From Bacillus cereus (GTDB lineage Bacteria > Bacillota > Bacilli > Bacillales > Bacillaceae_G): a DNA stretch of 48,033 bases. The DNA is taken from assembly GCF_002584535.1 (NCBI RefSeq), contig NZ_NUOT01000048.1, positions 1 to 48,033 on the forward strand. Direction: 5' to 3'. Under the pieces are notes generated by a model. That model did not search any database and was not told where the DNA came from. It saw only the letters and a list, made by a program, of their open reading frames with translations. Below are positions 1 to 48,033 of the stretch, one piece after another (position 1 is the first letter of the stretch; each line of letters opens with the position of its first letter). The translations under genes and the position numbers were made by a program.

Positions 1-192
1 AGGAAGTTGCGTACCATTTTTAGCAACCTGAGCTGCTGTCATAGGTGCTTTTGGTCCTTGTGAATCTACTACAATCGGAAGATTTCCTACATTCGTTGAA
101 GTATCAGTAGCTGCCGAAGAAAATCCTGGTGCTACAAGTAAAGCTGTACTCAATACAAATGCTGCAGGAATCATTTTTTTTATACGCTTCAT
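1..192 (-). CDS. N-terminal part of a secreted protein (runs off the window)
   Basis: The start codon is at 190-192 and is preceded by a GAGGAGAG ribosome binding site; 64 codons are visible and the frame is open to the window edge. Residues 1-28 form a classical Sec signal peptide: a basic start (MKRIKKM), a hydrophobic core and a cleavage site near FSSAATD. The mature start is rich in Thr, Asn and Ala. No family can be named from the 36 or so mature residues visible. Its upstream region is repeated at about 480-590 in front of a decayed paralogue, so this is the surviving member of a tandem duplication. Confidence 0.75.
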   Translation of the reverse strand, partial: MKRIKKMIPAAFVLSTALLVAPGFSSAATDTSTNVGNLPIVVDSQGPKAPMTAAQVAKNGTQLP

Positions 193-590
193 ACTATCTC
201 TCCTCTTTTTTATTATTTCTACAAGACTACCAAAAAATGAAATTGTACAATTTGCTACTCATACTTTTTACTGAAGAATAAAATAACTTTTGCTACGTTT
301 AGTTTAATTTAAATATCTTTCAATACACTTTCATAGATGTTACAAAAGTCTTTCGGTAATGCTATCTTTTAATAATATTCATTATTCGCTGGAGCTGCTT
401 GACTTGCAGGAGGCTAGATAGTTCACCCCATTGCTCCTACAGCTAGCCCTGCCGTGACTTTTTTTAATATTGATTTTATCCTATCTCCCCTCTTCTTCTA
501 TAATTTCTACAAGATTACGAAAGATGAAATTATACTGTACATTGCTTATACTTTTACTGCAGGATAAAATAACGTTGGCTATGTAGAAAC
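193..590. repeat. Duplicated upstream region (193-300 and 480-590)
   Basis: The two blocks share most of their sequence in the same order: the ribosome binding site, TTTCTACAAGA, GAAATT, then ACTGNAGNATAAAATAAC and GGCTA/TGCTA. Both read outward from a signal-peptide start on the minus strand. This shows a tandem gene duplication that included the promoter. Confidence 0.6.
369..479 (-). pseudogene. Decayed secreted-protein gene, start codon ATG changed to ATA
   Basis: Reading minus from 479, ATA takes the place of the start codon and is followed by a signal-peptide-like stretch (KSILKKVTAGLAVGAMG), a TGA, two residues, a TAG, then PPASQAAPANNEYY and TAA. The position aligns exactly with the ATG of the gene at 190-192 when the two upstream regions are aligned, including the GAGGGGAG ribosome binding site. 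The broken start and two in-frame stops make this a relic of a tandem paralogue. Downstream coding sequence is not recognisable. Confidence 0.6.
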
Positions 591-744
591 TTAGAATGCT
601 ATTTTTACAAATATGATACTTTTGTGATTCTGGATTACTTCCAAACCAAAATAACTGATTATTCAGGTAATTAACTCGACATAATGTTACCTGCAATTTT
701 ACCGCACCTTTATTGGTGTAGCCTTCTCCTTTCTTAGTGGTCAT

Positions 745-1190
745 ACCAATTACACCTTTATTAAAACATTAGATTTTTATTGCGTAAATAGTAGAATTTT
801 GTCGATTATATTGATTAATTTAGTTATTACGTATTAATACAAGTAAAAATATTATACTTCTAAAATTGCTGTGTTATTTTATTTTAATAATTATAATAGT
901 TAGAACTTAATATAACTGATAAAAAAATAACAATTTTAATCCATAAATAAAATTCAATATAATTTAAATGTTATTCATATAATTTAATCACACTCTGTAT
1001 ATTGGTTCCCTTTATTTGGATATGTAAAATTACATCAAAATATAGGTTTAAATAAGAGGCGCTCTTATAAATAACTAGCTGTAAAGAAAGAAAATTTTTT
1101 GTTTAGGGTCTACTTCAATCTCTTAAATTGATGTAAATCCATCTACAATCCTATTACTCTAACTGGTGCAATTCTGATGATGTCATAAAA
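745..1190. other. AT-rich intergenic region
   Basis: About 445 bases, extremely AT-rich, with stops in all frames. I see no convincing coding remnant and no strong hairpin until the terminator at 1193. Confidence 0.5.
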
Positions 1191-1192
1191 AA

Positions 1193-1232
1193 ACAAAAGG
1201 GGATGTAAATAATAATTTACATCCCCTTTTGT
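1193..1232 (-). terminator. Terminator of the SMI1/KNR4 gene
   Basis: Perfect 18-bp inverted repeat (ACAAAAGGGGATGTAAAT and its complement) with a 4-base loop, directly after the stop codon on the minus strand, followed by T residues. A-rich on the other side, so it may work in both directions. Confidence 0.8.
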
Positions 1233-1236
1233 AACT

Positions 1237-1782
1237 CTAATTTTCATTAGAACACTGCATTCTATTATCTTCTTCCAAACAGATTTCTATGAATTCAAAT
1301 AAACCTTTTGCCTCAACAGAACGTTTTCCCCAATCATGCCAAAAATATAGCACTTGTCCTACTACTCCAGATTCTGATGGATCTGTATCAATGCAAAGAT
1401 AATCCCCAGCACCATTTTCTGCAATTGGAATCCACTTAGAATTCCAAAGAACAGGTTTAAGTTCATTTTCAATATGCGCCTCTAAATCATCTGAATCGAA
1501 TTCATCCTGTAGAAATGTCCAGTTGTCTATAATTTGAGAAGTTGGGGAAAGGACCAAATTTCTTACAAAAGATTCAACCCCAGGTTCCCAAATTTGTCCG
1601 TTATATATCTCGTAAAAACTTTTCATTTCTTTAGGAAGTGTAATACCCAGTGTAGATTCAATTAACTGAAAATCTTCTTCACTTGCACCCGGTTGGAGGT
1701 TTAATGTTTTTTGAAAGTTCACTTCAAGGCTTGAACCTCTACTAATTATACGTTTCCATAGTAATTCAGCTGAATTTATCAT
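1237..1782 (-). CDS. SMI1/KNR4 family protein
   Basis: 181 residues from the ATG at 1780-1782, chosen because GGAGGGG lies 7 bases upstream; the frame stays open 16 codons further but without a ribosome binding site. The middle carries the SMI1/KNR4 signature: an ELxxIESxLGITLPKEMKSFYEIYNGQ-like helix-strand block near residues 40-75 and the acidic DYLCIDTDP block near 127-137. In bacteria this superfamily is best known as immunity proteins of polymorphic and contact-dependent toxins. No toxin gene is adjacent, so this is an orphan or a housekeeping member. It stands alone with its own terminator. Family assignment is firm; the function is inference. Confidence 0.8.
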   Translation of the reverse strand: MINSAELLWKRIISRGSSLEVNFQKTLNLQPGASEEDFQLIESTLGITLPKEMKSFYEIYNGQIWEPGVESFVRNLVLSPTSQIIDNWTFLQDEFDSDDLEAHIENELKPVLWNSKWIPIAENGAGDYLCIDTDPSESGVVGQVLYFWHDWGKRSVEAKGLFEFIEICLEEDNRMQCSNEN

Positions 1783-1877
1783 GTCTTTTCCCCTCCGATT
1801 ATATTTCAAAAAATTCAATTTAAAACACACACAATTACTATTAATCTAAGGTTTTGAATTATCCCCATAACGAAAAT

Positions 1878-2315
1878 TTAATTAATTGGTATATACTTCT
1901 TGAATCCCTTACTTATAGTGCCATCATAGCCATTTTTAGAAAAGAATTTATGTGCTTCTATTCTATTTGTACTACTTAATAAAATAATTCTTGTGGATCC
2001 CCTTGCAATTGATAGCTGTTCTACATGTTTTAGCAACTTTTCACCTATCCCATTACCTCGAAAATCTTCATTTACAATTACATACTCTAGAACGGTATAT
2101 GGTCTAAATTGATATCCAGGATCAAGACAAAAAGTCATAAATATACTTCCTTTAACTTTACAATCTTCTTCATACACAAATAAGAAATTATTAGAATTAT
2201 TCTTTATCTGCTCAATTCTTTCTGGTAAAACCCTAATGTTTTTACTATGCGGTGCTAATTTTTTATATAGATTTTCAATTTCATGACTGTCTTTTGGTTC
2301 AGCCTCACGAATCAT
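1878..2315 (-). CDS. GNAT family N-acetyltransferase
   Basis: 145 residues with a GAGGGGGG ribosome binding site before the ATG. GNAT motif A is seen as VNEDFRGNGIGEKLLKHVE near residues 78-96, with the R/Q-x-x-G-x-G/A acetyl-CoA pyrophosphate loop (RGNGIG). Motif B follows as a beta strand (IILLSS) and EAHKFFSKNGY near 120-131. The length is normal for a single-domain GNAT. The substrate cannot be told from sequence; it probably acetylates a small amine or protein N-terminus in the cytosol. It is monocistronic as far as can be seen, in the same direction as the SMI1 gene but separated by about 95 bases. Confidence 0.85.
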   Translation of the reverse strand: MIREAEPKDSHEIENLYKKLAPHSKNIRVLPERIEQIKNNSNNFLFVYEEDCKVKGSIFMTFCLDPGYQFRPYTVLEYVIVNEDFRGNGIGEKLLKHVEQLSIARGSTRIILLSSTNRIEAHKFFSKNGYDGTISKGFKKYIPIN

Positions 2316-3040
2316 ATAATTCCCCCCTCTATTAATACTGATATATCAATAGTTCAATCTATCCTAATATTACATCTGTTGACTCTATTGTATCCTAAAA
2401 CAACGCTTTTTTAGTACAATTCAGATAATAATATGGTAAAAAAAGAGAATGGAAGGGGTGGCGTTTTTTTATTACAAGTTAGAACAAAATCTCGTTCTGG
2501 GGTAGTTGTATTTTCTTAGCTTGTTGATAGCGATGTGGCGAGACCCCATGCCTATCAACTTAAGAATACTAAGGGCTGGAATCTTATTGGTTCCTTAAAA
2601 TGTAGATATGGGAAAATAATGTAAAAAAACTATTGTATGTTTAAATTCTTTATGTTACATTTATATTACAAAATGATTACTGGATGTAACTTTTGTTGCT
2701 TCTTGTTTTCTTTTGTTTTAAGTATGTTACGGTTTATGGTTCGTATCCAATCAACTGAGATTATTTAAAACTAAAGAAATAGCAAACTATAAGCTAAAAA
2801 TAATTTTTCTATGTGTATAAGAGTGTGTGTAGTAAAGAGTCTGAGTTAGAGCTTTATGCCCATTATTAAAAATCCTTTCTGTCTTGAAAGAAGAAGGCTA
2901 CCAACTATTTAGGAGTTTTTAAGTAATGTTAGTGAATGAAATGTACTTCCTTTCCCACACACAATGTAGTACATATTCTACTTTCGGTCTAATTACTACA
3001 CAAACTTTTATACATATGAAGTTATTGTTTTAGGAATATA
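2316..3040. other. Long intergenic region with one palindromic repeat
   Basis: About 725 bases. The repeat at 2497-2571 is described separately. I see no coding remnant in the rest. Confidence 0.5.
2497..2571 (+). repeat. Dispersed palindromic repeat, most complete copy
   Basis: Core CTTAGCTTGTTGATAGCGAT, then GTGGCG, AGA, CCCCAT and CTATCAAC, which folds into a hairpin (GTTGATAG with CTATCAAC, GATGTGG with CCCCAT). It is preceded by a GGGGTA-TATTTT block. Related sequences occur at 4234-4262 (inverted), 4330-4375, 6905-6955, 10678-10725 and 27050-27096, all intergenic. Confidence 0.65.
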
Positions 3041-3056
3041 TAGGAGGAGAGAGAAA

Positions 3057-4031
3057 ATGAGAAAGTTATTAACACTAATTGGACTTACGTTTTTAATGCT
3101 AGCTGGATGTAGTAATGGAGATTTTGAAAAAGCAATGGATGAGGGGAAGACCGCGCTAACGAATAAAGAATATAAAAATGCCTTATCATCATTTGAACGA
3201 GCACTAGATGAGAAAAAAGATGATTCAGATGCAAAAGTGTTTGTAGAACAAACGAAAGCAATGATTGAAGCAGTGAAGCTAAAAGAAGAAACAAAGGTAG
3301 AAGAATCAATTAAGTCATTTGAAAAAGTAGAGAACATGAAGAATGGAAGTAATACGCTTATAAAACAAGCAAAGGAAGAACGAACAGCATTACTAGCCAT
3401 CTTAGAACAAAAAAAGAAGTATAGTGAGCAACTGGTGAAAAGTGAAGAGTTAATAAGTAAGAAAAATTATTCAGAAGCGAAAGAGATTTTAAATAAGCTA
3501 GTTTTAGAAACAAAAGATAACAAGAACCTTGAAGAATATAATAAAAAAGCCTCAGGATTAATCACTAAAATTGGTGAAGAAGAAAAAAATACAAAGAGTA
3601 AAACAGTAGCAGCAGCGAAGGAACAAAAAACAGATGCAGTAACGAGCCAAAAGGTAGAGACAGAGAAGAATCAAAAGGTAGAGGCAGGAAAGAACCAAAA
3701 GGTAGAGACAGAGAAGAACCAAAAGGTAGAGACAGAGAAGAACCAAAAGGCAGAGACAGGAAAGAACCAAAAGGCAGAGACAGAGAAGAACCAAAAGGTG
3801 GAGACAGGAAAGAATCACGATGAATTTACTTTTGAGAAAGCTATAGGATATATCAAAAAAGAATATAATGAAGAATACACTTACACTCTTGAGGATACTC
3901 AAGTAGAAAATGGAAAGAAATATTATAAAATTAGAGTGCGTACGACATATAAAATAGAAGGCGCAGCTGGATCAGGATTTACTGGAGTATTCAAGGTATT
4001 TGAAGATGGTACAATTGTTGAAATGCACTAA
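3057..4031 (+). CDS. Repeat-containing lipoprotein
   Basis: 324 residues with an AGGAGGAGA ribosome binding site before the ATG. A lipoprotein signal peptide ends in the lipobox LAGC (Cys18), so the mature protein is predicted to be anchored to the outer face of the membrane. Residues 20-170 are helical and TPR-like, with A-A-x-x-x-x-Y-x-x-A patterns (NKEYKNALSSFERALDEKK; KKNYSEAKEILNKLV). A hydrophilic linker of about eight copies of an 8-residue unit (KNQKVETE/KNQKAETG) spans about residues 197-255. The C-terminal 70 residues form a small globular beta-rich domain ending VFEDGTIVEMH. I do not recognise a named family for the whole protein. The linker probably varies in length between strains, because the DNA is a 24-bp tandem repeat. 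Confidence 0.85.
   Translation: MRKLLTLIGLTFLMLAGCSNGDFEKAMDEGKTALTNKEYKNALSSFERALDEKKDDSDAKVFVEQTKAMIEAVKLKEETKVEESIKSFEKVENMKNGSNTLIKQAKEERTALLAILEQKKKYSEQLVKSEELISKKNYSEAKEILNKLVLETKDNKNLEEYNKKASGLITKIGEEEKNTKSKTVAAAKEQKTDAVTSQKVETEKNQKVEAGKNQKVETEKNQKVETEKNQKAETGKNQKAETEKNQKVETGKNHDEFTFEKAIGYIKKEYNEEYTYTLEDTQVENGKKYYKIRVRTTYKIEGAAGSGFTGVFKVFEDGTIVEMH
3646..3816 (+). repeat. 24-bp tandem repeat inside the lipoprotein gene
   Basis: About seven near-identical units of GTAGAGACAGAGAAGAACCA plus AAAG in frame. The copies are so alike at DNA level that they must be a recent expansion, prone to slippage; loss or gain keeps the frame. Confidence 0.85.
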
Positions 4032-4141
4032 ATCGATGAAAAGGATACGATGAACCGTATCATAAATAAATGAAGTTTAAAAATAAATACCTAATCCCTA
4101 TTACAACGAAGCAATACGATGTAACCGGGGATATGGAACAG

Positions 4142-4177
4142 AAAAGTAACCCTACAAAAATGTAAGGTTACTTTTTT
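4142..4177 (+). terminator. Terminator after the lipoprotein gene
   Basis: 15-bp stem (AAAAGTAACCCTACA with one mismatch to its partner), 4-base loop, followed by six T residues. It lies about 110 bases past the stop. Confidence 0.75.
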
Positions 4178-4233
4178 GGATCTACTATTAATCTGTAACT
4201 TCAATAGTTATAAGGTTCAAATGTACTAAGTAT

Positions 4234-4378
4234 AGGGTCTCACCACACATCCATCAACTTAATAAATTTATAACACCTCAAAACAAAAATTGTGTACATT
4301 TTTACCTGGGGATGTCAATTTTCTCATTTTGGAGTCACTTCAAAATACTAACTTGATAGCGATGTGGCAGTACCTCTA
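4234..4378. repeat. Inverted pair of palindromic-repeat half copies
   Basis: 4234-4262 is the reverse complement of the dispersed repeat core (GGGTCTCACCACACATCCAT, then CAACTTAA), and 4330-4375 is a forward copy (ACTAACTTGATAGCGATGTG, then GCAGTACC). The two face each other about 90 bases apart. Confidence 0.55.
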
Positions 4379-4484
4379 TTCCAAAAGACTACTTTTCTTT
4401 TTTCGTAAGCGTCAAATATTCCCCACATACTATTTGTAAATAACCCATTAAATAATCTCCCATACTACATGTGAAGGTTTTTTT

Positions 4485-4631
4485 ATGAAAAGACACCCTA
4501 TTAAAAAATAAGAAACTTATATTCAAGACTGTAAAAACAGTGGATTCTCAAACGTTGCCTGGTGTCAAAAACAGAATCTATCAGTTCATCGGCCATATTA
4601 CTGGCTGAAAAAAGTGAAGGAAACAAAAAAC
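4485..4631 (+). pseudogene. IS66-type TnpA (accessory transposition protein) relic
   Basis: From ATG 4485 the frame reads MKRHPIKK, TAA, then ETYIQDCKNSGFSNVAWCQK and QNLSVHRPYYWLKKVKET. The pattern (C/Y)KNSG-x5-WC-x5-L-x-x-x-x-(Y/F)YWLKK is the helix-turn-helix of the small first protein of IS66-family insertion sequences. An in-frame stop breaks the N-terminus. The frame then runs into the terminator of the next gene, so the rest of the element is lost. No tnpB, tnpC or IS ends are seen. Confidence 0.6.
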
Positions 4632-4668
4632 AACTCCAAAATCAACTTTTATTGTAGATTTCGGAGTT
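4624..4668 (-). terminator. Terminator of the OFA transporter operon
   Basis: Imperfect 15-bp stem (AACTCCAAAATCAAC with GTAGATTTCGGAGTT), followed on the minus strand by a T-rich run. Confidence 0.7.
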
Positions 4669-4702
4669 ACTTTACGTTTACTTTTATAAAAATTTAAAGT
4701 GC

Positions 4703-5905
4703 TTACGCTACGCTGCGATACTCTTCTTGTTTTTCTTTTTTCTGATTAGGTGCTTGGATTAAAACTGCGATAATAAATGACACGACACATAATACGCCAA
4801 TCACCATGAAAGTTGGTTTAAATCCACCTAAAATTGCACCGATAAATGAACCTGCAAGTGCTCCAAAACCAAAGCCTTGGTACACGATTCCGTAGTTTTT
4901 ACTATGGTGTTTCATACCGAAGAAATCACCAACAATGGCTGGGAAAATCGTGATATTTCCACCGAAGCAAAACGCTACACTTGCTACACAGACGAAATAT
5001 ATACCATAGTTTAAATCAACAAAGCTGAGTACAAAGACTGACATAGCCATAACGACAAACGTACCGGTAACAATTTTTAAACGGCCGATTTTATCTGATA
5101 ACGGTCCCAGAATGATTCGACCAACTGTATTAAAGATTGCAACCATAGCGACTGCGTTAGCTGCTGTTGTTGCGCTAAGCCCTACAAGTTGAACACCGAT
5201 GTCTTTTACCATACCAATTAAGTATAAGCCACTCATACATGATGTAAATAACATAATAAATAACAGATATACTTCTTTTGTGCCTAACATTTCTTTTGTT
5301 GTATAGTCCTTGCTATTTGTTTCATGTACTGTACCTTGTTCAGCAGCTTGATGGATTAAACAAGCACCAATCACTATCATAGCTGTAACAATTAAGCCCC
5401 AGTAAATAAATGCTTGTGATACGCCAACTGAGTCAATCAGCATTGCGTTAATGTATTTAAAAATCAAACTACCTGTACCATATGCAGATACAGAAATACC
5501 TGCGATTAAACCTTTACGCTCTGGGAACCACTTAATTAAATTAGATAGTGAAGTGATATATGCTGTACCATCTGCGTAACCTACAACAACTCCTGCTAGT
5601 ACATAAAGCATTACTAATGAGGAAGCTTGTGAACTAAGCATTAATCCAATTCCTAATGCTAGTCCGGCTATCATAATGAGTTTACGAAGTCCCCATTTCT
5701 CTTGCAATTTACTCGCAAACAAAGTTGAGAATGCTAAAGAAAGGCTAGTGATTGAGAAGGTTATAGCAACAGCATTAAGACCCCATCCGTATTTACTCAC
5801 TAAAGGCTGATTGAATAAGCTCCATGTATATATCGTTCCAAGTCCCATTTGTACAATGACTGTACCGAGGACAACAAGCCATGGATTAACAGGTGATCGT
5901 TTCAT
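4703..5905 (-). CDS. OFA-family MFS transporter
   Basis: 400 residues, about 12 transmembrane segments. The N-terminal block NPWLVVLGTVIVQMGLGTIY followed by TWSLF, and the later SVSAYGTGSLIFKYI and YQGFGFGALAGSFIGA blocks, are typical of the oxalate:formate antiporter (OFA) branch of the major facilitator superfamily, which moves organic monocarboxylates. The intracellular loop 2-3 motif (EKWGLRKLIMIAG) and loop 8-9 motif (GPLSDKIGRLK) are present. The ATG overlaps the stop of the 37-residue ORF upstream (ATGA), with GGAGGGG as ribosome binding site, so the two are coupled. The substrate is not deducible. Regulation may run through the inverted repeat at 6069-6082. Confidence 0.88.
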   Translation of the reverse strand: MKRSPVNPWLVVLGTVIVQMGLGTIYTWSLFNQPLVSKYGWGLNAVAITFSITSLSLAFSTLFASKLQEKWGLRKLIMIAGLALGIGLMLSSQASSLVMLYVLAGVVVGYADGTAYITSLSNLIKWFPERKGLIAGISVSAYGTGSLIFKYINAMLIDSVGVSQAFIYWGLIVTAMIVIGACLIHQAAEQGTVHETNSKDYTTKEMLGTKEVYLLFIMLFTSCMSGLYLIGMVKDIGVQLVGLSATTAANAVAMVAIFNTVGRIILGPLSDKIGRLKIVTGTFVVMAMSVFVLSFVDLNYGIYFVCVASVAFCFGGNITIFPAIVGDFFGMKHHSKNYGIVYQGFGFGALAGSFIGAILGGFKPTFMVIGVLCVVSFIIAVLIQAPNQKKEKQEEYRSVA

Positions 5906-6015
5906 GCCATCCCCTCCTCTCTTTTCATTTCAATTCTATTCAATAATCGTCTAACGACGTTTCGCATATCCGCAATACAATGTGTTAAAAAATCGTATAC
6001 TTTTTTTGCACTCAT
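5902..6015 (-). CDS. 37-residue ORF translationally coupled to the MFS transporter
   Basis: ATG at 6013-6015, 7 bases after AGAGGTGG, and stop TGA sharing bases with the transporter's ATG (ATGA at 5905-5902). The peptide starts MSAKKVYDFLTHCIADMRNV and continues VRRLLNRIEMKREEGMA. It is amphipathic and basic, not a transmembrane segment. Its last codons double as the transporter's ribosome binding site (GAGGAGGGG encodes EEG). Good binding site, tight coupling and protein-like composition argue for a real gene. It could be a regulatory subunit of the transporter or a leader peptide. I do not recognise a family. Confidence 0.6.
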   Translation of the reverse strand: MSAKKVYDFLTHCIADMRNVVRRLLNRIEMKREEGMA

Positions 6016-6019
6016 TTTT

Positions 6020-6090
6020 GCCACCTCTTTCTATTTGATGGCTTTATTGTATAGGATGTAAGTAATTGTGTAAGCACTTACAACACAGAA
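6020..6090 (-). promoter_or_regulatory. Putative promoter and operator of the 37-aa ORF/MFS operon
   Basis: On the minus strand CTTACA, 17 bases, TACAAT forms a plausible sigma-A promoter. The inverted repeat TGTAAGCACTTACA (6069-6082) overlaps the -35 element, as an operator would. Inference from spacing and symmetry only. Confidence 0.4.
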
Positions 6091-6136
6091 CGTCAAATAT
6101 ATGAAATCAGTTACAGAAAAAGCGGGATGAAATACA

Positions 6137-6174
6137 AAAGCTGCTTGTTACATACGAAGCATCTTTTTGCATAA
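6137..6174. terminator. Terminator-like hairpin, owner unknown
   Basis: AAAAGCTGCTT and AAGCATCTTTTT pair with one mismatch around an 8-base loop. It lies upstream of the OFA operon with no gene ending nearby. Confidence 0.4.
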
Positions 6175-6266
6175 GTACGGCTGGGTTTCAGAAATATGAC
6201 TCACATTTACGAGATTCCCCTAAAATATATCAAAAAAGCAACATTAAAATTTAACACAACCTAACG

Positions 6267-6299
6267 AAAAAAGACAAGAGTGATTTCCTTGTCTTTTTT
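6267..6299 (-). terminator. Terminator of the 93-aa membrane protein gene
   Basis: Perfect 12-bp inverted repeat (AAAAAAGACAAG / CTTGTCTTTTTT) with a 9-base loop; T run on both strands. Confidence 0.8.
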
Positions 6300-6314
6300 A
6301 GAAACATATATGTA

Positions 6315-6596
6315 TTAAGATTTATATTTTTTTACTGTACAAGGAATCGTTACAATATATAAATCTATCGCATAGATTGTAACCCAAATACCTTTTCCTT
6401 CAGCTTCTAACTTTTTATTTAGTTGCGATAAATGCTCTGAAACTTTTCTTTTTCCCCATCTTCTCGGAAACCATTGAAAAACCTTAGGAACATTATATTT
6501 CTTGTTATACCAGACATTCAATCTCCAAAAAGTGAAAAAAAATGAGACAATAATTACAATGCAAAAAATATCAAAATACGAAACTCCTAAAACCAT
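6315..6596 (-). CDS. Small membrane protein, unknown
   Basis: 93 residues. One N-terminal transmembrane helix (residues 7-25, IFCIVIIVSFFFTFW-like), then a basic stretch (FPRRWGKRKVSEHL) and a second moderately hydrophobic segment (WVTIYAIDLYIVTIPC). AAGGAAG lies about 10 bases before the ATG. The start overlaps the end of another open frame (stop at 6587), suggesting it was once the second gene of a pair. No family recognised. Confidence 0.6.
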   Translation of the reverse strand: MVLGVSYFDIFCIVIIVSFFFTFWRLNVWYNKKYNVPKVFQWFPRRWGKRKVSEHLSQLNKKLEAEGKGIWVTIYAIDLYIVTIPCTVKKYKS

Positions 6597-6730
6597 ATTA
6601 TATATTCTTCCTTTTCACTAAAAATTTGATGATTCATTCCTATTTCTAATATTTTGATCCCATCATCATAAATTGGCTTGATAGGCTTTCCATAATTTTC
6701 TCCTTTAAAAAAATAACTTATTATTATTAA
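6587..6730 (-). pseudogene. Probable relic of a small gene upstream of and overlapping the 93-aa gene
   Basis: 47 codons open from a TAA, reading ...GENYGKPIKPIYDDGIKILE and ...SEKEEYIIWF, stop TAG inside the next gene's start region. Composition is protein-like, but there is no usable start. An AAAGGAG followed by ATG sits in a different frame that ends after 15 codons, suggesting a frameshift near the start. Confidence 0.4.
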
Positions 6731-6755
6731 TTATAAAACTTTTCAAGAGAAAAAA

Positions 6756-6888
6756 ATGTATAAATCAAAAAAAAAGAAATATTTTAATACTATTATTTAT
6801 AGCAATAATCTGCGTAGCATTATTTATTCAATACAGAAATAGACATACAAAAACGCCATCCTTTCCTATGATTCTACAGAAAGAATAG
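6756..6888 (+). pseudogene. Small membrane protein with one-base frameshift in a poly-A tract
   Basis: ATG 6756 reads MYKSKKKKYF and then leaves frame. Removing one A from the nine-A run at 6767-6775 gives an uninterrupted 43-residue protein: a basic start (MYKSKKRN), a transmembrane helix (ILILLFIAIICVALFIQY) and a polar tail ending MILQKE. Either a pseudogene or a slippage-switched gene. Ribosome binding site weak (AAGAG). Confidence 0.5.
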
Positions 6889-6904
6889 CGAATTTTTTCA
6901 TTTT

Positions 6905-6955
6905 AGGGGGTATTTTATTTTGTTAGCTTGATAGCGATGGGGCGCTACTCCTATC
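6905..6955 (+). repeat. Dispersed palindromic repeat, partial copy
   Basis: TTAGGGGGTATTTTATTTTG, TTAGCTTGATAGCGATGGGG, CGCTACTCC. The left arm matches 2497-2571; the right arm is eroded. Confidence 0.55.
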
Positions 6956-7187
6956 TGTACTCTTCTTCATATATTTGTACTAGAACCCTTTTTCTTCTTA
7001 TTATTTGAGTAAGATTTTAGACTATTTCTTGTATGCCCTTAGGTATATCATATAGTTTTTTCATAATTACATTTATTGCAAGCGTTTTCATTTATAGGTA
7101 TTGTTATAATCTACATTTTTTCACAAAACATTTCTTAACATATTTAACTTTAAGCATTGGTAACAAAATCCTTATTGTTTATAGTTT

Positions 7188-8534
7188 TTAACTATGATTT
7201 TTCCCTATTTTCAATATATAGATTCCTAAAATAACAAATCCTAGTCCTACAAACGGGACAGTTGGAAACTTCGTTCCTGTTGATGGCAGGTGATGCTTTT
7301 CCTTACTTGCAATATCACTTTCCATTGTGTGCTCTTTACTTTGTATATCATAAGATTGTTTAGTACTTCCATATGTAGCATGCACTTCTTTAATTTCCAG
7401 GCCACTTGTTATTTTTTGATTCTTTATTTCTATTTCTGCTATCTCGCCAGTTTTTACTTCCATTTTTTTTATTGTAGGATCAAGTACATAACCCTCTGGA
7501 GCCTGAATTTCTTTTACAACATATGTACCAGTAGGAAGTTTATTTAATGTAGCAATCCCATTCTCAGTTGTAGTGATTTCTTGTCTAAAATCCCCATGTT
7601 CACTTACAACCTCAAACACTGCCCCTTTTAAAGCTTCTCTATTTTCTCCTACCTTCATAATTTTTAACGACCCTAAAAACCCCCATCTTACTACTATATC
7701 TGTACTGCTTTTTTCACTCATTCTTGGTAATAAAGCTGTTGTATTCTGAACCCTTTTTTGGCCATCAAAGGTAACTGCTTGTAAGCTCTGCAATTTTGCA
7801 TTTACTCTTATCTTGAAATTTCCACTTGTTGCGTTTTTGGGAATCATCACTTTAAATTTTTCCTCTATAGAGAATTCATTCTTTTTTTCACCTTGCTCAT
7901 TTATAATTTTAACTCCTTCTGGTGCGCCCTCCATTTGAACTGAGTATACTCCAGATAATGAATTTGATTGAACTGTATATAAATTTGTTTCAAAAAATTC
8001 CCCATTTTGCTCTACAGTTTGTTTTCCAGTAGGTATTACGTTCAAATATATTTCCTGAACTTCAGTACCTTTAGAAGCCTTTTCTACCAAATGTTTTACA
8101 AGGTTATATACCTGTTGGTTTTCTGGCTTTGAATCGGCAAATTCAATTTTTTTAGATACAATCCAGATAGCTAGTTGAGTTGCATAGTAGGCTTCCTCTT
8201 TTGTAGAAACCCCTAATTCAGCCGGCGTTTTTTGAGGGTATCCATAAAGTAAGACACGATATACTAAATCACTTTCTTTTCCAATTTCAGAAAGATCATC
8301 TCCATTAGGTGAATCCAGATCAGGTGATAAACAATATGCAACATCTTTTGATGACGTTCTTAGTAAGTCTGACTTTATCTTTACTTTATTACCTTTGAAT
8401 TTAATATAATTCCAGTTCATTTGAAACTTTTCTTGATGTATTACCTCGGCTGCTGCTTGCGGAATAGAAACCCCTAGCAGTATAATGATTAAACTTATAA
8501 TTCCAAACCATTTTGTTAATATCCTGCGTTTCAT
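7188..8534 (-). CDS. LPXTG surface adhesin with thioester (TQXA) and SpaA-type domains
   Basis: 448 residues from the ATG at 8532-8534, placed after GGTGGGA; an ATG 7 codons upstream has no binding site. Signal peptide to about residue 29 (PQAAAE). An N-terminal thioester domain is marked by Cys68 in AYCLSPDL and Gln120 in YYATQLAIWIV, the pair that forms an internal Cys-Gln thioester able to bond covalently to host or surface amines. About residues 286-365 form a SpaA/prealbumin-like Ig domain (GSLKIMKVGENREALKGAVF ... GTYVVKEIQAPEGY), with a possible Lys to Glu/Asn isopeptide. The C-terminus has the sortase signal LPSTG, a hydrophobic helix and a K-rich tail. Exported and covalently attached to peptidoglycan by sortase A. 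No sortase gene is nearby. Confidence 0.88.
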   Translation of the reverse strand: MKRRILTKWFGIISLIIILLGVSIPQAAAEVIHQEKFQMNWNYIKFKGNKVKIKSDLLRTSSKDVAYCLSPDLDSPNGDDLSEIGKESDLVYRVLLYGYPQKTPAELGVSTKEEAYYATQLAIWIVSKKIEFADSKPENQQVYNLVKHLVEKASKGTEVQEIYLNVIPTGKQTVEQNGEFFETNLYTVQSNSLSGVYSVQMEGAPEGVKIINEQGEKKNEFSIEEKFKVMIPKNATSGNFKIRVNAKLQSLQAVTFDGQKRVQNTTALLPRMSEKSSTDIVVRWGFLGSLKIMKVGENREALKGAVFEVVSEHGDFRQEITTTENGIATLNKLPTGTYVVKEIQAPEGYVLDPTIKKMEVKTGEIAEIEIKNQKITSGLEIKEVHATYGSTKQSYDIQSKEHTMESDIASKEKHHLPSTGTKFPTVPFVGLGFVILGIYILKIGKNHS

Positions 8535-8555
8535 TTCATTCCCACCATTCATCAA

Positions 8556-9531
8556 ATTTTTAGGAAAAACCTTACATGCTGATTGTATTTGCTGTAAAAG
8601 AATATTAGTTTGATTTTTCAGATATTTATAGGTATAAATAATGCTTGTGTTATAATTTAATATTTTCTTATAATCTTTATCGTTTAATTAGATTTACAAT
8701 ATTTGTTAAAAGCACTACTTACTTAACTAAATGTACGGGCGTAAATATTATTCTATACTATTAAAAACTAATTCGAAAAATCAATTTTCAGAATTTAAAT
8801 ATATGTATTTAAATATAAATAAATTTAACAATCCATCTATTAAATGTATGTTTTTTCTATACAATTTACCTTCACAAAGCACCCATCTTTGTTTTCGAAA
8901 GATTCAGTTACATTTTATATTCATTATATTCAGAGAATACGTGGCTTGCAATTCTTTTTTTATGTTATGATATTTTGTTTATTGATTCTTTTACAAGAAT
9001 CAATAAACAAAAGTAAAATAATTTTAATCCTTTATCATTCTTTTAGCTATTTATATACATTCATGGATAGACCGAAAATCATATATACGCATGTGCGTTG
9101 TAACTTAAAAGGTTAATACACGGGACAATCAAACTGTTTCAACAGAAACATAAAGGACACTATTTAATGACTGATTTGACAATTTCATTATATAACAAAT
9201 ATTAACAATCAAAGATTTAAATTTTGAGAATTATGTGAATTTATTAAACAAAACAATTAATTGTATTTTTTATTCCTAAAAAATCCCAATCTTTCATTTC
9301 ACATAAAATCAACATCGATATGATAATAAATTATAAAAAATATATGCATAGATCAATCGAGAAGAATGAGCATTCTTAAAGAGAAACATATATCTATATT
9401 CAACAATAATTTATACATACAAACTGAAAGTATATTTATCCCCACCTATAAACTATAAAAACAGACATTTGTTAACTATCTCTATTTTCGTTCATTGTGT
9501 TCGTTTGTTTTGTTACCTTTTTATCACCCCT
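8556..9531. other. About 1 kb AT-rich region without a supported gene
   Basis: Open frames on the plus strand (up to 90 codons) lack ribosome binding sites and have odd Phe/Tyr/Leu-rich composition. The adhesin promoter must lie at the left end. The only strong structure is the 18-bp inverted repeat at 8973-9012. Confidence 0.5.
8973..9012. repeat. Perfect 18-bp inverted repeat
   Basis: TTTTGTTTATTGATTCTT, TTAC, then its exact reverse complement. No T run follows on either strand and no gene ends nearby, so it is not an ordinary terminator. Confidence 0.75.
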
Positions 9532-9571
9532 TAACAAAAAATAAGACGCTAAACCGATCTCGGTAGCGCCT
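9532..9571 (-). terminator. Terminator of the 74-aa membrane protein gene
   Basis: Stem GGCGCTACCGA / TCGGTTTAGCGTC with a short loop on the minus strand, followed by TTATTTTTTGTT. Confidence 0.7.
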
Positions 9572-9589
9572 AACGAAGTAACTATAGAA

Positions 9590-9814
9590 TTAATCATTAA
9601 TAAGTATATCTGGTCCCTGCCTCAACATATATGCAAAACTAGAAATAAACACTATGCAAAATATAATAACAGAAGGCCACATATTAAAATAAAATCCTTT
9701 ACCTGCAATTAATCCGTATATGTTTTGGAACAAGAAATTAGCACCTAAGATAATTCCCCCTAATATCGAGCTGACCACAATGCTGATTATATAAAATTTA
9801 AATTTCTGAAACAT
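9590..9814 (-). CDS. Small two-helix membrane protein, unknown
   Basis: 74 residues with AGAGGA before the ATG. Two transmembrane helices (residues 7-28, YIISIVVSSILGGIILGANF; and 46-63, WPSVIIFCIVFISSFAYM) joined by a Gly-rich loop. The lone gene is followed by a good terminator. No family recognised. Confidence 0.65.
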   Translation of the reverse strand: MFQKFKFYIISIVVSSILGGIILGANFLFQNIYGLIAGKGFYFNMWPSVIIFCIVFISSFAYMLRQGPDILIND

Positions 9815-9971
9815 TTTTCCTCTACCCCTTTTCTAAAATTAACTTTATTTAGTCTGTTTTAGAAAATTATACCATTTTATTTTTTTATACCCTTAAATTT
9901 AGATACATTTAAGGATATTTTAAGAGAAGGAAGTGTAAGTACTATCTCTTCAAATGTCCATTTGGTTCAAT

Positions 9972-9995
9972 AAAAAAGAGCACTACAATGTGCTC
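9972..9995 (-). terminator. Orphan terminator hairpin
   Basis: GAGCAC-6-GTGCTC, followed on the minus strand by TTTTTTATTG. No gene between it and the next terminator at 10101, so it may be left from a lost gene. Confidence 0.5.
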
Positions 9996-10100
9996 CCCCA
10001 ATACGATTATAAAAAATGAATGCATTGTGTCATAATTTTAATATATGCCCGTCTCATTCAATGTTTTACTAGTTTAATGTATAATTTCTATATAACAAAG

Positions 10101-10126
10101 AAAAAAACACCCGTTTTGGATGCTTT
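10101..10126 (-). terminator. Terminator of the 83-aa gene
   Basis: Minus strand AAGCATCC-loop-GGGTGTTTTTTT overlapping the stop region; stem includes G-U pairs. Confidence 0.6.
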
Positions 10127-10377
10127 TAAATCCTTTCTATAACATAAACCATTGTCTTTTTTGATGGTGCATGATAAGAGTAACCTTGATTTTTATGAAC
10201 ATACATTTCATATTTACCTATCACTTGAAATCTTTCTGTTTCAGATTCACCGAATTCTGTTACAGAATCGCATAAAATAGTTAATTCTTTTCTATTATTG
10301 CATAACAAATTAGAAATTTGTTTTTCGATATATATTCCCCCTACCGCTAATTCTTTCAACATTTCTCCATATTGCAT
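10126..10377 (-). CDS. Small cytosolic protein, unknown
   Basis: 83 residues with GGTGGAG before the ATG. Alternating polar/hydrophobic composition, no transmembrane segment or signal peptide; N-terminal helix (MQYGEMLKELAVGGIYIEKQ) and a beta-rich C-terminal half ending TMVYVIERI. Not recognised. Its good ribosome binding site and own terminator support expression. Confidence 0.65.
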   Translation of the reverse strand: MQYGEMLKELAVGGIYIEKQISNLLCNNRKELTILCDSVTEFGESETERFQVIGKYEMYVHKNQGYSYHAPSKKTMVYVIERI

Positions 10378-10470
10378 AATTTCTCCACCTCTCCCAATCT
10401 ATTCATTCAACAAAAACCATAAATATCCTTTTATTGAAATGAACAAAAAGCTCTCACCAAAGCGACAACT

Positions 10471-10575
10471 CTAAAGAGGATGGGCGAAGACAAAGAATCT
10501 TCCTAGTTTCCATAAACCAGCTGTAGTACCGTCTTTACGCATTAAAATAAACTCAGTTGTAAGTGCATGTTTAGC
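10471..10575 (-). pseudogene. C-terminal stub of a lost gene
   Basis: 34 open codons ending LTTEFILMRKDGTTAGLWKL, GRFFVFAHPL, TAG; no start. It is cut at its 5' side exactly where a strong hairpin (10577-10611) begins. Composition is protein-like. Family not recognised. Confidence 0.45.
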
Positions 10576-10576
10576 T

Positions 10577-10611
10577 CATAATAAAAGCATCCTATTTGGA
10601 TGCTTATTATG
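10577..10611. repeat. Hairpin CATAATAAAAGCATCC...
   Basis: CATAATAAAAGCATCC pairs with GGATGCTTATTATG around a 5-base loop. On the minus strand it could be a weak terminator, but it sits upstream of the stub at 10471-10575, so its role is unclear. Confidence 0.5.
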
Positions 10612-10677
10612 TAAGTATCTAAAGTTATTCATAAATACAGGTAAAAAACATATATGTTATGATACATATTTTTTCGT

Positions 10678-10725
10678 TTGGGGTAATTCTAAATTCTTAA
10701 GTTGATGGGCATGGGAGCGTCAGGA
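10678..10725 (+). repeat. Dispersed palindromic repeat, degenerate copy
   Basis: GGGGTAATTCTAAATTCTTA, AGTTGATGGGCATGGGAGCG, TCAGG. Left arm recognisable, right arm lost. Confidence 0.4.
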
Positions 10726-10860
10726 TTCTGCGCTTTTACAACGTTAAGCATATTTTTCTAACAATTATCCTAACTAATGTAACCTGATCTCCTTATAAAT
10801 TCTTTTATTTAAATGTATAATTATATAAAAATTATAACATTTTGAATCGAGGTGACAATT

Positions 10861-11064
10861 ATGAGAAGTTTAGGTTCATTAGTAATCTCTACTATATGTT
10901 CAGTAATCCTTATTATTTGGAATGCCTATACCTTCTATAATAAATTCACAGCCGGAAATACATATTTTTGGATTAGTGGTATCATAGGTATAATGTTCCT
11001 TCTATTCTTTGTCAGAGACATGCGAGATATCATCAAGAAAAACTATAAAACGTCAACAGATTAG
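10861..11064 (+). CDS. Small two-helix membrane protein, unknown
   Basis: 67 residues from ATG 10861, which has GAGGTG at a spacing of 6; the GTG at 10852 lies inside that binding site and is unlikely. Two transmembrane helices (residues 4-22, LGSLVISTICSVILIIW; about 34-50, WISGIIGIMFLLFFV) and a basic tail (RDIIKKNYKTSTD). Not recognised. A terminator follows at 11177. Confidence 0.65.
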   Translation: MRSLGSLVISTICSVILIIWNAYTFYNKFTAGNTYFWISGIIGIMFLLFFVRDMRDIIKKNYKTSTD

Positions 11065-11153
11065 GAGCGAATACATATGCGGAAAAAGGGAGTCATTACA
11101 AATATCATTGGGGATTCGTTTCACCTGAAAACATAAGTGGAAATTTGGGATAA
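11058..11153 (+). pseudogene. Possible C-terminal stub
   Basis: In the frame after the 67-aa gene, ANTYAEKGSHYKYHWGFVSP, ENISGNLG, TAA reads like real protein but has no start. A GGAGCG followed by ATG (11077) in another frame gives only 19 codons. Probably a relic or a frameshifted small gene. Confidence 0.3.
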
Positions 11154-11176
11154 CTTTTATATTGCAGGATATTAGA

Positions 11177-11220
11177 AAGGGAATGCCTATAGACTGATCT
11201 ATACTGCATTCCCTTATTTT
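11177..11220. terminator. Strong bidirectional terminator
   Basis: AAGGGAATGC / GCATTCCCTT with further pairing (TATAG/CTATA) inside, T-rich on both outer sides. It serves the 67-aa gene on plus and the stub at 11242 on minus. Confidence 0.75.
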
Positions 11221-11241
11221 AATTGTATGTCCACTATATTT

Positions 11242-11382
11242 CTATTCTTCCTTTTCTAAAATTAAAAAACTGACATTCAAATTTCTTGGTTTTCGCCCCT
11301 TTCTGGCTCCACGCCATTGTAATGTAAACTCTACATGAAATGTCCAATCTATTAGCTGTTGAAAATCCCCCCCTGTAAACTA
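11242..11382 (-). pseudogene. C-terminal stub of a lost gene
   Basis: In one minus frame GGDFQQLIDWTFHVEFTLQW, RGARKGRKPRNLNVSFLILE, KEE, TAG is more protein-like than the longer frame that overlaps it. No start; a stop precedes at the 5' side. It reads into the bidirectional terminator at 11177. Family not identified. Confidence 0.35.
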
Positions 11383-11398
11383 TAGTAACTTTTGTAAA

Positions 11399-11432
11399 GA
11401 AAACAACTTGGATAAAAACAAGTTGCTTTCTT
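11399..11432 (+). terminator. Terminator-like hairpin
   Basis: AACAACTTG-8-CAAGTTG followed by CTTTCTTTT. No clear owner. Confidence 0.4.
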
Positions 11433-11440
11433 TTATAGGG

Positions 11441-11569
11441 TATAACAAAGAAAGAGTGGAAAAACAATACTCAAACATGTAAATCAAATGGAGTAAACTG
11501 ATCGATAAGACTAAAAATTCAGAAAATTTATTCGCTAAGGGTTTTTGTTTACTCTTTCTTTGTTGTTAT
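11441..11569. mobile_element. MITE-like element, about 129 bp
   Basis: Ends are inverted: TATAACAAAGAAAGAGTGGA plus AAAAC at left, and GTTTTTGTTTACTCTTTCTT plus TGTTGTTAT at right (core AACAAAGAAAGAGT perfect). The inside has no coding capacity. Shape fits a miniature inverted-repeat element; no clear target duplication seen. Confidence 0.45.
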
Positions 11570-11650
11570 GAGTTTAACATGAAAAATAATATAAATCAAC
11601 AAAAAATCTCAAATTTCTTACAAATTCGACATTTTATTTAAATACAATAT

Positions 11651-11745
11651 ATAAAGTGAAACTTTAATCAGTAGGGGTCTTCTTCATCCCCACTGATTAT
11701 TAGCCCTCACCAATCGTACTTTTACAGACAGTTCATGCGGGATAA
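11651..11745 (+). repeat. bcr-like element, short form (95 bp)
   Basis: Starts ATAAAGTGAAACTTTAATCA, continues with a CCCCACTGATTATTAG hairpin arm and TTTTACAGACAGTTCAT, then ends GCGGGATAAA. It matches both ends of the copies at 21217 and 23351 but lacks their 150-180 bp middle. ATAAA at both ends resembles a TTTAT target duplication, as described for B. cereus bcr1. Confidence 0.7.
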
Positions 11746-11764
11746 AAAGCGAGATCTTTAGAAT

Positions 11765-11805
11765 AACAACAAGAAAAGCCACTGAATAAACCTTTTCTTG
11801 TTGTT
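11765..11805 (-). terminator. Terminator of the 68-aa gene
   Basis: Perfect 14-bp inverted repeat AACAACAAGAAAAG / CTTTTCTTGTTGTT, 13-base loop, T-rich on the minus side. Confidence 0.6.
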
Positions 11806-11854
11806 TGAAATTAGCTTTTTTCACCCTTGATCCTTATTTAAAAAACATGTTATA

Positions 11855-12061
11855 TTATTTTTTTCTCTTTTCTCCTTCTTCTATATTCCATTCATCACCC
11901 CAATATATTGAAACTCTATCTCCTTCTTGCATACTTACCTTTGGCTCTATTGCAGCTTGAATCTCTTCACTTGCATCTTCCGCATTAATCAATCCATCCA
12001 TATTTTTATTTTTTTGAAGTGCTAAGCTTTCTTTTGGATTATTTGATTTATTAGTAGGCAT
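11855..12061 (-). CDS. Small acidic protein, unknown
   Basis: 68 residues with AGAGGAGAG at good spacing to the ATG. Hydrophilic, Asn/Lys/Glu-rich (MPTNKSNNPKESLALQKNKN), acidic middle (INAEDASEEIQAAIEP) and basic tail GEKRKK. No transmembrane segment. Could be spore- or stress-related by composition, but no family is recognised. Confidence 0.6.
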   Translation of the reverse strand: MPTNKSNNPKESLALQKNKNMDGLINAEDASEEIQAAIEPKVSMQEGDRVSIYWGDEWNIEEGEKRKK

Positions 12062-12077
12062 ATTGATCTCTCCTCTT

Positions 12078-12299
12078 TCATTTAGTAATTACTACGGACC
12101 CTGATATTATTTCTAAATTATAAAAGTTTATGCCTATTCTATTGCCAAATTGTTTATATGAAGCTTGTTTACCAAGAGCTTTTCATACTTGATTTATAGG
12201 ATCATTATTTTCCCAATTAGGCATCCAATTTTGTACTCCCGCACCTGGAGCGAATTTGAAAATTAAATACCACGGCGAAACACCTTTTGCTCTTGCATG
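12078..12299 (-). pseudogene. C-terminal relic with an in-frame stop
   Basis: One minus frame reads HARAKGVSPWYLIFKFAPGA, GVQNWMPNWENNDPINQV, TGA, KALGKQASYKQFGNRIGINF, YNLEIISGSVVITK, TGA. Coding character continues past the first stop, so this is a broken gene of at least 74 codons without a start. The origin is not identified. Confidence 0.5.
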
Positions 12300-12312
12300 C
12301 AAAAAAAGTGAA

Positions 12313-12345
12313 AAAGAAGCAACGTGTATTGAACGTTGCTTCTTT
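12313..12345 (-). terminator. Terminator of the dihydroxyacetone kinase gene
   Basis: Perfect 12-bp inverted repeat AAAGAAGCAACG / CGTTGCTTCTTT, followed on the minus strand by TTTTTC. Confidence 0.75.
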
Positions 12346-12409
12346 CTCATTTCCCTCTATTCATCTACACACCGCGGAATTTCCAGTATCCAGAAACACC
12401 AAACTACCA

Positions 12410-14161
12410 TTATTTTAAACTACGAGAAAGCTCTGTAAAGATAACCCCTAGTGCATAAGCACCTGCATCTGGATAACCTAAGCTTCTTTCACCAACCGTA
12501 CCAGCGCGGCCCATTCGAGCAACGATTTCTTTTGTATATTCTGCTCCTTTAACAGCAGCCTCTGCTCCTTTTTCAAAAGCAGTCTTAAAGTCTGTACCAG
12601 CTGCAGCACTTTCTGACCAAGCGTTTACACAAGGTACAAGCGCATCCACAAGCGTTTTATCTCCTACCTCTGCTCCCCTTCCGAAAGATCGCTCACCAAT
12701 AGACTGTATCCCTTTAAGTGCAGCCTCCAGCATTTCGGCAAACTCTGCAACTGTTAATTCCACTTTTCCTTCAATCGCCTTACCTGCAGCACGGAAAGCC
12801 CCGCCCCAAATGGGACCAGAAGCTCCTCCGCAATGTTCCATAATCACCATAGAGCACGCATCAAGGAAAATCCCAATATTTAAATATTCTTGATCTAAAA
12901 TCGAGCTCCATTCACGCTTTAATTGTTTAAATCCTTTCGCGACACTCATTCCAAAGTCACCATCGCCTGCATGCGTATCTAATTCGCAGAATGGTACTTC
13001 GTTCTTAATAATAACCTCGCTCATTTTATCTACAAGATAAACCATATTATTTAATGTAAGTACCTCATCCTTGATAATAGCGTGTTCTTCCGCTGTTTCC
13101 ATCTCAAAGAAAACTGGCTTCTCTTCTACATCGCTGTTAATATCAATGTATTCCACACTCTCAATTGGCCCATCTACCTTAAACGCAGGTGTATTACATT
13201 CTTTCGATAGTAATGTTTTCAGCTCATCATCTAGTTTCATTACAGTTAGAGAAACCCCAGCCATATCAATACTTGTCATGTAATTGCCGACAAACGTTCT
13301 ATTAATTCTTATATTTCTTTTACTTAACTCTCTCGTAACGGCATTGTTAAATAGATACAGTTCTTGAAGCGGTGTACCGCCGAAACCATTTACTAAAACA
13401 GCAATTTCAGTATCGTCTTCTAGCCCTAAATCCTTCACAAGGTCATTTGTCATGCGTAAAGCTAGTTCGTCTGCAGTCGCAATTTTTTCACGTTTTCTAC
13501 CTGGCTCTCCATGAATACCAACACCATATTCCATCTCATCTTCACCCAGTTTAAAAGTAGGCGATCCACTGGCAGGAACCGTACAAGAAGTTAATGCGAG
13601 ACCAATTGTACGAACATTCGCCGCTGCTTTTTCTGCTACAGCTTTCACCTGCATTAAATCCATACCTTCTTCCGCTGCGGCACCAGCTATTTTGTGTACT
13701 AACAAAACCCCCGCAACGCCGCGGCGCCCTACTGTATACAGACTATCTTCTACTGCGATATCATCATCTACACGGACATATTCAACTTGAATGCCGTCTT
13801 CAGTAGCTAAGTGAGCACCATTTTTAAAATTCATGATATCTCCACTGTAATTCTTAATAATAAGAAGCGTACCTTTTTTGCTAGCTGTTGCTTTAATCGC
13901 TTGATATACTTGAATTTGTGAAGGAGACGCAAACACATCTCCGCATACTGCCGCATCTAGCATTCCTTTTCCGACTAACCCCGCATGCGCTGGTTCGTGT
14001 CCACTACCGCCACCACTAATTAAAGTGACCTTATTTTCGTTCATTTCTTTCTTCTTAATTACCTTGTACTTCTTTAGCAACTCCAGTTCTGGATGAGCCA
14101 TAACCATTCCATTGCACATCTCCATAACGAGAGTTTCAGGTTGATTTATAATTTTTTTCAT
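12410..14161 (-). CDS. Dihydroxyacetone kinase, ATP-dependent, DhaK-DhaL fusion
   Basis: 583 residues with AGAGGAG before the ATG. Phosphorylates dihydroxyacetone (glycerone) to DHAP, feeding glycerol or formaldehyde-derived carbon into glycolysis. The DhaK half (1-330) has the substrate loop GGGSGHEPAHAG (residues 50-61) and His217 in GVGIHGEPG, which binds the substrate carbonyl covalently. The DhaL half (about 360-583) has the nucleotide-site motif DTHAGDGDFG near residue 394 and the GGASGPIWGGAF loop. The fused form is typical of ATP-using enzymes, unlike the PTS-dependent DhaKLM with separate subunits. It is a single gene with no PTS DhaM or glycerol dehydrogenase nearby. Confidence 0.93.
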   Translation of the reverse strand: MKKIINQPETLVMEMCNGMVMAHPELELLKKYKVIKKKEMNENKVTLISGGGSGHEPAHAGLVGKGMLDAAVCGDVFASPSQIQVYQAIKATASKKGTLLIIKNYSGDIMNFKNGAHLATEDGIQVEYVRVDDDIAVEDSLYTVGRRGVAGVLLVHKIAGAAAEEGMDLMQVKAVAEKAAANVRTIGLALTSCTVPASGSPTFKLGEDEMEYGVGIHGEPGRKREKIATADELALRMTNDLVKDLGLEDDTEIAVLVNGFGGTPLQELYLFNNAVTRELSKRNIRINRTFVGNYMTSIDMAGVSLTVMKLDDELKTLLSKECNTPAFKVDGPIESVEYIDINSDVEEKPVFFEMETAEEHAIIKDEVLTLNNMVYLVDKMSEVIIKNEVPFCELDTHAGDGDFGMSVAKGFKQLKREWSSILDQEYLNIGIFLDACSMVIMEHCGGASGPIWGGAFRAAGKAIEGKVELTVAEFAEMLEAALKGIQSIGERSFGRGAEVGDKTLVDALVPCVNAWSESAAAGTDFKTAFEKGAEAAVKGAEYTKEIVARMGRAGTVGERSLGYPDAGAYALGVIFTELSRSLK

Positions 14162-14372
14162 TTCTTATTTCTCCTCTACACGTTTTGTTACATTCTTTAT
14201 ATGCCTATTCGTATCCACACTTCCACCTAACTGACATGACACATGCCCTTCTGAATTATGATATATTTGAAAGCATATTCTCACTAACTATAGTAAGATG
14301 AAAGCGTTTTATAGTAAACGGACAAAATGAACGATTTGTCTAAAGACATCGACTTCATTAGTAGATAGGATT
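14162..14372. other. Upstream region of the kinase gene
   Basis: About 210 bases; a 13-codon frame (MNDLSKDIDFISR) lies just before the terminator at 14373 but lacks a clear ribosome binding site. Confidence 0.3.
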
Positions 14373-14412
14373 AGCCTCAAATGTGGACCTATAAATACAT
14401 CTGAGGCTTTTT
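14373..14412 (+). terminator. Terminator-like hairpin with no clear gene
   Basis: AGCCTCAAATGT / ACATCTGAGGCT followed by TTTTTG. Nothing ends upstream on plus except the 13-codon frame, so it is either an attenuator or a leftover. Confidence 0.6.
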
Positions 14413-14599
14413 GTATTATGTTCAAAATCGATTTCATTCCTGTTTGTTTATATATTTGGTGTTTCATCGTGACGAATTTTTTGTTATTGTTTAACTTTAC
14501 ATAGTAAATAAGCGGTGATGACATAGATATCGAAATATTTAAGATGATATTTTGTTTAGAACATGAATGATCACTTAAGATAGGAAAGAAGGTATAAAT

Positions 14600-14968
14600 A
14601 TGACAGATATAGTGAATTTAGCTTTATACTCCATTTTGTTTATCATCATCATATCCATCATATGTTTAATTTTATCAGTATTCATGAAGCTTTCTAGGAA
14701 GAAAACGAATCATCGTCGTTCTATTGAAAAAGAACGAAAAGTACATTCTCCGGCAAAAGACACAGGGCAATATAAAGATTCAGAAATCACTACCAAAGAT
14801 GCTGAAGCAGAGTGGATGAATGCGGTAATGACAACATCTTTTGTTGTTGCAGCTATGAAAAGTGCCCATGAAGATTCAAATATCGATCATGATTTAGGAA
14901 ATGACAGCCATGGCTCAGATTCAGCAAGCCATAATGATTCATTCGATGGTGGGGACTCGTCGGATTAG
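14600..14968 (+). CDS. Membrane-anchored protein with acidic tail, unknown
   Basis: 122 residues; GAAAGAAGG lies about 8 bases before the ATG. One N-terminal transmembrane helix (residues 7-29, LALYSILFIIIISIICLILS) followed by a basic patch (RKKTNHRR), so the tail is probably cytosolic. The C-terminal 35 residues are Ser/Asp/His/Gly-rich (DSHGSDSASHNDSFDGGDSS) and likely disordered. The segment AEAEWMNAVMTTSFVVAAMK may form a helix. No family recognised. Confidence 0.7.
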   Translation: MTDIVNLALYSILFIIIISIICLILSVFMKLSRKKTNHRRSIEKERKVHSPAKDTGQYKDSEITTKDAEAEWMNAVMTTSFVVAAMKSAHEDSNIDHDLGNDSHGSDSASHNDSFDGGDSSD

Positions 14969-14993
14969 CTAAGTACGGAGAATACTTAGCTTT
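14967..14993 (+). terminator. Hairpin overlapping the stop codon
   Basis: AGCTAAGTA / TACTTAGCT with a 7-base loop, then TTTAAAG. Confidence 0.55.
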
Positions 14994-15037
14994 AAAGTAT
15001 TCATTTCAAGATGCTTATTTTCATATGATATAAAGAG

Positions 15038-15064
15038 AAAAAGCACTCTTATGAGTGCTTTTTC
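15038..15064. terminator. Bidirectional terminator
   Basis: AAAAAGCACTC-TTAT-GAGTGCTTTTT. Lies between convergent genes. Confidence 0.8.
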
Positions 15065-15231
15065 CCCGACTTGATAACCACTTTAATTTTAATAATATAA
15101 TTGCATTTGGATTCTCATCCAATTACATTCTACTACACTTCAACATAATTTGTATTGAGAAAATTAATATTTCATTCAAATTATCTTCTATGAAACATTC
15201 GAATTCCTTTTTAACCTCTGTTCCTGATCAC

Positions 15232-15612
15232 TTATTTTTTCTCCATCACAGCAAAGTAATTCTCTTCATGATCCGCAAAGTTAAACACTCTACCGGAAGG
15301 CATATTTACAATTTCTCCGACTGTGATATTTTTATTTACTAGGTCGCCACGGAATGCATCGAGATTTTCCGTGAAAAACATTAAAGAAGGTGCACCAAGA
15401 TTTAATCCCGGTGACATTTTCGCAACGAATTCCTTATTGTGCAAAATAATGCTTGTTTCTGCACCCTTTGCCGGAGCAATTTCAATCCATCGCATTCCTT
15501 GACCGTTATCTTCTTCAGAAACTACACGAAATCCTACTTTTTCTGTCCAAAAACTCACTGCCTCATCTTGGTTATTTACATACAACATAATTTGACCGAC
15601 TTTATGAATCAT
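15232..15612 (-). CDS. VOC family protein (glyoxalase/bleomycin-resistance fold)
   Basis: 126 residues with GAGGAGTGG before the ATG. N-terminal strand and helix pattern HKVGQIMLYVNNQDEAVSFW, followed by TEKVGFRVVSEEDNG, is diagnostic of the vicinal-oxygen-chelate fold. The second half repeats the fold (APSLMFFTENLDAF ... GRVFNFADHEENYFAVME). His3, the mid-chain Glu in RWIEIAP and a C-terminal Glu in HEENYFAV could be metal ligands. The B. cereus group has many such paralogues, some acting on glutathione-like thiols or antibiotics. The substrate is unknown. Confidence 0.85.
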   Translation of the reverse strand: MIHKVGQIMLYVNNQDEAVSFWTEKVGFRVVSEEDNGQGMRWIEIAPAKGAETSIILHNKEFVAKMSPGLNLGAPSLMFFTENLDAFRGDLVNKNITVGEIVNMPSGRVFNFADHEENYFAVMEKK

Positions 15613-15809
15613 AGACTTTCCACTCCTCTATACAAATAAATGTCTAACCTTTTCCATCGCCAAAGTTTCTGATACCCTAGCGACAACTTAATAGATACGA
15701 CAATAACTGAAAACTTCCTTCTAAAAAGAATGAAGCTTTTTCGTTTAGGTAGGAGATTATGAAGGGAAGATAGAATATTATCAAAATATTTTATAAGGGA
15801 GGAATATCC

Positions 15810-16340
15810 TTGCTAATTTCAAAAGATACTGCTAGTTACATGATTCGTACTGGAAAAATAGAAGATGCAGAAGCAACTTTAGACATACAGAAATCAATTG
15901 TTTCCGAAGGTCACTTTCTTATTTCATTACCAGAAGAGTTTAAAAAAACATCATCCGAGCAAAGAGAATGGGTGCAAAGCGTATTGGAGAATGAAAGAGA
16001 AACATTAATTGTAGCTGAAAAAGCTGGTGAAGTTGTTGGTTGGATTGTATTTATGAACGAGAATAAAAAGCGATTGTCTCATACAGGTTCCTTTGGAATA
16101 ATGATTAGTAAAAATTACAGAGGAAGAGGAATTGGAAAAATGCTACTCCAAGCTTTATTAGACTGGGCAGAGAAAAATCCTTTCATCGAGAAAGTAAGTT
16201 TAGGAGTTTTCTCAACAAATCATAGCGCAATATCTTTGTACAAAAAGATGGGGTTCATTGAGGAAGGCCGTAAAATGAAAGAATTTAAAATGAATGATAA
16301 TGAATATGTAGATGATATTCTTATGTATAAATTCGTTTAG
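15810..16340 (+). CDS. GNAT family N-acetyltransferase, TTG start
   Basis: 176 residues from TTG 15810, chosen because GGGAGGA lies 6-7 bases before it; the first ATG (codon 11) has no binding site. Motif A is SKNYRGRGIGKMLLQALLDW near residues 105-124 with the acetyl-CoA loop RGRGIG. Motif B follows as VSLGVFSTNHSAISLYKKMG, then FIEEGRKMKEF, the arrangement of RimI/RimJ-like and YhhY-like enzymes. The N-terminus (MIRTGKIEDAEATLDIQKSI) is also typical. Monocistronic, followed by a strong terminator. Confidence 0.87.
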   Translation: MLISKDTASYMIRTGKIEDAEATLDIQKSIVSEGHFLISLPEEFKKTSSEQREWVQSVLENERETLIVAEKAGEVVGWIVFMNENKKRLSHTGSFGIMISKNYRGRGIGKMLLQALLDWAEKNPFIEKVSLGVFSTNHSAISLYKKMGFIEEGRKMKEFKMNDNEYVDDILMYKFV

Positions 16341-16366
16341 TGAAATCCTAATCACAGGTACCACGC

Positions 16367-16408
16367 AAAAAAAGCCGTTCTCCTATAAATGATGGAGAAC
16401 GGCTTTTC
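16367..16408. terminator. Bidirectional terminator
   Basis: Perfect 14-bp inverted repeat AAAAGCCGTTCTCC / GGAGAACGGCTTTT with a 10-base loop. Confidence 0.85.
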
Positions 16409-16435
16409 CTAAATCCCCTGTTCATGTAACAAGGA

Positions 16436-16594
16436 TTAAGCATTATTAGCTATTATCATAAAACGGTTTGAATTTGTACGGATTCCTTTTCCCGTTTTAT
16501 TATAATGAATTTCTCCATCAAATCTTGGTGGGATCGGTGTGTGTTTAAATAGGAATATGAGTTCTTCGGGTGTTTCGTAATAATCAATCAAATG
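16436..16594 (-). pseudogene. C-terminal stub of a SAM-dependent methyltransferase
   Basis: 52 open codons read LIDYYETPEELIFLFKHTPI, PPRFDGEIHYNKTGKGIRTN, SNRFMIIANNA, TAA. The block (Y/F)xTPEELIxLxxxTPIPPxFD, followed by a strand with a G-I-x-T-N-x-x-R-F tail, is typical of the C-terminus of class I methyltransferases in this group. The 5' part is missing; the stub overlaps the 3' end of the coiled-coil wall protein in another frame, so a rearrangement joined them. Confidence 0.55.
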
Positions 16595-17633
16595 CCTTTT
16601 TCATTCTATTTCGTACGATTAATATCATTCCACCTAAGATTGATAACACCCCTAGAGGCATTGTATTGAATTCTGTACCTCCAGCGTTAGGAAGTTCCCT
16701 GTTATCGTTTTTCATTTGAAGAGCCTTGTTAGTCTGTTCTAATTCAGATACTTTCTTTTCTACATTTTGCTTCGTCTGTTTCAATTCAGTTACTTTCTTT
16801 TCTACATTTTGCTTCGTACCTGTTAATTCAATTAATTTATTTTCTATATTTTGCTGCGTCTGTCTCAATTCAGTTACTTTCTTTTCTACATTTTGCTTCG
16901 TACCTGTTAATTCAATCAATTTATTTTCTATCGTTTGCTTGATCTGTTTTAACTCAGATATTTTTTCTTCTATCGTTTGCTTCGTATGTGCTAATTCAGT
17001 TAATTTATTTTCTATATTTTGCTTAATCTGTTTTAACTCAGATAATTTCTCTTCTGCATTTTGCCCCGACTGTTTTAATTCAGTTAATTTCTCTTCTGCA
17101 TTTTGCCCCGACTGCTTTAATTCAGATAACTTCTCTTCTGCATTTTGCCCCGACTGTTTTAATTCAGTTAATTTCTCTTCTGCGTTTTGTTTGACCTGCT
17201 TTAATTCAGATACTCTCTCTTCCACATGTTGCCCGGACTGTTTTAATTCAGATACCTTCTCTTCTGCATCTTGCTTCGTCTGTTTTAATTCAGATACTCT
17301 CTCTTCTACATGTTGCCTCGACTGTTTTAATTCAGATACCTTCTCTTCTGCATCTTGCTTCGCCTGTTTTAACTCAGATACTCTCTCTTCTGCTTGTTGT
17401 TTCGCTTCAGATACTTTCTCTTCCACATTTTGCTGCGTCTGTTTTAATTCAGATACTCTCTCTTCTGCTTGTTGTTTCGCTTGCTTTAATTCGGATAACT
17501 TCTCTTCTGCATGTTGCTTGATAGAATCATGTATTTTGATGGTATCAGGAACTTGAGCATTAATGGTATCAGCTCCTGTTATCATCGCTAAAGCTAGTGT
17601 GGATATCGCTACTGTTTTTTTCGTACTCATCAT
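16584..17633 (-). CDS. Coiled-coil cell-wall protein with LPNAG sorting signal
   Basis: 349 residues from the tandem ATG at 17631-17633 after GAGAGGT; a frame extension of nine codons upstream lacks a binding site. Signal peptide to about residue 25 (TGADTINAQ). The body is about nineteen units of 14 residues, consensus KQNAEEKLSELKQS, with hydrophobics at unit positions 4, 8 and 11, giving a long helical rod in which every second core position is polar. One unit is shortened by three residues (EEKVSEA). The C-terminus has LPNAG, a hydrophobic helix and RNRMKKAFD, a sortase signal with Ala for Thr at the fourth position. Predicted wall-attached fibre; partner unknown. Confidence 0.85.
   Translation of the reverse strand: MMSTKKTVAISTLALAMITGADTINAQVPDTIKIHDSIKQHAEEKLSELKQAKQQAEERVSELKQTQQNVEEKVSEAKQQAEERVSELKQAKQDAEEKVSELKQSRQHVEERVSELKQTKQDAEEKVSELKQSGQHVEERVSELKQVKQNAEEKLTELKQSGQNAEEKLSELKQSGQNAEEKLTELKQSGQNAEEKLSELKQIKQNIENKLTELAHTKQTIEEKISELKQIKQTIENKLIELTGTKQNVEKKVTELRQTQQNIENKLIELTGTKQNVEKKVTELKQTKQNVEKKVSELEQTNKALQMKNDNRELPNAGGTEFNTMPLGVLSILGGMILIVRNRMKKAFD
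16720..17540 (-). repeat. 42-bp tandem repeat array in the wall-protein gene
   Basis: About 19 units; those at 17040-17220 are nearly identical (TTCTCTTCTGCATTTTGCCC), while the distal ones have diverged. Recent expansion in the middle of an older array. Confidence 0.85.
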
Positions 17634-17660
17634 TTTGTACCTCTCTTCTTTCATGAGCAA

Positions 17661-18055
17661 TAAGTTTTTACGTTCAAATCTTAATATATAAAAATTTAAT
17701 AATATCAGTATAATTATACCAAATGTTTATAAATGAAACTAGAATAGTAGGATGATATATAAAATACACGAGAAGCTTTTTGTATATTGCCTTTTTGCAT
17801 CAAACTTATTCCCAAAATTAACTGCCTAAATTGTTAATTTCTCTTTCTACATTATGTCCTTTCATTTCAGTTCCGCTTTTATTGAGATTTGGGAATTACA
17901 ACTGGACCTCATACATCATTTTTCTTTAAACATTATAGAGAAATAGAAAAAGCTGGTAAACGGTAAATCTTTTTTCTATAATAAAACATAGAAGCGATTA
18001 GGAAGGGTTACATTCAATTATTTGATTGCCTAGATTAAACGTTTAAAAGGGAAAA
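17661..18055. other. Intergenic, with a short possible relic
   Basis: About 395 bases. On minus, near 17825-17895, a frame reads NLNKSGTEMKGHNVEREINN, LGS, TAA without a start. Too short to assign. Confidence 0.3.
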
Positions 18056-18071
18056 AACAGGGGGAAGAAAA

Positions 18072-19376
18072 ATGTCAAAAAAATTAATGTCTTTATTTTC
18101 TGTCATGATGGTTGCAGCCCTTATGATAACTGGCTGTGGTCAAAGTGATAAAGCAAATAATGAACAAAAAGAGAATGTGACAAAAGAAAATAAAGAAGAG
18201 AAAAAAGATACACAAAAAGAAAAGAAAGAAGAAAAAACGGATACATCAAAAGAGAAAGAATCTAAAGATACAAACACGAAGGATACGGCAGCTAACGCAA
18301 GTGATTATTCAAAGCTTATCTCCTATATGGAGAAAGAAACACAAGGTAAAACGAAAGTTCTTTATGAAAACAAGGAACCGCAATTACATAAATTACAAGA
18401 TGTTTCCGTGTCACTTGATAACTACACATTAGTTGAATTGAATGATTTTCATACCAATTTTGATATTCCTTTTAACAGGCAGACAAATGGTGGGGTTATT
18501 CTTGCACACTATACTGTAAAGAACGGTTCAAATAAAGATGCTTATTATATGCCAACTTTAAACATAACATTTACAGGCGCTACAAAGGATTACAGTAACT
18601 ATAAAGATTTAATTCCAGCAGAAGAACAATTAACTGAGAAATTGTCTCCAAAGAATAATTATTTAGTAGAAGCAGGGAAAAGCGTTTCTGGTTATGTTGC
18701 TTACCCATTTAGTAAAGATGATTTAACAAAAATTTTAGGGCTATCAACGGTATCAGTAATGGTTCCTGAAGCGCAGGCTAATAAAGGAAAATTTGATGCT
18801 CCAATCGGAAGTCCGGGGAAATTTGCGTTAAGTTTAAATCAACAAGGTAGTGAAAAGACTACAGCAGATAAAGCTTTTTATCAAGATAAAGTAACTGTTG
18901 ATAACATGGGCGAGAAAACAATGCTAAGTGAGAAATCAAACATTAATAAAAGTGAACAATTAGGTAATACCAATGTTACATTAGAGGGATACCAATTCAC
19001 TAAATTTACGCCAAATTCCGTTGAAGCTCCTCGATTTAAAAATTTCAAAAATGGCATTGTTTTAATGACAGTCAAATTTAAACTCGATAACAAAGAGCCT
19101 GAAGATATTGGGTTGTCTTCATTAAGTTCTACACTAAGAGTGAATGATGGTGCGCAGTATACGCTAAGCGAAGGCATGTTGCTGAATTATAAATATAATG
19201 ATTTGATTAAAGCCGGAACATCTGGCGAGTTATTACAGGTTTTCACCTTAGATCAGGAGCAGTATGAAAAGATTTGGAAAGACAAAAGCTTCGAGATCGA
19301 ATTAGGACCTATGAGAAATAAAGACGCAAAAGATATTTCAAAAGGGAAACAAGTGAAATTCACATTACCGAAATAA
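18072..19376 (+). CDS. Lipoprotein, DUF5068-like
   Basis: 434 residues; GGGGGAAG precedes the ATG. Signal peptide with lipobox ITGC (Cys22). Residues 25-75 are a Lys/Glu/Thr-rich low-complexity spacer. Two related beta-rich domains follow (about 95-245 and 285-434): both contain a pattern like VSVSLDNYTLVEL / TNVTLEGYQFTKF, then FNRQTNGGVILAHYTVKNGS / FKNFKNGIVLMTVKFKLDN. This duplication resembles the DUF5068 and DUF4352 class of extracellular Ig-like lipoprotein domains in Bacillus. The role is unknown; predicted to face the cell wall. Confidence 0.75.
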   Translation: MSKKLMSLFSVMMVAALMITGCGQSDKANNEQKENVTKENKEEKKDTQKEKKEEKTDTSKEKESKDTNTKDTAANASDYSKLISYMEKETQGKTKVLYENKEPQLHKLQDVSVSLDNYTLVELNDFHTNFDIPFNRQTNGGVILAHYTVKNGSNKDAYYMPTLNITFTGATKDYSNYKDLIPAEEQLTEKLSPKNNYLVEAGKSVSGYVAYPFSKDDLTKILGLSTVSVMVPEAQANKGKFDAPIGSPGKFALSLNQQGSEKTTADKAFYQDKVTVDNMGEKTMLSEKSNINKSEQLGNTNVTLEGYQFTKFTPNSVEAPRFKNFKNGIVLMTVKFKLDNKEPEDIGLSSLSSTLRVNDGAQYTLSEGMLLNYKYNDLIKAGTSGELLQVFTLDQEQYEKIWKDKSFEIELGPMRNKDAKDISKGKQVKFTLPK

Positions 19377-19384
19377 AGCCACAA

Positions 19385-19423
19385 TAAAAGCCGGGGTGAG
19401 GTTGTTTCCTCCCCCGGCTAATT
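19385..19423. terminator. Bidirectional terminator
   Basis: AGCCGGGGTGAGG / CCTCCCCCGGCT, very GC-rich for this genome, between convergent genes. Confidence 0.85.
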
Positions 19424-19438
19424 CTATTTATAAAGAAT

Positions 19439-21112
19439 TCACCGAGAATGCTTTGTAAATAGATGAACTGCCTTTTCAGGTATATAAAATTTCCCATTAC
19501 TCTCTACAACGATACTTCCTAACTCATAAGCTCTTCCATCGATACGGATTATATTCTTATTAACAAACAATTGAGCTTTCCCTTTATTGTGTTTTACTAC
19601 GAGCACCGGGTTTACTACATCTGTTTTATCGATTTTTACAGTTGCACCAATTTGTTTAAAGGCTGATTCAGCATCTAAAAATAATTTGTTTGTTAACTCT
19701 TCTAAGTGAAAGCCCATTGCTTCGGCCATTACCTTCGCAATATCTGTATTTTGGACGAAACCATATGGCTTCCCAAGGCCGTAAGAGTATAAGAATACAT
19801 CTTCACCCGTATGCCCCCCCGTTGTAAAACCAATGTTCGCACGGTTGGCCAATAACTTAGTAAGTATTGGACCTACATCCGTTTTCTTTTGTGCAGCTTT
19901 TAACTTTGCTTTTTCATCATGAGTTAAATCTCCTAAACCATAAAGTGCAGCTATCTCTTTTACATTAGATAAATCATCTTTTAGTTTATTTGTAGCACCT
20001 TCAAGTGTCATTTTTGCCTTTTTCAGTGGAGCAATGTAGGCAGATACCGGTGTGGTATCATATCCTTTTGTGGTATTTTTGTTACCGATGGAAATACCAC
20101 TGTTACCATGGTCCGTTACAGCAATGACCATCGTGTTCCCATCTTTTTTTGCAAACTTTAACGCTTCTGCAACTGCAGCATCAAATGCTAATATATCGCT
20201 AATCATCCCGATTGGGTCATTGACATGCGCTGCCCAATCGGGCTTACTGCCTTCTACAAATAAGAAGAATCCATCTTTATCTTTTGATAATGTTTGAATT
20301 GCTTTCCCCGTCATCTGGGAAAGTGTTGGCTGCTTGGGATTGGTTGCTTCACGATCCATATCAAACGCAAGTGCAGTATTTGAGAAAGAGCCCCAAATTT
20401 TATCGGATTTAGAGTTTAATAAGGCATCCTTCGTTTCCACAAAGTCGTACCCTTTGTCTTGGATCACTTTTATTAAATCTTCGTTGTCTTTACGGATTCC
20501 ATTGTTTCTCACAGGTTGCAGCGCTGCCTTTCCTCCGCCTAATACAATTTCCATATTTTGATAAACCTGTTGTTCACCAAGTACTTCAAAATCTTTGCGG
20601 TTCGCATGATGAGCAGAGAAAGCAGCCGGAGTGGCATGCTGAATTTCTGATGTAGCAATAATTCCTGTTGCGCGGCCTGAACGTTCTGCGCCTTCTAAGA
20701 CGTTGGCAACTGGACGAAACCTTTCTTCTTCTTTGATTGGTTCTAAGCCAGGTGAATTCACAACAGAAGGTAATACGCCCACATAGCTCGAATTTGATTT
20801 ATTTCCTGTCGCTAAAGCTGTTGCTGCCGGCGCTGATTCCGTAATAGCTGATTCCGCCGAATAAGTACGAACCCCTCCTGATACAATTTGATCTAGCGCA
20901 AGAGGTGCACCTTTATACCATCGGGCCAATGTTGTTGCTGAAGAGCTTGTCCCATCCATAACCATCATAATTACGTTTTTGGGTTGCTGCCTTGCTTTTT
21001 TCACCTCAGCTTTTACCTCGTTATCATTCATCATGCTTCCTGCACCTAATAAACCTAGCACTATCGTTCCCGCTAATGTTGGCCCCATCATCTTTTTCCG
21101 AAAATTAGTCAT
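19439..21112 (-). CDS. Secreted alkaline phosphatase
   Basis: 557 residues from ATG 21110-21112 after GGAGGGA; an open extension of 12 codons upstream has no binding site. Signal peptide to about residue 35 (VKAEVKK). Hydrolyses phosphate monoesters outside the cell. Conserved active-site blocks in order: VIMMVMDGTS (metal Asp), TESAPAATALATG (nucleophile Ser; the Asp usual before it is Glu), HATPAAFSAHHANR, FVEGSKPDWAAHVND (Glu, Asp, His ligands), AVTDHGNSG (Asp, His) and TTGGHTGEDV (His). A C-terminal module of about 60 residues (FVNKNIIRIDGRAYELGSIV) resembles the copper-amine-oxidase N-terminal-like domain used for wall interaction. Probably part of the Pho regulon by family; I found no convincing Pho box. 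Confidence 0.9.
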   Translation of the reverse strand: MTNFRKKMMGPTLAGTIVLGLLGAGSMMNDNEVKAEVKKARQQPKNVIMMVMDGTSSSATTLARWYKGAPLALDQIVSGGVRTYSAESAITESAPAATALATGNKSNSSYVGVLPSVVNSPGLEPIKEEERFRPVANVLEGAERSGRATGIIATSEIQHATPAAFSAHHANRKDFEVLGEQQVYQNMEIVLGGGKAALQPVRNNGIRKDNEDLIKVIQDKGYDFVETKDALLNSKSDKIWGSFSNTALAFDMDREATNPKQPTLSQMTGKAIQTLSKDKDGFFLFVEGSKPDWAAHVNDPIGMISDILAFDAAVAEALKFAKKDGNTMVIAVTDHGNSGISIGNKNTTKGYDTTPVSAYIAPLKKAKMTLEGATNKLKDDLSNVKEIAALYGLGDLTHDEKAKLKAAQKKTDVGPILTKLLANRANIGFTTGGHTGEDVFLYSYGLGKPYGFVQNTDIAKVMAEAMGFHLEELTNKLFLDAESAFKQIGATVKIDKTDVVNPVLVVKHNKGKAQLFVNKNIIRIDGRAYELGSIVVESNGKFYIPEKAVHLFTKHSR

Positions 21113-21216
21113 TGTTGTCCCTCCATAGGTTGTTTTCGGCATCCCCACTCTAACATTCGTATGTAAACAAGCTGTTTCTTCTTATTTAGTAGTACCCTAT
21201 TGTCACGAAGCTAACA

Positions 21217-21495
21217 ATAAAGTGAAACTTGAATCAGTGGGGATTTTCTCCATCCCCCACTGATTATTAGCCCTCACCAATCGGGCTTTTACGGACAGTT
21301 CATCTCCCACCTAACTTCTTTAGAAAAGCGGAAGCGGCTCGCTCAGAATCACAGGACGTTGAAGCCAAGGGCAGAGAGGCGCTTTTTGCCTCGTCCGAGG
21401 GGGCGAAACGACCGGAGATTCTAGCCGCTAGAGCTAGACATCGCTTTCGCTGAATTTTGAGGTGGGAATGTTACTGTCCTAAAATAGCGGGATAA
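21217..21495 (+). repeat. bcr-like element, long composite form (279 bp)
   Basis: Outer ends as in the 95-bp copy (ATAAAGTGAAACTTGAATCA ... TAGCGGGATAA). The inner part (21325-21460) is GC-rich and begins AAAAGCGGAAGCGGCTCG and ends GCTAGAGCTAGACATCGCTT, a motif like the structured repeats common in Bacillaceae. So one repeat appears nested in another. Confidence 0.7.
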
Positions 21496-21627
21496 CTCGT
21501 TCCCTTGGCAGCCAAGTATTTGCAAAAGTTTTTACAGGAATTACTGTTACTCTTTTAACCGAATCTTAATTTTAAATATTATAATGAATGCAGCATTACC
21601 AGAAAATACAGACAAAGGAGAAAACAT

Positions 21628-22182
21628 ATGGATTATATGAAAGATAATTTAATCCCCCTTTTAGAGGACTTTAAAAAAGAACCAACGAAAGAAAATGTAA
21701 CCGAAATATTAAAGGAATTCGGTGTACAGTACCCTGAACATTGGGCTAAAGATGAGATAGAAGGTAAAGAAGCTATTCTTGCCAGCTTTCGTTTTTTAAG
21801 GCCATTCCAAGAAATATTGGATATGTATTTATATAATCATGAAAGCTGGGTTCAAAACTCGATTCAGCGTGCGAATGAACAAGCAACACCCGATACAAAC
21901 AACTTGATTATAAAAGAAATGGTGCAAGCAGGCATCCCACCTGAAAAGATTGGATTATTTGCGTACTGGATAGCTAGGTCCGCTATGAATGAAATTTTAT
22001 ATCGTCTATCAGATGCAGGCGGCGGAGATTATGATTTACCAAATGAAGGAGAAGAGCTACCCTCTTGGAGACTAGAAGAATGTTCACCACATAACGGAAA
22101 TCCAATGAATGTAGAACGGACAGGGCGACTGTTACTTGAATTACATAATATTTTTCCGTTCCACAATCCAGGTGAAAAATAG
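21628..22182 (+). CDS. Soluble protein of unknown function
   Basis: 184 residues with AAAGGAG at good spacing to the ATG. Acidic, mostly helical, no signal peptide or membrane helix. Segments such as HWAKDEIEGKEAILASFRFL, WIARSAMNEILYRLSDAGGG and LELHNIFPFHNPG suggest a compact globular protein; the DAGGGDYDLP loop is distinctive. A TATAAT-like -10 lies near 21578. It lies between two bcr-like elements together with the S66 peptidase gene. Not recognised. Confidence 0.7.
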   Translation: MDYMKDNLIPLLEDFKKEPTKENVTEILKEFGVQYPEHWAKDEIEGKEAILASFRFLRPFQEILDMYLYNHESWVQNSIQRANEQATPDTNNLIIKEMVQAGIPPEKIGLFAYWIARSAMNEILYRLSDAGGGDYDLPNEGEELPSWRLEECSPHNGNPMNVERTGRLLLELHNIFPFHNPGEK

Positions 22183-22201
22183 GAAAAAAGACAAACAATT
22201 G

Positions 22202-22236
22202 AATTCCCCTCTATAGCAGAATGGCAGGGAATTTCT
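22202..22236 (+). terminator. Weak terminator candidate
   Basis: AATTCCC / GGGAATT with an 18-base loop, then TCTTG. Confidence 0.35.
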
Positions 22237-22322
22237 TGATGATGTAGAAAAAAGTCATATGCTATATTTTCCAGCTATGCGAATCATATAGTGAATCGAA
22301 TGATATAAGGGTGGGAGTTACG

Positions 22323-23354
22323 GTGTTAAGAAAACCAGAAAGATTACAACCAGGTGATCGCGTTGCAACAATTAGTCCTTCTTGGGGAGGCGCAGGCGAT
22401 CCTGAACTAAGATGGCGTTATGAACAAGGGGTAAAAAGATTAGAAGAAGTGTTTGGTCTTGTGGTTGTGCCTATGCCAAATAGTTTGAAAGGCTCTGATT
22501 ATATTTATGAGAATCCAGAGGCCCGTGCGATAGATATCATGACAGCATTTCAAGATAAAAGCATTAAAGGGATCTTTGCGAATATTGGCGGACAAGATAG
22601 CATTCGCTTACTTCCTTATATTGATTTTGATGTCATACGTGAAAATCCAAAAGTTTTTATGGGGTACTCTGATGTGACTATTCCACATTTATTTTGTCAT
22701 AAAGCTGGTATTTCTTCTTTTTACGGTCCAGCTATTTTGACTGATTTTGCTGAGAACGTCGAAATGCATCCATATACAATTGAAATGGTAAATCGAACGC
22801 TCTTTTCAAATGAAATGATTGGTGAAATTGAGCCGGCTACAGAATGGACGAGTGAACGATTACTATGGATTGAATCGAACAAAAATAAACGACGTACCAT
22901 GCAGCAAAATACTGGATATGAACTACTTCAAGGCTCGGGTATCGTACAAGGCCGTTTAATCGGAGGTTGTATAGAGGTACTGGAGTTCGCAAAAGGAACA
23001 GAGCTTTGGCCTGAGAAAAAATATTGGGAAAACATCATTCTGTTCTTTGAAACATCTGAAGACAAACCAGATCCAACTTATATCAGATATTGGTTACGAA
23101 ATTATGCGGCGCAAGGCATTTTACAAAACACAAATGGAATCATTTTCGGCAAACCGAAAGACGAGAAATATTATGAAGAATATAAACATGAAATTGTAAC
23201 AGTTATGAAAGAATATGGTTTAGAAGATTTACCGATTCTTTATAACTTAAACTTTGGTCATACCGAACCTAAGTTTATTTTACCTTATGGCGTGGTGGCA
23301 GAAATAGATTGTGAGAAAAAGAAATTCTCGATTTTAGAAAGTGGCGTGCAATAA
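22323..23354 (+). CDS. MccF-like S66 serine peptidase
   Basis: 343 residues from GTG 22323, which has GGTGGGAG five bases before it; an upstream in-frame GTG (22311) overlaps that site. The S66 family includes LD-carboxypeptidase and MccF, which detoxifies microcin C-like aminoacyl-nucleotides. Nucleophile elbow MGYSDVT near residue 115, preceded by FANIGGQDSIRLLPYID; the later GRLIGGCIEVL and NFGHTEP blocks carry the expected Glu and His of the Ser-Glu-His triad. The ILFFETSEDKPDP block is typical of the MccF branch rather than of LD-carboxypeptidase. Its stop codon lies in the first bases of a bcr-like repeat. Confidence 0.85.
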   Translation: MLRKPERLQPGDRVATISPSWGGAGDPELRWRYEQGVKRLEEVFGLVVVPMPNSLKGSDYIYENPEARAIDIMTAFQDKSIKGIFANIGGQDSIRLLPYIDFDVIRENPKVFMGYSDVTIPHLFCHKAGISSFYGPAILTDFAENVEMHPYTIEMVNRTLFSNEMIGEIEPATEWTSERLLWIESNKNKRRTMQQNTGYELLQGSGIVQGRLIGGCIEVLEFAKGTELWPEKKYWENIILFFETSEDKPDPTYIRYWLRNYAAQGILQNTNGIIFGKPKDEKYYEEYKHEIVTVMKEYGLEDLPILYNLNFGHTEPKFILPYGVVAEIDCEKKKFSILESGVQ

Positions 23355-23600
23355 GGTGAAACTTGAATCAGTGGGAGTTTTCTTCATCCCCCACTGATTA
23401 TTAGCACGACCAATCGAGCTTTTACAGGCAGTTCATCCCCCTACCTAACTTCTTAAAGTAGCTCGTCCAGAATGTGAGGGGGATAGAACTTCTGACGTAG
23501 AGGTGTTTTTTACCTCACAGGAAGAAGCGAAGCCACTGGAACTGTGCAATACTTTCGCTGAATTTTGAGGTGGTATTACTGCCCAAAAATAGCGGGATAA
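23351..23600 (+). repeat. bcr-like element, long form (250 bp)
   Basis: ATAAGGTGAAACTTGAATCA ... AATAGCGGGATAAA. Same ends as 11651 and 21217; the middle diverges from the 21217 copy and has lost part of the GC-rich inner module. The first TAA is the stop codon of the peptidase gene. Confidence 0.7.
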
Positions 23601-23627
23601 ACATAAGAAACATTTTACTGAAGAATC

Positions 23628-24779
23628 TTATAAAGAACGACTATATTTTTCTTCACCTTCCCTAGTTAAATGCCGCCCAAGGTTTATGCAAGGTTTTTCA
23701 ATAAATAGATACCCCAATGAAGATAGTAAAAAAGAAAGAGAAAAGGAAAGAAACACTATTAATATGGTAGGTAGTTTATCATAAAATAAATGCATAACTG
23801 AGAATAAAGAAATAAGATGATATAAATAAAGGCTATAAGAAATCTTTCCAAGAAAAACAAATACTTTTCTTCTTAATAACGCACTAAATGTCCATGAAGC
23901 GACACTCATAATCATTACTATACAAACCCCAAATGAGACAACGTAGTCCCTCAATATATAATTGTTCAAAAAATCTACTTCACCAATCATTCCTTCATAC
24001 ATAAAACAAATAATCGCAATCAGTAGCAATGCAACTTTCACCACTTTTTTCATATTGAAGGCGTAATGAAAAATCAAAGAACGATACTTGGCTAATAGAG
24101 CTCCCAGAAAAAAAAGAGTGATGTAGTGAAAACTTAAAAAAACACTAGTTATGCTTCCACTAGGATCAAAGAAATACAAACCTATAGTCGAAGAAAAACT
24201 TAAAACAATAAACCACAATAAGGAATATCTGAGCCTTTTGCGTATAAAAAAGAAAGTCAGAAATGGAAATACAAGCGAAATTCTCATTTCATGAACAAGA
24301 GACCATATAACATTGTTATATGCGTCCGTGTTATACTCACCGATAAAAACAAAATGTTGTAATAATAAAGTTAGCGTATCTGTAGTGGTCCATGATTTAC
24401 TAAACCAATCACTAATATATGGCATATCATTACGAATAAAAAGCATTTTAGTAATAATAGCAACGCTGATTGCTACTACATATGGTATATAAATTCGGCA
24501 AATCCGTTTTATTATGTATGTATCATAATGAAATTTCTCATTATGAATAGATAAATACAAAACAAAACCACTCAATACAAAAAAGAGAATAACAGATTCG
24601 TTGCCGCTACTAAAAAAAAGACGTAAAGGAGTTTCCTTGAATAAATAAACTATGAAGGGACTATTTAACTCATATCGATAATTTTCGTACGCAGGCAATA
24701 GCATCATATGATGCCCGATCATTACAAGAAGTGCTGCTAATCCTCTTAGAGAGTCAAACTCCTCATATCTTTTCATCAT
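23628..24779 (-). CDS. Acyltransferase-3 family membrane protein
   Basis: 383 residues from the first of two ATGs (24777-24779) after AGGTG; the frame is open 12 codons further upstream. About ten transmembrane helices. The N-terminal motif RYEEFDSLRGLAALLVMIGH (with the conserved DxLRG and catalytic-type His) and the FFVLSGFVLY block identify the acyltransferase-3 (Nodulation O-acetyltransferase-like) family. It transfers acyl groups from cytosolic acyl-CoA to extracytoplasmic sugars of peptidoglycan, capsule or exopolysaccharide. Just over 2 kb from the exopolysaccharide operon, so it may O-acetylate that polymer; that link is inference. Confidence 0.85.
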   Translation of the reverse strand: MMKRYEEFDSLRGLAALLVMIGHHMMLLPAYENYRYELNSPFIVYLFKETPLRLFFSSGNESVILFFVLSGFVLYLSIHNEKFHYDTYIIKRICRIYIPYVVAISVAIITKMLFIRNDMPYISDWFSKSWTTTDTLTLLLQHFVFIGEYNTDAYNNVIWSLVHEMRISLVFPFLTFFFIRKRLRYSLLWFIVLSFSSTIGLYFFDPSGSITSVFLSFHYITLFFLGALLAKYRSLIFHYAFNMKKVVKVALLLIAIICFMYEGMIGEVDFLNNYILRDYVVSFGVCIVMIMSVASWTFSALLRRKVFVFLGKISYSLYLYHLISLFSVMHLFYDKLPTILIVFLSFSLSFLLSSLGYLFIEKPCINLGRHLTREGEEKYSRSL

Positions 24780-24815
24780 ATTACACCTACTAAAAAGGTT
24801 TTTATTAAAATACAA

Positions 24816-25303
24816 GTTGACTTCAATCTTTTTGTTTACAAAATTATCATGTTACTTACAGTTGTAGGAGAATAATAAAGTTTTAAAATGCGTTCTATAT
24901 ATACTTATTTCCCTTTGATACATACGAATACTAGCCATCCATTTCTACGATGATATGGAGCGAATGATTGCGTTTGGAAGGCTCCGTTTCGATTACAAGG
25001 AACAGATAAAGCTTACATTTCTCCATATTTTATATCGATTATTCGCTATGTCTTCCTACTCACGCGAAAGAAATTGTGATACTTTTTCCTAGCTGCTTAT
25101 ATAAGTTCATCTGTAGTACACCTTCATTCATCAAGGGAGGTACTCCTCTCTTAATTTGTTTAGTCGCAAACTTAAAAATCTCCTATATTTCCCCTATTCA
25201 TAAGACAGATGTATTTACACAAAATATTTTATGCTACCAAATATAACACGCGTTGGTAAAAAATGAAAATACGAAATGATTATTTTTTAATAGGAAAATA
25301 AAG
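24816..25303. other. Intergenic, ambiguous coding remnant
   Basis: Around 24915-25095 two plus frames are open together for about 50 codons (one reads YDDMERMIAFGRLRFDYKEQ), without starts. Could be a relic; I cannot choose the frame. Confidence 0.3.
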
Positions 25304-25334
25304 TAAAAAAAAGAATCCCGTGGGATTCTTTTTT
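25304..25334. terminator. Bidirectional terminator
   Basis: AAAAAAAAGAATCCC-GTG-GGATTCTTTTTT. For the AraC gene transcript on minus. Confidence 0.75.
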
Positions 25335-25491
25335 ATTTCGAACATTCATTTCATCCAAGCTAAAAAGGTAAACAGAGAAATTTTTTGAGGTAAGAATATT
25401 ATTACTCATAAATACTGGGGTAAATTGAATCGATGCATTTATATGTGACCAAGTATTACACATATCTCACCTAACTGTTAAGATATCGAAC

Positions 25492-26721
25492 CTATATCAC
25501 GGTATACTTTTCACGATATTGCTTAGGAGTCATGTTACATATTTTTTTAAAAACTCTTGTGAAATAACTTTGATCATAAAAGTTAAGCCAAGCACAAATA
25601 TCTGATAATGGATATGTAGTTAATGTTAATAGTTTTTTTGCTTCTTCTACTCGTTCCCTTTGAATATATTCACTTAAAGGAATTCCTACTTCTTTTTTAA
25701 ACAATTTAGATAAATAAGTAGGATTAATATCAAGCAGCGTAGCGAGATTATTGAGAGTTATTTCATGGTAAATGTTTTTGCTAATATGATTTAAACATGT
25801 AGTAATTGTATTCGAATAGCTTTGAACGCTATATTCTTTAACACGATCAGCAAAAGCACATAAAGCGTCCTCAATTAATCTATTGACGGAATACATATTA
25901 TCTAGTTGTTCAATGGTTCCCATATAGAGAGAACTAAGCGAAAAAGCAATTTCTGGCGGAAGATTCCCCTCTATTGCATAACGAGTAGCTAAAGTAATGG
26001 CCATTATCCCATTATTTTTTTGATTTCTTAGCTGATTTCTTTTTGATGAAATTACAGCATCTTCTTGCGGGAATGCATATGCATATTTTATTAATTTTTC
26101 TTTGTCCCCTTCTTTAATGCATGTGAAAAAATTCCGTTCCAATAATATATCGTAATGATCAGGATTATTTTGACGGCGGGCTGAAATATATAAGTCAGGA
26201 TTCGCAATTTCATAGGCGGTTTTCTCTAATAATTTATTTTCTCTCCAAACAGCACCTACATCTAACTTTTCTTTAAAAATCATGTAATGCAATAAAATCC
26301 CTATATCAATTAAAGTTATTTTTTTTATCACAGGTACGGAATGATAGTATTCAATTCCATCTTGGATTCTAGCATTTTCGCCAAATTCATCCATAAGTCT
26401 AATGGCCATGTTCTCTGATACTTTGGGATATGTAGAAGGTCCAATAAAAAAGGTTCCTTTTATAGATTCATAATCTACTATGCGAATGAAAACGAAATTT
26501 TCCAGATAACTGTTTCCCCTCATAAGCGGAAAATTATAGAGATCATTTTCTTGAAAAAGCTCACTCAGTTGTTCTTCCCTAGAAGAATAAAAAGGACTGC
26601 AAATATCATTAGAAGTAGATTTATATAAGATTTTTTCATCTGCAGATAAAAATTGAATAGATACTTGAAATGTTTTATATAAAATATCACACAAATATTG
26701 TATATCCATAGAATGATTCAT
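25492..26721 (-). CDS. AraC-family transcriptional regulator
   Basis: 409 residues with AAAGGAG at good spacing to the ATG. The C-terminal 100 residues hold two helix-turn-helix motifs: ITLNNLATLLDINPTYLSKL with FKKEVGIPLSEYIQRERVEE, then YPLSDICAWLNFYDQSYFTR with VFKKICNMTPKQYR, the classic AraC/XylS signature. The long N-terminal region (300 residues) is not a cupin; it resembles the sensor part of AraC regulators that control surface proteins in Firmicutes. It is divergent from the exopolysaccharide operon starting at 27256, making it the best candidate regulator. Confidence 0.85.
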   Translation of the reverse strand: MNHSMDIQYLCDILYKTFQVSIQFLSADEKILYKSTSNDICSPFYSSREEQLSELFQENDLYNFPLMRGNSYLENFVFIRIVDYESIKGTFFIGPSTYPKVSENMAIRLMDEFGENARIQDGIEYYHSVPVIKKITLIDIGILLHYMIFKEKLDVGAVWRENKLLEKTAYEIANPDLYISARRQNNPDHYDILLERNFFTCIKEGDKEKLIKYAYAFPQEDAVISSKRNQLRNQKNNGIMAITLATRYAIEGNLPPEIAFSLSSLYMGTIEQLDNMYSVNRLIEDALCAFADRVKEYSVQSYSNTITTCLNHISKNIYHEITLNNLATLLDINPTYLSKLFKKEVGIPLSEYIQRERVEEAKKLLTLTTYPLSDICAWLNFYDQSYFTRVFKKICNMTPKQYREKYTVI

Positions 26722-27240
26722 TATAGTCTCCTTTTAACTAGATAAGATTATAAAGCTCCATATAAAAAACCAAACATTTTAATTCATACATTTATGTAAT
26801 ACATTTGTGGATTTATAAATAGATTTATGAAGAGTTAAATATACCTAAAAATTCTATTATTTTCAATAAAATACAATTAACATCAAAATATTACCATAAA
26901 TTTTCAGAAAAAACACTTATTATTTAGATTTATAAGAACAATCACACAATGATCAACTTCTTCATTTAAATATCCGTTCCATTCATATATTTGTTATGCA
27001 CATCTTTCTTGTAGTCATAGACATTTCAAAAAACATACTCACATATACTCTCCTGGCACTCTTAACTTAATGATGATGTGGCTATTCCCTACATAGTAAA
27101 AATTTAGGAAGAAGCATTCTGTTCAGATGCTAGGTTTATAATTTTTCCACCCCAGTATAAATGTTATAAGGATTTTTTCTAAATCAAGGGTGATAATTCC
27201 TATTCGGAAAATCACGCCAAAACTCTACTATTAAATTGAA
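26722..27240. other. Divergent intergenic region between regulator and exopolysaccharide operon
   Basis: About 520 bases, AT-rich, with a degenerate dispersed-repeat copy at 27050-27096 (CTTAACTTAATGATGATGTG). Promoters of both transcripts must be here; I cannot place them with confidence. Confidence 0.4.
27050..27096 (+). repeat. Dispersed palindromic repeat, degenerate copy
   Basis: CTTAACTTAATGATGATGTG, GCTATTCCCTACATAG: only the left arm is recognisable. Confidence 0.35.
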
Positions 27241-27255
27241 AAAGTGGTGAACGAG

Positions 27256-28002
27256 ATGAATGAAAAAGTAAAGATAAAAGAGTTTATACAAATTTTAAAA
27301 AGGCGACTCTTAATCATTATACTTACGACAATTTGTACAAGCGGGTTCATTATTATTTCATCCATGTACCTTATGAAACCGATTTACCAGTACTCCACCC
27401 AAGTACTTGCTGGATCTTTAGGTGTAGAAAAAGAGGAAAATCCAGTAAATAAGGTACAAGATAACAGACAGCTAGCTCTTTCATATATGGATATTATAAA
27501 AAGCCCATATATCATGATAGGCGTAAAAGAAGAGTTACACCTAACTCGTTCAAGCTATGATTTGCTGAAACAGGTTTCCGTTACTAATAGAAATGATTCA
27601 CAGATTATTACGATTTCAGTGAAAGACTCTGATCCACAATTAGCTAAAAAAATTGCACAATCTGTCGCAAAACAATCCATATCTAAATTTAAAGACTATG
27701 CAAATGTAAACCGACTTAATATTCTTAATGCTTCCGAGGTAATGGAAGAAGCTGAACTACTTTTTCCAAAACCAAAATTCATTATAGCCATTTCAATCAT
27801 AATCAGCTTTTTTGCCGGAATTGGTTTAGCAATTCTACGAGAACACTTTGATAATTCAACTTACAACAGTCGAGAGCTCGAACACCTTGGTCTCCCGTTA
27901 TTAGGAAGAGTGCACTTACATACAAAAAAAAGAAACAACAAGCAAAAAACAGCTTATAAGAGCTTACCTTCTATGAAACGAGGTGAACATAATGGCTATT
28001 AA
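27256..28002 (+). CDS. Wzz/CpsC-like chain-length and kinase-adaptor protein
   Basis: 248 residues from ATG 27256, with GGTG upstream; two in-frame GTGs (27244, 27247) overlap that site. Two transmembrane helices (about 17-38, RLLIIILTTICTSGFIIISS; and about 174-193, IIAISIIISFFAGIGLAILR) flank a 130-residue extracytoplasmic loop: the Wzz topology. It controls polysaccharide chain length and, in Gram-positives, activates a BY-kinase partner. The cytoplasmic tail after TM2 (HFDNSTYNSRELEHLGLPLL) matches the CapA/CpsC pattern. It overlaps the next gene. Confidence 0.85.
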   Translation: MNEKVKIKEFIQILKRRLLIIILTTICTSGFIIISSMYLMKPIYQYSTQVLAGSLGVEKEENPVNKVQDNRQLALSYMDIIKSPYIMIGVKEELHLTRSSYDLLKQVSVTNRNDSQIITISVKDSDPQLAKKIAQSVAKQSISKFKDYANVNRLNILNASEVMEEAELLFPKPKFIIAISIIISFFAGIGLAILREHFDNSTYNSRELEHLGLPLLGRVHLHTKKRNNKQKTAYKSLPSMKRGEHNGY

Positions 28003-28612
28003 ATTTAAGAGGAAATATTTCTTTAATCCAGACGATATCACCATCAAAGAACGATTTTATAGCATATGTAACCATATTGAACCGAACCTTCAAAAGGAAA
28101 AGTCAATATTAATGATTACTTCTCTTGCACAAACAAAAAATATAACCCATGCTACTGCTTATTTGGCCCTTGCTTTTTCAGAACAACGAAAACGAGTGCT
28201 GGTAGTGGATGCAAATCTGCGTCAACCTTCTTTACATCATGTGTTTCATATTGATCATTCATTTGGCCTAACCAACTTACTCTTAAGAGAGAAAAATAAG
28301 GATACTCCAATAAAAATAACGGATTATCTATCTTGTTTACCTACAGGCGAGGATCTTTATGAGCCAGTGACATTGTTAACATTAGAGACCTTCCCAATCC
28401 TAATTGAGGAGTGGAAAGAGCATTTTGATATCATCCTGTTTCACACATCCGATTTCTTAAACACACCAGATGCACAAATCCTCACAAAACATTGTGATGG
28501 CACTGTTTTAATGATACAGGAAGGCCGTGATAAGTTAGATAAAATTGCGAATGTAAAAAAACAACTAGAACATAGCAAACATGAAATAATCGGTACAGTC
28601 ATTATTTCATAA
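27992..28612 (+). CDS. CpsD/BY-kinase-like protein with degenerate ATP site (pseudokinase)
   Basis: 206 residues from ATG 27992 after GAGGTGA; it overlaps the Wzz-like gene by 11 bases. The fold of CpsD/CapB tyrosine autokinases is clear: KSILMITSLAQ...ATAYLALAFSEQRKRVLVVD, then ANLRQPSLHHVF...GLTNLL. The P-loop, normally SATPGEGKS(T/S), is SLAQTKNITH (residues 44-53) and has lost the GK(S/T). Walker A' keeps VLVVDANLR. Walker B, normally VIIDTPP, is ILFHTSD (148-154) without the Asp. There is no C-terminal tyrosine cluster; the protein ends EIIGTVIIS. Probably a non-catalytic partner of the Wzz-like protein. Confidence 0.82.
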   Translation: MAIKFKRKYFFNPDDITIKERFYSICNHIEPNLQKEKSILMITSLAQTKNITHATAYLALAFSEQRKRVLVVDANLRQPSLHHVFHIDHSFGLTNLLLREKNKDTPIKITDYLSCLPTGEDLYEPVTLLTLETFPILIEEWKEHFDIILFHTSDFLNTPDAQILTKHCDGTVLMIQEGRDKLDKIANVKKQLEHSKHEIIGTVIIS

Positions 28613-28626
28613 AGGGGGAGTAACTT

Positions 28627-29265
28627 TTGGACCCAAAAATAAAGATTGATAGACAGGTAGAACTACAAGTAACGCCTCTATCAACTTCATCCTACCTTCT
28701 TGTTAAACGACTTATAGATTTTGTTTTTTCGCTTTTCATGCTGTTCCTTTTATCACCCATTTTAGTTCTTTTTTGCATCCTTATCCCAATCGAATCAACT
28801 GGTTCTCCCTTCTTTTATCAACAGCGCCTGGGGAAAAACGGAAAAGATTTCAAGTTAATAAAGTTACGCTCCATGTTTTTAGATGCCGAAAAAAATGGTC
28901 CTCAATGGGCAAGTAAAGAGGATCCTAGGGTTACAAAAATAGGTAACTTTATAAGAAAAACTAGAATTGATGAAATCCCTCAAGTTATTAACGTGTTAAA
29001 AGGAGATATGTCGCTCATTGGCCCTAGACCTGAAAGAGAATATTTCTATAAAAAGTTTGATAAGTCATTGCCTAATTTTAAACATCGGTTACTTGTAACG
29101 CCTGGAATAACAGGATTGGCGCAAGTGAATGGTGGATATGATCTAACTCCCGAAGAAAAATTAGCATTCGATTTATACTATATCCAGCACAGATCATTCG
29201 CTATGGAAATCAAGATTTTATGTCGAACATTGGCCATTGTATTTACTGGAAATGGGGCTAGATAA
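28627..29265 (+). CDS. Initiating sugar-1-phosphate transferase (WcaJ/EpsL type)
   Basis: 212 residues from TTG 28627, which follows AAGGGGGAG. Transfers a hexose-1-phosphate from a nucleotide sugar to undecaprenyl phosphate, the first step of repeat-unit assembly. One N-terminal re-entrant or membrane helix (about 27-52) is followed by the family core: PFFYQQRLGKNGKDFKLIKL and RSM, then KIGNFIRKTRIDEIPQVINV, LKGDMSLIGPRPE, and TPGITGLAQVNGG. All conserved bacterial sugar-transferase motifs (Asp-Glu pair in RIDEIPQ, RPE) are present. Short form without the CoA-binding-like N-terminal domain. Confidence 0.92.
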   Translation: MDPKIKIDRQVELQVTPLSTSSYLLVKRLIDFVFSLFMLFLLSPILVLFCILIPIESTGSPFFYQQRLGKNGKDFKLIKLRSMFLDAEKNGPQWASKEDPRVTKIGNFIRKTRIDEIPQVINVLKGDMSLIGPRPEREYFYKKFDKSLPNFKHRLLVTPGITGLAQVNGGYDLTPEEKLAFDLYYIQHRSFAMEIKILCRTLAIVFTGNGAR

Positions 29266-29287
29266 CTATTGAAGGGAAGAATAAAAA

Positions 29288-30232
29288 ATGAAGAAAGTGC
29301 TAGTAACGGGGGGCTTCGGATTTATCGGATCCCATATTGTAGAAAAATTAATTCATAATAATTATGAAGTGGCTGTGTATGATAACTTATCCACCGGATC
29401 CGTAAATAATCTCCATTCGAAAGGTATAGCTTTCTTTGATAATGTAGAAGATGAAAGATCATTAGAAAAAGCGATGGAGGCGTTTCAACCTGACTTTGTA
29501 GTTCACCAAGCTGCGCAAATTAGTGTACAAAACTCCATTTCAAATATAACAAATGATGCACGAATCAATATAATAGGGTCAACAAATGTCATAAAACTCT
29601 CTCAAAAATATCGTGTTAAAAAAATCATATTTGCTTCTTCAGCGGCTGTATATGGAAATTCTAAAGTCATGCCTATTTCAGTCTCACATCCTTCTCGCCC
29701 CTTATCACCTTATGGCGTCTCCAAAAAAACAGCTGAGGATTATTTAAAACTCGCAAAAGAATTATATGATATAGACTATGTCATTCTTCGTTACAGTAAT
29801 GTCTATGGTCCAAGGCAAACCGCAAGCGGTGAAGGCGGAGTGATTTCAATCTTCATAAATCATTTCATTAAACAGGAGCAATCTATTATTTATGGGGATG
29901 GTTTACAAACGAGAGATTTTATCTATGTAGACGATGTAGCAAGCGCCAATCTTAAGGCATTGAACTACAATGGAAGTGGTACTTTCAATATATCATCAGC
30001 AACTTGTACAAGTATCAATGAAGTATTCTCGATGATTCAATCGATTGGGAAACAAAATATTCCCCCCATTTACCAACCTGCAAAAGACGGTGACGTCAAA
30101 GAAAGTTTGCTCTGCAATAAAAAGAGCATTCAACAATTAGGCTGGCAACCTGTATATGCATTGGAAAAAGGTCTTGCGAATACATATGATTATTACCTGA
30201 AGCAAAAAGAACCTACATCTGTATTTAAGTGA
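29288..30232 (+). CDS. NAD-dependent sugar epimerase (UDP-hexose 4-epimerase-like)
   Basis: 314 residues, GAAGGGAAG upstream. Rossmann motif GGFGFIGSH (residues 8-16), the SSAAVYG strand with catalytic Ser/Thr, and the YGVSKK motif with Tyr and Lys of the short-chain dehydrogenase extended family. NxYGPRQ and DFIYVDDVA are substrate- and dimer-contacting blocks of the GalE/WbpP branch. It supplies a UDP-sugar, probably UDP-Gal or UDP-GalNAc, to this operon. The exact substrate is not set by sequence alone. Confidence 0.9.
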   Translation: MKKVLVTGGFGFIGSHIVEKLIHNNYEVAVYDNLSTGSVNNLHSKGIAFFDNVEDERSLEKAMEAFQPDFVVHQAAQISVQNSISNITNDARINIIGSTNVIKLSQKYRVKKIIFASSAAVYGNSKVMPISVSHPSRPLSPYGVSKKTAEDYLKLAKELYDIDYVILRYSNVYGPRQTASGEGGVISIFINHFIKQEQSIIYGDGLQTRDFIYVDDVASANLKALNYNGSGTFNISSATCTSINEVFSMIQSIGKQNIPPIYQPAKDGDVKESLLCNKKSIQQLGWQPVYALEKGLANTYDYYLKQKEPTSVFK

Positions 30233-30262
30233 CTTTACAGTTGTGAATTGGGAGAGAAATAA

Positions 30263-31735
30263 GTGAATAAGAAAACAAACTCAATTATTAAAAATATATT
30301 CCACTTACTTTACAGCACGATTTTAGCTAATGTTTTAAATGCAGGTACACTCATACTATTAGCAAATTACTTTAACTCAAAGAACTATGGAATATTTAGT
30401 GTAGCACTAGCTCTTTCCATGGTCATGCATTTTTTTACAGATTTAGGAGTCAGTAATACGTTCCTTCGAGAAGGAGCAAAAAAAGAAAACCCAAGCGCTA
30501 CATTCTTTTCTTATATAAAAGTTCGCGTCATATGTTTACTTTTCACATTTATTATTTTTTCTTTCGGTATCCATGTCTTCTATCATGAACAACAAATTCT
30601 TTATATGATGTATAGTTTAATGATTCCTTTAATCATCGGCCTAGTGCTGCAAAGTATAGGCATAACCTACTTTCAATTATCTGAAAGAATGCAATTTATT
30701 GCATCCATAAGAATCTTCTCGGCCATTGTATTAGTCACATTAACCATTTTGTGTATAACCTTACAAGTGGATATACATGTAACAGCTTTTTTATATGGTT
30801 TTTCTTATTTAGCTGGAGGCCTTTACTCCCTGCATTTACTCAGAAAAAACGTGGAATTCAAATGGCAAGTCCCTTTTCAAAAAGAATTATTGATGAATAT
30901 TAGCCCGTTCTTAATTAGTGGGTTATTTATTATATTAACCCCTCAACTAGGTCCATTAGTATTAGAAAAAACACTTCCTTTAGGGCTTGTGGGTCTCTTT
31001 GCAGTAGCTTACCGAATCCCCTCAGCTCTCTATCAAATACCAGGGGTTATTGCAGGTGCATTCTTCCCACTGTTATTTAAACATTATAGTCATGGGGAAA
31101 TAAAGAAACATACAGAATTAAATATCCTGCAAATGAAATTTATGTCCTTAATTGGAATGTGTATGACAATAGCTTTATTCTATTTATCCCCCTATCTGAT
31201 AACGATTTTATTTGGAGATAAATGGGAATCTGCAGTTGAACCTTTAAAAATATTATCCTTTATTATTGTCTTACAAGGATTTAACATCGCCATTGCTGAC
31301 GGGCTCACAACAAGAGGACTGCAAAATCGCCGTACGATTGTTCAGTTTATAACCATCTCTATTGGCTTACTGTCTTTTTATTATCTCAGTGTTACTTATG
31401 CAATAGCGGGGGCAGCTTTTTCTGCTTTAGCGATGGAAATCGTATCATTTATTGGTTATGTATTAGCCAATCCAATTAGAAGAACCGTATTAACCAAAGT
31501 CGTTATTCCATACGGATCCTACTTTTCAATAAGCTTTATCCTATTACACTACTTATTATATAAGTTTCCTTTTATCGCCATGTTTTCTACCATGATCTTA
31601 ATGTCTACGATGGTTTTACTATTTGATCAAGCTACTCGGGACTTGATTAAAGGCTTTATAAGAAAGAAAAAACAACAGAATATCAACCATTTAAAAGACG
31701 GGAGACAACGAGGGAATGGAAAGATTACAAATTAA
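30263..31735 (+). CDS. Wzx-type oligosaccharide flippase
   Basis: 490 residues from GTG 30263 after GGGAGAG. About 14 transmembrane helices of the MATE/MOP polysaccharide-transporter family: an N-terminal IIKNIFHLLYSTILANVLNA helix, STSNTF-like region (LGVSNTFLREGAKKENPS), and later FAVAYRIPSALYQIPGVIAG with LLFGDKWESAVEPLKIL. It flips lipid-linked repeat units to the outer leaflet. It overlaps the polymerase gene by 20 bases. Confidence 0.88.
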   Translation: MNKKTNSIIKNIFHLLYSTILANVLNAGTLILLANYFNSKNYGIFSVALALSMVMHFFTDLGVSNTFLREGAKKENPSATFFSYIKVRVICLLFTFIIFSFGIHVFYHEQQILYMMYSLMIPLIIGLVLQSIGITYFQLSERMQFIASIRIFSAIVLVTLTILCITLQVDIHVTAFLYGFSYLAGGLYSLHLLRKNVEFKWQVPFQKELLMNISPFLISGLFIILTPQLGPLVLEKTLPLGLVGLFAVAYRIPSALYQIPGVIAGAFFPLLFKHYSHGEIKKHTELNILQMKFMSLIGMCMTIALFYLSPYLITILFGDKWESAVEPLKILSFIIVLQGFNIAIADGLTTRGLQNRRTIVQFITISIGLLSFYYLSVTYAIAGAAFSALAMEIVSFIGYVLANPIRRTVLTKVVIPYGSYFSISFILLHYLLYKFPFIAMFSTMILMSTMVLLFDQATRDLIKGFIRKKKQQNINHLKDGRQRGNGKITN

Positions 31736-32936
31736 AAGAAATACTTCTACTTTAGAAGTCTTTCTTTTGTTATTTTTTATTACACTTAGTAAATATAATG
31801 TATCCATCGGTTTTTCATTAAAAATTTACATGATTTTTCTAGCCGTTTTTTTCTGTATTTATTTTCGAGACTTTTACTTTCGTCCCCTTTATCATTATGA
31901 AATTTTATTGCTTTTATTTTATTTTATCTATTGTCTAAGCGGTGCTTTTTCACAGTATCCAGAAGCAAGTATTCGCGTCATTCTAGGAGTAATCCTTGTC
32001 CTTATCTGCTATTTCATCATGAGGTATATGCTGGAGCAAGCTTCCATTCATTCTATTGAAACTTCCATTGCAAATGTCGGGATGCTATTTAACGTGATTA
32101 GTTTATTACTATACATAATTGGACTACAAATAACCGGTGGATCCCCAACAGGCGTTGAGATTACTTCTTACGGATTATTATTAGATAGAGATTATCCAAG
32201 GCTAATTGGACTACTTGATGACCCAAACATCTTCATTTTTTATAATACATTGTTTTTTTCGTATTATTTAACACACTTAAAAGGATTTAAAAACTCCTTT
32301 GGATTTATCTTATGTATAATTACTAACCTCCTTACTTTTTCTCGAGGCGGTATTGTTGCCCTAATACTCGTTATCATTTTGTATATAATATTAGCGGATT
32401 TTCAAAAAAAGGTGAAAATGATACTTGTTGCCCTGTTATGCCTAGTTGTAATGTACGCCGCAAGCTCTTTTATTCAAATCGATTTGAATCAGATTATTTC
32501 CAGTCGTATCAATGACTTTTCTTCTGATAAAGGAAGTGGTCGATTTGAATTATGGAAACAGGCCATTACCTATTTTATGTCTCATCCCCTTTTGGGAATC
32601 GGTACCTTTAATTTTTCGGATTATTACGCATTTGAACATAATGAAAAACTATATGTTCATAATACATATCTAGAAATCTTAGTAGAGGCTGGAATTATTG
32701 GTTTTCTGTTTTACTTTTCTTTTTTATTACTGTTCATTATCAAGCTCTTTAAGACTAAATTACATATTGAAAAACCTTTTATTATTCTTACACTTTTTGC
32801 TTTTTTATTGCAGATGGTATCCCTTTCTCTCATGATTAATGAAGCGCTTTTCTCCTTTTTAGCAATTGCTTTAAAATATATTTCTGTATATGAAAGAAAA
32901 GAGGCTGGTTTTTATGATATACACGAAAAAAGATAG
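31716..32936 (+). CDS. Wzy-type O-antigen/polysaccharide polymerase
   Basis: 406 residues; about eleven transmembrane helices with a large loop near residues 265-315 containing FELWKQAITYFMSHPLLGIG and TYLEILVEAGIIGFLFYF, the O-antigen ligase/polymerase (Wzy_C) signature. LTFSRGGIVALILVII is also typical. It joins flipped repeat units into polymer at the outer membrane face. Overlaps both neighbours. Confidence 0.88.
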   Translation: MERLQIKRNTSTLEVFLLLFFITLSKYNVSIGFSLKIYMIFLAVFFCIYFRDFYFRPLYHYEILLLLFYFIYCLSGAFSQYPEASIRVILGVILVLICYFIMRYMLEQASIHSIETSIANVGMLFNVISLLLYIIGLQITGGSPTGVEITSYGLLLDRDYPRLIGLLDDPNIFIFYNTLFFSYYLTHLKGFKNSFGFILCIITNLLTFSRGGIVALILVIILYIILADFQKKVKMILVALLCLVVMYAASSFIQIDLNQIISSRINDFSSDKGSGRFELWKQAITYFMSHPLLGIGTFNFSDYYAFEHNEKLYVHNTYLEILVEAGIIGFLFYFSFLLLFIIKLFKTKLHIEKPFIILTLFAFLLQMVSLSLMINEALFSFLAIALKYISVYERKEAGFYDIHEKR

Positions 32937-33717
32937 TGAATCATTGGTTTCTGTGATAACCCCCTCGTATAACAGCTCCCCTTTTATAAAAGAAACCATT
33001 GAATCCGTTCAGGCCCAATCATATGCTAACTGGGAAATGATTATCGTTGATGATAAGTCGAAAGATGACTCCGTTCACGTCATCAAACAATATATAGAAA
33101 AAGACCCGCGAATTAAACTGATTACTTTAACTAAAAATGTTGGTGCTGCTAGAGCTAGAAATATAGCATTAAAAGAAGCTCAAGGAGATTATATTGCCTT
33201 TTTAGACAGCGATGACCTCTGGTTACCTACCAAACTAGAAGAACAAGTCGCTTTTATGCAAAAAGATAATCTTGCTTTTTCTTTTACCTCTTATTCTTTA
33301 ATTGACGAACAAGGAAATGCAATGAATATTCAAGTTCATGCACCGAAAGTTGTAGATTATAAATATCTGCTGGGAAATACGACGATTGGCTGTTTAACCG
33401 TGATGTTAGATAGGCATCAATTTAAACAAATTGAAATGCCTGTTATCCAGCCTGAAGATACTGCCCTATGGTTAGTATTATTACGGCTAGGATATCAAGC
33501 ATATGGCTTACAAAAGAGTTTATCTAAATATCGTATTGTAAGTAACTCTACTTCAAGGAATAAATTAAAAGCTGCCTACCGATATTGGAAACTCTTACGA
33601 AACCAAGAAAAGTTAAACTTTGTCAAAACCAACTTTTATTTTAGTCAATATGCTTATCATGCATACAAAAAAAACAGAGGAGACCGACCTCCTTCTATGA
33701 CCAGTGGAGGGAAATAA
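32914..33717 (+). CDS. Family 2 glycosyltransferase
   Basis: 267 residues from ATG 32914 (AGAGG upstream); an in-frame ATG at 32890 lies deeper in the polymerase gene. GT-A fold: SVITPSYNSSPFIKETIESV, WEMIIVDDKSKDDS with the nucleotide Asp pair, KNVGAARARNIALKEAQGDY, IAFLDSDDLW with the DxD metal motif, and PEDTALWLVLLRLGY in the catalytic base region. Adds a sugar to the lipid-linked repeat unit in the cytosol. Confidence 0.92.
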   Translation: MIYTKKDSESLVSVITPSYNSSPFIKETIESVQAQSYANWEMIIVDDKSKDDSVHVIKQYIEKDPRIKLITLTKNVGAARARNIALKEAQGDYIAFLDSDDLWLPTKLEEQVAFMQKDNLAFSFTSYSLIDEQGNAMNIQVHAPKVVDYKYLLGNTTIGCLTVMLDRHQFKQIEMPVIQPEDTALWLVLLRLGYQAYGLQKSLSKYRIVSNSTSRNKLKAAYRYWKLLRNQEKLNFVKTNFYFSQYAYHAYKKNRGDRPPSMTSGGK

Positions 33718-33720
33718 AAA

Positions 33721-34770
33721 ATGAACAATATTCTACTATTAACCGATAAACTCATAACGGGCGGCGCTGAGATGTATTTTTGCAAACTAGAAAACCATCT
33801 CAAAGGTGAAAACATGACGTTTTATTCAGCAGCTGCCACAGGTGAGTTGTATCATCAAATTCATAATAAGCATCATTTTATTCCTTTAAGTTTAAAAAAT
33901 CATCCTGCTAACCTCTATACATTAAGTAAACAAGTAATGAAATTGAACATTGATGTTATCCATGCAAATAGTTTCAGAATGTTACTGTATTCTATCGCAA
34001 TTAAAAAAATCACGAAAAAAAGAATGAAGCTCATTTATACAAAACATAATGTTACAATACTTGAAAAAAAGTTTCCCGCGCTATTAAAAAAAGTGTTAAA
34101 TCAACATGTTCATCAAATTATCGCAGTGAGTAACTTCGAGAAAGACAGCTTACTGCAATTGGGTATAAGAAAGGACCTTATTCGAACAATTTACAATGGT
34201 GTTGATGTAAAGCATTTTTCATTTCAACAAATACAACCTAAAGAAACCCTCAATATCGGGATTTTAGCCCGGTTATCAAAAGAGAAAAACCATGAACTTT
34301 TTTTAAAAATTGCAAATGAGTTAAAATATGTACGTAACGTAATGTTTTATATTGCTGGGGATGGACCTGAACGGGACTTTATTGAAAAAATGATTCATGA
34401 TTTCAAGTTAAATCATAAAGTGAAGCTTTTAGGTAATACATCTAATCCATATGAATTTATTTGCAGTATGGACTTACTGCTTCTAACGTCTCTAAGAGAA
34501 GTGTTTCCAATGGTAGTCATTGAAGCAATGGCTTCTGGAACACCTATTATTTCTGTAGATGTTGGTGGTATCAAAGAAGCTATCATAGATGATGAAACTG
34601 GAATTCTCGTTTCTCATCATTCTGAAAAAGAATTCGCAAAGAAAATCCAGTTACTTCATGACAATCAAAACCTAAGAAAATGTTTAGGAAAAGCGGCAAG
34701 AGAAAAAGTAGAAGAAGCCTTTTCCCTCTCAAATATGATTCATTCTACACTTGAAACCTATCAATATTAA
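33721..34770 (+). CDS. Family 4 glycosyltransferase
   Basis: 349 residues, GGAGGGAAA upstream and only 3 bases from the GT2 stop. GT-B fold: N-terminal TGGAEMYFCKLENHL loop, NGVDVKHF linker, IAGDGPERDFIEKMI donor-domain strand, and SLREVFPMVVIEAMASGTPI with the E-x7-E motif of family 4. Retaining transferase using a nucleotide sugar. Last gene before a strong terminator, so the operon has eight genes. Confidence 0.92.
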   Translation: MNNILLLTDKLITGGAEMYFCKLENHLKGENMTFYSAAATGELYHQIHNKHHFIPLSLKNHPANLYTLSKQVMKLNIDVIHANSFRMLLYSIAIKKITKKRMKLIYTKHNVTILEKKFPALLKKVLNQHVHQIIAVSNFEKDSLLQLGIRKDLIRTIYNGVDVKHFSFQQIQPKETLNIGILARLSKEKNHELFLKIANELKYVRNVMFYIAGDGPERDFIEKMIHDFKLNHKVKLLGNTSNPYEFICSMDLLLLTSLREVFPMVVIEAMASGTPIISVDVGGIKEAIIDDETGILVSHHSEKEFAKKIQLLHDNQNLRKCLGKAAREKVEEAFSLSNMIHSTLETYQY

Positions 34771-34799
34771 AAAACAAACGATAATCTCGTTTGTTTTTT
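34769..34799 (+). terminator. Terminator of the exopolysaccharide operon
   Basis: Perfect 13-bp inverted repeat AAAAAACAAACGA / TCGTTTGTTTTTT, 5-base loop. Separates the operon from the beta-helix gene. Confidence 0.85.
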
Positions 34800-34868
34800 C
34801 TTTTATATATATGCATTTTTTCAAACATGCATATTATATAATATCTCACATATAAGGAGTGTTATAAG

Positions 34869-36410
34869 TTGACAGAGCCTCTTAATTTTACTGAAGACTG
34901 CCAAAATCAAAATGTTGTTAATATTGATTGTTTTGGTGCCAGTCCAGATTTACTCGATAATTCCCAAGCTATTCAAGAAGCCATTAACTATTGCGTGGCC
35001 AACAATTATTCTAAAGTTGTTATTACCGGGAAGAAACAGTATACGATCTCCTCCCCTATTGTTATGAAGTCCAATGTACATCTTGAAATGGACCCGACTA
35101 TAACATTAATCGTTAAAGGGAATTTCCAAGTGTTTGAGCTTCAAAAAAACACTTCAATCTCTGGTGGTTCGATTGAAATCGTGGATAATAGCTTTAACTC
35201 ATCCGTTCTTTTTCTTTCTGGTGCCAATCAAATAGAAATTCATAATCATACTTCTATATCAAATATTAATATTATAAATCGTACAACAACTTATCAAGGT
35301 ATTGCAATTCATTTATCCTGTAAAAAGGCATGGGATTTCATAAGCTTCTTTAAAGCATACTCCATCCAAATCACAAACTTTAATACGGCTATCTATTTAA
35401 AAACAGAAAAGCTTGAGGATATAAACAATCCTTGTTGGATTAATGCAAACTCCTTCCATTCTATTTTTATAGATGGTTGTCAGTATGGTATCGAGATTAT
35501 AGGAAATGGTGAATTACCTTACGAAATTTCAGGAAACACCTTTACGGGAATCCAAGTTCAATGCCGGAAACAAACAAAAAAAGTAATCCGCTGTTCAGGT
35601 GCCTATAATATATTTGAAGGAATCATATGGGACGTCTTTCGTATGGATGCCGCTCCCCTCGTTATCGAATTCTCTTCCACTTCTCATCATAACTACCTAT
35701 TCTCAAATCAAGTTTCCACATCGATTATCGATCGTGGCCTATACAATCGGTATACCACGCCACATGAAGAATCGCTTCCTGTATACCCTCCTCTAGCATT
35801 AGGAAAAGCCCAGCTAGTTGGGAATCAAGATGATATATTAGTAAATGCAAATGTCCGTTACGCAGTGCGCCAACTTTCTGGAAAAGCCCCCTACGGAGGA
35901 CATATTAATAATTGTTTTAACTTGCTTGATGAGCAAAGTGTAAATTACGTGGATGTTCCGAGTACGCAGCCAATTGTAATCGAGTTAGATTTTTCTAAGC
36001 AGCCTATTAACATGCTGAATTGTATTGGTATCTATTTTGGATGGAATGAAAGCCCAAGTCGCATTTTAATTGAATATCAACAGAGCCTAAATGGCCCATG
36101 GCAGGTTGCTAAAGATCTTCCGTTTAATGCCGGAAATACTGTGCTTTCAGAAGTAAGGTCAACTATATTGTATAAAGTTAAGTTCACACTAAGCGGATAT
36201 ACACAAGATCACAAACGCTTTCGGATAAATCGAATATTCGCAAGGTCATCTCTGCAACATGGCTCCTCATGGTTACCAACTACTGGTGGTACTTTATATG
36301 GAGATTTAGAATTTCAAAAAGGAAATGCTGTGACGTTAACTTCCCCAAATGGAACAAAATGGAGATTGAGTATAAATGATCAAGGGCAAATTAGCACATC
36401 TAAACTATGA
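34869..36410 (+). CDS. Beta-helix (pectin-lyase-like) protein with tailspike-like C-terminus
   Basis: 513 residues from TTG 34869 after AAGGAG. No signal peptide or membrane helix. Residues 16-300 form a right-handed parallel beta-helix: FGASPDLLDNSQAIQEAINY is the usual cap of glycosyl hydrolase 28-related and tailspike proteins, followed by many G-N-x-F and I-x-N-I repeats. Residues 340-455 look like a jelly-roll carbohydrate-binding module (QPIVIELDFSKQP...GIYFGWNESPSRILIEYQQ). The last 45 residues (TGGTLYGDLEFQKGNAVTLT, then SPNGTKWRLSIND) match the ends of phage tail fibres. The N-terminal domain has a paralogue at 36641-37582. Likely binds or cuts the adjacent polymer; catalytic residues not located. 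Confidence 0.8.
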   Translation: MTEPLNFTEDCQNQNVVNIDCFGASPDLLDNSQAIQEAINYCVANNYSKVVITGKKQYTISSPIVMKSNVHLEMDPTITLIVKGNFQVFELQKNTSISGGSIEIVDNSFNSSVLFLSGANQIEIHNHTSISNINIINRTTTYQGIAIHLSCKKAWDFISFFKAYSIQITNFNTAIYLKTEKLEDINNPCWINANSFHSIFIDGCQYGIEIIGNGELPYEISGNTFTGIQVQCRKQTKKVIRCSGAYNIFEGIIWDVFRMDAAPLVIEFSSTSHHNYLFSNQVSTSIIDRGLYNRYTTPHEESLPVYPPLALGKAQLVGNQDDILVNANVRYAVRQLSGKAPYGGHINNCFNLLDEQSVNYVDVPSTQPIVIELDFSKQPINMLNCIGIYFGWNESPSRILIEYQQSLNGPWQVAKDLPFNAGNTVLSEVRSTILYKVKFTLSGYTQDHKRFRINRIFARSSLQHGSSWLPTTGGTLYGDLEFQKGNAVTLTSPNGTKWRLSINDQGQISTSKL

Positions 36411-36533
36411 AAATCATACAAATTAAGATCCATTTACTTCCATTAGTAGATGTCATATGCTCCCCTTTGATATCTTCAAATGTTAACTAAACAAAAAAAC
36501 AAAATACTCCAACAATTCAAACTGCATCATCAT

Positions 36534-36600
36534 GCCCCTAGAAGATCAATTTCAACTTATACGTAATAATTGTCCCCTTCTCTACATGAATCTAGGGGCT
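36534..36600. terminator. Long-loop hairpin between convergent genes
   Basis: GCCCCTAGA and TCTAGGGGC pair across a loop of about 48 bases. Possible terminator for both beta-helix genes; the run of T is poor. Confidence 0.35.
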
Positions 36601-36640
36601 TCTCCTAAGAAAGCCACGTCCGATTGAGAGAACCTTACAG

Positions 36641-37582
36641 TTACTGTTTCACTTTATTTGCTTGTCCACTATCGGAGATTCTGCTCATAGGCACAGAAGA
36701 AATATCAATAGTCGTATCCACACTCTTATCAGTAAGCTCAACAATCGTGTTTCCATGATTGATTTGGTTCAAATCCCACAACATCCCATGAAACTCATTA
36801 TGTTGTCCGCTCACCTTCAAGACACTTTTTGTTTTACTTGAAGGTTGTATCTGTAAATTGGTAAATTGATTCCCACTAGCCTCATTCGGTATCGTTGAAT
36901 GACTATCCATGTAAATCATGTTTACACAATCCTCTAAAGAAAAATTCAGAAACCGATTAGCATTGATCCACGCATATCCAGAATTCGGTTTATCCACTTT
37001 TAACTTTACTCCATTCTTCATTCCTACTACCTTAACGTTTTCGAAGTTAACAAAAGAAATCTCATGCTCTTTTCCACCAGCGTATAACGATATCCCTGTA
37101 CCCTTGTTCGTTTCAGACCAATTGATAATATTTATATCCTTTATATGTGTTTTGTTCCAAGTGTTATAATATTTATGTTTACCATCTAAATAGATCACTT
37201 CCGAATTAAAATTCGCATCATCAATGGCAATATAGGCCCCTTCCATTGAAGCATTCCTCTCAAGTTCAATTACCCTGAAGTTACCATTCACAATAAACTG
37301 TGTTCCATACCCGAATAATAACTTAACACCTTGCTTCACAACGATAGGTGAAGTAATCTTATACTTTTTGTCATCAAGCAAAACCGTCTTTATTTTACTA
37401 TCCTTTGCTTTATTAATAGCTGATTGAATTTTATCAGAATCACTTGTTCCTTTAAAATCCTCAACATATATTTTCTCTTTTCGATCTGAATTAGAATGAT
37501 TCTGATAGTAAATAACAAAAACAATTAGCACTATACCTAAGAAGATTAAACCAATTATTTTTTTCATCGTACTCATCCCCAT
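36641..37582 (-). CDS. Membrane-anchored beta-helix protein, paralogue of the 34869 protein
   Basis: 313 residues, AAAGGA before the ATG. An N-terminal membrane helix (residues 7-25, KIIGLIFLGIVLIVFVIYYQ) without a clear cleavage site suggests an anchor with the rest outside. Residues 40-300 align with residues 20-290 of the 34869 protein: DSDKIQSAINKAKDSKIKTV / DNSQAIQEAINYCVANNYSK; YKITSPIVVKQGV / YTISSPIVMKSNV; IVNGNFRVIELERNASM / IVKGNFQVFELQKNTSI; WINANRF / WINANSF; SGNQFTNLQIQ / SGNTFTGIQVQ. It lacks the jelly-roll and tail-fibre modules. Probably retains or modifies polymer at the membrane. Confidence 0.82.
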   Translation of the reverse strand: MGMSTMKKIIGLIFLGIVLIVFVIYYQNHSNSDRKEKIYVEDFKGTSDSDKIQSAINKAKDSKIKTVLLDDKKYKITSPIVVKQGVKLLFGYGTQFIVNGNFRVIELERNASMEGAYIAIDDANFNSEVIYLDGKHKYYNTWNKTHIKDINIINWSETNKGTGISLYAGGKEHEISFVNFENVKVVGMKNGVKLKVDKPNSGYAWINANRFLNFSLEDCVNMIYMDSHSTIPNEASGNQFTNLQIQPSSKTKSVLKVSGQHNEFHGMLWDLNQINHGNTIVELTDKSVDTTIDISSVPMSRISDSGQANKVKQ

Positions 37583-38004
37583 ATTTAGTTTCCTTTCTTT
37601 GGTTCGTTATATATGAATACTCTACTGTTATCGTCAATAGCCTCAAGTATTAACACAGTCATGAAACGAGATTAAAAGACCGCCATACATTCTCTATGAA
37701 CTGATATGATCTCACCTAAGCAGGAAGTATAAAAACCCACCTTTTTATACAGTAATATTTAAACCTTATTTACAAGGGATTTTTAACTAAAAAGATAATA
37801 ATTGGGTTTTATACCATTATTTATAACCCTTACCTCTTTTATTTTCTTGCAGATGAATCTTTTTTGCAAGCAAAAGGTGTATAGGCTTACCATTTTCTTT
37901 TCCTTAAAGATTTACGTCCAAAGTATCAGAAGAAAACACATATCTCAACCGATCACTTTCTCTTGTAAATGCAATAATCTGAGCATGGCGGACCAACTCG
38001 TTCA
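37583..38004. other. Intergenic region upstream of the membrane beta-helix gene
   Basis: About 420 bases. A minus frame near 37905-38000 reads VNELVRHAQIIAFTRESDRL without relation to known neighbours. A CTCACCTAAGCAGGAAG at 37710 resembles the helicase gene near 41808 (perhaps chance). Confidence 0.35.
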
Positions 38005-38112
38005 CCATATATGCTTCCATTCACGAGAGGTTTCACCCATTTCTTGAAACCTGTTTCCTCTATACTTTGAATTACCTGTAGTAATATGCAAACAATCAAT
38101 ACGAATAACTAA
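38005..38112 (-). pseudogene. Fragment of a DnaB-type helicase gene
   Basis: 36 codons: LVIRIDCLHITTGNSKYRGN, RFQEMGETSREWKHIW, TGA. Compared with the intact helicase at 41234-42523 (LLVIVDYLQLITGDSKYRGN, RFQEMSEISRKLKLL) it is clearly a diverged copy of the Walker B region. No flanking helicase sequence remains. Confidence 0.75.
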
Positions 38113-38223
38113 AAATTGAAGAATGTAACATGCTTTCAAAAACAGCAAATTGTTATGGTAAGATTTCCAATGTATAATTATGGTATTGTTTGTTTTTACG
38201 AAAATAATACGGGGGAATTTTTA

Positions 38224-39036
38224 ATGAAAAAAATCATACTAGGGACACTTACAACGTTCTTGTTATTAGCTGGATGTAATAATTCTACTGAAAGTAAACC
38301 AGCTGATTCAAAAAAGACCGCGGCAGAAGAAGAAACAAAATCTACAAAAAATGAGGATAAACAGGATACGAATCCGAAAAAAGATGAAGAAGTTTTATCA
38401 CCTACCAATCAGAGTACAAAAGATTTCATCACACCATTATTAGTAAAATCAGAAACACCTGCTGATATTATGACAATACAAGTACAAGAAGATATGAAGC
38501 AAAAACTTGAGGAAATTAATAAAAAAATGAAAGCGAGTCTTCAAAAAAACTATACATGGTACATGGAGTATATAAAAGCAGCACAGCCTGGAGAAAGATT
38601 AGCATATCATGAAAATATGGGAATTACACAGGAAGAATATGAATTGTTCCTATCATCAGATCAATATATGAAACTTGTTAAAGGACAAGAAGGAAAAATT
38701 CACTTCAAAAAGATCAATAACAATGTATACGAGATTCAAGCTAGCTCTCCAATCAAATTATTAAACAAACTTCAAATTGATTTTGCTAGCAATACATTAA
38801 AAACAGAGTTTGGTACACTAAATTACGATGGTAAAGTCGAAGCTTCCGATGCTCAAAAAATAACTGGCAGATGGAATGGTGAGCAGTGGAAACTAAGCAC
38901 AGGTAGCTTCACCGCAACGTATGCAATTGGTCAACTTGAAGACTCCAAAAAAACAATTATTTATATAACAGCAAAAGGCCTTTTAGATGGAAAAACAATC
39001 AATCAAGATCAAGTGATTGAATTTAAGGCACAATAA
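38224..39036 (+). CDS. Lipoprotein, unknown
   Basis: 270 residues from ATG 38224, which follows ACGGGGGAA; the frame is open 36 codons upstream without a signal peptide, and this start gives a perfect one. Lipobox LAGC (Cys17). Residues 18-65 are a Lys/Glu/Thr-rich spacer. The domain of about 200 residues that follows is helical first (EDMKQKLEEINKKMKASLQK) and then beta-rich (KIHFKKINNNVYEIQASSPI ... QKITGRWNGEQWKLSTGSFT). It resembles other B. cereus surface lipoproteins with a spacer, but I recognise no named family. Confidence 0.8.
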   Translation: MKKIILGTLTTFLLLAGCNNSTESKPADSKKTAAEEETKSTKNEDKQDTNPKKDEEVLSPTNQSTKDFITPLLVKSETPADIMTIQVQEDMKQKLEEINKKMKASLQKNYTWYMEYIKAAQPGERLAYHENMGITQEEYELFLSSDQYMKLVKGQEGKIHFKKINNNVYEIQASSPIKLLNKLQIDFASNTLKTEFGTLNYDGKVEASDAQKITGRWNGEQWKLSTGSFTATYAIGQLEDSKKTIIYITAKGLLDGKTINQDQVIEFKAQ

Positions 39037-39133
39037 TTCATAAGATAAAAAATGTTTTAGACTATAGAAAAGAGTATTAAACTGGTAAAAAACAGTCGTA
39101 GATGTGCAAAAATAATAAGTATCCCAAAACCCC

Positions 39134-39166
39134 GAAAAGTCCCTTTCAGAAATGAAGGGACTTTTC
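39134..39166. terminator. Bidirectional terminator
   Basis: Perfect GAAAAGTCCCTT / AAGGGACTTTTC, 9-base loop, between convergent genes. Confidence 0.85.
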
Positions 39167-39216
39167 ATTCATATCATCAGCATTATTGGAAGTTCGTTTT
39201 CAATTCATTTTAACTA

Positions 39217-40719
39217 TCATTTTAATTTGTGCCTATTGGGATTGGAAGGTATGATTTTTAATGGTCTCATCATGTCATGGTCTTCATGCTCTAAACGATG
39301 ACAATGCCATACATAGTCTCCAGAATACGGTTCAAACTTCATTATAATTCGAACGATTTGTTCACCCCCTACTAGAACGGTGTCTTTTAAACCGAAATCG
39401 GCCGGGAGAGGATCTAACAATTGCCCATTCAGATCGTGGCGATCAAGGACACGAAAATTAACAAGATGTATATGGATAGGATGAATTCCAACGGTTAAAT
39501 TCACTAACTCCCATATTTCAATAGAATCAAGTAATGGTGTTTCTGTTACTGGATCGTCCCATTCTTTATCATCTAATAAAAGCATAGGACGCCCAAATTC
39601 ATCTTCTGAGTCACTTAGTGTTAACCGTCTTACTTTTCTTACCTCAACTTCCTTTAATGGGATAAATTCAATGTTGCTTAAGAGACATGGAATTTTGCTT
39701 TTATCAGGGCAAGACAACGGCTTAGTTACTTGGAACTCCATTACCTCGCCAGTTGGATTTTCTAAATCACTTCCATTTTGTAATATTACTTTCTTCCCCT
39801 CTAAACCTGAGAAGTCAACAATGATGTCCATACGTTCAGCAGGTGAAACATCCAAACTTTGTACTCTAATTGGCCGTTTAAGAAGACCACCATCAGTTCC
39901 GATTAAAAAGAATGAACTAAGGTCACTAAATTGGAACTGATATGTTCGAGTATTAGAAGCGTTTAATAAACGAAATCTGTATTTGCGGGGCTCTACTTTT
40001 AAAAATGGCCATACTTTCCCGTTAACTGTAATTGTATTTCCTAAAAACAGAGGAACAATAGAAGGACATGGTAAATTAGGGGATGGATTATCTGGTTGAG
40101 CAGGATAAAAGAGGGACCCGTCTGGATTAAAGGATCTATCTTGAACGATAAGCGGTATCTCGTATTTCCCCTTCGGAAGCGGAAGTGATCTTTCTTCCTT
40201 ATCGCGAATCAAGTAAAGACCTGCAAGACCTGCATACACATTCAGACGAGTAATCCCAATTGCATGGTCATGATACCAAAGGGCAGTTGCTCGTTCTCGA
40301 TTCGTATAATAATAAATCTCTTTCACGAATTTCGGGCCTGTTTGTTGAAAGTTTCTCGTAAACCATGCTTCAGGATGACCATCACTATCTGGTTCACTTG
40401 GGCTTCCATGTAGATGAACAACAGTGCGTACTTCTGGATTATCATGGGCTCCGTGAACGGTTTTATCAACTGGTAAAAAGTGTTTTTTAGGTAAATCGTT
40501 TGTCCATCTCACATATATAGGATGATTTTTTTCAACATCAAATGTTGGACCAGGTACTAACCCGTTATAACCCCATACCTTCGTTTTAGGTAAATCTCTA
40601 TGAAACTTGTGTAGTGTTTCAATCATGCGTACATCATAAAGCGGCTTTCCTTTATATGTTCCTTTTGGTTTGATTATGGAAGGAATCGGAAGGGAATCTA
40701 CAAATTTTTTTAGTCCCAA
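39217..40719 (-). CDS. cotA: CotA-type multicopper oxidase (spore coat laccase)
   Basis: About 500 residues from TTG 40719 (GLKKFVDSLPIPSIIKP); AAAGGAGAG lies upstream. Oxidises phenolics with reduction of O2 to water; in Bacillus spores it makes brown pigment. All four copper-ligand blocks are seen: VHLHGSPSEPDSDGHPEAWF, ALWYHDHAIGITRLNVYAGL, GIHPIHIHLVNF and YVWHCHRLEHEDHDMMRPL; the Met near the end is the axial T1 ligand. Three cupredoxin domains, no signal peptide, as usual for CotA. An ATG at 40721-40723 is better spaced from the binding site but out of frame; it reaches a stop after 23 codons, so the true start is uncertain (see findings). Confidence 0.88.
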   Translation of the reverse strand: MGLKKFVDSLPIPSIIKPKGTYKGKPLYDVRMIETLHKFHRDLPKTKVWGYNGLVPGPTFDVEKNHPIYVRWTNDLPKKHFLPVDKTVHGAHDNPEVRTVVHLHGSPSEPDSDGHPEAWFTRNFQQTGPKFVKEIYYYTNRERATALWYHDHAIGITRLNVYAGLAGLYLIRDKEERSLPLPKGKYEIPLIVQDRSFNPDGSLFYPAQPDNPSPNLPCPSIVPLFLGNTITVNGKVWPFLKVEPRKYRFRLLNASNTRTYQFQFSDLSSFFLIGTDGGLLKRPIRVQSLDVSPAERMDIIVDFSGLEGKKVILQNGSDLENPTGEVMEFQVTKPLSCPDKSKIPCLLSNIEFIPLKEVEVRKVRRLTLSDSEDEFGRPMLLLDDKEWDDPVTETPLLDSIEIWELVNLTVGIHPIHIHLVNFRVLDRHDLNGQLLDPLPADFGLKDTVLVGGEQIVRIIMKFEPYSGDYVWHCHRLEHEDHDMMRPLKIIPSNPNRHKLK

Positions 40720-40739
40720 ACATTTTTCTCTCCTTTCAT

Positions 40740-41006
40740 TTAATAGAGTATAGTATATTTTATTAAACAAATATTTTTTTGTTTGTATACTTGTCTAACA
40801 AAACTTTTGATAAGTGGGGGAGTATTCATATTCATCAAGGATTTGATTTTCTTCTCTTTTAAAAGCTTTATGCAAGAATATATACATTCTTCTTTTGTTG
40901 CGTATGTTATTGATGCAATTTCAGTTGCATTACCAACAATCAGTTTTCCAAGTATTTTATACATCTTTAGCAGTGCAGGTACAAAAGAATGATTAGACGC
41001 AAGCAA
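40740..41006 (-). CDS. Small ORF directly upstream of the laccase, unknown
   Basis: Up to 88 codons; a likely ATG is at 40964 (MYKILGKLIVGNATEIASIT), which gives 74 residues. Its stop (40740) lies just before the laccase ribosome binding site, so the two would be cotranscribed. Composition is protein-like (YATKEECIYSCIKLLKEKKI), unlike the antisense frame. No good ribosome binding site at either start, so it may be a remnant. Not recognised. Confidence 0.4.
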   Translation of the reverse strand: MLASNHSFVPALLKMYKILGKLIVGNATEIASITYATKEECIYSCIKLLKEKKIKSLMNMNTPPLIKSFVRQVYKQKNICLIKYTILY

Positions 41007-41062
41007 CTACACATCTCTTGTAACACTGGTATGAGCAGTCATCGCCACTATTTAATCTGAAA

Positions 41063-41095
41063 GAAAAAAGACACTCGGCGAAGTGCCTTTTTTTA
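41063..41095 (-). terminator. Terminator of the DnaD/DnaB pair
   Basis: AAAAAAGACACTC-GGCG-AAGTGCCTTTTTTT; works on both strands. Confidence 0.7.
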
Positions 41096-41100
41096 TACTC

Positions 41101-41233
41101 CTAATGTAGACCTCAATTCGATTCTATTCCCTACTGCTTGAAGAAATTTTCGATTAGCAGATCCTTAGTCTTATCCAGACTGTCTGAAAAAAGAATCAAT
41201 ATCATTTTAGGCGGGGGACTTACTAGTCTTTTT
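41101..41233. other. Short region after the helicase gene
   Basis: On minus a startless frame reads MILILFSDSLDKTKDLLIEN, FFKQ, TAG. Possible stub; not assigned. Confidence 0.3.
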
Positions 41234-42523
41234 TTAACCTTCCCTCTCCACAAACCTCCCAAATTCCTTCAGAAACCGCAGATTCAGCATCCCAACAGGT
41301 CCATTCCGATGCTTCGCTATCTGAATTTCTGTTATATCTTTATGCTCCGTCTCCTTATCATAATAATCCTCCCGATACATCAGCATAATCACATCCGCAT
41401 CCTGCTCAATCTGCCCTGTCTCTCTTAAATCAGAAAGTAGCGGGCGCTTATCATGACGCGACTCCACCCCGCGAGACAATTGTGAAAGCGCTACGACGCA
41501 CACATTTAAATCACGCGCTAGCAGCTTCAGCTTACGAGAAATTTCACTCATTTCCTGAAACCTATTTCCCCGATATTTCGAATCGCCTGTAATAAGCTGC
41601 AAGTAATCAACAATAACAAGCAATTTCTTATCCCCATGCTTTCGTTTCAGCTTCCTCACTTGCACCCAAATCTCCTGCGTTGTGACTCCTGCTTTATCAT
41701 AAATCTCTAGCGGCAGATCCCCAATTTCCGCAAATGCGCGGCTCGTTTTTCCCCAGTCCTCTATCGTAAAACGATGCTTCGGGTTTTTCAGCCGTCTTCC
41801 AGATACCTCACCTAAACAAGAAACCATTCGTTTCAAAAGTTGCTTATCGCTCATCTCCAGGGAAAACAACCCAACTGCCGCATCCGATTTTGCTGCATGA
41901 AGCGCAATATTTAAAGCGAACGCCGTCTTTCCCATCGAAGGCCGCGCCCCAATCACAACAAAATCCCCTTCCTGCAAGCCACACGTCATCTTATTTAAAG
42001 CTGGAAAACCAGTCTCAATGCCAGTAAGTTCTTCTGTATCTTGATGAAGCTCTTCATAAAGATCGACTAACGTATCCTTCAAATCAAAATCGAGTGTGCA
42101 ATCCACCTCTTCCAGTTCACAAAGCCTCGTAATCGTCTCTCCAATTACTTTCTCATCCTTCTCCGCAAGAAGCCGTTCGCACATGCTGTGTGCCACGCTT
42201 CCCGCCTGGTTCATTTTCCAAGCATTCCGAACAAGCCCCTCATAATAAGAGAAGTTGGTAGTAGTAGGCACACCCTCAATCATATTAACTAAGTATTCCA
42301 TCCCCCCAATTTGCGCCAAAAAAGCAGCATCCATTCTTGAAACAAGCGTAACAAGATCAAGCGGCTGCATATCTTCCTCTACTTCCCGAATCAACTTGAA
42401 TATAGCTCGGTGCACAGCCGTAGAAAAGTGCTGCTCAGTCAAGTGGCACTCCTTAATCAGTTCTCCTTCAAGAAGTAAAGACCCTAATACCGTCTGTTCC
42501 GCCTCAACATTTTGAATGCTCAT
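41234..42523 (-). CDS. Replicative DNA helicase, DnaB family (phage-like)
   Basis: 429 residues from the ATG overlapping the DnaD-like gene's stop (ATGA, 42523-42520). N-terminal DnaB domain (NVEAEQTVLGSLLLEGELIK), then the RecA-like motor: Walker A GARPSMGKTAFALN, DLSE-type switch GLFSLEMSDKQLLKRM, Walker B LLVIVDYLQLITG, SQLSRGVESR, and the arginine-finger region DLRETGQIEQDADVIMLMYR. About 20 residues shorter than the housekeeping helicase of Bacillus. Hexameric 5'-3' helicase; together with the DnaD-like protein this is a phage replication module. Confidence 0.92.
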   Translation of the reverse strand: MSIQNVEAEQTVLGSLLLEGELIKECHLTEQHFSTAVHRAIFKLIREVEEDMQPLDLVTLVSRMDAAFLAQIGGMEYLVNMIEGVPTTTNFSYYEGLVRNAWKMNQAGSVAHSMCERLLAEKDEKVIGETITRLCELEEVDCTLDFDLKDTLVDLYEELHQDTEELTGIETGFPALNKMTCGLQEGDFVVIGARPSMGKTAFALNIALHAAKSDAAVGLFSLEMSDKQLLKRMVSCLGEVSGRRLKNPKHRFTIEDWGKTSRAFAEIGDLPLEIYDKAGVTTQEIWVQVRKLKRKHGDKKLLVIVDYLQLITGDSKYRGNRFQEMSEISRKLKLLARDLNVCVVALSQLSRGVESRHDKRPLLSDLRETGQIEQDADVIMLMYREDYYDKETEHKDITEIQIAKHRNGPVGMLNLRFLKEFGRFVEREG

Positions 42524-43380
42524 GGACGCCATCCCTCTTCCTTGAGAAACTTCTGCAACTCTTCTTCAGACGGCACATTTTTCTCCCACTCCTCGCACTC
42601 CTCAAGGAACTTCTCAGTTTCATACACGGCAGTCGGCTCCTTCTTCCGAAACTTCACTGCCGCCTCTTCTACTTCACTAACCTTCGTATATCCCTTTCCG
42701 TGCCAATCTCGCAAAATCCCCTTCACATAAGCAATCGTCCGCTTATTATTTTCATAAGAAATCTGAAGTGCTTTTAATACAAGCTCCTCCGACAAATCAG
42801 CCATCCATTCACTTAATTCCTCCGCTGCATAAGACGACAAACTACCGAAGTGTTGTTCATAAAACGTAAATACACTGCTGCCTGGTTCCGCTTCTGCTAC
42901 TTCCACATCTGCTTCACAGCTTGCAAAGGTTTCTTTAGGGATAATCTCAGACAATTCACTCGGCATACCGAAATGCTCTAGCAATAACGGAATATGTAAC
43001 TCTTCCTCCAAGCATCTTTGAAGAAACATACGGACAAACTCTTTGCTTTTCACAGTCTTCAACTCACGTAACACGCACTTCTCCACGTTTGTATTCGTAA
43101 TCGGATTATAGCGTAACCAATTCAGAATATATAACTCCTTCGTTTCCGCATCGTACAATATCTTTCCATAATCAACAAAGCGCTGCAGTAACTTCTCAAC
43201 GGTCTCCCTGTTATAACCTGTTTCCATCTCCGCCAAGCGCTTCGGCAGCGAATACATCCCGCACTGCGTCGTCTTTGAACATGTCAGCAAATATATGTAA
43301 AAGTACCTCTCCTCCGGCGTTAAATCGAGCACAAAATCATCCTGCCAAAAATTCACCTGTACATTACGGTATACTGCCAT
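42520..43380 (-). CDS. DnaD-domain replication initiation protein (phage-like)
   Basis: 286 residues; a GGAGGAATACAC-type site precedes the ATG. N-terminal winged-helix part (RNVQVNFWQDDFVLDLTPEE, RYFYIYLLT...GMYSLPKRLAEMETGY) typical of phage replisome organisers. C-terminal DnaD/DnaB2 domain at about 165-235 (VFTFYEQHFGSLSSYAAEEL ... ISYENNKRTIAYVKGILRDW) with the YxxxIL(R/K)xW motif. Such proteins open the origin and recruit the helicase encoded just downstream. No origin, SSB or lysogeny gene lies nearby. Confidence 0.88.
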   Translation of the reverse strand: MAVYRNVQVNFWQDDFVLDLTPEERYFYIYLLTCSKTTQCGMYSLPKRLAEMETGYNRETVEKLLQRFVDYGKILYDAETKELYILNWLRYNPITNTNVEKCVLRELKTVKSKEFVRMFLQRCLEEELHIPLLLEHFGMPSELSEIIPKETFASCEADVEVAEAEPGSSVFTFYEQHFGSLSSYAAEELSEWMADLSEELVLKALQISYENNKRTIAYVKGILRDWHGKGYTKVSEVEEAAVKFRKKEPTAVYETEKFLEECEEWEKNVPSEEELQKFLKEEGWRP

Positions 43381-43740
43381 GTGTATTCCTCCTATCCTTT
43401 AATGAAACATATGTAATTTTGAGTTCCATCATGTATATAGGGATGAGAGAGGAATTTTGGCGGGTTTATTTTATATTTTTTTTAAAATGACTACGACTAC
43501 ATTTCTTCGAAGTAATGCTTGTAGTAGTTTTTTTATTTTGTTTTTGTAATGCTTTATTATTTGTAAGGGGCTTAGTAGAGGTTTATAATGGGCTGTTGAG
43601 GGGCTATACATCCGTATGAAAACAGCACCACCATTTTATAATATTTGGTCAACAGTTATGTTTTTTCATTTACATTTAAACCAAGATTCAAAAAACATAT
43701 AAGAATATCACTCTTAGAATGAACACTTACATATAGTTAT
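43381..43740. other. Intergenic region
   Basis: Holds a hairpin at 43490-43530 (ACTACGACTACA / TGTAGTAGT followed by seven T) and no gene I can support. Confidence 0.5.
43490..43530 (+). terminator. Terminator-like hairpin, no obvious gene
   Basis: ACTACGACTACA / TGTAGTAGT with a bulge, then TTTTTTT. Confidence 0.45.
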
Positions 43741-43746
43741 AGAATG

Positions 43747-43814
43747 ATACTTAATCTGTGGTCGAAAGTATGTAAAAAGGGGCTAGTATGCATTACGGAG
43801 AATACAAAGAATAA
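43747..43814 (+). promoter_or_regulatory. Possible operator and leader peptide of the ABC operon
   Basis: ATACTT...AAGTAT inverted repeat at 43747-43771, then AAGGGG and a short frame (MHYGEYKE, 43788-43814). BmrCD-type exporters in Bacillus are controlled by a translated leader; here no clear attenuator hairpin follows, so this is tentative. Confidence 0.3.
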
Positions 43815-43874
43815 AGTACAGAGACGAAGTAAAAACTAAAAAAATTAGACAAGGAAAATGGAGAGATGAATTAA

Positions 43875-46121
43875 ATGTTAAAGATAATTAAACATTTAAA
43901 ACCTTTTACTGCCTCAATCATTGCAGTTATATGTCTATTATCCATACAAGCCGTATGTGACCTATCACTGCCAGATTACATGTCTAAAATTGTGAATGTA
44001 GGTATTCAGCAAAAAGGTGTAGAAAACGCAGTACCTGAGGTTATTCGTAAGAGTGAGATGGATAAACTTAAGCTCTTTATGAATGAAAATGAGAAGAAAA
44101 AAGTAGATAACAACTATGCGCTTTTAGATAAGAACAATCTTTCTCAAAGTGAGCTAAAAAATGATTTGAAAGATTATCCGCAGCTGGATAAAGAACCCCT
44201 TTATAAGCTACATACAGAGGATAACAATACAATTAACGAACTGAACGATATCTTTGGGAAACCAATGTTAATTACACAAGGAATTGAAAAAGGCGGCCCA
44301 TCTGCTTTTACTCCTGCTGCGCCAGGTGATAACAATACACCGGCGAAACTTCCGCCAAATACAGATCCTTTCGCAGTCATTGCGAAAATGCCTCAAGATC
44401 AAATCAATACAATGAAAGAAAAGGCAGATGAAAAGTTTAAGAATATGCCAGGCAGCATGGTAACACAGTCAGCCGTTTCATTCATTGAGAATGAGTATAA
44501 AAAGATTGGCATCAATACAGATAAGCTTCAATCCAATTTCATTCTTACTTCTGGCGGGAAAATGCTGCTTCTATCCTTAGTAAGTATGGCCGCAACCGTT
44601 GTCGTGAGTTTACTTGCTGCAAAAGTAGCTGCAGGACTCGGCAGAGATCTTAGAAAGAAAGTATTTCGGAAGGTTACAAACTTCTCAAATGCGGAGTTTG
44701 ATAAGTTTTCCACTGCCTCTTTAATCACAAGAAGTACAAATGATATCCAGCAAGTGCAAACCCTTATGGTTATGCTGCTTCGCATTGTATTCTATGCACC
44801 GATTTTAGGCATAGGCGGCATTATTAAAGTACTTACTACAGACCTTTCAATGGGATGGATTATCGCAGTTGCAGTTATCGCCATTTTAAGCTTAGTCATT
44901 GGTTTATTTAGCATCGCGATCCCTAAGTTTAAGAGTATCCAAAAGTTAGTAGATAAAATTAACTTAATCACTCGTGAATCTTTAACAGGTATGCTCGTGA
45001 TTCGTGCTTTTAATAATCAAAAGCATGAAGAAAAGAAATTTGAAAAAGGAAATCAAGACTTAACAAGAACGAATTTATTTGTAAGCCGTTTAATGTCATT
45101 TATGATGCCAATGATGATGTTTATCATGAATGCCGTTACTGTACTGATTATTTGGGTTGGATCACACCAAGTGGATATGGGAAATATGCAAGTTGGTGAT
45201 ATGATGGCATTTATGCAATATACAATGCAAATCATCATGGCCTTCTTAATGATTTCAATGGTATCTATTATGGTTCCACGTGCTTCTGTATCTGCACAAC
45301 GTATCGCAGAAGTTTTAGACACTGACGTTACCATTCATGATGCAGAGGAACCAAAACCTTTCTCTTCAGACAAGAAAGGTTACGTTGAATTTAAAAATGT
45401 TAGCTTTAAATATCCAGGTGCAGAAGAAGATGTGCTTTCTAATATTACCTTTACCGCAAAGCCTGGAGAAACGACAGCTTTCATCGGAAGTACAGGTAGT
45501 GGTAAATCAACATTAATCAACTTAATTCCACGCTTTTACGATGTCACAAGCGGCCAAATCTTAATAGATGGCACTGATATTAGAGAAGTATCTCAGAAAG
45601 AATTAAGAGAAAAAATCGGTTACGTACCGCAAAAAGGAGTTTTATTCTCCGGTACAATCGAAAGTAATTTGAAATACGGTAAGAAAGAAGCAACTGAAGA
45701 AGAACTAACAAAAGCGGCAGAAATCGCTCAGGCGATGGAGTTTATTAACGCGAAACCTGAAAACTTCCGTACAGAAATATCACAAGGTGGTACGAACGTT
45801 TCAGGCGGTCAAAAACAAAGACTTTCTATTGCGCGTGCTCTTACAAAAAAATCGGAAATCTTCATATTTGATGATAGTTTCTCAGCTCTTGACTTTAAGA
45901 CAGATGCTGCGCTGCGCAGAGCTTTAAACAATGAGATTGCAGGAAGTACTCTTTTACTTGTTGCCCAAAGAATCAGTACCATTATGAATGCAGATAAGAT
46001 CATTGTACTTGATGAAGGAGAAATAGTCGGAACAGGTACTCATGAAGAGCTTATGGAAAACTGTGAAGTTTATAAGCAAATTGCTTTATCGCAACTTTCA
46101 AGAGAGGAGTTGTCATCATGA
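43875..46121 (+). CDS. ABC exporter half-transporter, degenerate-site subunit
   Basis: 748 residues. Six-helix exporter transmembrane domain followed by an NBD. Between TM1 and TM2 lies a large extracytoplasmic insertion (about residues 45-225, Pro/Asn/Lys-rich). NBD: Walker A GSTGSGKST near 537, signature VSGGQKQR near 642 (canonical), Walker B IFIFDDSFSALD with Asp667 in place of the catalytic Glu, and Gln698 in VAQRISTI in place of the switch His. So its own ATP site is non-catalytic, while its signature motif completes the partner's active site. This is the arrangement of heterodimeric multidrug exporters such as BmrCD and LmrCD. The stop overlaps the next gene's start (ATGA). Confidence 0.92.
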   Translation: MLKIIKHLKPFTASIIAVICLLSIQAVCDLSLPDYMSKIVNVGIQQKGVENAVPEVIRKSEMDKLKLFMNENEKKKVDNNYALLDKNNLSQSELKNDLKDYPQLDKEPLYKLHTEDNNTINELNDIFGKPMLITQGIEKGGPSAFTPAAPGDNNTPAKLPPNTDPFAVIAKMPQDQINTMKEKADEKFKNMPGSMVTQSAVSFIENEYKKIGINTDKLQSNFILTSGGKMLLLSLVSMAATVVVSLLAAKVAAGLGRDLRKKVFRKVTNFSNAEFDKFSTASLITRSTNDIQQVQTLMVMLLRIVFYAPILGIGGIIKVLTTDLSMGWIIAVAVIAILSLVIGLFSIAIPKFKSIQKLVDKINLITRESLTGMLVIRAFNNQKHEEKKFEKGNQDLTRTNLFVSRLMSFMMPMMMFIMNAVTVLIIWVGSHQVDMGNMQVGDMMAFMQYTMQIIMAFLMISMVSIMVPRASVSAQRIAEVLDTDVTIHDAEEPKPFSSDKKGYVEFKNVSFKYPGAEEDVLSNITFTAKPGETTAFIGSTGSGKSTLINLIPRFYDVTSGQILIDGTDIREVSQKELREKIGYVPQKGVLFSGTIESNLKYGKKEATEEELTKAAEIAQAMEFINAKPENFRTEISQGGTNVSGGQKQRLSIARALTKKSEIFIFDDSFSALDFKTDAALRRALNNEIAGSTLLLVAQRISTIMNADKIIVLDEGEIVGTGTHEELMENCEVYKQIALSQLSREELSS

Positions 46122-47995
46122 GTGAGAAAAAAGTAGAACATAATAAACAAGGTGGTCCTGGTGGTGGCCATGGCGGCGGTCATATGGGCGGCGGCATGCG
46201 AAAGATTGAGAAGGCAAAAAATTTCAAGGGAACGATGAATAAGCTCCTTCAATACTTGAAGCCCTATAAATTATCAATCTTAATCGTTATCCTTTTCGCA
46301 ATCGGTAGTGCCGCCTTCGCAATCGTCGGTCCAAAGATTTTAGGTAAAGCGACAACAAAACTTTTCGAAGGACTCGTAGACAAGGTAACAGGCGTACACG
46401 GTGCTGCCATTGACTTTACCTATATCGGAAACATTGCCCTTCTGCTCCTTGGATTATATATAGCGAGTACTGCGTTTGGCATTATCCAAGGATATATCAT
46501 TTCAGGGGTCGCACAAAAGGTATCTTATAACTTCAGAAAAGAAATTGATGAAAAGATCAACCGGATGCCGCTGAATTACTTTGATAAAACAACGCACGGG
46601 GAAGTATTATCTAGAATTACGAATGACGTAGATACGGTGAGCCAGACTTTAAATCAAAGTATGTCGCAAATCATCACATCCGTTATTACCATCATCGGTG
46701 TATTCATCATGATGTTATCAATCAGCTGGCAAATGACATTAGTCGCGCTCTTAATCTTGCCAGTATCCATGATACTTATCATGGCAGTCGTAAAACGATC
46801 ACAAAAACACTTCAAATCCCAGCAAGAATATTTAGGACACGTAAACGGGCAAGTAGAAGAAATTTATAGTGGTCACAATATTGTAAAAGCCTTCAACAAA
46901 GAAGAAGAAGAAGTGAAAAAATTCGAAGAGGTAAATGATACCCTTTACCACTCCGCATGGAAGTCTCAATTTTTATCTGGAATGATGATGCCTATTATGA
47001 TGTTTATCGGGAATATCGGTTACGTCGCTGTCTCGATTTTAGGCGGATGGCTCGCGGCAAAGAGAACCATCGCAGTTGGAGATATTCTAGCCTTTGTACA
47101 ATATGTAAGAAACTTTACGCAGCCAATCGCTCAAGTAGCGCAAATCGCGAACGTACTCCAATCCACTGCTGCCGCTGCAGAACGAGTTTTCGAATTTTTA
47201 GAAGAAGAAGAGGAAATGCCAGAATCAGAAAATCCAGTGAAGCTGCAAAAAGTAAACGGAGAAGTTACCTTCAAAGATGTTCAATTTGGATACAATCCAG
47301 ATAAGATCATCATCAATAACTTCTCAGCTAACATTAAGCCTGGACAAAAAGTAGCAATCGTCGGACCAACCGGGGCTGGTAAAACAACAATCGTCAAACT
47401 ATTAATGCGATTCTATGACGTAAACAGCGGTGCGATCTGTATAGACGGTCACGACATAAAAGACTTCACGCGCGAAGACCTGCGCAGCATGTTTGGTATG
47501 GTACTGCAAGACACTTGGCTATTTAACGGCTCCATCATGGAAAACATCCGTTACGGTAGACTAGACGCAACTGACGAAGAAGTAATCGAAGCAGCGAAAG
47601 CCGCGCACGTGCACAGCTTCGTAAAAACATTACCAAATAGATACAATATGGAACTAAACGAAGAAGCAAGCAACGTATCCCAAGGACAAAAGCAACTACT
47701 CACAATTGCCCGCGCCCTTCTAGCGGATCCAAAAATACTCATACTCGACGAAGCAACAAGCTCCATTGACACCCGTACAGAAGTACTGATTCAAAAGGCC
47801 ATGGAAAACCTCATGGAAGGCAGAACAAGCTTTATTATCGCTCATAGATTATCAACAATACGTGATGCAGATTTAATCCTTGTTATGAAAGACGGGGATA
47901 TTGTAGAACAAGGTAATCATGAAGAGTTATTGAAGGCTGATGGTTTCTATGCTTCGCTTTATAATAGTCAGTTTGAAGGTGCGGATGCTTCGTGA
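46118..47995 (+). CDS. ABC exporter half-transporter, catalytic-site subunit
   Basis: 625 residues, coupled to the previous gene by ATGA with AGAGGAG before it. Walker A GPTGAGKTT near 416, Walker B ILILDEATSSID with Glu545 and His576 in IIAHRLSTI are all canonical. The signature is degenerate: VSQGQKQ (520-526) instead of LSGGQ. Thus the catalytic site is built from this Walker set and the partner's VSGGQ, and the other site is dead: a matched heterodimer. Odd N-terminus: a Gly/His-rich stretch GGPGGGHGGGHMGGGMRK (11-28) before TM1. Substrate probably drugs, lipids or peptides; not deducible. Confidence 0.93.
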   Translation: MSEKKVEHNKQGGPGGGHGGGHMGGGMRKIEKAKNFKGTMNKLLQYLKPYKLSILIVILFAIGSAAFAIVGPKILGKATTKLFEGLVDKVTGVHGAAIDFTYIGNIALLLLGLYIASTAFGIIQGYIISGVAQKVSYNFRKEIDEKINRMPLNYFDKTTHGEVLSRITNDVDTVSQTLNQSMSQIITSVITIIGVFIMMLSISWQMTLVALLILPVSMILIMAVVKRSQKHFKSQQEYLGHVNGQVEEIYSGHNIVKAFNKEEEEVKKFEEVNDTLYHSAWKSQFLSGMMMPIMMFIGNIGYVAVSILGGWLAAKRTIAVGDILAFVQYVRNFTQPIAQVAQIANVLQSTAAAAERVFEFLEEEEEMPESENPVKLQKVNGEVTFKDVQFGYNPDKIIINNFSANIKPGQKVAIVGPTGAGKTTIVKLLMRFYDVNSGAICIDGHDIKDFTREDLRSMFGMVLQDTWLFNGSIMENIRYGRLDATDEEVIEAAKAAHVHSFVKTLPNRYNMELNEEASNVSQGQKQLLTIARALLADPKILILDEATSSIDTRTEVLIQKAMENLMEGRTSFIIAHRLSTIRDADLILVMKDGDIVEQGNHEELLKADGFYASLYNSQFEGADAS

Positions 47996-48033
47996 GATTG
48001 ATGGGACACTCCTCTTTTTTAAAGTGAACCCCA

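Follow-up and report, generated by a model that had tools for sequence, protein, structure and literature searches.

Tailspike-type, predicted beta-helix proteins paired as anchored and leaderless copies beside a Wzx/Wzy polysaccharide locus in Bacillales

Analysis of the window, i.e., the whole stretch of 48,033 nucleotides, revealed two paralogous genes, P1 and P2, which lie convergently (tail to tail) downstream of a Wzx/Wzy polysaccharide locus and encode proteins related to phage tailspikes. Both are part of this polysaccharide system rather than the remains of a prophage. Among the genomes searched, their family showed a tight co-occurrence with wzy and a pairing of one anchored with one leaderless copy. 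Sequence comparisons make it rather probable that these beta-helix proteins of the tailspike type are owned by the host and serve the polymer of the adjacent locus, with P2 at the membrane and P1 released by lysis. By analogy to WceF of Pantoea stewartii, the two would best be read as a pair of glycanases or lectins whose target is the polymer made by the cell itself, which P1 and P2 may edit, release or retain.

The adjacent locus and the region upstream of P1 were annotated as follows:

27244..28002, + strand: Wzz-type chain-length protein (domain search)
27983..28612, + strand: probable partner tyrosine kinase of the CpsD/CapB type, 209 aa (position between Wzz and sugar transferase)
28627..29265, + strand: initiating sugar transferase, Bac_transf (domain search)
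29288..30232, + strand: sugar-nucleotide epimerase (domain search)
30263..31735, + strand: Wzx flippase (domain search)
31716..32936, + strand: Wzy polymerase (domain search and orthologue searches)
32890..33717, + strand: GT2 glycosyltransferase (domain search)
33721..34770, + strand: GT4 glycosyltransferase (domain search)
34769..34799, + strand: terminator-like hairpin in the gap between the last glycosyltransferase and P1 (hairpin scan; visible in nine other Peribacillus loci aligned)
34830..34838, + strand: CATATTATA, possible sigma-K-like -10 element before P1 (weak; the accompanying -35 of the window is poor)

The 209-aa open reading frame gave no match in Pfam; since a CpsD/CapB kinase is annotated at that place in B. 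badius, it probably encodes the partner kinase. Inspection by eye of the alignment upstream of wzz revealed no evident promoter class. A preliminary description of this DNA had both P1 and P2 follow the Wzx/Wzy operon. The locus genes do lie upstream, but the hairpin (the scan covered 3.2 kb and returned 4 sites of this kind, compared to 1.7 expected) separates the operon from P1, so that P1 is probably a transcription unit of its own.

For P1 and P2, whose coordinates and orientations had been given correctly, the following features were assigned:

34869..36410, + strand: P1, leaderless beta-helix protein of 513 aa (initiated at TTG; no N-terminal extension; collinearity with phage tailspikes)
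34956..35753, + strand: predicted beta-helix region of P1, about residues 30-295 (alignment with P2 and phage spikes; fold taken from family profiles)
35523..35525, + strand: P1 E219, candidate catalytic residue (E or D in 126/126 family rows)
35631..35633, + strand: P1 D255 (D in 125/126 rows, E in 1)
35766..36278, + strand: C-terminal module of P1, about residues 300-470, common to phage tailspikes (alignment; dN/dS 0.03-0.10)
36279..36407, + strand: tail-like C-terminal tip of P1, GGTLYGDL... (alignment with phage tailspikes)
36641..37582, - strand: P2, membrane-anchored beta-helix protein of 313 aa (PHROGs, hydropathy, tree)
37499..37564, - strand: N-terminal membrane anchor of P2, about residues 7-28 (best 15-residue hydropathy 3.42)
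36881..36883, - strand: P2 E234, counterpart of P1 E219 (conserved acid across the family alignment)
36773..36775, - strand: P2 D270, counterpart of P1 D255 (conserved acid across the family alignment)

Pairwise alignment of both proteins showed 35% identity at an E value of 1e-41, far beyond chance, which bears out the paralogy claimed beforehand, though across 243 residues and not about 260. The TTG start of P1 is preceded by an AAGGAG ribosome site, no in-frame ATG, GTG or TTG occurs upstream of it as far as the stop codon, and the relatives of P1 in Peribacillus, which are its closest ones in the tree, start at the identical position with ATG or TTG. Translation begins directly at the predicted beta-helix, and hydropathy analysis revealed no hydrophobic N-terminal segment or export signal in P1; for both proteins, this agrees with the earlier statement that P1 lacks a signal peptide and P2 carries an N-terminal anchor. 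The tail-like C-terminus ascribed to P1 is likewise supported, since the alignment with the phage tailspikes from Goe8, Mater, and Stills reaches the GGxLYGD motif, and a C-terminal jelly-roll may be present as well, as the preliminary description suggested. In regard to cysteines, the P1 of the window harbors 10, of which 8 lie within the helix part, compared to 1 in the helix of P2 and 0 in a leaderless-lineage protein with a signal peptide. Based on this cysteine-rich helix versus few or none in P2 and the signal-peptide relative, P1 appears suited to folding in the cytosol. As a class, leaderless proteins are hardly richer in cysteine than anchored ones (mean of 2.1 vs. 1.7, p 0.02, calculated with all related rows kept in).

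A search against PHROGs assigned both proteins to tail spike families (2e-78 for P1 and 5e-107 for P2). In Pfam, the sole match of P1 was to a pectate lyase and fell below the threshold, no noteworthy match was obtained for P2, and neither reached the curated thresholds of Pfam or NCBIfam. The pectate-lyase-like domain PF12708 was matched by 11 of 42 relatives at E <= 0.01 (best 2e-8). Sequence searches against the PDB with the single P1 and P2 proteins resulted in no significant match, and in profile searches, the matches to beta-helix proteins such as 3zpp and iota-carrageenase were confined to short N-terminal stretches (best E 1e-4). Based on the unreached thresholds and the shortness of the PDB matches, the P1 and P2 of the window were not assigned to a known enzyme family. 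The search for a catalytic acid pair, a check named in the preliminary description, yielded a conserved Asp/Glu pair (E219/D255 in P1, E234/D270 in P2) that is acidic in 126/126 family rows, in cellular and phage members alike. Such a pair fits an enzyme, but may also be structural, which bears on the possibility that both proteins serve as lectins or scaffolds, retaining or cross-linking the polymer without cutting it. This we regard as rather doubtful, though the anchor of P2 would suit polymer retention, and WceF, the tailspike-like stewartan hydrolase of the EPS cluster of Pantoea stewartii, clusters with its own polymer and cuts it slowly, according to an excerpt of PMC7949094. Finally, P1 and P2 are both under purifying selection, with dN/dS values of 0.03-0.10 in both halves of P1 and of 0.11-0.16 in P2 (computed for Peribacillus pairs, several of which showed a saturated dS; against L125/L126, dS was not computable).

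A genome scan led to 37 bacterial loci, 25 of which revealed a wzy homologue within the fetched stretch. In the genus Peribacillus, for which all candidates were scored, P1 and P2 were identified in 9 of 36 genomes, and a wzy orthologue (74-82% identity) occurred in the identical 9. One of these nine orthologues is split into two frames. For the order-wide and class samples, the best 3 family candidates and the best 4 wzy candidates per genome were scored; therefore, additional copies may be missed. Among the 397 genomes of the order-wide sample, the family was found in 35, wzy (E 1e-20) in 41, and both together in 33 (Fisher p 3e-38, kinship not adjusted for). Family members without wzy were fragments only, in 2 genomes (G391 and G405), and wzy without the family occurred in 8 genomes. 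The class sample of 398 genomes contained the family in 5 and wzy in 5, common to 3 (G001, G149, and G250), which are also members of the order sample. Beyond the order, the family occurred in G590 and G027, which lacked this wzy, and a distant wzy in G516 and G599, which lacked the family. The link with the polysaccharide locus asserted at the outset, with a survey as its check, thus agrees with the 9 out of 9 in Peribacillus and with 33 of the 35 family-positive order genomes carrying wzy.

Based on hydropathy, the cellular family proteins split into anchored and leaderless ones. Class labels and coordinates for the following counts were compiled by hand from searches, hydropathy, and tree, with start codons set by a ribosome-site rule (less certain for L015, L045, and L146). 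Of the 33 order genomes that carry the family as well as wzy, 24 had two copies and 9 a single copy (4 leaderless, 3 anchored, and 2 P1-type). All two-copy genomes (24/24) harbored one anchored copy plus one copy of the leaderless or P1 lineage, in line with the two-part system proposed beforehand; the partner of the anchored copy was leaderless in 22, a P1 in 1, and a Halobacillus leaderless-lineage protein with a signal peptide in 1. Within the order genomes, a distance to wzy of less than 15 kb was found for 27/27 anchored, 19/26 leaderless, and 3/3 P1-type genes. A wide occurrence of homologues away from polysaccharide loci had been named as an argument against the proposed system; some do lie away from the locus, namely 7 of the 26 leaderless genes, with the other 19 near wzy. 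In two genomes (G226 and G251), P1 accompanies the operon and a second copy is absent.

These data also bear on whether P1 and P2 could be a prophage remnant that came to lie beside the locus by chance, for which their phage homology and the presence of a DnaB/DnaD-like pair at a distance of about 4 kb might be taken to speak. However, the arrangement of P1 and P2 is identical in nine other Peribacillus loci, and the DnaB/DnaD-like pair is unmatched in 7/7 of those scanned. This synteny, the selection indicated by low dN/dS, and the co-occurrence with wzy all disfavour a remnant, and we consider it highly improbable.

The phylogenetic tree comprised 126 rows from 136 distinct ones after exclusion of ten fragments or duplicates; its groups were named with the tree already in view, and a program warning about long branches concerns Goe8 above all. 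Here, 12 P1 proteins cluster with long phage spikes (100/95), separate from the short proteins, and P2 of Peribacillus and short phage proteins nest inside the leaderless lineage. The predicted short beta-helix family is widespread among bacteria with this polysaccharide locus, and P2 is, by its placement in the tree, a member of its leaderless lineage. Forcing all 45 anchored rows into one clade (one signal-peptide row excluded) was rejected (p 8e-5), whereas a clade of the 35 anchored rows without the Peribacillus P2 was not (p 0.37), and thus the anchor of P2 is a new gain. Holding P1 together with the whole leaderless lineage was not rejected (AU p 0.09). Apart from any tree, the phage C-terminal module is shared by P1 only.

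Comparison of P1 with the spikes from Goe8, Mater, Stills, and Staley, phages that all have Priestia megaterium as host by record, showed 24-33% identity over 84-90% of the P1 length. For Goe8, Mater, and Stills, this collinearity spans the helix, the C-terminal module, and the GGxLYGD tip, and their N-termini extend beyond P1 by 33, 50, and 162 residues, respectively. Among the long phage and prophage relatives, 33-178 residues precede the helix profile in 7 of 11, and 12-13 in 4 (L075-L078). Since the latter, which are from viral contigs, also start near the helix, the missing N-terminal part does not distinguish P1 by itself. Bacillus sp. BA3 (G003), a member of the genus sample, harbored P1 and P2 and in addition a prophage with a 776-aa P1-like spike (L112); this spike sits among baseplate, tail fibre, and endolysin genes, whereas P1 and P2 are located beside the Wzx/Wzy locus instead. 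The closest phage relative of P2 is BM15 gp64, with 51% identity over 92% of P2. In regard to the suspected domestication from a phage, the phage kinship of P1 is supported, but one simple event for both genes is contradicted by the clade tests and by the tree with P2 in the leaderless lineage. Homologues inside intact prophages, also listed in advance as speaking against the proposed system, were found to some extent, the relatives being tailspikes of Priestia megaterium phages and of one Peribacillus prophage.

In regard to the time at which P1 is made, a weak sigma-K-like signal before the gene hints at the sporulating mother cell and may serve as a lead. P1 could be a spore-surface protein made under sigma K in the mother cell without a signal peptide, where it would bind or trim a spore polymer, with P2 serving the growing cell; we regard this reading as possible, if tentative. 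The organisms named here are spore formers, and since the order sampled consists mostly of spore formers, host range says little on sporulation. Against a background of 562 real upstream regions (spacing 15-17), sigma K was the only one of four models raised upstream of leaderless genes, with 6 of 16 non-redundant genes scoring at least 9 compared to 8.2% of the background (p 0.0006). Anchored genes reached this score in 0/28 cases. In a comparison with shuffles (spacing 14-17), sigma K displayed the largest excess of six models, and sigma E, A, G, H, and F showed no clear excess before leaderless genes (E, A, and G also in comparison with real upstream regions). Moreover, the P1 genes of G226 and G251 have full-score sigma-K sites upstream, and a separate transcription unit for P1, as the hairpin suggests, would fit. 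On the other hand, the enrichment is modest, general consensus letters were used, and the spacing range differed between the tests (14-17 vs. 15-17); an excerpt of PMC517825 describes the sigma-K consensus as two blocks with a gap of 14-16 bases. The P1-type set reached 1/4 (p 0.17), with two of the four not being locus P1 genes, and the site before the P1 of the window combines a perfect -10 with a poor -35 (8/10 overall). Sites scoring at least 9 amount to 63 in the window on both strands and are thus common by chance. A multicopper oxidase gene near P1 also showed a sigma-K score of 9.

Alternatively, P1 may be a depolymerase that stays in the cytosol as a store until the cell bursts, e.g., upon phage attack, and that then strips the polymer of neighbouring cells. 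In this way, a phage receptor could be removed from kin or the biofilm opened. P1 and its leaderless relatives lack an export signal, and phage spikes as well as a leaderless phage protein are closely related to them; the gain of an anchor in the P2 lineage and of a signal peptide in the Halobacillus protein would further hint at action outside the cell. The hosts of the phage records are, however, Priestia megaterium and not Peribacillus, with the exception of one prophage, and we hold this alternative to be unlikely.

According to the reading we prefer, in which the host owns both proteins and uses them for the polymer of the adjacent locus, P2 would be fixed to the outside of the membrane, the site where the chain emerges. 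There it most likely binds and slowly cuts the nascent or attached polymer, by which chain length or release would be set, as by WceF in Pantoea. P1, being of the phage tailspike kind, would be made and folded in the cytosol and would meet the presumed target polymer only upon opening of the cell, most plausibly by mother-cell lysis in sporulation or by other lysis. Instead, it could act inside the cell. A more elaborate version, for which we have little confidence, would be two-compartment editing in spore-forming Bacillales: the anchored copy would act on living cells, and the leaderless copy, stored in the cytosol, would be released only when the cell lyses, either as sporulation ends or upon phage attack, freeing spores or stripping kin. 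In Peribacillus, the leaderless partner within such a scheme would be a protein of the phage tailspike lineage.

That a tailspike-like enzyme is kept for a bacterium's own polymer is already known from the Gram-negative WceF. As described in the excerpt of PMC7949094, WceF is, like P1 and P2 with their predicted fold, a beta-helix tailspike-like protein from its own EPS cluster, with the own polymer as a target shown for WceF and presumed for P1 and P2. It is a single protein that carries a Tat signal and an N-terminal domain resembling those of tailspikes, whereas P1 and P2 are two paralogues, anchored and leaderless, of Gram-positive Bacillales, P1 starting directly at the helix. The tailspikes of PHROG 12123 (Goe8, Mater, Stills, and Staley) resemble P1 in their collinearity over 84-90% and group with it in the tree, but Goe8, Mater, and Stills display extra N-terminal residues, and P1 is chromosomal and located beside a polysaccharide locus. 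BM15 gp64 (PHROG 3783), the short beta-helix protein 51% identical to P2, is leaderless and falls inside the bacterial leaderless lineage, whereas P2 is anchored. A further case is TspA, the detachable tailspike of the Rhodobacter gene transfer agent, in which, according to an excerpt of PMC13420450, a phage-derived tailspike is put to bacterial use on biofilm polysaccharide; TspA is a particle component, whereas no particle genes were seen beside P1. Within the limited collection searched, no literature on P1/P2-type proteins in Bacillus, Peribacillus, or spores was found, and PMC4299904 and the excerpts of PMC11406892 and PMC13420450 contain no test of these bacterial proteins.

What is new here is the recurrence of such proteins in Gram-positive Bacillales as an anchored-plus-leaderless pair, with the leaderless place in Peribacillus filled by a full-length tailspike look-alike. 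This raises the question of why one partner of the pair is usually devoid of an export signal. Altogether, the exchange of proteins between phages and the coat loci of their hosts becomes traceable on the tree, and the P1/P2 family offers candidate polymer-specific enzymes.

Three further features of the window are listed here with their coordinates and strand.

7188-8555, minus strand: protein in which Pfam identifies thioester (TED) and SpaA domains
39217-40770, minus strand: multicopper oxidase (Pfam)
41234-43380, minus strand: DnaB-type helicase and DnaD-like loader, phage-like replication genes

The TED/SpaA-domain protein is probably a surface protein, and the multicopper oxidase presumably resembles CotA, an enzyme of the spore coat. 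The helicase/loader pair is located about 4 kb from P2, the membrane-anchored beta-helix paralogue; scanning seven Peribacillus loci with both revealed no match.

Around the family members of Viridibacillus (L037 and L044), no match to polysaccharide genes was found within the locus stretch examined. In both, the family member is followed by a similar unnamed ORF, whose N-terminus in L037 we take to be similar to phage tail proteins. In Peribacillus frigoritolerans (G005, L014), P2 and P1, the leaderless tailspike-like protein, are both open, yet the wzy orthologue there is broken into two frames.

Long P1-like spikes were identified in prophage and viral contigs. Bacillus sp. BA3 (G003) harbored a 776-aa spike related to P1 within a prophage tail module (L112, 5093-14691) as well as P1 and P2 in the same genome. 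The long spikes of viral contigs L075-L078 displayed the helix near the start, as in P1, and final residues similar to the P1 end.

A short leaderless beta-helix protein was found repeatedly in viral contigs L048-L071, many of which are 150-165 kb in size, like phage BM15, and in the tree this viral protein falls within the bacterial leaderless lineage.
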